Translations under genes and position numbers: made by a program | Notes under the pieces: model-generated | The model's database searches: none | Told to the model about the DNA's origin: nothing | The model's input: the letters and a program-made list of their open reading frames with translations, nothing else | Shown here: positions 1 through 64,000 of the stretch, piece after piece | How positions within the stretch are numbered: position 1 is the stretch's first letter | Layout of the letters: the number at the start of each line of letters is the position of its first letter | Origin: Paramecium tetraurelia | Taxonomy: Eukaryota; Ciliophora; Oligohymenophorea; Peniculida; Parameciidae | Reading direction: 5' to 3' | NCBI RefSeq assembly: GCF_000165425.1 | Contig: NW_001798973.1 | Location: 126,555 to 190,554, forward strand | Length of the DNA: 64,000 nucleotides

Positions 1-2363
1 AAGATCAAGGAAAAAACGATTAAGTTGCTGTGGCCTTATGGTCGAAAATTAAGGGATGGGCAACTGAGTAACCATTTAGTAACTGATTTAATTTAAATTT
101 TTATAGAAAGAATAGCAAATCAAATCACAGATAATCAAAAAATACCACAAGAAGCCAGATAGCGATTCGCCAAACCATTTATGGATTAATAAAAATTGAT
201 TATGAATATAGAATAAGACAAGTCAAAAGTTAAAATTAAATTAAACGAACACTACTAAGCTTTGGCCAAGTCTACACAAGACAATCTTAATTCTGTTACA
301 GCTAGTCTAGGGAGATTGGCATAAGCAGGTTGTTGTGGAAAAGGAGAAGCCTTGAGAAGTTTTGAAACTGAATTTAGAAAAATAGAGTTGGACTTTATTT
401 AATGGTCATCATTGCCAAATTTAGAAAACAACAATGTTGATATTTTCGTAGTTAAGACAAATCTGAATTATGAAGATTTTAGATAATTCCTCATTAAATC
501 TTTAAATGATTACTTTCCAAGTGCAGCAGGAGAAACTAAAATTATTGAAAAACCTGTTGATAAGATTGTCTATGTGGATAAACCAGTTGATAAAATTGTC
601 TATGTCGATAAACCAGTTGAAAAAATTATATATGTGGATAAACCTGTTGAGAAGAAGGTCATTGAATATGTTGAGAAGGTTAAAGAAGTCCCTGTTTATA
701 GGGATCAACCTGTTTAAGACGACAGATTGAGAATTGCACACGAGATGCTCTATGGAATTGGAAGGCCTTAAAATGTCACTGAAGCCTTAAACTTGTACTA
801 TGAATTAGCAGAAGTGAACTAAGATGTCAATGCCTTCAATATTATAGCCTAAGTATTTTCTGAAGGCAAGATCTTTCCCAAAGATTTGAACAAAGCATAT
901 ACTTATTGGGAGAGGAGTGCTGCATAACAAAATGCGGAAGGTCTCTATAGAATAGGTCGTTTGTTATTGGATTAAGTAATTGACGGATAGCTGTTGTCCC
1001 AAGGGAAACTATAGTCAAGAGATGAATAGAAATAAGAAGCTGTTGTATTCTTTTAATAGGCCAGTGAACAAGGTCATCTGGATGCTCTAGTAGACTTGGG
1101 AGAGATCTTTGAGCATGGACTCAAAAGCGAGGATGGTGAATCATGTATATTATTAATCTCATAAATATAGATATACAAGAACCTAATTTGGAATCAGCTG
1201 AGTTCTATTATACTTAAGGAAAGAAGGTCAGGTATCCCAGAGCCATCAATGCGATGGGACTCTTCTATTATAGTCATACAGACTTCTAGGAGAAGGTCGT
1301 AGGAAATAACTATCGCAAAGCTCTCAAATATTTCGAAATAGCCAAAGATCTTGGTTATGCTAATTCACTCTATTGGCTGGCACAATGTTATGAATATGGA
1401 TATGGAGTAGGAGTTAATTTGGAGCAGGCTAAAAGTTACTATAAGGAAGGAGCTTTGAAGGGGGATGTTGCATGTAGACTCCAATACATGCACTTTGTGA
1501 TGAAAGATTGTAGCAATTCAGGAAGATAGGAGGATTATTTGTTTGCACATCAATATTTGATTCAAATCATGATCTAAAACCCAGAAATTACAGAAGTCTA
1601 TTTCTATCTAGGACATCTCTATGAGTGCGGGTTTGGAGTATAAAAGGATCCACAAAATGCTATTCATTATTATTTTAAAGGAGCAAAACTAAAGAACCCT
1701 ACTTGCATGACCAAATTAGGAGATTGTTATCATAGTGGATTCGGTGTTCCTTAAAACTAGAGAGAAGCTCTTAAATTCTATAAGGAGGCTGCTGAATTGA
1801 AGGATTCAGAAGCATTAATTAATATGGGTCTAATCTATGAATAGGGATATGAAGGAGTGAGCATAGATTTCGCCAAGGCTTTCAATGCTTATGAAGAGTC
1901 CTCCAAATTGGGTAATTCAAAAGCCGATTTTCATTTGGGTCTAATGTATGAGGCTGGGAAATATGTTAAAAAGGATGTCAATTATGCCATACAAAGATAT
2001 TAGAAATCTGCTCAAATGGGATGCCAAGAGGCCAGAGACCTACTCAAAAAAAAATAGATTCCCATGTTGTATGATGATTCAGTTGGTGGAAGTACCCATC
2101 AAGAGCTCGGTATAAAATTCATATCTAGTTTAGGCATTCATGCTGCCAATAGAGATGCCATCATGCTCAATTAAGTTATTCCCTAGATTCAAAACCCTTT
2201 AGTTATTAATTAAGGTAAAAAAACTAATTAATCCATCATTGCTTACAAATCTCAGCATCAGGAAATGGGAGAAGGAAAAATGGTCAGTATTTTAGCTCAT
2301 CCAAATGCAACTCAATCTAATTACGCTTAAAGCCAATATTAGAAACCAGGATTTTAGCATTGA
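1..2363 (+). CDS. Sel1-like repeat (SLR) protein, 5' truncated
   Basis: The reading frame is open at the window's first base, so the N-terminus is missing. It ends at a TGA at 2361-2363. One 35-nt intron at 1136-1170 restores the frame. The C-terminal two thirds is a run of roughly 36-residue Sel1 repeats, visible as A-x-x-Y/W-x-x-x-A blocks separated by L-G-x-x-Y-E-x-G. These are TPR-like helical repeats that usually scaffold protein complexes. Before them, codons near 541-690 encode four imperfect copies of a KPVDKIVYVD-type decapeptide. No signal peptide or membrane segment is visible in the part present. The partner and pathway are unknown. The repeat class is clear; the role is not. Confidence 0.85.
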
Positions 2364-2576
2364 AATCAAAGCAAATGATAATTTTATATTATAATTAGAT
2401 TCACAATATTATGTTCTCCCTCTCAATAGATTACCATTCTATTCATCGTAAACTCCATTCAAAAGCAAACATATAACTTAGTAATTTAAATAAATTCTCT
2501 TTATTCTAAACAAATATATATTTCAAATGTTTCAAATTATTGAATGAATCATAATTAGATAAATTTAAAACTTATA

Positions 2577-3187
2577 ATGTAGGAATTAGAAGAGTTCTTA
2601 GAAAAATAAAAGGATTTAAATATCAATATGCTGACAGACATACTGCAAACCTAAAGTCTCATCCAACATAATTTGTCTATTGGATTGGACTCTCTAAAAA
2701 AATGCATCGAAAATTTGCCTACTAAAATTGTCCCCAAACAGGGATTGTAATCCAGAATAACCATACATAGACAGAAGTATCAGGTTTATTCTACTTAGCC
2801 AACATCAATTTATTTTGAGCCAATTGAATCATAAGAATTTTATATCATACTTGAATTTAGAAGAGGAGATCAAGGAAATCTATAGAGACAGGATGTTCAA
2901 TCTGTCCGTTAGTTTGAGAGACATGAATGGGGATCTTATACAGGATGAAGACTGTCCTATTTTCTTGAGAATGTAAAATTACCTTACAACTCAGATACAC
3001 ATCGGAGAAATTTCCAAAGGAAGTTGATTCAAATATAAGAGGGAAACCAATATTTAAAGGATAAACTAAAATACTATTTAGAGGAAAAGGTGAATTTTAA
3101 AGAATCTCCATCACTGAAGTTTTTCCATCATATAAATATTATATTAGGTTTCCTCTCATTTCCCTTCAGGAAAATTTCTTTTAGTGA
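2577..3187 (+). CDS. uncharacterised protein, about 183 aa
   Basis: The start is ATG at 2577, followed directly by TAG read as Gln. A 22-nt intron (2777-2798) and a second of about 37 nt (3023-3059) give a spliced frame of exactly 184 codons ending at TGA 3185-3187. The N-terminal half is helical. The C-terminal half is beta-rich, with alternating hydrophobics around VSLRDMNGDLIQDED and then ILFRGKGEF, suggesting a small beta-sandwich. I do not recognise the family. The second intron ends AAAG rather than TAG, and an alternative acceptor at 3081 would give a different tail, so the 3' third is uncertain. Confidence 0.55.
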
Positions 3188-3736
3188 TATTTTCGGAGAA
3201 ATCTTACATCAAACCCTACATAATTGATAATTTAATTGTTAAAGCGAAAAAATTGCTCAAATGAATTATTATAATTTCATATAAAAATATAATCCGAAGT
3301 TGTTTTATTTATGTTAAAAAATATTTCTCTTAATAAAAATTCTTATAATAAATTGTAATAACAAAATTAAATAATTCAAATTTAATTAAAATAAATTAAG
3401 TAAATAATATTTATAGAAATGTCAATTTGAGGAACTTAACTTTAGAACCAATAAGATTAGCAATGCATTTTTATAATAATATTCGTTAGTTGAGCTTAGG
3501 GAAATAAGCATTTTAAAACCAATATTTCTAATTGTAAATCAACTTATATATTGATATATGTATTTATAATAAATATAATTATCCATTTAATTTTGAAACT
3601 TGAATAACTTATCAATATATTTATTTTAAAAAGTAATAAAGTTTTTGTATTAAATCTCTTATTATTAAAGTTCTCAATAATCTAATTAATAGCATAATTG
3701 TACATAGCAATAAATTTAACACAAGTTCTGATATGT
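3188..3736. other. AT-rich intergenic stretch
   Basis: About 550 bases of poly-A/T-rich sequence. A TGA-free plus-strand frame runs through much of it from about 3494 into the next ORF but contains no ATG before 3737. Long open frames are expected by chance when only TGA stops. I see no RNA gene here. Confidence 0.6.
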
Positions 3737-4138
3737 ATGGATGATGCTATATAAAAAGTTTTTCTAATAAATTATCCTCCATCAAAAATGATCTAAGTAA
3801 CAATTTTAGTAAGAACCCTTACTTATATAAAACTAAAAGCACTTGCAGCGAAGAAAAGAATAATGCTAATGCTCTTTTAATATTACATAAAAAAAATTAT
3901 GTTATTGGTATTCTTGCTTTGGGGCTTGACCTTTGAGAGATTTTACATTATTATTTCTACAAAAGGATTTGTTATCAAAGAGGATATTGATTCAGTTAAA
4001 TACAGAATATAGAATATATTGGAAAAATTGATCATTATTCTTATAAATTACAGCATTGCTCCCTAATTAGTAAAAAAATACTAGATGTATTCACTCATTT
4101 AGTATGGTGAACGAATGAATGTAAATAATAAAAATTGA
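3737..4138 (+). CDS. possible small membrane protein, 133 aa
   Basis: An uninterrupted frame from ATG 3737 to TGA 4136-4138 with Gln-encoded TAA/TAG. It contains a hydrophobic helix around MLLVFLLWGLTF, a second hydrophobic stretch near the C-terminus and basic residues between. No family is recognised. The frame is open for a further 240 bases upstream without a Met. Because TGA is the only stop, a frame of this length could be fortuitous. The charge pattern and the position upstream of an annotated gene on the same strand make it plausible but not secure. Confidence 0.35.
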
Positions 4139-4194
4139 TTGAAAATTTGTACTTTAAATAATAGTATTTTATTTTATATAAAATTGGTTAAACA

Positions 4195-5127
4195 ATGAAA
4201 TCGAAAAAGAGAGAAAAATCATTAGTTAAGGAGCTTGATGCTATTAGATCATTAAAAAATGAGAGCATTGATTTGAGAGAGTTGGAAGATAAAATGGTTA
4301 AGTTAATCGAAAAAGCAGCTCAATTTTATCAGGATTAATTGGATAATAATATGGCCTAATTTTATTTTGAATATGGGAGCATTTTAGTTTAAATATTGGA
4401 GTAATCCCAAGATTCCGTTGAAAATTCATTGAATTGTGTGGAGATATCAAGAAATGACAGGGAATTGAAAAATACATAATTGGCTTTTGAGAATCTGGAA
4501 GCAGCAAAAACAATCATACGAAACAGGTTGGATAAGCAAAATATAGAGATGTATAAATTATAAGACTAATTGCAATGTAATAGTATTTAGATATTAATAG
4601 AGATTAGATCGAAGATCAATGAAACAGAATTGGAAATGAGTTTGATTTTGATTAGAATAGGAGACCTCTAGACTTGGAGAGAAGATTATAAGGATGGATT
4701 ATTAAATTTTAATGCGGCATTAGACATATTGAAAAACTCATATAATTACAAAGAACTTAGTGCAGTACATTTTAAAATAGGAAATGCTATACTTTTATAA
4801 AATGAAAATGGGTGTGAAAAATTGAGTTTGAATCATTTGGAACAGTCCTTTCGTTATTGTTATTAGTAAATCTACAATAGAGAATGCGATCTGGATTTGA
4901 AGGAAAAGAATTTATCAAAGGTTGTTCTTGATAATGATTTATTGAAAATGCTACTGGAGAAAATGGAGGACACCTATATTTAGTTAAATGAAGTGAATGC
5001 TTGTTAGAAGGAGATAGAGAAATGGAAGAGTTCAGAACCAATTTTATAACAGGAGATATAATACTTAGGAAAAATTAGTAGATAATCAAACGCAATAAAT
5101 GGTATTCAAATAAAAAGAAAAATTTGA
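4195..5127 (+). CDS. NASP/Sim3/Hif1-type histone chaperone (SHNi-TPR)
   Basis: A single-exon frame of 310 residues. The central part shows the interrupted TPR of the NASP family: an FYFEYGSILVQILE helix pair near residues 55-70, a LAFENLEAAKTI repeat near 100, then LILIRIGDLQTWREDYKDG and FNAALDILKNS near 155-185, followed by AVHFKIGNAILL. The acidic insertion that interrupts TPR2 in animal NASP is replaced here by a Glu/Gln-rich segment. Members of this family bind histone H3 (or H1) and hand it to assembly factors in the nucleus. The C-terminus is basic and lysine-rich, like NASP nuclear-localisation tails. The assignment rests on repeat pattern and spacing. Confidence 0.75.
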
Positions 5128-5176
5128 ACTTTATTAATTATTATTTTCTGCTTTTCATTATTAATTATTAAATCTA

Positions 5177-6212
5177 ATGAATATAAATGGGCTTGAAAAA
5201 ATTTGTAATTAAGCTACAAATTTTTGGAAATAATAATTCATTTCATCATCTAAATAAGATTAAGACGTTTCAACCAATGTTGGGTCGAATATCTTAGAAG
5301 AATAATCTATTTTTGAGATATCTGCTAAAAAAACTGAATAATATCTCTTCCCTGATATAGAAAGATATCACTTAAATATCGAAAAATGTGAGCCACAATT
5401 TCCTTAAAGTGTGATCTAACAGCCTCAATAATTAGAATTGGAAGACAATTATGAAGCCAGTTGTTCGCAATGCTCTGATTGTTAGAGCAAACGAAGAGAT
5501 AAAAAAAAATCAAAATCAAGATCTTGCAAATCAAGTATTCATCTTAAATATATTTTTAAGCAAAATAGAGGTTTACCATATCCCAAGAAGCATTCATTAT
5601 GGAATAAACAAGAAAGGGAACTAGCTTCACAGATATTGCTTAATAAATTCCAGGTTCAACTGTGAATTAAGTCAAACATCATCTCCTGAAAAAACTTAAA
5701 ATTTGTAATAAAAATACTGATCTTCAAGGAGACAATATTACTGAAATTATCTTAAAAATTTAATAATTATAACAGTAATCAATTTTAATATTTTAGAAAT
5801 GAGAATATAGATAATGCTGTTAAAATTAAAGAACTTAAAGAACATATATCTTTAGTAGAAAATCATTTGCATCAAACTAAGCAAATCATTCTTTAAAAAT
5901 ATATGGTATTATTTCAATAATAATGACAATGAGTAGATATCTTTTATATTTAATTGTTTAAATAGAATCACACGATTATTTATAATATTCTAATATTTCT
6001 TAATTTTCAATTTCTAAGAATGGAAGTTATTTGATCCTTACAAAAAAGAAAATTAAATGGAAAATGGAATCTCCTTATACAAAAAAAGATTACAAAAAAA
6101 ACAGGGGTTTGATAATTATCTTTATGATGCTATTTATTTATAAATAGTGAAATAAAATTCAGAAGAATTCTAAATAAACTCTTTTGGTGAAATCATTAGT
6201 TCTAAGTTTTGA
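5177..6212 (+). CDS. uncharacterised protein, exon structure unresolved
   Basis: ATG 5177 opens a frame of about 160 codons to TGA 5663-5665. It includes a Cys cluster (CSQCSDCQSKRRDKK near residues 97-110) and a Lys/Ser-rich stretch. Clearly coding sequence continues in another frame, with a coiled-coil block near 5790-5915 (RNENIDNAVKIKELKEHISL). A further open block with EWKLFDPYKKENQ near 6030 reaches TGA 6210-6212. Introns must join these, but the junctions near 5665-5790 and 5910-5950 are ambiguous. If the last block is real, the gene overlaps the 3' end of the convergent VWA gene by 54 bases. The family is not recognised. Confidence 0.45.
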
Positions 6213-9200
6213 GAAAAAATCCTTTATTTCGTTTTCGTTGGTGAAAAATCTACTTTCTGATGAGACTTAGGCTAACTATTTGAGATAAAGCATATTCATA
6301 TTTTAGTTGGCAATATTGAAAACTAGTAAGTGAATATTCTTTTTTTCGATTAAGCTCTTCAATCTATCAATTGACATTTGATTATAATTATGAACTCCTT
6401 CGCTAAATATACAAACATATCTAATCGTATGTTCATCTTTTTCTTCATCAATATTATCAATATCAATTTTATATTAATTCTATTAAAGATTATCTTCAAT
6501 TCTTACCATGTTTTCATTCAAACTAACATTATCAAACTGCTATTCTTCATATTACTTCATTGCTTAACTGAATCCTCCTGAAAAGGTCTTGCCTACCCTT
6601 GGAGAACTAGTCTTGCATCTAAATTCCATATCAGAACATCGGAACTCCTCCTATTCTATTTGTTATTTAATCTAATTAGATTTCAAATGTAATGATAATT
6701 GTTTGCTTTATTCAGGCTTGTCTTTCTCAAATAGAGATGCTATAGTGATTTCCAAAGCTGAGAAGATGTTACCCTCGCCTCCTGGTTTTATCAATACCTT
6801 TTCTATAGTAGATTCTAACAGTTTTTTGTATGTTCCTTTCAATTATAAAGGGAATATCTCATGCAAGGATTCATTGAATGCATATAATCCAACAAATGAG
6901 TCATCATTTAATGACTAGACAACATTCTGACACATATGATGTGACAATGTAAATTGTTCATTCGTCATTTCAGAAGAGTAATCAAGTAGAAAGATTAATT
7001 CAAGTCGTTTCAATTAGTTTTATTGTGAAAATTTGATCAAGCAATTATGATCCACATTGCATCTTTTAAATATTTTAGTTAAAGTCTTCAATACGAATTT
7101 CTAGAATCCAGGATCATAGTGGCCTTCAGCTTTTAGAATTGAAATAAATTTATAGCAAGCTTCAACATACTCTCCTCTAATCATTAATAATGATGCCTAA
7201 TTCACATATGTATATTACTTCTAAGCCGGTGAGTTTTTCCCTTAAGATTTCTAGAGGAATTTCTCGAAAAATGTCAACAAAATCACTAATTTCAAGTTGC
7301 TGAATTTCAGTTTTATTGGCTTATAAAATTTTTAGTCTCGCTTCAGCGTCTTCCAATTCCAACCTTGCTTTTTCTAGCATTCCAGCTCTGGCAAAGCAGA
7401 ATGCTTTTTTGGTTATAATGTTTATTTTCATATATTAAATTGAAAATGAATCAGGTAGATTCTATAGATCATCCATGATATCATTAAACTATTTAACACT
7501 TTCATTTAGAAATGTTGATTGTGACTTTGTCATACTATAATTGTAGAGGATGCAAGCTAATTAGTACTTTCGAAAAACAATTTTGTGTTCGATAATAACT
7601 TACTTTTTGGAGTATTCTTCATTACTGTTGATTTTGGAGATTGGACTAAGTTTCTTTGGAGTTCCCAAATTGTCTAATCGTTCACTTGGTAAATCGGAAT
7701 TTTCTTCTCTAATCGCATTTTTTTCTTCTTATATAGGTTTTCTTAACCAATTTGATGTTTATCTTGGTGTTTATTGACGCTATAGATGTGCTTCAGATTC
7801 AATAGAACTCTTTAATTAAGTAGTTTCATTTTAAGTTTTGAATTTTTAAGTAGTTGGTCTTCTGACAATTCCATTCTAAGAATTTTATATTACTTTGGTT
7901 TTGCTTTCCAAATCTTTAATCACTTCTTTCATGACCTTCTCCTCTTGCCTTTGAAATTTCTATAAAACATTATTTTTCAATCTGAGATATAATTTAATTA
8001 GTTATTAATCATCTTAAGGCTAAGCTGCTTGATTTGCATATTATTCCATTTCTTTTAGACTTTAAAGATCTTGATTAGCTATTAGAACTGATTCCTCCTG
8101 TTCATTCATGGCTTCGAGGTATCTTTGATTTCTCATATGGATTTTAGCAATATTATTGGCACAAATACCAACAGCAGGGTTATTATAGTATTTTTTATAG
8201 AATCTCTTAGACATACTTAAGATGATTAAGGCTTCAGCTTCATCCATATCTTTAGATCCCTGTAAGAGTTTATTATTTGAATATTTAATGCTATTCAAAT
8301 AATTGATTATGACTTCATAGAATTTCCTTATTTCCTTGTTGTTAAAGAGATCCTTATAACTCTCTAAATTAAAATCTTGGACTTCGAGATACTTCATATC
8401 AACCTTCGTCAATTTAATCAATTAATTAATAGGAACTTCTAGAGAAAGTGCGATCACTACACCTTTCCTCCAGAAATAAAATATTAATACTACATGTAAG
8501 GCACAAGCAATAATAATTTCATTAATTAAGACAGTTGTTGCCTGATCGTTTTGACCAGCCAGTTGTAGGTAATATTGCAAAGACATGGATTACAAGTAGA
8601 TCATAGAGCATTTCGTAATTATTTCTTTGGTTAAAGTAATGTTAGGGTAGTTGGGATGGGCAAAATAATAGGTTGAGAAAAATACAACTCTTTGTTCTCC
8701 CATTCCATCATATAGCATTCTCCATTGTCTGAATTCTATTGGGACTGTAACCAATGTGTAGAGTTAATCAGTGAAATCACTGGTTTGATTTGGCCAAATT
8801 TGTAAGGCATCTTCTAAAGTGCTATTGAGAAGTTGTCCATCAGAAATGATATTAATATTTCCATTTGTTAAAAATGAATTAATTACTGGTCTGCTTGAAT
8901 TAATAATTGCAAGTTCTCTTTTCTTTTAAGCATGCAACTTGCATTCATAACCCTCTTTTCCAGCTCTCATTCTCCAAACATCATTCTTTAAATCTAACTT
9001 AGGAAAAGCTATCTGTGTGGAATACTAAGTAATATAATCATAGCAATCATCATACGCCTTACAATTGGATATAGAAGTATCATACCAATTGTTAGAAGAA
9101 TTAGCATCTTCACCTTAAAACGATATGCCTAATCCATTTTGACATAAGAAGTGGAAATGATCAAAGGCATTATTTTGGACATAAATCAGTATCAATTTTG

Positions 9201-9610
9201 ACAAGGGTGAATAATACTTTAAAAGTTCATACTATGCAGGATAGTTTCTCTCCAGTATTTACAAACTAGTAACATTACTAAAATGCCAATCGATTTTAAG
9301 CAAGCTCTGATCATCATCTGATTCTTAATAATCTTCGATGTAATATATAATATTTGAGATTGCATAGAGTGAATTGATATTAGGTCTATTGGATCTTCCA
9401 TAGTAATATCTGGCGAATCTTATTTTGCTCTAATCTAAAATGATTGACTAATACCAAAGAAGTCTCATTATAAATTCCCTAAGAGAGTTTCTCGCTCTCA
9501 ACTCTATATTCTTCATCAAAATATTCACCTAATAACAAAACCAGACTAAACAGAAAATAGTAGAGTGATAAAAACACAATCATTAAGATAAGCTTAATTC
9601 TCAACTTCAT
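6159..9610 (-). CDS. two-pass membrane protein with cytoplasmic VWA domain
   Basis: ATG at 9610-9608; TGA at 6161-6159. Introns of 25 nt (9430-9454) and 22 nt (7197-7218) give 1134 codons. Residues 5-27 are a first membrane helix. An extracellular domain of roughly 340 residues with tyrosines and paired cysteines follows, then a second helix (IIIACALHVVLIFYFW) and a long cytoplasmic tail with helical, TPR-like segments. A von Willebrand A domain begins LIFLLDYSSEM, where DxSxE replaces the usual metal-binding DxSxS. The layout (extracellular sensor between two helices, cytoplasmic effector) resembles Cache-type receptors, but I cannot confirm a Cache fold. No kinase or cyclase domain is present. 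The likely role is sensing or adhesion at the cell surface. Confidence 0.75.
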
Positions 9611-9876
9611 TAAATTAAATATATTAAAATTAAGAATAAAATATCTCAAAGTTCTTATTATTTTTACTTCCTAAAATTTTGATTTTTAGATTTGATATCG
9701 ACTTATTAGATGAATGATCCAAATTCTTTGATAAGAATTTTCTATTCTCCAAAGGAATTTCCAATTGATATTCTTACAAACCCTCTGTGTTATTATGAGA
9801 ATTATTTATGATAATTAGAGAGACTCTTTAAATAAAAAAAGATCCTATTTAAAATATATAGATTATTATAAATTGA

Positions 9877-11563
9877 TCATAATTTAGCTTCATTTTAAAT
9901 TGTATACATTTCCATTACTTCCTCCTCTTATTTCTTAGAGCAGTATTTATAAAGTAATATAGTCAAAACGAAACTTAATACAATGAAAATTGCAAGAAGC
10001 CACCAAATGTGTTCCTTTTTATTATTATTTTAATTTGGACTGATTTGTTAGTCTTAGTGATCCTCGGATTGTGTTGTAACATAAATAGAGACTTGTTAAG
10101 TCTCAAACAGAGAATTTATTTTAGTATGATTGAGTTCACTAACATTGATTCTATAAAGAATTTTATTTGTATTTTGAACTAAGTATTGATCAAACCGATA
10201 CTCATAAGTGTCATTAATTCTACTTTGTACAAAATATGATTGAGGTTAGAGTTTTGGATCCGGGTTTCTTTGAGTTTTGAATTATTTAACATCACATTAA
10301 TAACTAATTTCAAAGAGATCATTTTTTGTGATATTTGGAAGTACATAACCCTTATTAAACTGATCCCAAATTCCTGTGGTATTTTAATCTTAAATGATGC
10401 TTTTTTTGTCACTTCTTATGATAGTTAATTTGGTAACTGAATAGCAACCACCAAAATTTAGAATCATTTCTTTTTCTCCATCCCACTTTGCAATTAGATA
10501 AGGTTTAGCTAAATCAATTAAAGATAGAGAAGCCATGAGATTTCTATTAATATTACCATAACCTTATTGATATTTAGTTAGTAGCTTTTAATCATAGAAA
10601 TGAAGAGGAGGCCAATTTTATAGCATTTGATTGGTAGTTTCAATAGTTCCTAAAGTATTACTTTTAGGTTATTTCAAAAATCCAGCTTCAATTAAGTAAG
10701 TCAACGCTCTAGCATTAGAGGATGGTTTTAGATATTCTTCTGAATTTCTATTGCCGCAAGTATTGGTTCTATCCCATCCAGCAGCATATGCCCAATCTTC
10801 GTAACCACCATTAACTTCATAAACTAAATCAGTCATTCTGCCTATACTATATTGTTGAATTTATAGATTATTATTTTCAGCAGCAATGTCTTTCATAATC
10901 CTTGCAATCATTTCCATGGCACTATCATCTGGTGATTCAGTAGCCATTCCATTTTATTTATGATTACATGTTCCCCAAGAATATGAGATACTCTAAAGTA
11001 ATAATTTAGAATTTTACATTGTCCCCTCCATGAAAGGTGATCCCTAATTAGATAATATACTTGTTATAAACTTAGGCCAAACCTCGAGCAGCGTTAGTCT
11101 AAAAACAGATGCTAGACGGATTGTCAACATTGAAATCTCTATTAGCATCCTTACCCATTTCCTCTCTTACTTTATGGTAATAGCCATAAGGATTTACCAT
11201 AGGGTAGAGTAGAATTCTCCTATTATTCAAAAATTCTAATTTTGATTCACTTGTTAGATACTTGGCTAATTCTGTGACTACATTTTGTCCAATGACTTCA
11301 TCTCCATGAAAGCCAGCAGCTATTAAGACTGTTGGCAAATCAGCGGCATTAGGATTCTAAGCAAATTCTGCATAAAAAAATTGGCATTCTTCATCTCCGC
11401 AATCCAGATATCTCAGATTATCTAGATCCTTGGTTGGATAGTAGAGTCTAAAGACATCAGTGTGATCTATTTCTAGTTTTTTGAAGGTGTCTACGATTTC
11501 CTGGTATGAGTAATACTAATAGGCTTAAATCAATGAGAATAGTGTTAGAAATAAAGAATTCAT
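9877..11563 (-). CDS. M14 zinc carboxypeptidase, membrane anchored
   Basis: 553 residues with one 25-nt intron (10993-11017). A signal peptide (MNSLFLTLFSLIQA) leads into an M14 domain: AAGFHGDEVIG carries the first zinc ligands His and Glu, MVNPYGY and DANRDFN are the substrate-binding Asn/Arg block, and TFHGG supplies the third zinc His. The likely catalytic Glu lies in the YEVNGGYEDWAYA region. A beta-rich domain follows, then one C-terminal membrane helix (IWWLLAIFIVLSFVLTILLY) and a short cytoplasmic tail. It is therefore a type I membrane metallocarboxypeptidase of the CPD/CPM type, trimming C-terminal residues outside the cell or in the secretory pathway. It lies 267 bases upstream of the VWA gene on the same strand. 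Confidence 0.9.
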
Positions 11564-11769
11564 TTTATTTTAAATATTATACTACTCTTCATTTCACAAG
11601 GAATAACAAATAAATATCAGATAGATTTAATTTCAAATTTAGTAAATAATAATATTATCAATAGGACTTGCTTTTAGTATATATATATAGCTCCAAATAA
11701 CTTGTTAAATATATATTTTAATCCTTCTTTAAATCAATATAAAATTAATTTCCTGCATAAATTTAATTA

Positions 11770-12495
11770 ATGATTGAGGAAGAGTACAGACCTGAAGACA
11801 AGGCTTCCTTCAAAAAGAAATACAAAATATTTTAGACTCTTGCTTCAATGATTAGATAAAGAGGGTATTTTGAATCTACTCCTGCTAAACTTGTAGAGGA
11901 TGAGACTTTCGAAATATTTGAGTCGAAATATCGCGATAATTTACCAGAAAAAATCGTATGCTTCAAAGTAGACTATTTAATTAATAATTGAATAGAGAGA
12001 TGATGAGTCTGATAAATTACTTATCATCTTTTACACTAAATAAGCACCTCTCACTCATGAAGAAGCAAAAAAAACCATTTAAGATTTCTCCAACAGGTAA
12101 GTTAAGAGACTCATCATGATATTTCCAACTGACCCTTTTGCAACAAAACCACAGGTCGTGGATAAAAAGGCAAGATTGTTTATCGATCAAGTTAATTCCA
12201 TTTAAACTTACTCATTTGAGTTGTTTGGAGAAGACGATTTAGTCTATGATGTTACCAAGCATGAATTAGTGCCTCAACATATTATCTTGAATGACAGAGA
12301 AAAAGAAGTAAAACTATTTGTGATTACATTTAGTTATTATTAAAAAAATACGGGTTAGTAGATAATCAATTGCCAAGGATTCTACAAAGCGACCCCATTG
12401 CCAGGTTTTTGGGACTCCATCATGGTGATGTAGTAAAGATCATAAGAAAAAGTGAAACAGCAGGATTATATGTTACCTACAGAATAGCCATATGA
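11770..12495 (+). CDS. RPB5: RNA polymerase I/II/III subunit RPB5 (RPABC1)
   Basis: 223 residues after removing introns of 28 nt (11968-11995) and 26 nt (12308-12333). The N-terminal jaw module shows TLASMIRQRGYF. The highly conserved assembly domain follows: [73 protein letters not shown], ending exactly at the family's usual C-terminus. This subunit is shared by all three nuclear RNA polymerases and sits in the lower jaw. Usual family length is about 210-215 residues. It is convergent with the small gene at 12560-12979, with 64 bases between stops. Identity is very secure. Confidence 0.97.
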
Positions 12496-12559
12496 TTTGA
12501 AATATAAATTAGCTAATGTTAAATACCATTTAAGTGTCAAAGTTATAATTCATTTTAAT

Positions 12560-12979
12560 TCATTTTAAGGCCATGTGTACAAATTTAGAAGATTCAGTAC
12601 TAAATTTCACATGTTTTGGAGTTATTTTTTCATCAGAACTCGAACTATGAAATGAATCTCTATTCTTTAAAATACCCTTTCTCTCTATTGATTCCTTCGA
12701 AATATTCAACTAACTTGTATTTTTATTAATAGAAGCATCTCGTTAACGACAAAATTTAGATTCCTTCTAAACTGCCTTAATATCTCGCTGTTTAATTCTT
12801 AAAGCAGAACCAATCTCCTAATCCAGTGGACTATCCGACTATATTATTTAACTAGGAGGACTTTTTGTTGCCTTCTCAACATCCGCTTTGGTTTTTATAT
12901 CCAGAGTCCCCAACCGCTCATAATTTTCAAATAATGAATCAAAATTTGATTGAATCTCCAAGTCTAAATCACTCGACAT
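12560..12979 (-). CDS. small Ser/Lys-rich protein with SILK and RVxF PP1-docking motifs
   Basis: A single-exon frame of 139 residues, predicted mostly disordered after an acidic, helical N-terminus. Residues 102-105 are GILK, the [GS]IL[RK] 'SILK' motif. Residues 122-126 are KHVKF, fitting the [KR]-x-[VI]-x-[FW] 'RVxF' motif. SILK placed N-terminal to RVxF is the arrangement used by several regulators of protein phosphatase 1 to wrap around its catalytic subunit. I infer that this is a PP1 regulatory or inhibitory protein; nothing else in the sequence specifies substrate or location. Short motifs can occur by chance, but this combination and order is specific. Confidence 0.6.
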
Positions 12980-14603
12980 TAATTAAAGATAATATTTAAT
13001 CTAAAAACCATTATTAAAGATTAGAAGAATAAACTTAATTATTGACATACAAATGAATAAATATCAATTACAATTAATATTTTATGCTAATTAATTTTGA
13101 ATGCTTCCTATATCAAATAATTTGAATTATTTAATGTTTCAGCTTTAAGGAAATCAACTTATTTAACTCCCTCAAATTATTTAAACTCTATTTAGTAATC
13201 CAAATATGTGCATATCACATGAGTTATGCAAACTAAAACTTGGGTCAAGAGAAGAATCAATTTTGTTATAGAATTTTATTCTACATTACAAAATCCCATA
13301 CCAACTGTAATCAACAAAATCACTCACTTATTAATATAAATCTAACAACTCTACAAAAATTATAGTTCAAAACCCAACTATCCAAAAAATGGAACTTTTC
13401 TTGTGCCTTAAATTCATCACTAATTTTTACTTGATAGATGTGCAAAAAGGAACATTCAATTCTTATAAACAATAAAATACCAAAACTCTCTGATCATATT
13501 AATAAGTTCAGTTCAATGTAAATTTGAATCATAAATATCATTGAATAAAACCTGTCCTTCATCAATATACCTATTATAATTTTACCAATCATTCTATCAA
13601 TCAATTAAAATACCTTAAAAAACCATTATATTTCACCTTTATTTTATTGACTTTTTTATTTTCACATTTTATCCTTATTAAGTAATCAACAAAGTATTCC
13701 ATACTAGTTAGTTTAGATCCTTATAATTTTATTATTTCTTTTCAATCTTCAATTAAATAACATCCCTAAATTTCGTATGATGTGTAAGTTTCCTGGCATC
13801 AGAAATCGTAATCAAGGAAAATGTTATAAGAGCAGTTAGGGAGATTATTTTAATAATTAATAAAATTATAAATATTTATGTAAAATAAAGTATAAAGAAT
13901 CAATTTTCTGATTAGAAAATCTCTATCAAATAAATGATTTACATCTGATGGTTTCCATTATGAGTTGTTACATACTTCTTAAATTGTTAAGTAGATTTTA
14001 ATTATTGAAAAATATAATAATATAAAGGTTTTTCTTATGTTTAGACCAAAAAACTTTGCTTTTTATTAGAATTTAATTTACGTAATATCCATATTTGACT
14101 TATACCCTAAATATTCTAGCTTAAATTTAGATTTACTCAATTCCAAAAATTATTTACATATTTGGCTCAAAATGATTCTTATAAATTCTAATAATAATTG
14201 GGATACCGAATATTAAATTAATATTTTGAAATGCTTTATTAAATGGATGAAACCTATTTTTAAAGAAAATATTAGTAAATTAAATTCATACATAATTAAT
14301 ATTTTTCAAAGCCTATTTCTAAAGTAAATCTTTATAGCAATTTTTTAATAGCCTCTACGAATGTTAATAGCACCTAAATAATTCGAAAACTAAAATAACA
14401 GTGCTTTGTTAATAATACCCAGTTTTCTACCTCAGCACACTAAAAAGATTCTTTATATAAACTAAAACGCATGAAGAATCTAAATATGTTTATGAGTTTT
14501 ATTAAACAATCTAAAAAGGAAACTTATATCTATTTTTATATTTTATAATTATACAGTATTTATGTAATTTTTATTCCAATGAATTGACGCATTTATTAAT
14601 AAA
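12980..14603. other. long AT-rich gene-free region
   Basis: About 1.6 kb with no convincing reading frame on either strand, unusually long for this compact window. The only part that stands out is a more GC-balanced patch around 13760-13845, listed separately as a possible structured RNA. The rest is homopolymer-rich and looks like spacer. Confidence 0.6.
13762..13843 (+). ncRNA. possible structured RNA (unclassified)
   Basis: An outer stem pairs TCCCTAA (13763-13769) with TTAGGGA (13836-13842), seven perfect pairs. Directly inside it a hairpin pairs ATTTC plus TGATG (13770-13774, 13778-13782, with a 3-nt bulge) to CATCA plus GAAAT (13797-13806), enclosing a 14-nt loop. The patch is richer in G and C than its surroundings and lies inside a 1.6-kb gene-free stretch. 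It is not a tRNA. No convincing box C/D pair was found; an H/ACA or other small RNA is possible. The strand is uncertain. Confidence 0.3.
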
Positions 14604-15616
14604 ATGAGCAAATAATATAAGACCATAAACGATTTGCCAGATTGGGTGAAAATGATCACAGGTGGTATCGCAGGTAGTGTTGCAGAGGCTATAACCATCC
14701 CTATTGATACAGCTGTATGTTACTTATCGATGTTTCAATATAGAAAGTGCGACTCTAAATCCAAAAGCCAGATGCTAATGGAAAATACAGATATCACGGA
14801 TTGTTACATACAACTCGTTAAATATATAGTGATGAGGGAGTTTTAAGTTTGTTTAAGGGTCTGACAGCAGGTATTCAGAGACAATTGGTGTTTGCATCAA
14901 TCCGTATTGGATTGTATGAACCTGTAAGGAATAATATTAAGTTTCAAAGACACGTGATTTCTTCTGTGGAAAAGACTTCAAAGGAGACCCTCCCCTGTCG
15001 AAAAAGATCTATGCAGGTCTCGCAACAGGTGGAATTGGTATTTCAATAGCAAGTCCATTTGATGTGATAAAGGTGCGATTTTAAGTGGATGGAAATCTAC
15101 CAGTTGAATAGCGTCGTTATAAAAACTTGACTGATGCCTACATAAAGATTTATAAGCAAGATGGGTATTTGATATTTTGAGAATTTCAGGTTGCATGGAT
15201 TTTGGAGAGGAGTAACTCCAAATATCATAAGAAATGCAGTGATAAATTGTGCTGAGTTGGCTACATTTGATCACATTAAGGAATCTTTAATTAAGACTGG
15301 GTTATTCCATGAAGGTTTAACATGCCATTTTGCCTCAAGTGCTTGTGCAGGATTCATAGCAGCTGTAGTTGGATAGCCAGTGGATTTGATTAAGACAAGA
15401 GTTATGAATCAAAATGTTGGTGTTTTAACAGTTGTGAGTAACATCATAAAAAACGAAGTAAAAATTATAATCTATTATGAATAGGGATTGTCAAATCTGT
15501 ATAATGGGTTTTCAGCAAATGCAGGTAGAATCATTACATGGAACATTTGCATGTTTGTTACATTAGGATAAGTTAGATTATATGCATTAAATAATTTCTA
15601 TAAATCACCTGAATGA
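14604..15616 (+). CDS. mitochondrial carrier (SLC25), UCP/dicarboxylate-oxoglutarate branch
   Basis: 301 residues, the normal family length, after four introns of 29, 26, 25 and 27 nt (14715-14743, 14924-14949, 15165-15189, 15458-15484). All three signature motifs of the threefold repeat are present: PIDTAKVRLQIQ, PFDVIKVRFQVDG and PVDLIKTRVMNQ. FASIRIGLYEP after the first repeat is typical of the uncoupling-protein, dicarboxylate and oxoglutarate carriers. It should exchange small anions or protons across the inner mitochondrial membrane; the exact substrate cannot be read from the sequence. One intron ends AAAG instead of TAG. Its stop is only 18 bases from that of the convergent F-box gene. 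Confidence 0.93.
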
Positions 15617-15634
15617 TCTAATTTTATATATAAA

Positions 15635-16804
15635 TCATGAAAAATAATTGAATAGGTTTTCAATTGGTTCCAATTAAAATAAATTAATTTTAGAAATTTC
15701 TAATATTTTTTAGAGTCCGTTGAAGGTATTTTTGCTTAAGTAAACATTAAGTCGTTTTTAAGATTCTTAAACTGGAGTTTGAGCCTTTTGCTTATCTAAT
15801 AGGATATCTATCCAGCATCCTTAAATTGAGGCAATGTCTAAGGTTTTATAATGAGAGAAGTTTTGCAATAAAAACTAAATCAATTGATAAAATAGAATAC
15901 CTTTATGTCCTTATGAGTAATTGTCAAAGATTTTATAATGAGTTTGTCAACAAGAACAGTTGGAAATTTCATTGAAGATTTCAAATCGAAAGCATTTTCT
16001 AGTAGGATTGTTTTCAATTTCTTGTGATTTGTTAGGTCTACTCCTTTTTTGAAATCCAAATAAAGCACTTCTAAGTCCAATTATTATTATAAAAAGAAGT
16101 TGAGTGTCTCTACTATTCGAGCATCCACAATAGTAATTTTCAAGTATAGTTTCTTAAGTTTCAGTTCAATAGATATCAGTTTCTCTATGAGTTAATTTTG
16201 ATCATTTCTCACCTCTAATTTTATACAAGTGATTTTGTGTTTCATAAGTTCAATTAAAGCCAGATCTGAAATTTATTGTTCCTTAATTATAATTTCCTCA
16301 ATTGATGAATTTAATAGAATTTCTTATACTTCCTAAGATATTTATGGGTTATTAGTTCCTCTGAAATCAAATTTCAATTCTAAGGCTCGGAGTCCAGTAT
16401 TTAATTTCATAAGGTCAGCAATATCTTCATAGCTTCGAAAGCACAAATGAGTAATTTCTCTGATTTATGGTCTCTTCTTTTTGCCCACCAAAGAAGTCAT
16501 TTAAACTCGCTTATATAAACAAGGGTATATTAAATATTTTAGGTTGGTGCATTTTGCTATGTGTAAATGATTAAGTACCTATAAATGGCTTGAAAGCTTT
16601 CATTTTAGTGTTTTATGCTTAAAAATTTAAGGACTCTATTGATTAAATGGAATAATAATTAAACATCCTACAAACAAAGCGACACATCAATTTTTCTTTT
16701 GGTGTTAAGAATGCAAATATTTTACAAAATACAACCTTGGACGATTCAACTATGCATTTCTTCTTTACTCTTGTTTTTCGAATTTTTTTGCTTATTTAAT
16801 TCAT
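15635..16804 (-). CDS. F-box/leucine-rich protein (paralogue A)
   Basis: 373 residues with introns of 22 nt (16557-16578) and 26 nt (15875-15900). A basic N-terminus precedes an F-box (VVFCKIFAFLTPKEKLMCRF followed by VCRMF, residues 24-50). The remainder is a series of irregular leucine-rich repeats such as LRALELKF, KKLYLKI and LEVLYLDF. In SCF ubiquitin ligases the F-box binds Skp1 and the repeats bind the substrate. It shares layout and length with the gene at 18660-19825, with which it flanks the KDEL-receptor gene, indicating an old local duplication. The upstream exon carrying the F-box is out of frame with the repeats and only appears when the 22-nt intron is removed. Confidence 0.75.
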
Positions 16805-16865
16805 AATATTTATAATTATATCATAATTAGTGCAATTTATCAACTATTTTCTTAAGGTTTGTAAA

Positions 16866-17096
16866 TCAATCAATATGATAATCATCCATTTCAAGAGCTA
16901 TAGAATATTTGCAATTGAATAGACAATCTTCAATGCCATTTTCATATATTTTGGCAATTTTTTATAAATATTTTTTGAGACTTCTCTCTTCGTCAAGCTT
17001 TCTTCTATGATCTTAACATTTGACTATTTCCTAAACACTTTTTAAATACGCTCTCTTTATTTAGGAATTGTAATAGGATTCAATTATTATGATCAT
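16866..17096 (-). CDS. possible small protein, 76 aa
   Basis: A short frame from ATG 17096 to TGA 16866, lying just upstream of the F-box gene on the same strand. It encodes a charged, helix-forming peptide (HRRKLDEERSLKKYLQKIAK) followed by a Cys pair. No family is recognised. It could instead be a lost 5' exon of the F-box gene or a degenerate fragment, as no intron would join it to a longer frame. Confidence 0.35.
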
Positions 17097-17160
17097 TTAT
17101 CCTGTATTTCAATTTCTAATTCGTTAATTTGATTCTTCTTATCCATTAATATTAATTATT

Positions 17161-17873
17161 ATGGATATAATATTGATAATTTTTACACTTGGGTACTTGG
17201 TGTAACATGCTGGGGCTTACTTCTTGATTAAATACATTTATGAGAAAAAGAATATTTCAGGATTGGCCTTTGAAACCTAAGTGATGTATTTTATTGGAGC
17301 TGTGATGCGAATCCTCTATATCAGTGATACCAGATTATTAAGCTTCTCATTAATTTGGATTGAGTTGGTCATCTCAATTGTATTGAGTGCTTACATTTTT
17401 TATCTTTTCCATAAATACAGGTATACTCCTTTTCATCTTTTATTATAGACATACACGTTTCCATTAAATATAAAATCCATATGTTTCATATCAAACTATC
17501 ATACCCGTTTGTTTAGTCTTGTCTTTCTTTTTCCACCCTGGAACGAAGAATGAAAATTACTTCACAGTTCAAATGTTCGTATCCATGAGTATGTTTATCG
17601 AGGCTTGTGGCTTGTTGCCTCAAATTTATGTGAGGTAATTTTTTGTAGAACCCAATTAGCAAAAAAATCGGATCAATTGAAGCAGACATATCCAAATATC
17701 TTGTTGCCATGGGATTTTCCAGACTTCTTAGATTAGTCTTTTGGGTTATGAATTACATGGCTGGAGAAAAGTTTGTGTATTTAATACTTGCAGATGTTAT
17801 ACATACAGTCATCATCGCCGATATCATGTTCATTTGGATAAGAGATAAAAAAAAGGGAGCTATTTTAATATGA
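17161..17873 (+). CDS. KDEL receptor (ERD2 family)
   Basis: 221 residues after introns of 28 nt (17421-17448) and 19 nt (17630-17648). Seven hydrophobic segments are visible, matching the ERD2 topology and length (about 212). ISGLAFETQVMYFIGAVMR corresponds to the conserved 'GIS-x-K-x-Q' and arginine region after the second helix. PQIY at the end of the fifth segment aligns with the family's LPQL. The family retrieves HDEL/KDEL-tagged luminal proteins from Golgi to ER by a pH-dependent cycle. The 19-nt second intron is among the shortest in the window. The C-terminus is lysine-rich, as expected for COPI recognition. Confidence 0.85.
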
Positions 17874-18659
17874 TAACAATCTGCTTAAATAAAATCAATT
17901 GTACATCATTATTACACAATATTAAAAAATTTAATGTTATTTACACTTGTTTGCATGGCAACAATTGCTTTCTCGTCAATATCATATCATATCATTAATA
18001 ATACTAATATATAAGTGAGAATCATTTCATAGGGTCGACCAGAAATGTATTCATCACCTTAAATTTTAAGAAAATACACTAAAATCTGGAAGTGCAACAC
18101 TTAAATAGATTCTCATGAGGATAAATTCTAATGTTGTTTTTATATATTATATAAGAATTTAAGTATGCTCATTAATTATGATTCCAAACTAAAATGGTAT
18201 TATTTAATTTAAAATATATTTAATATAACTTACTCATTTTCTGGATTATCAGACCAATCTTATTATTAGTAGCATAAATAAGATAACTAGACTACTAGGG
18301 TTTTTTATTTAATATATAAAAAATTACATGTTTATTATGTGAAGATTAATTAAGCTTAGTACCGAATATCTCAATCATTCCTGAATTTATAATTATTCAA
18401 TACTTTTTAATTTTATTAAATCCTTTTTTTCACAAGTTTTGCAGATGTTTCCAATATAATATCAAAAATTACATAAGCAAGATCATTCTATTAAATCAAT
18501 TGTATAATAATATCTCTATTAAATAAACATATCATATATCATGCCATTACCAATACCAATGCTCAAATAGAATAATGACCAGAATTCCAAAAAGTAGTAA
18601 ACTCGCTATTTTTTTGTACTTTCGGAAATTTTACATATTCAGCCTTGATATGCTTCTAT
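17874..18659. other. AT-rich gene-free region
   Basis: Nearly 800 bases between the convergent KDEL-receptor gene and F-box paralogue B. No supported reading frame. The part from about 18010 to 18120 contains nested complementary segments and is listed separately. Confidence 0.6.
18016..18115 (+). ncRNA. possible structured RNA with nested stems
   Basis: The outer arms TGAGAATC (18016-18023) and GATTCTCA (18108-18115) are perfectly complementary. Inside lie two further helices. One arm has CCAGA (18039-18043)/TCTGG (18085-18089), TGTATT (18046-18051)/AATACA (18073-18078) and CTTAAA (18058-18063)/TTTAAG (18065-18070), stacked in order. The second is the short hairpin AAGTG-CAA-CACTT (18090-18102). 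Together they form a multi-branched fold. Chance pairing is easy in AT-rich DNA, but the nesting and the G/C content of the outer arms are notable. No known RNA class is recognised. Confidence 0.35.
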
Positions 18660-19825
18660 TCAAAAGACACCTTTTTAATTTAATGAGTTTAATACTTTCA
18701 AAATGGTTTCATTTTTTTGCGCTGTATTTTCTCTTAATTTCTCCAAGTATTGTTAGATTTATTTTTCGTTGTCCTCTTCTAGTTTGCACTTTGTTATATC
18801 CAAGATATTAGTAAAAGCCATTATTGTTTCCAAAGTTGGAATGTCCAAGGCTTTCAATTTAATGTATGTATTATTTTCAATTACTAAATAATCATATCTA
18901 TGTCGAAATTAAGTGTTCTAGATTTGATCATAACAAGAAAATGCATAGAAGATGCGAAGTTCTATTTTAAATATATAATGTATTACAAGGTAGTTTGGTA
19001 ACAAATGCATTAAATACATCTTGTTTTACGCTGTTTGATTCGTAAGAGCAAAATAGTAATTCCAATATTTCAAGGTTTTTGATTGACTCCAGAAATTTTA
19101 AAAAGTTTTAGTAATGTTCTTCTTTAAAGGTTGGTCCCCACAACTTGATTTTTAATACCTTTAATTATTCCAAGGGTGGAAATTCGCTGGTAGAAAAGAA
19201 GTTATTTATCTCTTATACATGAAATGATAGAGAAACTAAACTTCTACAACCTTCCAAAAAGCTTTTATCCTTAAGTTCCATTACAGATGACAAATCTAAT
19301 TGCTTAATATTCTCGAGGGGCAACCATTTGAGTGATAAGAACTTATTGATTCCAACAGAATTGATGGCTGTATACTTTTGGAAAAACTCTTTTAAATATT
19401 CTTGTTGAGCTTATGAATCATTCAGGAAATCATGGAAAATAACTTAAGTCAGATACTGTGGATTTACTTCGTCACATAATTTGTGTTGATCTGATGAAAT
19501 TGGAGGCAACTTTATTTTGGTTAATGATGAAAATTGTTCTAGTATTATTTGCTATAATTAAAGTACTGATAAAATTATTGAACTATTGGAACGTTCCTTT
19601 TTGTACTTGTGTGACCAGAAATCTTTTCAAGCATTGTAAAACCACAACATTGCATTGATGAGAAACCAATCTCATTTACAAATGCTAAAAAGGTGTTAAA
19701 AATTAGAAAATCAAATCCAGGATATCAGGTATCAAAGGAAATACAAACGATTCCTCATCCTCATTCAATTTTATTATTCTTCTTCCCTTACTAAAATCTT
19801 CCTCCTCTCCTTCAAACTATTGCAT
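18660..19825 (-). CDS. F-box/leucine-rich protein (paralogue B)
   Basis: 370 residues with introns of 28 nt (19539-19566) and 25 nt (18962-18986). After an acidic N-terminus the F-box reads FPLIPDILDLIFQFLTPFQ and continues HLQMRLVSHQCNVVV (residues 33-68). Leucine-rich repeats follow (IKQLDLSSVMELKDKSFLE, CRSLVSLSF, LEILELLF). The probable role is a substrate adaptor of an SCF ubiquitin ligase. Organisation, length and intron positions resemble paralogue A at 15635-16804. The C-terminal 80 residues are charged and coiled-coil-like. It is convergent with the KDEL-receptor gene. Confidence 0.75.
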
Positions 19826-20134
19826 CAAATTATATTTATGCTTTTTATAATTAATTAATACACTTATTCATTTTTATTGAATTCGTTTTCCTTCAGTCCT
19901 CTATCATTCAACAATCGTATATTATAATAATAGCAATCTGTTATTCGAAAGTATCCAGTTTTTTAACTATCTATGAATTTGTTCTGCCTTTATCATTTAA
20001 AATAAAGGCAAAACCTTTTGCTTCTCAAAGAAGATGGAATATGAATCAACAATATTAACAATGTATAAGTATTGTTTTTAAATATATATGAAAAGTAGAG
20101 AAACGATTATTTTATTTAACATCAAATAAATTTA
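19826..20134. promoter_or_regulatory. divergent intergenic region
   Basis: About 300 bases separating two divergently oriented start codons (F-box B and the SHIPPO protein), so it must hold both promoters. It is AT-rich with pyrimidine runs. No specific site is recognised. Confidence 0.4.
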
Positions 20135-21238
20135 ATGAGTATTTCATTGTCTGATGTGAAATTATTCATTGTAAAAAACAAAGAACCAATCATCATCAAT
20201 ATCTCTCAGGGCCTGGAATCAATTTTTCATCTCGAAACATTAGCTGGTACACTAAATTTAAAACAATTAAGAGCAATCTCCCATCAATATTAATTTACCT
20301 TTGGTGGATACAAGAAATCCTTTGAAAGTAAGAGTCAATAACAAATTTGCACAATTCAATCCAAGTGAGCTCGAAAGCTTCTAATATTATAAGTTACTTC
20401 TCTAAAATGGGTAGTTAGTAGAAGGCAAGATTTCATCGAATGATGACTACGCTTTAGCCTTTAAAATCAGACAGATCCCCAATCCTATGACCAATAATTC
20501 ATCCATGTTATCTAATTCTCAATCTGTCAAAAACAAACTCTACTCAATAGAACGAGGAACATCGGAATACTAATCTGCTTCATCTTTGAGACATAGCATA
20601 CCCGAGGTATCTTTTAGTTAGGCTCAAAGGTTATTCTATTTGCATCTATTTTAGATTTACAAAAGAGTACCTCAATACAACCGAATATAATTACAACGTG
20701 CCTGGTACTATAGGTAGTGGTCGCAAAGCAAGTTTTGGATATGGATCTAAATAAATTGCTCATGCATATGTTTAAAGAAATGCAGAATAGAATCCTCCCC
20801 CGAATGCTTATTTTCTGGGAAACCCCATTTTGTTCCGTAAAGAAAATAAAACTAATTTGCCCCAAGATGAGAGATGGAAAAATTAAAATCTTGTGACTTT
20901 ACCAGGTCCAGCCTCTTACGAAACCTCAAATTCCATAGGAACTGACAAGGTAATTAGTTTGAAATGCTATATAGCCCGCAGCAACTATTGGGATAAGGTT
21001 TAAACCTGTGATTACTTTTAAAGATTCAGTGCCAGGTCCTAATTCTTATGAAGTAAACAATAGACTCATTGAACAATCGAGATTTAATAAAATTTCATTT
21101 GGTTATGGATAAAAAATTGATTTCACAAAAAACAATCAAACTCCAGGTCCAGGTGCTTATGATCAGAAATCAGTATTTAAAAGAAACACAAATTAGATTA
21201 TTAAGAATCTTACACAATTACGTCATAATGATTCATGA
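20135..21238 (+). CDS. SHIPPO/ODF3-like protein with STPGR repeats
   Basis: 342 residues with three 25-nt introns (20247-20271, 20630-20654, 20950-20974). The C-terminal half carries sperm-tail PG-rich repeats: VPGTIGSGRKASFGYG, LPGPASYETS, VPGPNSYEV followed by KISFGYG, and TPGPGAYD. Proteins with this repeat (ODF3/SHIPPO1, CIMAP) bind along the lumen or surface of axonemal microtubules. The N-terminal 150 residues are not recognised. In a ciliated cell the expected location is the axoneme. The first intron ends AAG. The repeat family is clear; which member this is cannot be said. Confidence 0.85.
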
Positions 21239-21694
21239 GTATAATAAATTAATCATTTTATATAATATATCTGATTAGAATGAACTGAAACTAAATCACA
21301 GCTGAATAACTGCAATGGAGTTATATTATTGTTACTAAGGGGTTTAAGGATTAATAAATATTTCAAGTAATTTGAGATACTGTATAATTTATTACTCAAA
21401 TAATCACTGTGTGACAAGATCTATTATATATATTGAAAAATAAATGTTATTTCTTTTTTTTTGAAAGTAAGGAACATCTTGATAATAAGTTCTTTTTCGA
21501 CTATTATTATTTAATTTGATAGTAAACTTTCATTGGTATCACTCAAGTTTAATTAGTAACTAATTTCTGGTTGCGATTTGGAGAGATAAATGAAAATTTG
21601 GATTCATTTTCAATTGTTAAACATGTAATTAAGGATTTAAAGGAAAATAGATAACAGTTTTTAAATTATATATATAAAAATTATCTAGAAAATA
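21239..21694. other. intergenic spacer
   Basis: About 450 bases of AT-rich sequence between two genes on the plus strand; no reading frame or RNA fold is supported. Confidence 0.5.
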
Positions 21695-22183
21695 ATGGAT
21701 AAATTTGGTACTTCCTTTCAGTCTGTTGAGGGGCCAACTGATGGGCCTAATCTAAAAAATGCTAGGTTGGTGGGTGTGTACATTGGAGCCAATTGGAGTG
21801 TTCCATGTTAACGATTTACTCCTTCGTTGAGTAACTAATTATTGTATTGAGCAGTCGAGTTTTACACGAAGATAAATGAGGATATTCAATAATTCGAAAT
21901 AATTTACATTGGTATGGATGAGAATGAGGAGAAGTATAAGGAGACAGTTACTGATATGCCTTGGTTGTTTTATGATTTCAAAGAGTTTATAAAGTATTAA
22001 GTGTATTATGAATATAAAAAACATATATAAGGTAAGAATAAAAGTAATGCTATAGGCGTCCCTTGTTTGCTTATTTTGAATCCAAACAATGGCTAAGTGA
22101 TTACGAATCAAGGGAGAGGCACAGTTGAAAAGGAAGGCCAGGGAGCATTCGAGAAATGGTTGACTCAGATGAGTTTCAAATGA
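21695..22183 (+). CDS. thioredoxin/nucleoredoxin-like protein with SxxC site
   Basis: 154 residues after a 24-nt intron (21831-21854), which carries an in-frame TGA. The fold markers are GVYIGANWSVPCQRFTP (strand plus active-site helix), EIIYIGMDENEEKYKE, DMPWLFYDF and the cis-proline strand IGVPCLLIL. This pattern matches tryparedoxin/nucleoredoxin. The active site is W-S-V-P-C: the nucleophilic first cysteine of WCxPC is serine. It therefore cannot do the normal dithiol exchange. It may act as a monothiol protein, a chaperone or a binding module. A further Cys lies next to the cis-Pro. The family call is firm; the function is uncertain. Confidence 0.85.
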
Positions 22184-22227
22184 TATATATAAAGATAATA
22201 TTTTTGGATACTATTGTATGATTGTAT

Positions 22228-22549
22228 TCAACATTTCAAATAATCTTCCAAACTCTCCTAAGCATATTGGCCAGTTTTGGCAATGTCAAACACCTTCTAA
22301 AATTGCTAATTGCACTTTGCATTCCTTTGACTTATAAATAGTAAAGATTGAATACACTCCCAAAAAGCAATCGATCAATGATAATGCACTATCTTTGCAA
22401 AACTCTGGTTCAACATGCTTTCCTAAGGGTGTAGATCTGCAAAGGTTAAAACTTTTCCTTTGGTCCTTGCACACTTGATTACCCTTAATAGAATAGATCA
22501 TCAATTATAAGCTACACACTATAATAATAGATAATGAACCTTTCATCAT
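22228..22549 (-). CDS. twin CX9C protein (mitochondrial intermembrane space type)
   Basis: 91 residues after introns of 21 nt (22519-22539) and 25 nt (22331-22355). Two perfect CX9C arms are seen: CKDQRKSFNLC (residues 18-28) and CKDSALSLIDC (residues 45-55), the coiled-coil helix-coiled-coil helix signature. A further Cys pair lies in the C-terminal helix. Such proteins are imported and oxidised by the MIA40 relay and act in respiratory-chain assembly. Which member this is (CMC, COX or complex I type) cannot be decided. A start at 22596 (MASQ...) is in the wrong frame unless another intron is used, so the double ATG at 22549 is preferred. Confidence 0.75.
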
Positions 22550-22765
22550 TAGTATATGTATACAAATCTTTTGCAATAGCTTGTGAGGCCATATTTATTC
22601 TTATAAAATATAAATATAATTAAATATATATAATATAAAAATATGAATAATTGACAACAAATCGAAAAAACTATATTGATATACTTTTGAATTACTAATC
22701 AAATTATTTCAGTTCATTATTTACAAAACTCAAAAAAGCATCCAAAAAAATAGAAATTAAGTTTA

Positions 22766-25214
22766 ATGTAAAATTACCTCCATGAATAGCTTTGTTAGGA
22801 ACATTAGGATCGAATAGTGGCTGTGGCCTTTAACGATCAAAATGGTCTCAGCTAAGGATTGTGTCTTAAGTGTTGGCCCCAAAGTTGCAATAAGAAAGTG
22901 GTGCTAGTTGAAGACTTGTTAGATATGACTAAGAACATTAAAGAAGAATACTAACAAATGGATACTGAAACAAGAAAGAACATAAGGACTCTCTATTAAT
23001 TGATTTAAGAACTAGAAAAACTCAAGGCTTTTATGAAATAACAAATAAATGAATCTATCAAAAATGTCAATGACTGGATAAGGTACGTTTCTGATCAAGA
23101 TCAATGTGCCAGAACTTCTCTTTCAGTTCTTAATATCGATCTCAACGCATCACTGCAGAATGCCTAGTAATAAGTCTAAGAATTATAAAAAGAAAAAGAA
23201 AAATTTCTTTAATTTATTTAGCAAAAACTAAAAGAACTCAAAGATAATGATCATTTTAATTCTTGTAATTAATTACTTACAGACATCGATAAAGAAAAGT
23301 TAGATCCCCCTTAAATCTAAAGTCCTGAATCCTTAGTTGATAAATCAATGATTACATAAAAAAATTTGTTTTGTTAATAGCACAATAACCAAGGTATTAT
23401 TATGGTAGACTTAAATAAAAAACCCAAGATTCCTAAACGATTGGCATGTGTTTATTGTATCCAATATAATCCTACGTCATACACAGCTATTTAGATTGCT
23501 GAAAAGTAATATAGGAAATAAGAAGCCTAAAAAATTGAAAATCTCAAAAAGTACTCTAAATCGATCGATGAAATGAACCAGACATTCAAGTATATAAATA
23601 TATTTTTATATAGAAATTTCATCCAAAATGTTACTAGTTCTTTATCCGAAAAAAAAGAGAAGATTAAATCAAAAAGCTGAAACCCATTTAAATAATCTTA
23701 ATGTCGATTGGGAAACATTGAAATATGACGAAGTCTCAGAATTTGCAGAAAAATTAAGTTATAATGGACACGAAGATTTTTCAAAGTCATAAATTTATTT
23801 GGATTTTCTAAAAATCAATTAGGAAGTTAATAAAAAGATTAATGATGCATTTACTGAAATTCAATGCATTTAAAATTCAGGAGAAACTCAAATTAAATAA
23901 TTGATGAACAAAGATTCTTTAAATTCTCATGAAGCTTAAACTGATTTAAATAGCAAACATAATTAAAAAAAAGAAAATATCCAGATAAACAAAACTCAAA
24001 AGATTGCATAAGTTAAAGATGCCAATTCTAATAAATAGAAAAATCAACCAGAAAATACTCCTACAAATACTGATTAAAACATAGAGGGAAAAAGTAAAAA
24101 AAAGAACAGAAGTAAAGAATAAAATTCCAATTAAGATGCTTAGAAGAGAAAAATAAGCACAATCAATTAAAAATAATCTGAAATTGAAAAACCTATCAGT
24201 AAAGTCTAAAAGAATTAAAAGAGAACTGATATTGAAAAAGTGTTTTCATTTTTATTAAATGATCGCTCAATAAAGCAGGAGGATCCTTGCCGATCCTTTG
24301 CCTTTAATTCTAATTGTTCATATCTAATTGCAGCTTGTGACAAATCTATTAAACTTTTTTCATTCAATACTGAACACTTGATATTTCTACAGAGTTTGAA
24401 CGACCATCCAAGTATGATTGTATGTTGCACATTCCTCAAAGGGTAGAATAGATTTATATCTGGATGCTTAGATGGATCAATGTTAATTTGGTCAAATTGT
24501 AAAGAAAACGGATCAGTATGGGAATGCGAATAAACTTTGAATGGCCATACAGATTATCTTGGACATATTATACATGGTAAAGTTGAGAATATGATCATAT
24601 CATGTAGCAATGATAAAACCATAAGGTTTTGGAAGAAATCTTAGAATTGGGAATTGAAATAAATTTTAGAAGGTCACAATGAATATATATGTAGTATTAG
24701 TCTAAATGAATCAGAAAACAAGTTGATATCAGGAGCCTATGATGATTAAATATTAATAAGCGAACCAAAAGGATAAGATAAAAAATGGACTGTAATACAA
24801 TTAATAAAAGTAGAATGGGGGAGAAGATTATGTTTTATAACTGATACTTTATTTACATTTTAGCCTTGTAAAAAATAATTAATGCATGTTTATGAGTAAA
24901 AGGATTCAACAATAGGCTTTATAAAATCAAGGGAAATCAGAGTTGAATCAAAAGGAGATGAATGTTTTTGGCTATTCCCCCAATAATTTAGTAAAAAAAC
25001 GGGGATTTTAATAAATAAGAATTGCCATCTCGTAAACATTATTAGATGGAGGAGGAAGAAGAAGTTTTATACTGATTAGGTGATATTTTTTGGTACAAAG
25101 GAAATTTATGGGTCAATGACGGATGATGGCGAGTGGTTAGTTACATGGGATGACAAATCCAAGGAAATCCAATTAAGACATTTAGAAATAAAATTATAAG
25201 TATAAGATTTATGA
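22766..25214 (+). CDS. zinc-finger/coiled-coil/WD40 protein, frame broken by 1 nt
   Basis: ATG 22766 opens with a Cys/His zinc module (LCQEHQDRIVAVAFND then GLCLKCW), a long coiled coil, and a second Cys module (FCQQHN ... LACVYCIQ). A Lys/Gln/Asn-rich linker precedes a C-terminal beta-propeller with WD40 repeats: FISGCLDGSMLIWS, IISCSNDKTIRFWKK, LISGAYDDQILIS and LVTWDDKSKEIQL. The stop is TGA 25212-25214. A probable 24-nt intron lies near 23589-23612. At the A8 run at about 23649-23656 the frame shifts by one; with seven A the frame would be continuous (808 codons). The layout matches the genes at 46231 and 47565. The role is unknown; scaffolding is likely. Confidence 0.7.
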
Positions 25215-25286
25215 TTATCATATACAATTTGATTTTTAGATTATTTTTTATTCTAGTTTGTAAAATATTATAATTTTAATTTAATA

Positions 25287-25700
25287 ATGCAAAATAAATC
25301 ATTTAAAGATATTTTAGGTTTATAAGTAGTTAAAGTCTAACTCGTTTAAAAACCTACAAAAGAAAACAAAGATGAACCAATTCACTATGGAGTCATTGTA
25401 ACAACAACAGAAAAATAAGAAAAATAGGAAAAATAAGAAAAATACTTACTTCATAATGGATATAAATTTGGAAAAATTTAAGATTTTATTTTGACAAGCG
25501 CACATAATCTTAGCAATAATTGGGAGATCACTTAAAATTATGAATTAGAGACACCAATAAAATTAAATATTTTATTTTAAGCTGGATGTTGTGGATAAAA
25601 TATGAGATATCATTCTTAAATGAATAACAGCAAGCATGCTTAAGATAGAATAGTCAAAATGGTTAATGATTTAATTAACTCTAAATAAAATATAGGCTGA
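25287..25700 (+). CDS. uncharacterised protein, 137 aa
   Basis: A single-exon frame from ATG 25287 to TGA 25698-25700. A Gln/Glu/Lys low-complexity insert (KQEKQEKQEK) interrupts what may be a small alpha/beta domain: IHYGVIV before it, then YLLHNGYKFGKI and LTSAHNLSNNW. The 'H-x-G-x-x-V ... LLHNG' pattern is reminiscent of NlpC/P60-LRAT-like enzymes, but no catalytic Cys block can be assigned with confidence, so I make no functional call. It follows the WD40 gene by 72 bases on the same strand. Confidence 0.5.
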
Positions 25701-26312
25701 AAGAACCCCTTTTTCAGTAGTGAATAGTTTTAATTATTAAATTCTAATAAATAATCTTGATAGAGTTTCGCGATTAAAATAACTGTCTTCTTTTTAATAT
25801 TCGTAAAAGTATCAGCCCATTTTTATGGCATTCTTATGTAATTAGTTGGATTTAATATGCCTTAATATAGACATAAAAAGTAAACTGAGAATTATGATAA
25901 AAATAAGAGCAATTATTTAATAACTAAATTTGTAATCATTCTTAATAGCTATAAATCTAATAGATATTATAATCTAAGAATGTTAGATAGGTGAAAAAGT
26001 AATAATAATTATAATTCTCATGATTTTATAGACCTTGGATTTTTATGGTTTTCTATATCTTAAGAGTTCTATTAAAATGGTATTTTGTGAAAGAAATATT
26101 TTTATATAGACAAGTAGCACATCAATACTACTGAAAATATGAAGTAATAGTTCTCCATTATCATCGCAGGCATAATATTTTCAAAAGATTACCCTATAAC
26201 CATTATTATTGAAATGCAATGCACAATAATTAAGGAAATGTAATAAGCTATCTTCATGTATTTCCTATTATATATGCAATTCTTACATGACTTTTTACAA
26301 CGCTTGACTTGA
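25701..26312. other. intergenic or degenerate region
   Basis: About 600 bases without an intact gene. Short open stretches with hydrophobic residues occur on the plus strand but are cut by TGA codons in every frame. It may hold a decayed 5' part of the following ORF, which lacks a start codon. Confidence 0.4.
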
Positions 26313-26750
26313 AATTTAGATCCTGCAGCAGGATTAAATTATTATTATTAGGATAAATAAGGACAGAATTAGCCAGTCTATTAAATTCAAGAGCTTGAGA
26401 CTTTAATCAAGGGTAAATATTTTAATCCTGTATTGACATTGGACAAAATCAAAGATATAAAGTGGCATGGATAAAATTGGAAATATGCAACTAAATACAA
26501 CTTGGTTCAATAAGGGAACTTTGACTTTGATGGGTAAAGTATTTGTAAATTCTTAATAGATGATGTTCAATATTCCAACTTTGCATGCAATGTAAGCAAT
26601 TTAATTAATATAAATGAGCGAGTGATCCAATCCCTATAATCTACAAAAGCTTTATTAATATCTAATTAATTCAATCAAATTTAAAGTGATATTTGTTCCG
26701 ATAATTATTATGTAATAGGTAAATAAAAGTTTCCATCTACAATCAATTGA
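26313..26750 (+). pseudogene. ORF without start codon, probable gene fragment
   Basis: 145 codons follow a TGA at 26310-26312, with protein-like content (YFNPVLTLDKIKDIKWHGQ, NFDFDGQSICKFLIDDV), but no ATG in frame before the coding-like part and no clear intron leading into it. It ends at TGA 26748-26750. Either an upstream exon is not recognised or this is the 3' remnant of a gene. The complementary strand is also open here, but reads as poor protein. Confidence 0.35.
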
Positions 26751-26751
26751 T

Positions 26752-27454
26752 TTGTCGACATAATATTGTGAAATATTAATGCTAGAATAATACACAAGTT
26801 ATTGCTCAAATTTATTCCATTTCTGTGTTCTTTGTTTGATTTTTTTCAATTTTTCATTATCATTGCAAACCAAAGTGTTAGATTATTCAGTATATTCTTA
26901 CACATTTTGTGTGATTTGCAATTACGAGTTAGAAATATCAGCAATTTCTCTTATTGTAGGTAATCTATCCTAAAATTCTTTAGGTATTCTGAAATTATTT
27001 TTTATAGATTATTAATCAAATACCTCTACAATTTTTCTATTCTTTTTTGTTCACATTGTTTCAACATCTCATTAAACCTTTACTCTTCCAAAATCTAATC
27101 CAACTACGTTTCAGATTGTGTTTATTGAAACTCAAGTTCAACAACAGTTTCATTTTCAGGGCTTGTTTTTAGTGCAACATTTTCAAAGCTAATTTATTCA
27201 TTATTTTTCATATAGAAATTTAGATATTTTAGAAAATTATTAAACAATTGGGAATTATTATTAAACAAAGCCTATTCTTTCAATTGATCCCAAATAAATT
27301 AAACAACAAAATCAAAAATATACTTCCGAAAAAAATTTGATTTTTTTCTCTATGTATTATTCAATTTGAACCAGAATTTTATTGAATATTTATTTCAGTA
27401 TTCAACTAATTATTCTCGCCTTATTTCATACTCTATAAAGACTTTGGACAACAT
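26752..27454 (-). CDS. coiled-coil protein, gene model incomplete
   Basis: Starting at ATG 27454 (MLSKVFIEYEIRREQLVEY), coding-like sequence continues as FDFVVQFIWDQLKEQ and an acidic coiled coil (VVELEFQQTQSETQLDQILE). After an intron of about 35 nt (ending near 26973) it reads EFQDRLPTIREIADI and EKLKKIKQRTQKW. An in-frame TGA after the first 19 codons (near 27395) is unexplained unless a longer, 57-nt intron is present. The 3' end is ambiguous and may overlap the opposite-strand ORF. No family is recognised. Confidence 0.4.
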
Positions 27455-27775
27455 AATTAATGTATATACACTTAATAAATGTAAAAAGAAAATGATTATA
27501 CTCATGTTATTAGACATTTATTCATTTAAATATCTGTCTCTAAAAACATTGTTAAATTAATTCATATAAATAATTTGTTTATTAAAGTTGATCATTCCAT
27601 TCATTAATAAGTCAATAATTATTCATTTTTTAATTTAATATATACAGATATTAATACAAGTTCTAATCAGATATTCGTTAAAAAGAAGCCGACTCAAGAT
27701 TGACATAATAAAGAACAATCAAATAATAATTTCTAGATATCTAGAAATAAAAATTAAAGATTTTAACTATATTCA

Positions 27776-28620
27776 ATGAAATCCTTATATAACGAAATGG
27801 ATAAAATACTTCCTTAAACTAAGACTACAGGAGCGTTATGGTTAGGGAATATCAAGGCAGCTTAGAATATAGTTAGGCTCAACCAAGAGAACATCAAAAC
27901 AGTACTCACAATAGCCAATAACACCAATTTATCTTACCCTTAACATCAAAGAGTGAGACACAAGGTAATTAATCATCATTTATATAGGTTTTCGAAATAA
28001 AGGACAATGACAACGTGAACATTCTTGATTTGATTGAAATAACAAATTAATACATAGAAGAGTCACTCTAATAAGGTTCTGTGTTGGTTCATTGTATGGC
28101 AGGAATTTCTCGCTCAGTTTCCTGTGTTATAGCCTACTTGATTCATAAAAATAACTGGAATTATGAATAAGCTTTTAAGTTCGTAAAAACCAAGAGAAAT
28201 TGTTCCAAACCTAATGAAGGCTTTAAGAAACAATTAATTTAGTATGCAGAGCAAAAGTTACCAAACAGTTAGACTCATGATAACCAAGAAAAACTATTAA
28301 ATGATTTGAGGAGGAAATTGTACCTCTCCCCAGATGATGTTGTTAAAAAAACTTAATTAGTGAAGTCGCCTTAAAAATAGATTACTTCACTAAATTAAAA
28401 TTCAACTGCTGAAGAAAAATAACAATATCGTTAGTAAATGGCATAGAAATTGTTTGTGAGTACATTTTTTAAAGACAGCTTACATAAAAATAGCTATTCC
28501 TTAACATAAAATAAGATTAGGACTGCTCAACCTGTGACTAAAAGAGCTCAATTGAGCATGTACCGTTCAATATAGGAATCTGACTTTGGGTTTTTATCAG
28601 ACAGATTGAACATAGCATGA
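27776..28620 (+). CDS. dual-specificity protein phosphatase
   Basis: 273 residues after a 23-nt intron (27965-27987). The catalytic loop is VLVHCMAGISRSVS, the HCxxGxxRS signature of cysteine phosphatases; the general acid Asp lies in KDNDNVNILD about 35 residues earlier. The N-terminal GALWLGNIKAAQN matches the typical DSP 'LxLG' start. Residues after about 150 form a Gln/Lys/Ser-rich tail not found in minimal DSPs. Such enzymes remove phosphate from Ser/Thr and Tyr, often on MAP kinases. The catalytic call is secure; the substrate is unknown. Confidence 0.9.
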
Positions 28621-28786
28621 TTTTTTTATCATTTTTATATTTAAATTATACATTTCCATATAAATCCAATATATCACGTTAGTCATTTAGTATCTTTAAT
28701 AAAATGGACTATACAATTTCAGATAAGAATATAAAATAAATTAAATTAATTTGTTCTATTTTAAGATATAAGAATAAATTTTATTA

Positions 28787-30519
28787 TCATTAATCCAATG
28801 AATCCATAAATTAAAATTGCGAATGTTGCTTTTAGTTAACTCTTTTTCTTTTCCAATCATCTACAATGTTATTCGAATTTAAAAACTCTAATTTATTATT
28901 CTAATTAAGTTAATATTATATACAAATTGTATTTGTCTTATTTGTTCATTCTGAAATTAATCATAATTTTACTATTGAGCTTGCCAGTAAAATTTTTGTT
29001 ACTTAGGGGAATTGTTGTCCAAATTGGAACTGCAATTCCATTAAGGAGATGTAAATGTATTTTAATAAAATTGAAATTACTATGTAGGTGTATAAGTCAT
29101 TGGAGTTTGATTTATCATAGAGATTGGCGTATTAGTATTATAAGTAGATTAAAATTGTTTCATATATTATTCCATCATCATTTTATATTAAAGTTGATGG
29201 AACTCTTCCATCTAATTTCTATAACTTTGATAGAACAATTAATTCTAATTTTATTATTAAAGATCAAATTATTATTATTATTATTATTATTATTGGAAAA
29301 TTGGCAAAAATAGATTGTTTAAAGCATATGGTGTTTAAATACTATTAATCTCAGGAATCTAAATTTGCTATTATGGTTATAATCGTTAATCAGAATGATG
29401 AAAATCATTAGATAACCCAGAATTTTAAACATTAAGTTTGTTTTCATTATTTTCTTTTAGATTGATTTAATTAATTTAAATATCAAATTCTTATTTATTT
29501 GATTCTGTTATATTTTTGAGGGATTTGAGATGATTTTTACTTAATTTCTTTTTCTTGTTTATTTTTTTAAGATGCTTAGATTGATTATGGAGTTTTTTTG
29601 GTTTGCACTTGAACTGTTAAGAAGATTGGTTTTTTTAAATGAGAGGATCTCCTGTAACTTGATCAGAGGAAACTCCTAATTTCTTTAGATAATCTTGGAT
29701 AGCTTGAAGTTCATCTAATTCATCATCATCTTCATCCTTGAATATCTTTTGCATTAAACTTTTGAATCTTTATTTATATTAAAATTGAATACCTGTTCTT
29801 CACTTGATTTTCAGTTCTTCCTGTCAAGGCTGCCGATAATTATGACCATCTCTTACCGTTTTTCACAATATTAGTCAATAATTGAAGGTCTTCAGTTTAT
29901 GACCAATTGGCTCTAGGGTATAAATGCTGATTCTTACTTATTCAATTTTGGGTTAAGATAATTCATCCACCTTTCTCTAACCTATTTGGGGGTTCGTATA
30001 AATAAACCACTATTTTTATTGTACAACTCCAAGGCAATAAATGTCCATATATGTTTCTCATCTTATTCACTAATTTGTTTTATACATTTTTACTTCATTA
30101 AGGAGCGGATGATTTCATCTTCTTGAGAATCCCAATTAATACTCTTTTGAACAGGGTTTATTAGTGTGATCCATCGTTGTTTCAGAATGGTTTCATCAGT
30201 TTATAAGATACTCGCAAGCTCAACCCATTCTTCTTTGTTTGGGTTGATGATTTTTTCATTTTTCTATTGAAAATACTTGCTTAGGACCCAAATGAACATC
30301 ATTTTACATTGCTTATCCCATTTTCTCTTTTTACTTTATTTTTCCTCTTAAATCAATCTGTTGTTTTTATATATAGATTTCTTACTTTTAAGCAATACCA
30401 TCGAAATACTTGCTGTTCGGATTTATGAAATTTTCTTTGATTTTAAATTGATTTCTAAAATAAAATGGAATTTCAGCATTTTTGATTGTGCCAAGTTACG
30501 AAATGAATTTCTGAAACAT
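28787..30519 (-). CDS. MYB-domain (R2R3-type) DNA-binding protein with Gln/Asn-rich tail
   Basis: 541 residues after introns of 34, 25, 25 and 23 nt (30264-30297, 29913-29937, 29768-29792, 28901-28923). Three tandem MYB-like units occur within residues 80-260. The first is degenerate (EEWVELASILQT ... LKQRWITLINP). The second spans SQEDEIIRSL to RTPKQVRERWMNYLNP. The third is WSQTEDLQLLTNIVKNGKRW then LTGRTENQVKNRF. Conserved tryptophans and the 'RT-x-x-Q-V' recognition helix are present. The C-terminal half is Gln/Asn-rich, including a run of pure TAA codons (near 29275-29295) giving poly-Gln. A nuclear transcription regulator is the likely role. Confidence 0.88.
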
Positions 30520-30788
30520 ATATTAATAATAATTTAATTTTGAAATACTGGTAAAATTCTTTACAAAGGAAAGTTTTAATATTAAATCTCAATACCTCCC
30601 AATCCTAACCATTGTTGGTAGCCTTTTAATAATGAAATTTATGCTTTAAATTAAATGTATAAAAGTTATATTAATTTTTTAATATAAATATCATTAATTA
30701 ATATATTGAGCAAAATAATTAAAATAAGTCCAGTTTATAATTTACTGATATTATAGGTTTTTATAAATTATAGCTCTAAAGTACTAAA

Positions 30789-32035
30789 TCAAGTCAAATA
30801 TGAAAATCCTGCAAGGGCAAGGGGACTATTTAAAATTTTGTTAAATTTTGAATTTGATTGATTATTATGCTTCATTGAACTTTTTAATACAGTTTTTGCA
30901 TCCATAGGCGAAGTCCCCAATTTTCTTTGTGAAACAACATTAACTTGCTCTCTACTCAATTTTCTTGAGATGTTGATTTCTTCATTCAGAAATGTATTTT
31001 TAGGCGGAGAATTCTGAGATCTTGAATTGTTCAGTTAGGAACTATTTATTGATCTCGAATTTCTGTTCTTAAGTTCCCTAATCTTGTCTTAAATGTCACT
31101 AATCATTATAATCTATAATACCTTGTGATTGAACCCCCATATTCTATTTTGATTGGACTAGCATAATTTTGAACTAGCGATATTTGCAGAGGTTGTAAAA
31201 TATTGAAAAACCTTCTGAAATCCTAATAAAATTAAGCCTGTTTTTTTGACAGTTGTTACATTTCATCCTACATTTATTTGAACAAGTTCTTCAATAATAG
31301 TTATTATATTTACGAGCTGCTTTATTGATAATTATTTATCCTGTACTATTCCATCGACTGTGGCTACTAATTATTTGAAAGTGTATATATCTTAACTATC
31401 TTAATTTTTCAAAATTGCTTTGATTTCATTCTTAATTATACTCATTTCTTCAATGTCTAATTACTTAAAATATTTCAAAAGATTACCTAAACTTCCTCAT
31501 CTTTAGTAAGCTCATTCAAGTATGTAGTCTCTATATTTGATAATTGATTCTGAAATTCCTCTTATTTTGAATCTAAATACATATGCAAGGCCTTGAATTC
31601 TGTGTCTATATCACTTTTTTATGTTTGACATTTATCCTTTACTTATTATTTATCGAATTGAATATTTCTGATCTTATCTAAACTTCTTTCAACTGCTAAA
31701 TTTAATTTCTCCAAACAAGGATGACCTTTTATTGTAGGATCCTCCTAAAGTGGTTAAACATGCTATCGTTTCTCAGTTGTAAAAGGTTTAACATTGTAAT
31801 TTGGTTACGTCTTCGATACTTGTGTCTGTGATTCTTTTGTTTATTGAACTGCTTATAGAGATTCATGATCTAAAACTGTGGGGGCATTGCATTTTAGACA
31901 AGGTACTCCACTGTCATCTCTGTGAATAGCATGTGATATGCAATATAAACAAAATTTATGTTCGCAATCCAATATAACAAATTAAGTTGGAACAGTTTGA
32001 CATTGTTCACATATGACTTCATCTTCTTCAGACAT
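30789..32035 (-). CDS. RING-like zinc finger/coiled-coil protein
   Basis: About 388 residues with three introns (about 23-29 nt ending near 31480, 34 nt and 23 nt). The N-terminus has a C3HC4-like finger: CEQCQ, CEHKFCLYCISHAIH and CLKC with spacing typical of a RING. It suggests E3 ubiquitin ligase activity. A long coiled coil follows (LNLAVERSLDKIRNIQFD, IEEMSIIKNEIKAILKNQ), then a Ser/Asn/Lys-rich tail. This finger-plus-coiled-coil layout is shared with other genes in the window (22766, 46231, 47565, 55590), but those have B-box-like fingers. Its ATG is 66 bases from that of the divergent gene at 32102. Confidence 0.75.
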
Positions 32036-32101
32036 TTTGATGTTATTTTATGAATAATTTTATTTATTAACAACTTTTAATTTTAAATTATAATAAATAA
32101 T

Positions 32102-33930
32102 ATGCAGAATCAATACTTTGTAAAAGGGTTAGGATTTAGTCAGAAATAGGAGCCTTAAGAGACTCGATCTTATGGTCGTATTAAAAAAACTCCATATTCG
32201 GCATATAACAATAGAAGTTATAATTTAGTATAGAATTCATTTTAAATTAGAACTATCACGATATTAGGATGTGTCAACATCATGTAAAAAAGATGGTGGT
32301 TATTCTCAATAACGCGATTAAGAATTAGGCTGCAACAATGTTCAAATATTTGAGGTAGTTTTGTCAACTTGAATTAGTATTTATGTGCAAAATAAATAAG
32401 AGGAAGAAATAAAGGCCTAATTAAGAGTAATCTAAGAAGGATTGTTGAGATTCCAACATGCTATATCATTATACAATTAGAGATTAAAAGGCACTGGATT
32501 TTTTTATATTGCAAAAGTGGATGTAATGTCCCATTTGAAAAAAGAATTAAGAAATCAGCACTCCTTATAGTATTAGCCACTTACTCATCAAATATTTAGG
32601 AAATGGTTAAAGTTGACACTCGAATTGAAATTAAATCGAGTTCTGAAATAATAATAATAGAATATGATAGGTTTTTATAAATTCACTCTGTGCAAAATAA
32701 TAACAAAATAAGACTCATTAAAAGTATGGAGTTTTAATAAATTAAGAATTACTCAAAGAAAATCAAAGTTAAACAGATTAATAATTAACTTAGGTTTATA
32801 GTATTTGAGACTTAATCTATATAATGCTGAAGATGCGACTTACTAATACTTAAGGAAACCACATTTATTATAATAAATAGAGGCATTCTAAAAAATAAAG
32901 CATTATAAATATTTCAACTCCAATCAGCATTACTTTATTTTAATTTTAGTCAACAAATTCAGTAACAACATTAAATTACCTAAGATAGTAAATTACATGT
33001 ATTGAGAACATTGTTCTTTTCATCCATTAAAAGAGTTGATCATCATATAGAGTATGTGGTACCAAACGAATAAAAATAATAATTCGACATAGAACTAGCA
33101 AGATAGTTAGTTCATTGCAAATTGGAACACTAAAAACTATAATAGAGATTTATTAAAAAATCAAATTTGCATGCTCCAATTGGAATCTTTGAATCAATCA
33201 AAACAATATTTTATAAATCAATGCTACCCTGTTTCATTCGAATACGAGGATCTCTAAAATAATCTTAAGCACAAGATATTGAAGTTTAAGATGGAATCTC
33301 AAAAAATTTAGTAAATTTAATAATTATTCAAGAGCATTTTAGCGAGTAAACTAAGCTCAAAAATTAAAACGAAAAATCGAAAATCTTAAAACTTAGACAT
33401 TAATTTAAGACTTGAAACAATTTTCAGAAAGAATTACATGCATGAAAGAAAACTAATATTGAATTCATTAAAGAAATGGTAAATGATTACATTTCCTGTC
33501 TAATTATACCATGATTATGAGATGAGATTAAAAGTATTGTAAAATGAAAAGGTGAATTTTTAACCTAATATTTATAGGAAGTAATAATGACTGACATTGA
33601 ATAACTAGAAATATTGAATAATGAATTGATGAATACCATGAATGAAGTTAAAAAAACTTTTCTATCTGATGAATCCAATCTTAATACTTCCAAAAAGAAT
33701 GACCAAAAACAAATAGAAATCCAAAGATTTGATATTTAAGATAACCTAACCTCACAGAAAGAGATCAAGATTGCTTTTGAATATGTTGATTACCTCAAAG
33801 AAGATGTATTTTTGATAATATCATATAGAATATTGATTTAAAGAAGTAAGTTCAATTGAATGAGTAACTTATGATGAACGAAATTTAATAATTAGAATAA
33901 GAACTCTAAGTAAGATATATTCTAATATGA
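32102..33930 (+). CDS. uncharacterised helical/coiled-coil protein, 560 aa
   Basis: Six introns of 23, 23, 23, 28, 26 and 23 nt (32228-32250, 32355-32377, 32962-32984, 33284-33311, 33552-33577, 33806-33828) give 561 codons in one frame. The protein is basic and almost all helical: EIKAQLRVIQEGLLRFQHAI, IARVL-type amphipathic stretches, a central globular-looking part (LHAPIGIFESIKTIFYKSML), and a C-terminal coiled coil (MTDIEQLEILNNELMNTM, LKKQVQLNEQLMMNEIQQL). No domain is recognised. A cytoskeletal or ciliary role would be a guess. It shares a 66-bp bidirectional promoter with the RING gene. Confidence 0.75.
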
Positions 33931-34035
33931 AAGGAACTAAAAAATTAATTATCAAATTGAATTTTTTGTGTTATTTTCTTATTCATTTATTTATAAATAA
34001 ATATAAGTTTAATTTAAATACTTAACATCCTATTA

Positions 34036-34647
34036 ATGATGTAAATTAGATAGTAGTAGAGTTGCTATTATAATTCAAATTCCCTAAGATTAAAATCAAG
34101 AGTGATGCTCAATCCTATAGTTTAATCCACTTCAGATATCAAATCCCCCGTAAATATCTCATAAACGAGTAAAGTTTAAGATCAATAATTATAACTCCAA
34201 AAAGGATTGAATAATGTTATCGATGAAACTATCTAATCTAATTCTAATTGTCATTCTAATAGAAATTAAAAAGAGACATTTTTTATTGTCAAAACTTCTC
34301 GAATCAATGATGGAAAAGATTAAAATCAAAAGGTTCACAGCACAAGTCTGTAGAAATCTTAACCAAAAGGCATATTGAAATAGAAAAGCAAGTTGACTCA
34401 ATAAAACTTTGAGATTAAATCTTTGGATACCAATGCTATCTCATTGTTGAACACCAAACGAACTAAATTGTAAAAATAAAAGCCTTCTTTACCTTCTTAA
34501 GTATCTTTCCATCCTTTTTTCGCAGAAAACAATTCGCCAAAAAGAGTGTCTTTTAATAATTAGGTTTATTTTAAAATGATTGACGAATATATCTCCATCA
34601 AACCTAAACGATATGTATTAGCAGATCTTAATGATAAAATTGATTGA
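34036..34647 (+). CDS. second small protein with SILK and RVxF PP1-docking motifs
   Basis: 203 residues in one exon, Gln/Asn/Ser/Lys-rich and probably disordered. Residues 112-115 are GILK within QPKGILKQK. Residues 169-173 are KRVSF within SPKRVSFNNQ, a textbook RVxF site with basic residues before and Asn/Gln after. This is the same SILK-then-RVxF order as in the gene at 12560-12979, though the two proteins are otherwise unlike. The inferred role is recruiting or inhibiting protein phosphatase 1. The double ATG start is in frame. Confidence 0.6.
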
Positions 34648-35805
34648 TAATTAAATTTCGTTAATTGTAATTGAGTATTATTATATGTAATATATCATTA
34701 TACAACAAGAAGTATTGATAACAAAGTTTTAACCCATATTTCCTGAATTTAGTAAAGCTTCTTAAAATAAATATAAATAAAAAAGAACAAGAAAAATATC
34801 AACTTGGAATTGGTAGTCTAAAAGACTTAAATTAAGTAAATTCCTAAAGCAAACTCGTCTGGAGCATTGCAAACTTTTAGTTCTTTATATAATGAAACAA
34901 TAATCTATATATAATTTTAATTTATAAATGGTTTTAGTTTTACAACAAGTGTAAAAGCGCCTTAAATCTAATCAAATAAAATATTCATAGTTTATATAGA
35001 AATGCAGCCAAGAATTTATGATCAACTTAATTCATATAATGAACCCTTTTAGAAATACTAAGTCTATATGATTTTGGTTATCTAAGAATAGATCAATTAT
35101 TTTCGATCATATACTATTTGTAGATTGTAGATGTAGTTGTAAACCATTATCAGATGGTATAACAAAATCCTAATATATTTCACATAAATTTGAAGAAATT
35201 ATTATATAGAATAAGATTGATAATAAGAATTCTTGAATTTCTTCGCATGAATCCTATTAAGTACTGCTTTAAAAATAATTTTCATTTTATTATTCTTATT
35301 TTATCAAGGGCATAAATAAATTCTAAAATAATATTTACAAATATATTGAGTATAGGATTAAGAATTTGAATTGCATATCCAGTTTTCTTTGGTTATTATA
35401 ATTATAATTGGGTAGTAATATAATCAGCAGGAAGATTAAATTAATTATAAGAAAATAAAATTATAGTTTAAGTAGAATTAAGTTAGACAACAAGTGAAAA
35501 GGGATGATAGTACAATTCAAATACAAATTAACTTGTTCTTAATCTTATTTCAAGTTAAGTCCATGTTTATTTCTATTCTGTTTAAATTTAGCTACTATAT
35601 TATTCATATTGGCAAGAATTCTTGATACCATTTTATATATAGGATTTGAGTTTGTTAATTTATGACTTTTTTCTTATTGAAAATTATTTTATTTTATCAC
35701 AATAGCTCTACACAATTAAAAAGAAACAAATTTCAAAAAAAAATATTATGGTAGACAAGAATTTAAAAATGCTTAATTATAATATCAATAGGATGCAGTT
35801 TCATA
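34648..35805. other. AT-rich gene-free region
   Basis: About 1.15 kb with no secure gene. A 59-codon plus-strand frame near 34890-35070 is protein-like in its middle but too short to support. Otherwise AT-rich spacer. Confidence 0.5.
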
Positions 35806-36236
35806 TCATTATCTTTTAAGATATGCCTCCAAAGAGAAATCTTCATTATCTGTGTCAGTGCTTTCAAATCCTGCATAGCAAAAATCATTTTAGTTTATTG
35901 CCATTTATTTAAGTTTTCTTTGAGTTGTACTTTTATTTTGCTATTTTTCTAAAATAACCGATTATTTGAAGCATTGTGATAATTTCAAATAATTAAAATC
36001 TGATTTAACAGATTTAGCAATTATTTTTGGAGATTAAGTTATAGCTTTATTCTGATGTATAACAGCTTTTTAATTTTTAGTGCAATTATCCATTGAAATT
36101 GCTCTTTTTCTCTCAACAAATAATTTGGGCAACACAATCCTATTAGGCAATTATCTATTGGGATCTTGTTAAATTGAAGAATACTTAATGACAAGGATCG
36201 TTTAGCTCTATAAGTTAACTATATAATACAAGACAT
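35806..36236 (-). CDS. uncharacterised basic protein, 136 aa
   Basis: ATG 36236 to TGA 35806 with a 20-nt intron (36165-36184) gives 137 codons. The N-terminus is basic (RIVLPKLFVERKRAIS). The rest is Ser/Lys/Gln-rich and low in hydrophobics, ending in an acidic patch (FESTDTDNEDFSLEAYL). Probably disordered; no known motif is recognised. Confidence 0.55.
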
Positions 36237-36294
36237 TTAATATTAAATATGCACTGATAAATAATAATAAAATAATCCTTTTGGTAATGACGTT

Positions 36295-36594
36295 ATGAAA
36301 TCCTTCAAAATTTAGTTTTTCCATCCAGATTGGGGTCAAGCTTTCTCAATATATCAAATTTAAACATCTCAGATCTTTGGTTAAAAAACTCTTGGTTTGA
36401 TAATATTTGGCAAAGGCATTTCGTTAGCAAATTATACTGTAATCCAGTATTATTACTTTTAAATCTTATTAGAAGACTAAATAATCTTCATTCTTGCTAT
36501 TATTTTTTATTTTTCAAAATTTTGGTTTGTTAAAATATAAGACTTATCTAACTATTAATTAGGATTATAGTCCATAATTGACAAATTAGTTTGA
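36295..36594 (+). CDS. possible small membrane protein, 99 aa
   Basis: A single frame from ATG 36295 to TGA 36592-36594 with an aromatic N-terminus (FFHPDWGQAFSIYQ) and a strong hydrophobic segment (IIFILAIIFYFSKFWF). No family is recognised. In an AT-rich genome such hydrophobic frames can be fortuitous, so support is weak. It is divergent to the small gene at 35806-36236. Confidence 0.35.
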
Positions 36595-37023
36595 AATAAC
36601 TCTAGAAATATTAAATTGATATGGTAATACATTTGGTTGCTTAATTCATATCATCCTGATAAAGAATAAAAACTTTAGACTCAACTTTATTTATTTTAAA
36701 GATATACATTTATAAAATTAATTTGTACATTGTTTATTTTACATCTATATCTTTATCTGAAGACAGATTCTTAAAGAGGAAATTTACTTTTTATAGAATT
36801 TAACATAAAAATGAATGTGTCTCATAAATTGTTTTGGAATTCAAAATATTATTTTTCCTAAAATATTTAAAAAAAAAGAAAAGTCTTTAAAAATACATAT
36901 GTATTCTATAATGATATTGATCATCAATGAAATTAATAGAACAGTAAATAATTGTTAAAATCAAAAGAAAATATTATTCAAATTTATTAAACTCTCTAGT
37001 GTTATTTTCTTCTTTACTGTTCA
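36595..37023. other. intergenic spacer
   Basis: About 430 bases of AT-rich sequence with poly-A runs; nothing supported. Confidence 0.5.
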
Positions 37024-39520
37024 TCAGGTAATGGAAGCTATGGTTTTGATTCTAAAGGCTATAAATTAACATCTAAGAATTAAGCTGGAAAGTACTTTTC
37101 TTATTTGTTGGCGGTGTAGCCTATGATAAATTGCTGTTGTTTGTATTGCTATTAAAACCATATTGACTATTGAAATTAGGCACTGTATTTCCACGATTAT
37201 CAATGGGACTTAAGATTACTTTTGAATTAGGTTTTTTCTCATTAAACTACGGATTGGAGACTTCATTCGAGTAACGTTACTTTCCTTCTTTTTCTTCTAG
37301 CATCTAATAATTCATTTTTATCTTCTCAGCCACCAATTATGCTCTATCTAATTGAGGTTAACTGGTTCCATTTTATTTTTGTTGAGATTCTAAATAGTGA
37401 CTGAAATAGTACCTTTTCTTTGAGGCATTGGAGAAGTCATTCTCTAATTGTATTCAGAATCATTGTAACTATTTTTATCTGTTTATCGAGAATTAATTTC
37501 AAGCATTCGATCAGCCTTTTCTTGCTCAATTAAATCGATGGCTGGATTAAATGTGAATAATTACCTTATTTATATGGCAGATTAGGAAAATTGACCTTCT
37601 TTGCTTTAAAATTGAATGGAGGAATCTTATATTCTTAGGAATCATCATCCCATTCGCACGCTGCTTGAAGAGATTCCAATTCAGTTTGATTGAACATCAT
37701 TTTAACTATGCCAGAATACAATTTAATTTCTTTCTCCTAACTTCTAATAGTATCCAAAAGATCTTCTTTTTCATATTCAACCTCTTGTTTCAGATCTTTT
37801 TATTCATTTTAAGCCTCTTCCAATTTCTTCCTCAAGTACTTGACAAGCTTCCTCAATTTATCAACTTCCTCTTAGACATTTTGATATTTAGTTTCAATTT
37901 ACAAAAGCTCCTATTATTGTTATTCTTATTAAGTAATAAGTGCTTCATGCTCCTTTTTCGATTGATCAATAGCTTGTCTCAATTTTTTATATTTCTTTTT
38001 CTCATCTTCAGTACCTTTTCCACCTTACACCATCATTTGTTCCTTTTCCTTCAATAAATCTTCCAATCTTTTCCTTGCTTAACGCTCCTATTCTGCTTAG
38101 TACTCTTTTTCCTTTACTTCCAACTCAAATCTCTCTTTCTCTTGCAACAACTAATTATTTTTCTCTTTAAACTCGTGTAATTCTTTAAGTTTCTCCTCCG
38201 ATGGGCCACCACCTGCAGCTGAAACTTATTGTTTACTCCTCTCTTTCAATCTATCATTCTCCTCTTTCAATCTTGCAAGTTCTTAATTATTCCCTGAATT
38301 CCCAGCAGGTTATAAAATATCAAAGGATATTGGTTAACCTGCTGCTTATTTTGACAGCATTTCTTTTAGTCTTTTGATTTCTTCAGCCTACTCTTTTAAT
38401 AAAGCATCTTTTGGATCTTCATTTACTTTAGGTTGATTTTTGATCATCTTAGCTCTTGAGGCATATCTTAAACTAGATAAAGTTTCATCAAAGTTAAAAT
38501 CAGAAGGGCTGATAGCTGTGATCATTATGGTTTTTGTGTTTCCGCCCAAAGAATCCTATAGTAACCTAGTTAATTTAGAATCTCTGTAAGGAATATGCTA
38601 TGTTTTGCCATCAACAAGGGCTGATATGACATTTCCCAAAGCAGAAAGTGATAAATTGATTTTAGTTGCTTCTTTTAATCTGTCACCTGTTGCTTGTGTT
38701 TTTGATTACCTTTCACTACCTGCCAAATCCACTAAGTTTAATTTACCAGCAGTGATTCTCTCATTTCCTTTTGGATCTGTAACAGAACATTCTATGTATA
38801 CAGTGAAGATGCAATGACTACGACTAGATTCCTTGTTCATGGCAGTTGCTCCAACTGATCTGTTTTATGTACCCAATTACATGTATCGATCCATTTCTTG
38901 GGTTGTCCTAACCACTGCTATGTTTAAATCCTTAATAAACACGCCTTGTTATCCCTCTTTTAATTCATATTTCTGCTTCACGTCTTTGCTTAATAAATCA
39001 TGTATTTCTTCATTGTAAATTTCTATGTATGAACATCGAAGTAGAAATTTTTTGTTTGTGTCTGAGTTATTATTGATAATGCTGATGATTTAATCAAAAG
39101 TTCTGGGGATGATTCCCTTCATCGTTTCCTAATCATGAATAATATTATTACATTTGATGGATCTCCAATCATAGTGAAAGTTTTACCACAACCTTTATGA
39201 TAATTGAATATTAATACCTGTTTAACCATATGCGAATATTGTTCCATTGTAACCATCAGCTACACTCTCCACCAAATTGAAAGCAGTCTTCTAATAAATA
39301 GATAATTGAGGTGTTTCTGCCCCAAACACGTAATCATATGTATACGATTTTACATCATTATCTTATGTCTAGAATACGAATGTTTAAAAAACCATACATT
39401 TCGCAATTCCACAGTGTTGGTGTCTTCATAAACTATAACACATGGCTTGCTTCCATTCTCCTTTTCTCTTTGATTGAATGGACGCATTCTTACAATAACT
39501 TTGACACATTCAGCTGGCAT
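37024..39520 (-). CDS. kinesin-2 family motor protein
   Basis: 784 residues after six introns (29, 25, 23, 23, 23 and 19 nt; the first at 39369-39397). The N-terminal motor begins [17 protein letters not shown]. It has the P-loop [11 protein letters not shown], switch [12 protein letters not shown], switch [10 protein letters not shown] and the [14 protein letters not shown] motif, then the neck [13 protein letters not shown] long charged coiled coil follows, then a tail with [18 protein letters not shown], close to the globular tail entry of KIF3/KIF17/OSM-3 proteins. Anterograde intraflagellar transport along the axoneme is the expected role. Whether it is a heterotrimeric or homodimeric kinesin-2 cannot be told. 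The extreme C-terminus depends on a 19-nt intron (37052-37070). Confidence 0.93.
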
Positions 39521-39579
39521 TTTTTTATATTTTATTAATCAATAATTTAGTAACAGTTGACAATTGAAATTTATAATTA

Positions 39580-39696
39580 TCATTTCACAGTTTCATCAAT
39601 TCTACCGCATCCATCAAAATAACAATCAAGTCTCACTTTCTTTTCACTATCACATTTCAGCAAGTCATTTTAGTCTTGTCTACACTATCTCTCTAT
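39580..39696 (-). CDS. probable 3' exon of a twin CX9C protein
   Basis: A 38-codon minus-strand frame contains two back-to-back CX9C arms that share the middle cysteine, CRQDQNDLLKC and CDSEKKVRLDC, followed by YFDGCGRIDETVK and TGA. The Cys spacing is too regular to be chance and suggests a mitochondrial intermembrane-space protein. The frame opens after a TGA at about 39697, so an upstream exon with the ATG must exist; a candidate intron ends near 39690, but no in-frame start was found. It lies just upstream of the kinesin gene on the same strand. Confidence 0.45.
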
Positions 39697-39699
39697 TCA

Positions 39700-41078
39700 A
39701 TATTTTATAACTTTATCATTTTTTGCAAATTATTGTTTCAGGCAGCATTAATAATTATAACTATAGTAACTAAACAGTTACTCCTAATTTAAACTGTATA
39801 TTTAATAGCTTCATAATATAAAGGTGTTATGATGAAAGTTTTCAAACTATTATATTATCATATTCTCTCTAGTATTTATAACTACAGATTTTTTATTTAA
39901 TAATAATTATTTCTCATACTTCTATGTTCCTTTATTTAACTCTTTTTATAATCAATTATAATATGTAATCATAATTACCATTTTATGATATCAATCTCTT
40001 AAACATTCTATTATTCAAATTTGTGAATTAAGAATTTATATTTCAAAAAACATACAAATTCTTGAATCAATTAAAATTTATTCTTAATTGTAAAACAAAC
40101 ACTATTAATCATATTAGATTACTAAGAATTTATTATAAGCAATGATATTCAGTTTTACATTATTTTATTTTCAAGTAAATGCAAGAATTCATTGAATTAT
40201 TTATTTTTAATGAACCATTGAATCGTAGATTAGGTGAATCAATGCTTATATACATGAAAGTTTAAATTTAAATAATATAAACAAAAAATCACTTTCTAGT
40301 TTCAATAAGTTATCCCATAATATTAATTAATTTTAATTAAAGCTTATTAGTATTTAAGAATTATGTTATAATTATATGAGGATAAACTCGGTCTCGTTCG
40401 TCTGAGATTGATGAATCAAACGTCGCTATTCTGATCAAATTATTAATTTTTACTATTTATCAATTCTATCTCTGATAAATTATTTTAAGTAAACAAAGAA
40501 TAAATAATTATATTTATATAATTTCAGGGTTCCCTCTTTCTATATTCAAATATTATCCATAAACATTAGAATTCGAATTATCTATAAGCATACCAAAAAT
40601 CCATTCAATATATTAAATTAAGTAAATTACCTATACATTATGAGTAATCATTTACTACTACTAGCATATTGCATATTAATTTACTTCACAGAAACCTCAC
40701 TATTTCATATATCTTTGGAACTACTTTTTTGTGCAAATAGAAAAAAAACAATCTTCTATATCTCGGATATATATAGAATTATCATAATCTTTCAATAAAC
40801 TCAAAACATCTTAAATTTACTTTAATCAAAATTTCTCTAATCAATCAATCTAATTACTTTTCCAATAAAAATATAAAACCCATAAAAGTATAATAATTTT
40901 TGATATAGTGTTAGAATTTATTATAAAAAATGAAATAACTTTCGAAAATATCACAAAATTACAAACTTATTCAAACTTTACCACCATTAGATTAACATTC
41001 TATAAAATGGTTGAACTCTCGAATTTACTTAAGTAAAATAATAGGTAAATACAAATAATAATAATATTTGTTATATTG
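39700..41078. other. long gene-free region containing a snoRNA
   Basis: About 1.4 kb without a protein gene. It is very AT-rich except for 40370-40440, which is a box C/D snoRNA listed separately. The remaining parts show no supported feature. Confidence 0.6.
40367..40442 (+). ncRNA. box C/D snoRNA, 18S rRNA methylation guide
   Basis: Box C ATGAGGA (40376-40382), box D' CTGA (40402-40405), box C' TTGATGA (40408-40414) and box D CTGA (40431-40434) occur in the right order and spacing, closed by a short AT terminal stem (ATAATT with AATTAT). The antisense element directly before D' contains GGTCTCGTTCGT, complementary over 12 nt to ACGAACGAGACC, an almost universally conserved stretch of 18S rRNA. 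By the D'+5 rule it would direct 2'-O-methylation of the second A of ACGAA, the region targeted by human U30. It is the only G/C-rich island in a 1.4-kb gene-free stretch, so it is probably an independent transcript. The target of the D guide is not identified. Confidence 0.8.
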
Positions 41079-43495
41079 TCATTCCTTTTTATCCTTTTTG
41101 GGGGGTTCTTCTTCTAAAGGTTTTGTAGCTCCACAACTCCAGGACCTTTTAATGGACGTCATTTGTTTAGTAGTCAGAAAAACAGATCTTCTCCTTTGAA
41201 TCAAACTATTAGTTCGCTTTCTGGGGTTTAATAAATTGGAGATTACTTATTCTCTTGTATTATAGAGGCAGAATGGATGATTTCCCATTTCTTTTCTTAA
41301 TTCTTTTATAATGTGGAATCTTTTCTGGTTGCTGCAGTTTCATCTTCCTCATGTATTATTTGTTTGATTTGAACTACAAAGGAAATTACGGAATGCTTAC
41401 CTACTTATTCATGTAATTCAATTTATTTTTTCTTATTGCTATTACCAGATTTTTGAGATTGCAGATCAATTTCAGGTTGACTGAGAGAATGTGTCAATTT
41501 GGATTTACGCCTTCTTTCAAGACGCATTTGGAATGCATCTGATTAATTGGCAATTTCATTTTTGATGAGACTCTCAATTTTCATGACTTAATTTGTGTGA
41601 CTGTCAACAATTCCTTTAACTTGAGCCTCAATCACAAAATGAATAGAATACCTCTTTGGATTCAGTTTGACTGTAGATGAGATCCAGTTCGATCCTTTTG
41701 GTTTATTCTTGAAATTTGGCTCTTTTGACTTGATTGTCATCTTTGGGTTTTTGGGATTCCTCGAATTTGTTGGTTGCATTAATGAAGGTGGGCTTTAACA
41801 TCAAGGCATTAAGTTTTCTCTAAAAGTATAGGTGTCTTCTATCCTTGATGGATTCATAATATTCTACTCCTTCCTAGATGGGATGATGCAAGATGATTAC
41901 CATATAGAGTGAGATCAAATCTTGTATGAGTTCAATTTAAACTTGATCATTCAATTCGATTTCCATTTCAAGATTGAGAATTTGATCTGCGAAATTCTTG
42001 GGCAAGGACTTTTTAGTGAATTTCTCCTATCCGAATTTAAACATTTATTAATAAAATTATATAAATAAATGATCATCATACCTATTGACTTTGATTTAAT
42101 GTATCAAAAGCATTTTGGACATCCTTCTTAATCTTTAACCTCCTATACCCACGTTTGCATTATTTGATGGTTTCCTAACACCCCAACAGCCACAACAATG
42201 ATCCTTCGATCGCCCATAGCACAAATGAAAATGTTATTGCTACAATATCCAAAGCTCTTTGATTTTCAATTTGATCTGCAAATCTACCATAAACAGTCTG
42301 TATTGATCTTAAATTACTACTTCTTCATCTTTAATGCACTACATCCCCCAAAGTTAATCCAAACTATCTAGCAATTGCTTCCCATAATCTAAATTAACAA
42401 ATGATAAATAGGTCATTGTGCAAGATAATGCAAGTCTCAGCAAGTAGTCCAAATACGTTAGAGTCTTGAAACTCAAAGGGCCTGCATACATACACAAATA
42501 CTACCGACACATCTAAAAATATATGGGATCATGGGTATCCCATAATTGCAGATTAATAAATAGGCAATCACCAATACGAAATTTGCATATTCAGTCTATC
42601 TATAACTTAAAAGTGTATCTTGCTGTTTCTGAGCTATCAAAAACATTTCTCCATTACATTACTGATTCCAAAAAGGGTATTGCTTATAAAACAGAGCTAT
42701 TTAGGTATTATAAATACTTTTTGTTCCATCTGAATCAATGAAGATGTCTCCAGCATTATTTATCTAAAAGTATAATTGATCTGTAATACTATTCGCCTCA
42801 ACGTACTCCTTGTCCAATTCCAAACAGGACTGAGGTTATTAATCTAAATTTTCGTCATACTCTACTTCTGGCTAGGCATTAGTTTCATTTTTAGTAGCGC
42901 AAGGTATATATGAATCTATACGAATGAGACTAATAGGCATATTCTAATTGTTGGTTTCTTTGTTGGTTGTTATCACCTAGATTTTTCCATCATTCATTTC
43001 GAGTGATATACTATTGATTGGACAAGTCAAGTCAGAATCTATACAAAAATACATCTGGTCTATTCCGCAATCCTTCATGTTCCTATCTTCACATGTCTCT
43101 GTGGAAGTGACAGTTTAAATTACGTTTTGTTTTATTTATTGTCCACACAAAATAAAGGCAGTTTCGTATTCGGTAGTACTCCAATAGTGAAAGGTTTCTG
43201 GAGATTGCTTGGGTACAAGTTCTCCCTTTGAATTTTAATGCTCCTTGGTCCCAGGCCAATCGAAGGAGGTGAGTAATACCCAATCTTCTGGACATTCACT
43301 TGAAGAGTAAGCTTGAATGGAGGAGAATGGATATTATTCCCAAGCCCACATTTCGTTGATAAAAGCATATTGCCTATTTTATAAGGATTTATCTCCATCC
43401 ACCGAGGCTAGCCAAAAGAAATAAAAGAACAGTATTCTGCAACAAACATTGGCCAATAGCAGAGTCACTCTTGTTGCTTTATTTGCAGTATTCAT
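41079..43495 (-). CDS. four-pass membrane protein with long cytoplasmic tail
   Basis: 746 residues with six introns (20, 23, 55, 25, 27 and 26 nt). A first membrane helix (residues about 9-32) is followed by some 260 extracellular residues with CPEDW, CEDRNMKDCGIDQMYFC and other cysteines. Three helices then cluster (ANFVLVIAYLLICNYGIP, LTYLDYLLRLALSCTMTYL, ALDIVAITFSFVLWAIEGSL). The remaining ~350 residues are cytoplasmic, charged and partly coiled-coil, ending KPLEEEPPKKDKKE. The 55-nt intron at 42027-42081 is about twice the usual size; alternatively two genes abut there with only 21 bases between TGA and ATG. The family is not recognised. Confidence 0.65.
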
Positions 43496-43587
43496 TATAA
43501 AAGTAAATAATTAATTTTTGGAAGTTAATCTTTTAATAAATAAGAACAAAAACATATTTTATTCATTATATCTGTTGTTTATTCTGG

Positions 43588-44839
43588 TCATAGAAAGATT
43601 ATAATGCAAGTTATATCGTCTCTTGCTAAACTATTCTAAAATTAAATCTACATTCTTACTCTTCTCCATGCTTAGATAGCTTCACTCACAACTTTCTCCG
43701 CAGCATGTTCCGGATTATCCTTCTCAAAGTATGGGATCACTAAACTCATCACCTAATTACTAAACTAAATACCTCTTCATTGCTCATGTATTCCCAAACT
43801 CCATCAGAAGCCACAATGATAAATTGGTCATGATTAGTCAAAGCAAACTCCTTTATTTCTGGAATGGCTGTTACACCTGCCTAAGCTCCCACCTTATCTC
43901 CAAAGGATCTCGACATTGCTAAACCCGGGGCTTGTATGTATTGCAGCCAAACTCTGAAAGGTCCTATGGGATTCCCGTGATAATCTAAATATTAAAGTGA
44001 TTATACCTCTCTACTATTCAACTCTACCTCCAGCATCTATAATATTCTTTATTTCCTCAGGATCATCAGGCTTATGATCTCTTGTTAATGGTACGATTTA
44101 CCAAACTTAATCGAACTTACATAGAATTGCTCTTGAATCACCAACGTTTGCTGTGTAGATCTAAAAAGGATAGTGTCAAATTATTTGTATTACAATATCT
44201 TTTGTGATTAGAACTGATGCAGTTGTAGAACCAGAAAGATTTGTGTCTGTATCTGAGTTCCATATTTCTCTATTTGTAATTGTAAACGCTCTGGCTATTT
44301 GCAATTTAGTTTCGCCTTGATTATCTCCCAAATACTTGTGCAAATGTTTAGGGAGAGTTTATTTAATAAAATTAGACACATGATGGCCATTCAGACCGTG
44401 TCCATCTGAAACTGCAAACAACTTATAACCAATACTATCGTGTAATCACATATCTATACTTCTCAAGAACTTTAGGGCAAATTATGGCAGAATCCTAATT
44501 GATTTTTGTTGCCTTGTTAATTTGACATCCTGCCTTGGTTCTCATTGCATAAATTGCTGTTTATCTCCTCTGATATTTTGGTGTTATGGACTTTCTTATC
44601 TCAATCTTCTTACGTTAGAGCTAATCACTTGCTGCCAAATGATTTTATAACTAAGGTAGTCGCAGCTATTTCTATTTCTCTGTAAACACACTACTCTACT
44701 CGATCATTCTGATCTGTGGTAAGAAGAACTTTGATTTATTGTTAAAGTCAGCACTTTCAGGATATCGTCCAGCTATCTATAATGGTTTAAGACGATAATC
44801 CTTTCTCAGATTATTCAGAGATTACGATTAATGGAACAT
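43588..44839 (-). CDS. PP2C-type (PPM) Ser/Thr protein phosphatase
   Basis: 375 residues after introns of 25, 33, 22, 20 and 24 nt. Conserved PPM motifs occur in order: INQDSAII, AVSDGHGLNGHHVS (metal-binding Asp-Gly), SGSTTASVLI, TANVGDSRAIL, LTRDHKPDDPEE, GGRVE, LAMSRSFGDK, ASDGVWEYMSNEEV and the C-terminal ARDDITCIII. All metal-coordinating Asp/Gly positions are intact, so an active Mg/Mn-dependent phosphatase is expected. The N-terminal 100 residues are Gln/Arg-rich and not recognised. The 24-nt intron (43636-43659) is a multiple of three without TGA. Its ATG is only 26 bases downstream of the IFT20 stop on the same strand. Confidence 0.93.
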
Positions 44840-44865
44840 ATAATTTAATATATTTAATTAACTCA

Positions 44866-45279
44866 TCATGCTTCATTATTGCTTAGTTTCTCTATCAAAA
44901 TTCTTTGGTCCTATTCCACCTTCTACAGACTATCCAGTTCGATCTAATATCTGTCCAATTCAGCCTTTCTTTCATTCAAAATATTTGATAACTCCATCAA
45001 CTTCTTCTTTCTATTTTCCTATTCTGTTTCCACTTTATTACGCTAGATAACCTACACACTCAATACCTCTCCTATTGCTCTCAACTTCTCAATCTCTATT
45101 TTTTTTGAATATTCCTCCAGTGTCTCATTCAAATTTTGAACCACCTCGTCCAAAGCAAGCACCTTCTTGATAAAATCCATGCTCTCTATCTTCAACTGCT
45201 CTGTCTCTCTGTACTTCTCAGCATCCAACACTCTAATTTTGTTCTACTCATCAAAAGTAATTGAAATCTCTTCTGTCAT
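44866..45279 (-). CDS. IFT20: intraflagellar transport protein IFT20
   Basis: 129 residues after a 24-nt intron (45043-45066); human IFT20 is 132. The N-terminus ITFDEQNKIRVLDAEKY matches the family's HFDELNKLRVLDPE block. The rest is a continuous coiled coil with the conserved KLRAIGERNKVE and LDRYQIELDSLQKVEQDQ segments. IFT20 is a complex-B subunit that also sits at the Golgi and sorts ciliary membrane proteins. Together with the kinesin-2 gene 5 kb away it places two intraflagellar transport genes in this window. Identification by motif and length is strong. Confidence 0.92.
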
Positions 45280-45416
45280 TATTAATAATAATGAATTTGT
45301 AATGTGAATAGCCTTTTTAATATAAAAAACTTAGATCCCAATCCCTCAGTCCTTATAACAATTCCAACTTTATAAAGCAACTCAAAAAATCACTACACTA
45401 CCCTCCCCAGAAGACT

Positions 45417-46197
45417 ATGGAATTACAATCTTTTGAGTACCTGCAAAACCAAGAATAAATCGAAACCAATATAATTGGCTCAGGTAATTAACAGCTTGTA
45501 ACTTACATAAGATTCTATGAAATACTATTGCAAAACCATTAAAAGCAGAAAGAACTCATTAATTTTTGAAACAGACTCTTATCCCATCAATGAAAGTGCC
45601 TAATAAAGTGTGGCAATCAATTAATTTAACCACTGCACTCCTAAGGTTATAATAGTTAAGAACTTGTAACAAAAAATAACCAGGAGAAAACAACCACCCA
45701 CTAACCCTATCAATCCTCAAGATTGTAACGATGAAGAAACCATACAACATAGTATCGTAGTTTAAAGTCAAAATAATGGATCAACAATTGAAACGAAAAG
45801 AGAAAACATTACCATCCTACCCCAAATAAAGAAATCCAAAATCTTAATGGGAGAAGAATAACCAATCAAGAGATCAGCAAGATACGAATAATTAATGGTA
45901 TTAAAATGCTAAATTAGAAAAAAACCTGTGATGACCAACTCCATGAACTACAATCATTAATAAAGAAAATGTAAAAATAGCCAATTATTAAGAAGGAGAA
46001 AAAAGTAACCTTTCTTATTTGAAAATACATTTATTATTATTATAACTTACTAACAATAGAATGTTATTTTAAATCACATTCAACTAATTCAGAGGTTGAT
46101 CTCCTTCATCATATTTTAACCATTTTTTTTAATCTACTAAATTATTTAATTTTTATAATTAAAATATAATTAGTATATTAATCTAGTGATGAAATGA
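45417..46197 (+). CDS. uncharacterised basic protein, about 250 aa
   Basis: A start at ATG 45417 with a 28-nt intron near 45482-45509 gives 251 codons to TGA 46195-46197. It is rich in Asn, Gln, Lys and Ser, with short basic patches (QQKITRRKQPPTNP, LLRRRKKQPFLF). It has no membrane helix except a hydrophobic, Ile/Phe-rich C-terminus encoded by AT-rich DNA that may lie beyond the true end. It diverges from IFT20 with 137 bases between starts. The family is not recognised. Confidence 0.5.
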
Positions 46198-46230
46198 TTA
46201 AAAATAAAATCCAAAACAAAATAAATTAAA

Positions 46231-47453
46231 TCATGTCTATTGAGTAATAGAATCCCTCAAATTATTTGTGACCCTTATTGTACTCTAAATTTTTAAACAA
46301 CATTATAAGCAAGTTTCTTTGATTTTTTCAATCGAATCGGAAACTAACTTATTTATATCATTTTCCTCCTTCTAATAATAATTATCCTCAGTTAAAATCA
46401 CTTCATCATTATAAATTGATTTGCTTAACACATCTACATTATCTAGTATTTCCTTTTGTGATTAGTTTGCCCAATTTCTTCCCATCGAACGAATTATTTT
46501 ATTTACAGAGCCATCAATGAAATTGCAAAATTCCTTAAGACTCTATGTTAATTCCTCATTTTTTTATTGACTTGTGCTATGTATGAGATCTAGCTATTAT
46601 ATTATGGTCGATTAATTTTCTTAATGCCTTTATTAAATAGATAGTAATTTGGATTTTTTAAGTTCCTCATACTTTTTCCATTTTTCAATTACTCTGATCA
46701 AAGAAGTATAAGGGATAGTATTTTATTCAATGCAATAAATGCATGCTAATCTATTCTCTTTTGCTCTTTAAGGATTCAAATCAAATGCTATAATTTCTGT
46801 CTTATGCTTTTAACAAAAGATCTTTAGCCCAGGAGTTGCCTAAGACTTAAATATAAAAACAATACAATAAAGTTTTCATCTGAAGGCTCCAACTCTGATT
46901 TATACCAAATCAACGCTTATACTTCATCCTTTAATTCATCTAAGTACTTTAAATATGAATCCATCTTTAAATTGCTCTCCATTTTAGTTATTTATGAATT
47001 TATTGCTGTGCGAAAACTGGAAAATTGTTGCTCAAGTAATTTTTGGGCTTCCTCAATTTTATCAAAATTATAGATATCTATAAATTTTATATTTTCTTCT
47101 ATTTATTTTTAGACATTCTAAAGTCTCTTTATCTCATTCTCGATAGTACTGTTAATTTCATCTAAAGTAGTAGCAAGAAGATTTTTTAAAGCTAAAATGT
47201 TCTCAGAAAATTATTTTAACACTTCAATATTTTGCTTCGTTAAATTTTGAGTTTTTAATTCGAATTCAGATTTCATAGTGATTATCCTTTCTTAAGCATC
47301 AGTATTGGTATGAATGGCTCTGTCATTAATCTTTAACACGAGACATTTGCTGCAAAAGTATCGGTTCTATTCATCACATTGCAAATTAAGACTTGTTGCT
47401 ATTACATTTTCATCGTGCTGTTAGCATTTTCTATTAGAAATTTAGTTATCCAT
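46231..47453 (-). CDS. B-box-like zinc finger/coiled-coil protein lacking WD40
   Basis: 400 residues after a 20-nt intron (46846-46865). An N-terminal Cys/His finger (CQQHDENVIATSLNLQCDEQ then YFCSKC) is followed by a coiled coil, a second finger (IFCQKHKTEIIAFDLNPQ then LACIYCIE) and a second coiled coil, ending ...RDSITQQT. This is the same domain order as the divergent neighbour at 47565-49987 (and the gene at 22766), but the gene stops where those continue into WD40 repeats. It is most simply an inverted tandem duplicate that lost or never had the propeller. The function is unknown. Confidence 0.75.
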
Positions 47454-47564
47454 TAATTCAATAAGATTTTAGATATATTAAATAATTTTTCATAATCCTC
47501 TGTAATATTTAACAATTGATATATAATTTAGGTAGTTTATACAATATTTATAAACAATAAAATT

Positions 47565-49987
47565 ATGTCCAATTATAAGGAAGAAAATATTTGCATGATT
47601 CATCATTCATAAATTGTCGCCATTAACATGGATCTCAATTCAGATTGTCAATTGCGTCGTTATTGCAGTAAATGTCTTTTGGAAAAAACTTATGACGGAA
47701 CTATCTATATAAATAGTGAAGTTCAAGAACATATACAAAAAATTAAGGAGGAATATCTGGAGAAAAAGGCTTATTTTTTGAAGCATAATGTGGGCACTAT
47801 TGAATCCCTTTAAAATGCAATTTAAAACATTAAAGTCACTTTCTCCTATTCTTTAGATAAAATCTTTGAAAATCTATCAACAGAGAAAATTAGATTACAA
47901 AATTAATATTTTAATATAGAAGAAACATTAAATGGAGTGGATCTAAATAATTTCCACTATTTTAAATTATAAAGCAATGAGAACTTATTTTAGATTGAAA
48001 GTTTTAAAAGTTTAATCAAAGCTTCAATAGATTAAATTAAAAATAATGAGAGTCTATAATTTTGTAATTAGTAAATTGAGAATCTGTAAGAAGATGATGA
48101 AGTATTAACATTCACTAGAGGGTTTAATAGTCAAGAATCCAATGTTATTGTAAATATAATTATTATAATAAGGCTACACCCAGCTTGAAAATATTATGCT
48201 AGATGCATAAGAAATAAATAATAGCTTTTGATATGAACATTAATCGAGCCAAGGAAAATAGAATGGCTTGCATACAGTGTATTGAAGAAATTCCAAATTC
48301 GTACACTTCACTTAAAACTGTTTAGGATAAATGGAAAAAATTTGAAGAATTCAAAAAAAATAAATATTAATAGATACTGGAATAAAATAAGGAAAATAAA
48401 GATTAAATTTTAGAGTAACTTAAAATAATAAGTGAGGCTCATAATGAAATGAATCTATAAATTACTCAGTATTTAAATGATTATTGTTAATCTCTAAACT
48501 AAGAAATGCAGTAGATATTTAGTTAAATGGGTAAGAACTGGGCCATTTGCCAACAAAAAGAAATATTTGACAACATAGAAAAATTAATTACCCCGACTTG
48601 CAACTAAGAATTCTCAAAAAACATATCGGAGCATTATGCTAATGAGGAAAAATTTGTTAATTTAAATGTGTTTGATTCTATTAAAAAGATTAGAGAAACC
48701 CTCAAAGAAAGTTTTTATTAAATTTCAAAAATGATTAAAATAAATTCTAATTTGTAAATAAAGTCAAAAGAGATATAAATTTGTGAAAAACTTTAATCTA
48801 TTCGACCTCCATTCAGTATGAATTCTAAACAGGTAGAGTTAAGTCTATCTATCGAATCTCCACGTAAATTACAAGTAACAAAAGATGTTGTATAAATGAG
48901 TTTGAAAATAAAAAAATTTAAACTTAATTTGGTTCCAAAATCAGTCTCATTATCTCTTTAAATCACATTACCTTCTAAACTTAAGATAGATAAATAATAA
49001 ATATAAATATCAATGGTTTCAAAATAGTAAAAAATTAGATTTGAAAATATAATTGAAGGATAAAAAGTAACATAAGACTAAAATTGCTATGCTCTGATTT
49101 TTGATCACACGAATAATTTATTGGTGGCAGGTTGTGGTTAAAATATACAAACCTTTAAATTTAATTCTGGTTCTTTCCAAAGTTAAAGTGTTTTTGGCTA
49201 GCATTACAGTAATGTTACAGCATTATGTTTTATAAAGTTTAATCAGTTTATTTCAGGTGATGCTAAAGGTTAATTGTAATTTTGGAAGGAAGAAAGTAAT
49301 TCTTGGAAACAATATTAGAAATTATCCTCAGAGCACTTTGAATAAATCAATTAAATACTTTATAGCAAGAAATTCAATTAAATAATTACTTGTAGCAATG
49401 ATAAAAACATAACAGTTTTAGAAAATAAAAACCAGTAAGTTAATATATGGGCTTGCGCCTAAACCATATCTTCCCATTAAAGCAATGTATGTTCTATATC
49501 CTTAAACGATTCCGAAACTACATTGATCTCTTCTGGTTCTGATAAATAATTATAAATTTATTCAAGACAAATAAACTTTAATTTGATATAAACTATAAAA
49601 GTCGAAGATATTATTTATCGCCTTTAATTTATAGAGGATTCGAGCTTTTGTGCTTAAATTTAAACTGGTATTCATCTTAATTTTTACAATTTTAATAAAA
49701 ATCAGGAACAATACATTCTTAATCAAACTGCAGAAGTTTAAAATCAAAAGAGTTGTTCATAAGGATTCCCAATAGGTATTTGTAAAAAACATTCTATGAT
49801 TTTATGTAAACATGGAACTTACATAAATGTATTAAAGAAAATGAATAATTAAATATATCGTACTGAATAATCTATAAATTTTGACACCATGTATTTGTAT
49901 GGGGCTCTGACTTCAGATGGCAATTATTTAGTGACATGGGATTACAGATCGAAACAATTTTAAGTAAGATAACTAATTGTAAATTGA
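47565..49987 (+). CDS. B-box-like zinc finger/coiled-coil/WD40 protein
   Basis: 799 residues after a 23-nt intron (48150-48172) ending AAG. The order is: N-terminal finger (CMIHHSQIVAINMDLNSD then YCSKC), coiled coil, second Cys/His module (LCQMHKKQIIAFDMN then MACIQCIE), long coiled coil, and a C-terminal beta-propeller from about residue 510. WD40 units include FISGDAKGQLQFWK, IITCSNDKNITVLE, LISSGSDKQLQIYS and a terminal YLVTWDYRSKQF. It is intact, unlike the related gene at 22766. The layout recalls TRIM proteins but without a RING. It shares a 111-bp divergent promoter with its WD40-less relative. Confidence 0.82.
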
Positions 49988-50031
49988 TTATTAGTAATTA
50001 AATTTATAATATTTATATAAATATATAAAAA

Positions 50032-51302
50032 TCATTATAAATTAGGCAATTTTTGTGACAAAATACTATTTGACCATCCTCCTTAGGAGTGGTCTTGAGT
50101 TGAACTATAATTTTTATTTGATCTGGAAGAAGAAAGAAAATTGAATTGAGACAACTCTTCAAGAGGAATTATTTTTTGTAATTTCAGTTGACGTTCTAGA
50201 AGACTTTTATTTTTTGTAGAATGACATTTCTTGAAATTGAATTAGACTGGAGGTAAATCTTCAGTAACAACACTGAGTTATTTTTTATGATATGAAACTA
50301 CCTTAGGTAGTTCTCTTTAAGTTAATAATTCTCTAATTTCTTGATGAGCCTATAGTTTTCCAATTTTCTACGCTTACTTGACTACTAGTTACAGATCACT
50401 TGATTCAATGTTGGATAATGAGTTTTCTTCTAATGATTCAGTCACAGTTTGAAAGGTCTCGTAATTGACTTTGCTTTGCATTTTAACCATTTTGGCCAGA
50501 TCTTGAAGTTCGCTAGCATCTTTCATTAGCATGTTTTTGAACAGTAATGGTTATAAGCCATTAACAGTCGAGAAGGATTTTCTGAGTTTGATTGTTAAAT
50601 CTACTGAATTCTATCTTTTAAGTTTCCTATAGAATTCTGCTTGTGCTTTGAGGAATAATGAATAAGCTTCGTCGGCGATAGTTTTTTTTTCAGTTTCTTA
50701 AATTAACTAGCGAAAGGCTTAAAATTTGTTTGAAATGCTTTATTCACTGAGAATCATTTTTAGTTACTATTCTCTTTGAACCAAGAAACTCAGATGGCTT
50801 AGCATTGCTCCGACTGATAATGGAACATACTTTTCATCGTATTCCAAAGTTTTCAGAATCTTCAGCATCATAATTCTGAATGCTGACAAGGCTTCTTGAT
50901 TATGTGTCAGAGCTTTAAATTCATCCAATGATAAGGCCTTGTCCTTGTTATAATCGATAAATTGGTATATGGTTGATAAATCATTCACTGTTACTCCATA
51001 TCCGTAGTGTTTGAATAGCATAAACAAATGAGCCAAAGTAAGAACTCCTTCATTGTTGCAATCTAAAGTCTATGGGAGTTAATGAATCGATTTACCCTGA
51101 AAATCTATTTTAGTTCCATCTATAGTTTTCTTTCTTCAGGATAATAGAGATATTGAGGTTTTACTTAATCAGATCTTCTCTTAAACCATTGGTTGGTAGG
51201 AAAGTTGTGAAAATGATTTCGATTATTCAATTGAACTATATAATTTTGGCTAGCTTCATCAACGATTGGTACTTAGTCCCATTTAACTTTGTGATATTTC
51301 AT
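50032..51302 (-). CDS. EF-hand protein with long helical tail
   Basis: 414 residues after a 26-nt intron (51070-51095). An N-terminal basic segment leads into a paired EF-hand region: TLDCNNEGVLTLAHLFMLF (first loop degenerate) and IDYNKDKALSLDEFKAL (loop D-x-N-x-D-x-x-x-x-x-x-E, likely to bind calcium), near residues 75-145. The remaining 260 residues are helical and Gln/Lys/Leu-rich, then Ser-rich, with no recognised domain. A calcium-responsive cytoskeletal or ciliary role is possible. Its ATG is back-to-back with that of the gene at 51311, with only 8 bases between. Confidence 0.75.
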
Positions 51303-51310
51303 TATTAATT

Positions 51311-52964
51311 ATGATGAAATTTTTTATAGTATCAATTCTATTCACAACATTACTCTCATGCTAAGTTTATTATAACAGTGACATCCGATTTGATTTCAGC
51401 AATGCATAAGCCAATAATTTGGCATATGGAAATGATGGGAAATCCTTATTCATCACCTTATGTGGACTCTTAAATTATAAATGCGAGAAGTCTAAATCCA
51501 CTAGAATTTTAGAAGAAACTAAATCTGATTCATCTAATACACCCACTACTAATACTGAAACTACAAATACAAATACATCTACAAATGAAAACAAAACAAA
51601 TACAGACACAGTAATTGATAAAAATTAAGATGGCAATATTGACAAGAGTGATACTACGACTTCAACAGATACAAACACTCCAGCAATAGATGATTAAAAA
51701 AGTGAATCTTAAGTCATCGAAAATAAAACAAATGATGAAAAAAATGATAAGGATGATGATGCAAATGAACTTAAATATGTAAACAATGATAAAACATAAT
51801 CGCTTATTGTTGCCTAAAAGAACACATGTACTCCTTATTCTGAATAAAGCAATGTAGATCCAAATCAATTAACCTTATTGGTCGAAAATAAACCATTTCA
51901 AGGATTAGTTATTGAAAGAAGAGGAATCGTAGAAAAGGAGACTTTTAAATTAAAATTGAAATGTTCTGAATCAGATGTAATGACAATAGAAGACACTGAT
52001 AAAGATGGATATCTATTCATCTTAACAACATCATCTGCTTGTCCAATCTTAGTTTATAATCCTATTACTTAATTCTTTATGGATTTTAAATTGCTATTCG
52101 TCGTAATTCTTTGGGTGGTTGGAATATTCTTACTACTTTTAGGATACTAATTAGCGTAATTGTCATCTATGATACTTGCTGTTCTAATGGGTTTTGGATT
52201 CACAACCATTGTCATAGGAGAAGCCACATTAAATAGCGACTCTAGTTATGCAGCTACCTGGGTAGTAGTAGGATCAGGAGTATTAGTAGCTTTCATATAT
52301 TTCAATGCTTCTATGTAAAGATTCTTTTTCCTTCTATTTAATTTTGGATTCAGTGTTGGAGTAATTTTATCTTTGATGATTCAATCCTTGTTTTACTATT
52401 CAATAGAAACAGATTTGATGTTCTTCCCTTTAACAATCTCCATTATTGTTTCTGGAGGTATTTTAGGGTTGCTTGGTCTCAGATATAATCTCTAGATGGG
52501 AATTGTATCTACTTCATTAGTTGGTGTAAGTATATTATCATGAATTAGGCTTATTGCTTAATAAGACCTATTGGTTTTCTTGCAGGAGGTTACCCAAACG
52601 AATTGTTGTTAACTAAAAAGGCTGAGTATGGATTTGATATCGATATTGAATATTCAGTTTATGCCTATAATGCTGTGATTATCCTAGTGGCCATATTTTT
52701 TGGAATCTTTTAAAGAAGATAACATCTAAAAAGAGTGGCTCTTGACGATCAATTATAGGCTGATATCAGATATTACGAAATGGGTAATGTAGAAGATGAA
52801 GAAAAATAAGTAAATTTTCTTACCCTATTCTATAGAAAAGATAAAGTAAAAATAGTGATAAGAATGTGACTGTCATTTTTGCTAAACATCTTGAAAATTA
52901 AGGTGAAGAACTTTAAGATAAAAAAAGACACTCTCATTTAACTGGTAGTGATATCAATGATTGA
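51311..52964 (+). CDS. MRH-like luminal domain plus multi-pass membrane protein (DUF4203/TMEM198-like)
   Basis: 534 residues with introns of 23 nt (52526-52548) and 26 nt (52810-52835). A signal peptide (MMKFFIVSILFTTLLSC) is followed by an Asn/Thr/Asp-rich spacer within a Cys-containing domain: LFITLCGLLNYKC, later LVIERRG and FKLKLKCSESDVM ... LFILTTSSACP. This matches mannose-6-phosphate-receptor homology domains. Seven hydrophobic helices then follow (LFVVILWVVGIFLLLLGYQ, MILAVLMGFGFTTIVIG, WVVVGSGVLVAFIYF and so on), resembling TMEM198/DUF4203, and a charged cytoplasmic tail. The likely location is Golgi, lysosome or cell surface. The domain call is by pattern. Confidence 0.75.
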
Positions 52965-54166
52965 TTATTGATGATTGTTAATGTCAATATTTTATGTAAA
53001 AAAATTCAACTTTTCACTCATAATTATATTTTGATTTTTCATCTTATATAAACAATCACTATTTATTGATCCTCTATTGCTGTAGATTTTAAATTAGATT
53101 GTTTATCCAACCTTTAATAAATAATTTTCTAAAACTACAGTATCATTATTATATATTAAATTTAATTAAATGAAGAATTTAATTTTCTTCAAACTAAAGA
53201 TTGAATAGAAATTTTATCAGACTATTAAAAATACTTCCAGTTATCCAACACTCAAATTTGTAGATCTATATTGGTCTATGTTATCTGCAAAAATACATTC
53301 ATTTCTTTTTTTTTAAATTATCTATTATTATCATTAAATGTTATTATTCGTGTGTTTACGGATGTTTGTTATTGATTTTTTAAATTAATTACTTAATTTT
53401 CATTCCATTTTGCTTCTATTTTAGTTTGTTATTATGAGACTTTCTAGTATCAATAGAGAATTAATCGTAATCCAAATAATCCTTATGATTTTTTTTATGT
53501 TTCTTTTATTGTTCTTAGAGATTAGAATTAATTAGGTTAATCTATTCTCCTGAGCTTCCTTAGGGTGGAGATCAGAACTATTATTACACTATTTGATTTT
53601 TGCAAAGTATTTTCAATCCAATAAAATTATGATGCAGAATTCATTATAATTTAACATTAAATGGTTTTATTTTCTACAATTTTATATCAATAATTAGTTT
53701 TAATTTAAAAGAATATTCACATTTAAAATTTAAGTTCTTTCTCTCATTTTATGATCATTTGATAATTGGATTATACCTATAATTAGAAATATCCTAAATA
53801 ATTGTAAGAATATATATTATTAATTAAAATTATAGTAAGAAATAAAATTGCAATTACTGAGAGATGAAAATATATCTGAAAATAACTTTAAATATAGTTT
53901 TTGAATTTTTAATGTTTACATTTTTCGTTTTGGTAAAAATTCAATAAAGTTATACTATCAATAATCTAAGTTATTTTCTGTTTATTCCTAGGCTTTTGAA
54001 TCAAGCGCAAAATTTTCTAATTAATGATGAACTCTACACAATCTCTACTTCGATTTTAAAGACAAAATAGTAATAATTTCATTACAAACCATTTGAATTT
54101 GAGTAGAATTGTAAGAATGTATAGTTAGACTAAATTGAATAGTTATCGATTAAAAATATTAATTAA
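52965..54166. other. AT-rich gene-free region
   Basis: About 1.2 kb without a supported reading frame. Around 53519-53571 two small hairpins can be drawn (AGATTA 53519-53524 with TAATCT 53538-53543; TCTCC 53546-53550 with GGAGA 53567-53571), and an AUUUUUG-like tract follows near 53608. This is suggestive of a small RNA but too weak to call. Confidence 0.45.
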
Positions 54167-55553
54167 ATGAGTGAATAAATTTTAGAGTAAGTATTGGAAC
54201 AAAGATTAGGATTTGGAAAGCATTATTGGAGATAGTTCTTCATAATAAGTTTCATAGACTTCCTAGATGGTGCTGAGTTTCTTTATTTAGCATTACTAAT
54301 TCCTGCAATAAAATAGGAATGGAATTTATCAATAATGGAACTTTCAATATTTGGATCATCTTTTACCTTAGGGTTAACGATAGGTTCGATCATTTGTGGT
54401 TTCTTAGCAGATAGAATGGGCAGGAAGACTATATTAATAATAGGAACAGTTTTTCAAGTATTTTATTTATGTTATAAAGACTGCAGTCGTTTTTCTTACA
54501 GTGTTTACCAATAACATAATTGAAATGATCCTGCTTAGACTTATATATGGGACTGTAATAGGCATGAATCTTCCGATTAGTTCAATATTGATGATTGAAG
54601 TTACTCCAAAGCTTCATAGAGGAAAAATTATAGTGGCTCTCTAAGTACTTATATTGTTGGGACGTGGTTGGATAATGATATTAGGATATATTTTTATGGA
54701 AAGTATTTCAAAGGGTAATTGGAGAGCCATCTCTTTATGTAATAGCGTTCCGTGTTTGCTATGTATAATTGGAACAATTTTTTGGATTTAAGAATCCCCA
54801 AGATTTTTGATTTTAAATGAAGAAATTCAAAAAGGAATTGATAATCTAAATTAGATTGGATAATTTAACAATTCAGAATATCAGATGTTGACTGAAGACG
54901 AAATTTAAAGTTTAAAAGAGTGGGCATAATTGCAAAAATAGCACCATTAGTAAAAAGAAAATAATTCTATTAAATAATTGTTTAATTAAGATAATTTGGC
55001 AATTACATGGATGAACTATTCAATAAATTTCTTGTTTATGTTTGCAATGATGGCTATCTTTAACATTTTACCATTTATTTTGGATGATGAAAACAAGACA
55101 TTGTTACATTTGTACATTTTGGATATAGGTGAGATTCCAGCTATATTTGTAATGTTATATAGTATCGATAAATTTGGTAGATTATCAACTTTGTTATTTT
55201 CTACATCAGTACTCACTTTAATTCTATTTTCTACATGGCATTGGAAATTGTATATAATCATTACAGGACTTGCCATCTTTAAATTCTGTTGCAAGATAAA
55301 TTGTGGAACATTGAATGTCTTATTTGCTGAATCCTATCACACTCTATATCGTTCCTTAGGACTTGGGACGACAAATGCAATGGGAGGAATAGCAGGATCT
55401 CTGGCACCATTTGTAGTCTTCCCAATCTATTTCTATAATTATTATTTACCATTCTTAATTTGTGGTGTGTTTAGTTTATTCACACTAATTTTATTAATAT
55501 TTTATCCTATTGATTTAACCAAAAAGCCCTTAGATTAGCTAAAACAAAAATGA
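54167..55553 (+). CDS. major facilitator superfamily transporter (SV2/organic solute type)
   Basis: 454 residues after a 22-nt intron (54458-54479). Twelve membrane helices are arranged in two halves around a charged loop. The MFS motif A is present after helix 2 as GFLADRMGRK, and a weaker copy follows helix 8 (SIDKFGR). DFLDGAEFLYLALLIPAI in helix 1 and ESPRFLIL after helix 6 are typical of the SV2/organic-cation branch. The substrate cannot be inferred. It is a plasma or vacuolar membrane protein. It is followed 37 bases later by the next gene on the same strand. Confidence 0.88.
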
Positions 55554-55589
55554 TTTATAAAATATATTTAATATTAAAATAATAAAATA

Positions 55590-57162
55590 ATGGATTTGAA
55601 ATGCTTATAATGTGGTAAGAATTAAATTTCACATTGGTGTTTGGACAAATTTTGTCAGAATAATTTGATATGTGATCAATGTTCTTTCAGACATGGGAAT
55701 CCAGAGAGAATTTACAAGGAAGATCATCCAAATATAATAAATACGGAAAATTAGAAATTTAAAATTAAAACATAGGTAAGAAAGATGATGAAACAGATGT
55801 TAATTATAATAGACAGAATGAACTAATATTACATTTACATTGAAGAATAATTTATAGAAGTGAATTCTGAAAAAAAAATAGAAACATATTAAAATAGATT
55901 AAAGCTTTACTCCAAATTTCTTCAATTTAATCCTTAGATCCAATCTGCCTTATTTAATTTAAATAATCAATTAGATAATTATGACTTCCCTAAGAGTAAA
56001 AAGGTTGATTAAAATTAATAGAAATAACTAGACATATGTAATAATATTTTACATATATTAGGCAAAACATTATTAAGTGAGAAATAATATGCCAAAGCTT
56101 CAGAAGAAATATCACGTTTAAACCATGAGGAGTCAAAATCTTTATAAAGTATATATTTTAAAGTGATATTTTAGTTGAATGCCAGATACTTCAAAAAAAT
56201 TTGAAATATGCATTAGAATTGTCAACAAAAGCACTTCAGTCACCACCAACTGAATCAACTTAAAAATTAAATTTGTAACTTTAATAAGGTTAATATCAAA
56301 GTCTCATATTTAGTTAAAATTCTTCATAAATAACAATAATATGGTTAGGCTTTAAAAATTTTGTAGACTATTGATAATAATAATAATAATAATAATAATA
56401 GAGATAAATAGAAATTTCAATTACAACTTGGTATGAAATTAATTAAATTCAAGGAAAAACTCTAATAAAATGTGGCTTTTTTGACTTAGGATGTTAGAAG
56501 ATCAAAGATCTCAAAAAGCCTCAATAATAATAAATATAAGTAAGTTAAAATTCAGGATAGGAAGGAGACATTAATAATGATAATGAATTTAAATTGGCAT
56601 TTGGTAATCTTAAATTTAATTAAAATAGCAAAGGCCAATTTTTAGTTAGTTATTGAAGATAGAAATACAGAAAATAGTTCCTAATCAATTAATGGGGATC
56701 CAAGTAATATTTCACTTATCCCTTCAAACGCAAATCAAGAAGTTTAAAATAACCAAAACAGCCAAAATACATAAGTAATTATTTTCTTAAAAATTCAAAA
56801 AGCTCAAGGAATCGGAGGACATTTATAAGGAAATTTTATCGAAAGAACCTACAAATCAAAAGGCCCTTTATGGATTAAGTATATATATTATTCTAATTTA
56901 GGTTAAATTTTAATTCGTAAAAGAGAATACATTGAGGCAAGAGAATTGTTATATTAACTCATATAATTAAATCCGAAATACCGTAAGGCAGGTAAAAAAC
57001 AATTTTAATTTAGAAAAACTATTACTGTTCATTAAATTGAAATTATTAGATCAACAATAAGACGATATAGAAGATTAGTTTTCAAGCATTGATGGATGTT
57101 TGGGCTATCTATATCAATGTTGTTTTTAAAGAATAGGGGGTAGAGTACACCCAGAATTATGA
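55590..57162 (+). CDS. B-box-like zinc finger protein with TPR motifs
   Basis: 499 residues with introns of 26 nt (56149-56174), 25 nt (56289-56313) and 22 nt (56992-57013). The N-terminal finger is CLQCG, HWCLDKFCQNNLICDQC and RHGNPERIYKEDH, fitting a B-box-like Cys/His module. Helical repeats follow with TPR features: LKYALELSTKALQS, QYGQALKILQTID and SNLGQILIRKREYIEARELL. A run of AAT codons (near 56371-56400) encodes poly-Asn between repeats. An additional short intron near 56540 is possible. No enzymatic domain is seen; a scaffold role is likely. Confidence 0.7.
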
Positions 57163-57267
57163 TGAGGGAATCCAGATGAAAATTGATTCATTCATCTGAA
57201 AGATTTATTAAAATAATTATAGTTATTTTCAATGACAAAATATTTTGTTTATTGAGAAATTAATATT

Positions 57268-58757
57268 ATGGAAATTGAGTAAGTGATTTTTTCTTGTGAA
57301 GTGATAAGAAGACATCTAATAGTGAATAAACATTATTGTCTACAGTTATTAAACAACAGAATATTGATTAGAGAGAATGTATAGTATATAAGATCCATAA
57401 ATTATTAGTTAGAACATCCTGCTAAGTATTAGATTGAATTAAATCTAAAGGGATAAATAAGTTGGAAATTAGCTGATGATCATAAGATTAAAGAATTTGG
57501 TGTCAAATACAACAATAAGCTCAAATGGTTTACTGGAATATCTGAATAGTTACATTAACTCAAGCATCTTATTTCAAATAAAATATTCATGACTGGAATT
57601 TCAATTTTTTATTCGTCACATGAATTACTTGGAACTGGAGCATCTTGTAAAGTGATTTTGATTAAAGATTATGCCACTCATTTATGTTATGCAGCTAAAT
57701 GTGTTAGTAAGGATTACATAAGAAAAAAGAAAACATCTGATAGATTTGATAGGTTAGTGAATGAAATTGAAATATTAAGAACCTTAAAATCACATCCTAA
57801 TTTAATCAAATTGCAAGAGTTATACGAAGGGGAAAATAGTTACTATTTAATATTTGATTATTTGGAAGGAGAGACTCTCCACAAATATGTCAAGAATAAT
57901 GGTCATCTCATGACAGAACCTACTGTAAGGAGTATCCTTTAAGTAAAAGAATTCAATTAAATATCATAGTAACTATTGTTAGGAATCAAAATGTGCCATC
58001 AATAAAATATAATACATAGAGACATGAAATTAGAAAACGTGGTACTTACAAAAACGAATAAACCAGAAAACATTAAGATTATTGACTTTGGATTGGCTAT
58101 TTTTAATACTCAGAATCATCCTTTTTCCATCTGTGGAACTCCTGGTTATATTGCACCTGAAATTTTAAATTATGAAGATAACAAATATAAGTCAGAGTAA
58201 TTTATTTACACTCCTTAGATTGATATGTTTGGAATTGGAGCCATGCTATATAGAATGTAAGTTTATTCTCTTGTAATAGAATGACAAGAGAACCTTTATT
58301 CAATGCCGATAAAACTAAAGAACTTCTACATAAGAATTAAAAATGTCTATTTATAAAAAGAACCATTTCTCAATATTCTTATATTCTGAATTAAATTCTT
58401 TTTGGATTGCTGGAGTTTAATCCAAAAAAAAGATTCTCTGCTGATCAAGCCTTGGAATTACTTTAATCTCAATAAATCAATTAAATAACTTTGAAACATG
58501 AATCTAACAGAAACATTAATTTATCGCAAGAATTTCAAATACCTACAGACTTGGATGTTATTTAAATTCCTTATTTATTTCCGAATAGGAAAATCAAAAA
58601 GGAAATGGGTTTTTATCATTCATATCATATCAACGAAGATATAATATAAGGATTTAGGAAATCTTATCTACCTTCTTTTAGTATAAGACAGAGTCTGGAT
58701 GTTGATCATGATAGTTTAAAAGAGGAAACTGACAGAGATTAAGTTTTAGAACTATGA
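57268..58757 (+). CDS. Ser/Thr protein kinase, CAMK-like, with N-terminal PH-like domain
   Basis: 479 residues after introns of 27 nt (57940-57966) and 23 nt (58258-58280). The first 100 residues are beta-rich and end in a helix with a conserved-looking Trp, as in a PH domain. The kinase core has LLGTGASCKVILI (glycine loop, first glycines intact), AAKCVSK (VAIK Lys), NEIEILRTL (helix C Glu), HRDMKLENVV (catalytic loop), IDFGLA (DFG), CGTPGYIAPEIL and DMFGIGAMLY. All catalytic residues are present, so it should be active. The Asp/Ser-rich tail has no EF-hands, so it is not a CDPK. Confidence 0.92.
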
Positions 58758-58919
58758 TATGATTTTCAAAATTATATTATAATTTATGCAATATTATGAA
58801 ATTTAATATCATTGTTAACAAAATTAAATATAAAATAATTTATAGTAAATGAATGAATTATAATTCCTTTAATATAGATATTAATTGAGAATAAGAGAAT
58901 AAAAGTCAGCAAAAGACTT

Positions 58920-60643
58920 ATGGCTTTCAACCTATTGCTGCTTTTTGTATATGCTACTAAAAGCATTCAATATTACGGGGAAGATGGCAATGGTGCAACT
59001 TTATGATTTCATTTATTCAACCAATTTTCCATTAGATCCTGATCCAGGACTAGTAAGTTTTGGAAATATTTAGTACAATCAAATATTAATTTTCGTAGAT
59101 GGTTTTGTTACGAAATGGCTGCTCCTTTTAGTTTACCTATGATTCCAATGCTCTTATAAAAAGTGCAGTTCAGATACATATTTTTCTTTTCCTCATTTGG
59201 ATCTATTTTGTTCATTTTCCCCCTTTAATTTGCAACGATTTGTAAGGATTCTCAAGTGTCAATCTGCAATATCTATGTTATGTGGACTTTTACTATAGTG
59301 TTTTCATTTATTTCAGGATTTAGTAAGACTTTGCTGCTTTTTTCGATGCTGTATTATTTGTCTAATTTGGCTGGTGGTCGAGAGAAGATTATTTACTACA
59401 GTTCATTCTATTTTATGTATGTATATAGATTTTATAATTTAAAAATTAGACATCAATTTTAATGGTTGATAGGTAGTCTGATAGGAAATTTGCTGGTTCA
59501 TTTTTGCAGCAGAGGGTCATTAGTAGAAACATTAAAGCATGTTTATATTATATTGATAGTCAGTTCTTTGTTTTTATGTATGTTATTCTTAACGATTCCG
59601 GATGAAAAAAAGAAATCTAAATTTAAAAAGTTTAACAAAATAATCACCTAATTGCTCATTCAAAATGGAAAGGAGAACCAGAAGGTTTTGAGGTTGGAAC
59701 TATAAAAAATGAATTAGAAAAACCAAACTAATTAATTATACAATAAGCTGATTGATGGGGAGGCTGAGGCTGAGGCTGATGAAAAAAATAAGATTAAATA
59801 AATTATGGATTCATAGGTGTAAATGATGCAGACTTAACAGTTTTTTACAATTCAAAGTTTTTCATATGAGGAAAATAATCTACAGGACATTCTATCAGAA
59901 AAACCAAAGTCATCTGAAGATTTGAATTGGATTTATGCTAGTTAAAAGACAATATCAATTGAGGAATATGTCAAAAATAACTACTTTGGGAATTTATATC
60001 TAACCTTATCTGTTCTATGTTTAGATGGATTCTATAATTTCATAATATTGATTTTCAATGTTGGAAGTATGCTGTCCTTTTTATTGTTGTAATTGCCTAA
60101 TCTATTGACAATAAATTCAGTATTGGATCCAGAAGTCAGAGCCGCTACAATATATGAAGGATTTCTGTATGTTGGGATAGGTCAGATTTTTGGATGCTTT
60201 TATATGGGGTTGTTTGGAGACTTCTCTTAAAAAATTACGTAAGGAATTTTGTAATAAAATAGAGGACTATATTATATCCTTGGAGTATATCAGTTGGGTT
60301 GCTTTTTGGCCTGGGGAATCTACATCTTTTAAATAGACTTTTTAATATTTTCAATGTCATTCATCTTGGGATTTACTTGTTCAGCCATGATGTCAACTAC
60401 AATATCATTTTAGATAGTTTATTTTCATAAAGTATAAATTTGTATTGAAAATAGTTCATCTACTCAGTAGATTTGATGTATATAATTTTCAGTTTCTCTT
60501 TCTCCGTCACCTCCATATTATATATTATTACTAACTTTTTCGGAAAATTTAATGGTTTGATACTGCTATAGATTTCAGGGATAATGGGATTATTATCCAT
60601 TTGGAGGATACATAAAAAATTGAAGGCAAAATTGAATAAATGA
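58920..60643 (+). CDS. multi-pass MFS/UNC93-like membrane protein, 5' exons unresolved
   Basis: From about 59110 the frame is continuous: FSLPMIPMLLQKVQF, IVFSFISGFSKTLLLFSMLY and LIGSLIGNLLVHFC are helices of the N-terminal half. A charged cytoplasmic loop with the repeat GEAEAEADE follows, then a second set of helices (LYLTLSVLCLDGFYNFIILI, FLYVGIGQIFGCFYMGLFGD, LGCFLAWGIYIFQIDFLIF) and, after a 23-nt intron near 60426-60448, two last helices to TGA 60641-60643. Topology and the helix 2-4 motifs resemble the UNC93/MFSD11 branch. The first 190 bases hold a likely signal-anchor ATG at 58920, but the intron joining it is ambiguous. Confidence 0.65.
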
Positions 60644-60684
60644 CAATGACTAATTATTATACAATAACGAATGAATAGCTTTGT

Positions 60685-61490
60685 TCAATTCTTCAAGAAT
60701 GTTGTCAATGAGTCCAACCATTAGATGTACAATCTTTGTTCCTTATCCAATGAATAATGTTCAATGAATGCTCCCAACTCATCATTTATTCCAAAGGTTT
60801 TCAAATAGTCTACCAAAGCTAATTGTAATCTCTAAAAATAACAATTAATAATAACCTCATCTAAAGTGATGAAATCTGGACCTGAATAATCTTACAATCC
60901 TCTCTCAAATCTTGGAATTTTCTTGTGAGCCTCTAAGTCCTTAATCAAACTAACTAAATTAACATTAACCTAATAGATAAAATAAATATATATACTTCTC
61001 CTTATGATGTGGTACATTCATAGCATAAGATTTATCCATTGCTCTTTTACAGATAAACTGTGAAGTCAGCATAATCATTATGTGATTCTTATTATTCTTC
61101 TTCCTCTTGATTTTACTATTTGTTATTTTATTCTTCTGGTTCTTCCTCATCTGCTTCATCTGTATTGGGTTGTCTTTATTGGAATTGCACAATGACTTTA
61201 ACATCACCCACTTATTTTTCCAATGTGATTTCATGATTGCTATCACTGTCAACCAATTAGAAACCAGCCTTCTCAACAAATTGAATAGCTGTGTCATCCT
61301 CAACATAATTGGTTTTTTCGTATTTCAATTCTTTCTCTACGATTTTTACTAATTTTTATCCAGCTATTTTATTAATTGAGTGTATACTTTTATTGACCTT
61401 CTCCAATTAGGTGCAGAATGGAGCAAAAACTCTTGTAACATTCATTGGTTTGATGGTTCTTAACAATCTAAGAGGGATTTTGGAAATCAT
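60685..61490 (-). CDS. mitochondrial p32/MAM33 family protein (C1QBP homologue)
   Basis: 251 residues after introns of 26 nt (60970-60995) and 24 nt (60832-60855). A basic, Arg-containing presequence (MISKIPLRLLRTIKPMNVTR) targets the matrix. The mature part shows the family's order: a helix with LVKIVEKELKYEK, strands VEDDTAIQFVEKAGFQLVDS, DVKVIVQFQ, a Glu/Gln-rich acidic loop, ADFTVYLQKSNG, ILCYECTTSQG, then YSGPDFITLDERLQLALVDYL and a final helical LYIQWLDSLTTFLKN. p32 forms doughnut trimers and supports mitochondrial translation. The acidic loop is longer and Gln-richer than in yeast Mam33. The identification is strong. Confidence 0.92.
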
Positions 61491-62024
61491 GCTATAAATT
61501 TTTAATTGTGATAATTTATTTAATGAAAAATGTCAAATAAATTATTATTTCATTCTAAATTATTAATGAAACAATAAGCAAAATACGAAATAGTTCTTCA
61601 ATATTCAAATAATAATATTTTATATCAAAATATTTAATCTAAAAATTTACTATTTTTCCAAATATATATTTACACACGGAATATTTTATGATATACAATA
61701 TTTCTATAGTATAAGTAAAGAAACAAATATATAGGCTTATAATTAAATAAAATGGATTATATCTATTATTCCAGAAAAAGAATTTAAGAAATTTTTGTAT
61801 ATATTATAATTTAAAATACAATCCCAAATTTTTTAGATCTATGCTACCTTATATCAATTAGTATTATGACAATTACGCAAATATATATATATAGTTTTTA
61901 AGTATTATTGGTTAGAGAAATATTTAAGTAGCTTACAAATCAAGAGTTCCTTCTTTATTGTTACAATTATTAAGAGAAATCTTTAATTAGAGATAATTTG
62001 TGCTATTATAAAAATATAAACAAA
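61491..62024. other. AT-rich intergenic region
   Basis: About 530 bases between p32 (upstream side) and the 3' end of the ankyrin gene. Poly-A/T tracts only; nothing supported. Confidence 0.5.
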
Positions 62025-63235
62025 TCAAAAAAACTCTTCTTTTAATTTCTTCTCGCCCCACATATTAATAATATCCAACTATTAATTAAATTAGAATCAT
62101 TACTCTTCTGATCAAGGTTAAGATTTTACGAACTTTCTTATTGTCCTTAACCACCTCTCCTAAATCAGTTAACGAAGTAGACCAAGGATATGCTTTATTT
62201 CTTAATAGTAACTAAATGATTATTATCATTCTTACTTCAATAAGAGGAATGTTATTTTCTTATATAGCTAAATACAAGGGAGTTCTATTCATGATATCAA
62301 TAGAATCAACATCTGCGTGATACTTAATTAATAATTCTGACATTTCATACAATCCCTTTTTACTAGACCAATGCAAGGCTGACATATTAAAGAAATCAAA
62401 ATCAAAAACTAAGTATTAATTTTTATCTAGATATTAACGAACCTTTTCTAATTAATTCAACTTGACAGCATGAATGAATTCTTGCGAGTAGAGCTTTTAA
62501 TATGGCTTTTTGGAGAAGATTTATTTTTATATCATCATTTTAGTAGTGATATTCATTTCTTTTAATTTTTTTAAAGCTCTAAGTAAACATTATCTTAATT
62601 ATTTTTTAGTTCTTTTTGCAGGCTTAATTTACTCATTCAATAAATTTTCATCTCTTGTCGAATTAATAACATTTCTTGTTTTCATTACTGAAGAATTTTC
62701 GAATCGATTTTCCTGTCCTGTTGGAGACTTGATCGATAACATAGTGCTTTCATCAATATCAGTCTATTAAAATGCTCTGTCTATTCTGCTAGTTTATATT
62801 TGTATCTCAGTTTCACAGATATAATCTGATTCAAAAGGGATTTTACGATTTCGAAATTTTGAAATCTAAGGAGATTTTGAAAGTGTTGTTCTATTCATAC
62901 TTTGAGGACTAGTAACAAATTTTATTCTGAATCGAGGAGAACTGTTTGTACCCTTTTAATTCTCTAATTTGATCGGAGCAATCTTCCTTATATTATTGTC
63001 ACTTTGTGAAGCTTTCTTTTCTTTTATATACCCTTTCTATCTCTCAAGGTATTCCTTATAGGAGAACTTCACTGCTCCATCTTGAAGAATAATCATAAAA
63101 GTACTTTAATTTGCAATTACTGTCATACTCTGAACTTCCATCAATTAAGGCCTAGGTTATCTAGATATATCATTGTACTTTATACCTAAATTCTGCTTGT
63201 ATTTTGCAATAGCTTTAACCCATAGATTTCTTCAT
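62025..63235 (-). CDS. ankyrin-repeat protein, 378 aa
   Basis: ATG 63235 to TGA 62025 with introns of 25, 24 and 25 nt gives 379 codons. Residues 1-230 are basic and Ser/Thr-rich, probably disordered (KFSYKEYLERQKGY, SPQISKFRNRKIP). The C-terminal part has ankyrin repeats: LYSQEFIHAVKLNQLEKVRQ, MSALHWSSKKGLYEMSELLI and RTPLYLAIQENNIPLIELLL, with the expected two-helix spacing. Each of the two clear repeats has the T/A-L-H/Y-x-A turn. A scaffold role is likely; no enzymatic domain is seen. Confidence 0.75.
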
Positions 63236-64000
63236 TTTCAATTATATTATTTAAGGTTGGTAGTATATATTTATTATAAAATAATAAATAAGTTATAATA
63301 ATAATATTTGCTGAAATAATTATTGACATATTTTTAGATTAGATCAAAATTCCCAAATTTTACCAATAGAGAAATCACTATTTTAACAATTACTAATAGT
63401 ATGAAAAGCATTGATTTAATAATTAATGAACCAGAAACAGGTAGCAGATTGAAGCGCTTTTGAATACCTATTTAACGAAGCTTTGAAATAAGAATATCCT
63501 TGGAAAATTTTATTTTTTTTAATAATTATTTATTTTTATTTTAAGTACCATTTTAATAACTGTTATAAATCTAACATTATCATGTTTTTCATTTAAATGG
63601 CAAATCCATTTAATAGATTCCTATATAATAGATATTTAATAATAAATTATTGATGTGAAAGAGAATAATTTTAAAATGAATATTATCATTTTATTATTGA
63701 AATAAATTTTTAATTAAAATATGCTATCGAACTATAAATTGAGATTAATGATAACTTGTAGATAATTTAAATAATTATTTATTCTTTTCTTATTGTGGTA
63801 ATTTTCTGTTTCTTTAGAATTAAAGTTTATAAAGTGTTTTAGAATCTTTTGACTGAAAGAGCTTGAATTTTGGATTATCTAATGTAATCTATATTTATTT
63901 TATATGTAAAAAATTCCCTTATTATTCATTAAGGAAACTAAAAGGAATGAACCCTATTTTTTTAAGTACTGAGAATACCAAAAATATAAGCTTTTAACTA
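63236..64000. promoter_or_regulatory. upstream region of the ankyrin gene, otherwise featureless
   Basis: The last 760 bases are very AT-rich with no supported gene or RNA. The part next to 63235 must hold the ankyrin gene's promoter; no specific element is visible. Confidence 0.4.

Follow-up and report, generated by a model that had tools for sequence, protein, structure and literature searches.

A 64-kb window of Paramecium tetraurelia DNA (64,000 nucleotides, C20:126555-190554 in the labels of the assembly) contains what is in all likelihood a box C/D snoRNA gene with transcription of its own, which is present in two copies by genome duplication and combines a D' guide to SSU rRNA with a D guide to LSU rRNA. 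From its boxes, its second copy, its upstream element and its complementarity to the rRNAs of other eukaryotes, we infer the transcript, the methylations that it would guide and the polymerase that would make it. The window is AT-rich and has one ORF of at least 150 aa when read from a start codon with table 11 versus 39 frames of at least 250 aa with table 6, two counts that follow different rules (start-codon ORFs and stop-to-stop frames, respectively). Long frames are thus mostly found with the ciliate code, which, taken with the duplicated block described below, suits a member of the Paramecium aurelia group.

The predicted snoRNA occupies positions 40374-40436 of the forward strand, where its 5' end is placed by the distance from the upstream element and by the start of identity with the second copy on contig C18, while its 3' end is approximate. 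Along this strand, the element consists of box C (ATGAGGA, 40376-40382), the D' guide GGTCTCGTTCGT (40390-40401), box D' (CTGA, 40402-40405), box C' (TTGATGA, 40408-40414), the D guide AACGTCGCTAT (40419-40429) and box D (CTGA, 40431-40434). Boxes D' and D are thus CTGA, box C' is close to RTGATGA, and the order and spacing of the boxes (19 nt from C to D', 2 nt from D' to C' and 16 nt from C' to D) are those usual for box C/D snoRNAs. Box C differs from the consensus RTGATGA by a single change, G for T at position 5, which is found in both copies; the four boxes are therefore ordered and normally spaced, as described in the earlier note, but box C is not perfect. Positions 40374-40436 are the sole match in the window to both the strict and the loose four-box pattern. 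The strict pattern was matched 0 times in 200 dinucleotide shuffles of the window, and the loose pattern gave a mean of 0.02 matches per shuffle, with at least one match in 2% of the shuffles. Together with a duplicate in which the RNA is conserved and 16 candidate genes of the same layout in eight pairs (see below), the box order relative to the shuffles substantiates the previous identification of a box C/D snoRNA at this site. The extent then given to it, 40367-40442, includes the RNA, but identity with C18 resumes only at 40374 and positions 40367-40373 are probably promoter spacer rather than RNA. Folding of the window copy yields an outer stem of 40368-40373 with 40437-40442 or so, which the C18 copy does not form when folded, and the stability of both folds is ordinary (z of -1.0 for the window copy and -0.5 for the C18 copy). 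The 3' flank AAATTATTAATTTTTA at 40437-40452, which is identical in the C18 copy, may act as a signal for 3'-end formation or termination.

When the genome (69 Mb in 231 contigs) was searched at the DNA level, only the snoRNA site and one other place, C18:124943-125069, were returned. The neighbourhood of the latter is colinear with the window, with a kinesin gene on one side and further blocks of similarity on the other; within the colinear block, identity is 82-86% for the three longest matches and 65-76% for the others. Genome duplication is the best explanation for the two gene copies, and it offers a ready test of which parts of a snoRNA gene are under selection. From 40374 to 40452, 2 of 79 positions differ between the copies, one located 2 nt 5' of the 12-nt D' guide and one after box D, and all 16 nt of the interval between C' and D are identical. 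Directly upstream of the RNA, just 11 of the 24 positions from 40350 to 40373 are identical, followed further upstream by a block (40310-40349) in which 2 of 40 positions differ. The sequence beyond this upstream block and beyond the 3' flank hardly aligns with C18.

Between about 39.6 and 41.05 kb, the window has no conserved coding block. The nearest aligned gene blocks end approximately 0.8 kb upstream (kinesin, on the opposite strand) and start approximately 0.6 kb downstream, distances that refer to the aligned blocks and not to mapped gene ends. The 1.4-kb stretch had been described as gene-free, which agrees with the lack of a conserved coding block but passes over a relic at 40521-40683. 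These 163 nt match at 72% a C18 stretch inside a reading frame that has a match to Pfam Peptidase_C2 (L004, about 4945-5730), and they are apparently what is left of a calpain-type protease gene lost on C20 after the duplication. With this apparent relic, a gene was lost at the locus while the snoRNA stayed. Positions 40521-40683 were also considered as a second RNA gene, which was rejected because the C18 counterpart sits in the calpain-matching frame, 4.5 kb from the snoRNA.

The upstream block common to both copies contains CCCATAA at 40314-40320 on the forward strand, a putative promoter element of the snRNA/snoRNA type that stands at -60 relative to the predicted start: 60 nt on from it is 40374, the same base at which identity with C18 resumes. 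CCCATAA is also found at -60 in 4/4 U2 genes and at -65, -61 and -61 in 3/3 U6 genes found in the genome, with the beginning of the Rfam match as the reference point, and the distance in the snoRNA gene corresponds to that in the genome's own snRNA genes. Because the shared CCCATAA block stands at the snRNA distance, the gene is very probably transcribed on its own, from an snRNA-type promoter, and the presence of this element in both the window and the C18 copies backs the independent transcription that had been proposed from the window. The accompanying statement that introns are too short to host snoRNAs is valid for the approximately 98% of P. tetraurelia introns that are 20-30 nt long, but not for a handful of introns of approximately 80 nt that contain snoRNAs (PMC5485702). 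TTTATAA is present at -34 to -31 in 3/3 U6 genes and in none of the 4 U2 genes, and no TTTATAA box was found at about -30 in the window snoRNA gene. The missing box leans to RNA polymerase II, though only tentatively, since 9 of 16 paired sibling genes have TATAA in the stretch of the U6 box. The four U2 genes (L037-L040), which are located on two contigs, have closely similar upstream regions and a common 3' flank, ACTTTTTAATTTAAACAAACG.

Genome-wide, the pattern CCCATAA-TGATGA-CTGA gave 27 matches versus five for the backwards pattern, and 16 of the 27 form eight duplicate pairs. In all 16 paired genes the TGA of box C follows the start of CCCATAA by 61-64 nt, within the 47-75 nt that the pattern allowed; the corresponding distance in the window/C18 pair is 63 nt. 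The 11 unpaired matches (L006, L007, L008, L014, L018, L019, L024, L025, L027, L029 and L032), with box C offsets ranging from 48 to 75, were left out of the snoRNA count; by eye some of them look like coding sequence, and others may be real. Of the eight pairs other than window/C18, four have a guide of at least 10 nt to conserved segments of the stand-in rRNAs. None of that length to the stand-in rRNAs, which are without the middle of the LSU, was found in L009/L031, L010/L030, L012/L020 and L016/L028, and L028 forms 19 pairs, with three G-U, with a stand-in rRNA. These results indicate that, in this ciliate, some or all of the snoRNA genes have their own snRNA-type promoters at a near-fixed distance from box C, and this distance provides a simple genome-wide snoRNA gene finder for such genomes.

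We propose that transcription of the window gene would start approximately 60 nt downstream of CCCATAA, at about 40374 and 2 nt before box C, and that the RNA would join the usual C/D proteins and fibrillarin, an assembly established for the box C/D family. The D' guide would pair with SSU ACGAACGAGACC and direct 2'-O-methylation to the A at D'+5, which probably corresponds to human 18S Am1383, while the D guide would pair over 11 nt with LSU ATAGCGACGTT for methylation of the G at D+5. In the window, ACGAACGAGACC is found once without mismatch, as its antisense at 40390-40401 directly before D', and at two further places with 2 mismatches. In three printed algal 18S sequences, which contain ACGAACGAGACC (PMC8125830), 12-13 nt can pair with the D' guide; the fungal 18S primer FF390 contains ACGAACGAGACC as well (PMC5291099). 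The stand-in protist SSU (L036, classed as eukaryotic SSU by its score of 1670 bits) has ACGAACGAGATC instead, and with this change the match falls to 10 nt, or 12 with one G-U. The 18S guide reported previously is borne out on the rRNAs of other eukaryotes, in which 10-13 nt of the SSU and 11 nt of the LSU are complementary to the sequence before the boxes. Genome-wide, the D' guide with an adjacent CTGA was found at two places, both of them the snoRNA copies; the backwards control gave four. A search of the assembly found no 5.8S and no match to the stand-in SSU (the latter search had no known positive), and viral contigs gave no match to two rDNA patterns; with the organism's rRNA not found in the assembly, the targets rest on the rRNA of other eukaryotes. 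The P. tetraurelia rDNA cluster is said to be outside the genome annotation (PMC6735861).

D'+5 is the fifth base of the SSU segment, the A in ACGA[A], and the predicted methylated A pairs with position 40397. When the 12-nt segment is aligned by hand with the human 18S sequence, no other A in it agrees with both Am1383 and Cm1391; the guide of Am1383 is SNORD30/U30. The equivalence with the U30 target drawn in the earlier note is compatible with this manual alignment, and the methylation itself is predicted: most probably, the gene directs ribose methylation to a single conserved position in 18S. Both modified sites of human 18S are given in Taoka 2018 (PMC6182160). Literature searches that paired Am1383 with SNORD30 or looked for the LSU segment returned no paper.

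The D guide is antisense, with 11 Watson-Crick pairs and 1 unpaired nt before box D, to ATAGCGACGTT in the stand-in LSU of L035 and L036, a segment that we take to be helix 89, and its D+5 points to the G in LSU AUA[G]CGACG. The same LSU guide is found directly before box D (12 nt) in the snoRNA pair L013/L021 (each at 1501-1631), which at D' also matches the SSU 5' end over 10 nt and whose D+5 falls on the C next to the G to which the window snoRNA points. Genome-wide, CGTCGCTAT followed after 0-2 nt by CTGA occurs at four places, all of them these snoRNA genes, versus 0 in the control. The C to which L013/L021 points precedes the U of GATTGTTC by 72 nt in 3/3 stand-in LSUs, and this U is presumably the A-loop U, human Um4468 of the Um4468-Gm4469 pair. 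Counted 72 nt back from this Um4468 anchor, the matching human numbers would be 4395 for the G and 4396 for the C. With the numbering anchored in this way, 4395 and 4396 are absent from the main text of Taoka 2018 (PMC6182160). Perhaps the window snoRNA guides methylation at a 28S site too. A further reading, that one RNA joins the U30 SSU site with LSU ATAGCGACGTT and, with L013/L021, marks a neighbouring LSU G and C that are absent from the human list, is put forward only tentatively and strikes us as rather doubtful.

Matches of at least 10 nt to the stand-in rRNAs were found next to 8 of 369 other CTGA sites in the window (10 of all 371 sites, two being the snoRNA's own), with none of 10 or more in a subset of 150 of the 371, and next to 12 of 522 CTGA sites in the flanks of the fetched loci. 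Given the 8/369 and 12/522 of these controls, one 10-nt guide match is not rare and is weak alone, and what gives the evidence its force is that a single four-box element has a match at each of its two expected positions.

Against this background, three other explanations were weighed. The snoRNA could arise by processing of an intron or of a longer host transcript and lack its own promoter, for which the snoRNA-containing introns of approximately 80 nt provide a precedent in P. tetraurelia (PMC5485702), but no conserved coding block spans the snoRNA site and the sequence shared upstream is a CCCATAA block at the snRNA distance; such an origin is very unlikely. Even less credible is a dead or chance look-alike of a snoRNA: both duplicates retain the upstream block, the RNA and the 3' flank despite a diverged neighbourhood and the loss of a gene, and the strict four-box pattern appears in 0/200 shuffles, which outweigh the imperfect box C and the lack of an Rfam match above the cut-off.

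A much more serious contender, to which we would give somewhat less than an even chance, is that only the D' (18S) guide works and that the LSU match of the D guide is inherited or accidental, so that it guides nothing or acts as a chaperone. An unpaired nucleotide adjoins box D, the G to which the D guide points is one base from the C to which L013/L021 points, and neither 4395 nor 4396, as numbered from the presumed A-loop U, is found in the main text of Taoka 2018, all of which would suit a D guide without a methylation target. The length of the LSU match (11 nt), the identity of 16/16 nt between C' and D in the C18 copy and the restriction of the LSU guide next to CTGA to four snoRNA genes of the genome (control 0) argue instead for the gene with both SSU and LSU guides, which we prefer.

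No Rfam family was matched at or above its gathering score anywhere in the window. At a permissive threshold, 40300-40520 gave three matches, 0 above the cut-off. The best weak match at the snoRNA was to SNORD59 (23.8 bits vs. a cut-off of 45), which, like a sub-cut-off match to SNORD69, was read as generic C/D likeness and not as family membership; a plant-virus pseudoknot model had a sub-cut-off match at 40454-40499. When the SNORD30 (RF00088) covariance model was run on the whole genome, the snoRNA site was not among the matches, the one sub-cut-off match being at C192 (26.2 bits, E 4.1). The same model gave matches in 8 of 14 control genomes, all below the cut-off. A search of the plasmid collection gave no match. 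Similar to SNORD30/U30, the window gene has boxes C, D', C' and D, a guide before D' that is antisense to ACGAACGAGA(CC) and, by the manual alignment, a D'+5 on an A that fits Am1383 (PMC6182160). It differs from SNORD30/U30 in that it lacks a match to the Rfam SNORD30 model, is very probably an independent gene and has a second guide, to LSU. The gene may work like U30, yet it is not classed as a SNORD30 homologue.

The window gene also resembles TtnuCD32 and TtnuCD33 of Tetrahymena, for which independent transcription and an snRNA/snoRNA-like upstream element are described, and the upstream-arm primer of TtnuCD32, reverse-complemented by eye, contains CCCATAA (PMC6315972). In the two Tetrahymena genes, 98 and 118 bp separate the upstream element from the mature RNA, whereas the distance is about 60 nt in the window gene, and TtnuCD32 is described as trimmed from a 144-nt precursor, whereas no long leader is predicted for the window gene (PMC6315972). 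The gene is a well-made example of a long-known kind and ordinary in itself; the earlier note is extended here by a promoter element upstream, a second copy on C18 and an additional (D) guide. The annotated P. tetraurelia snoRNAs reportedly derive from the list of Chen et al. 2009 (RNA 15:503). With 142 snoRNAs annotated in P. tetraurelia (PMC6735861), the window gene may be one of them or a counterpart.

The contigs L033, L035 and L036 are filed as bacterial bins and carry eukaryotic rDNA, which is probably due to bin contamination. A eukaryote-like LSU segment is also located near the start of the fetched stretch (L034, about 1-400) of a 790-kb contig filed under Planctomycetota.
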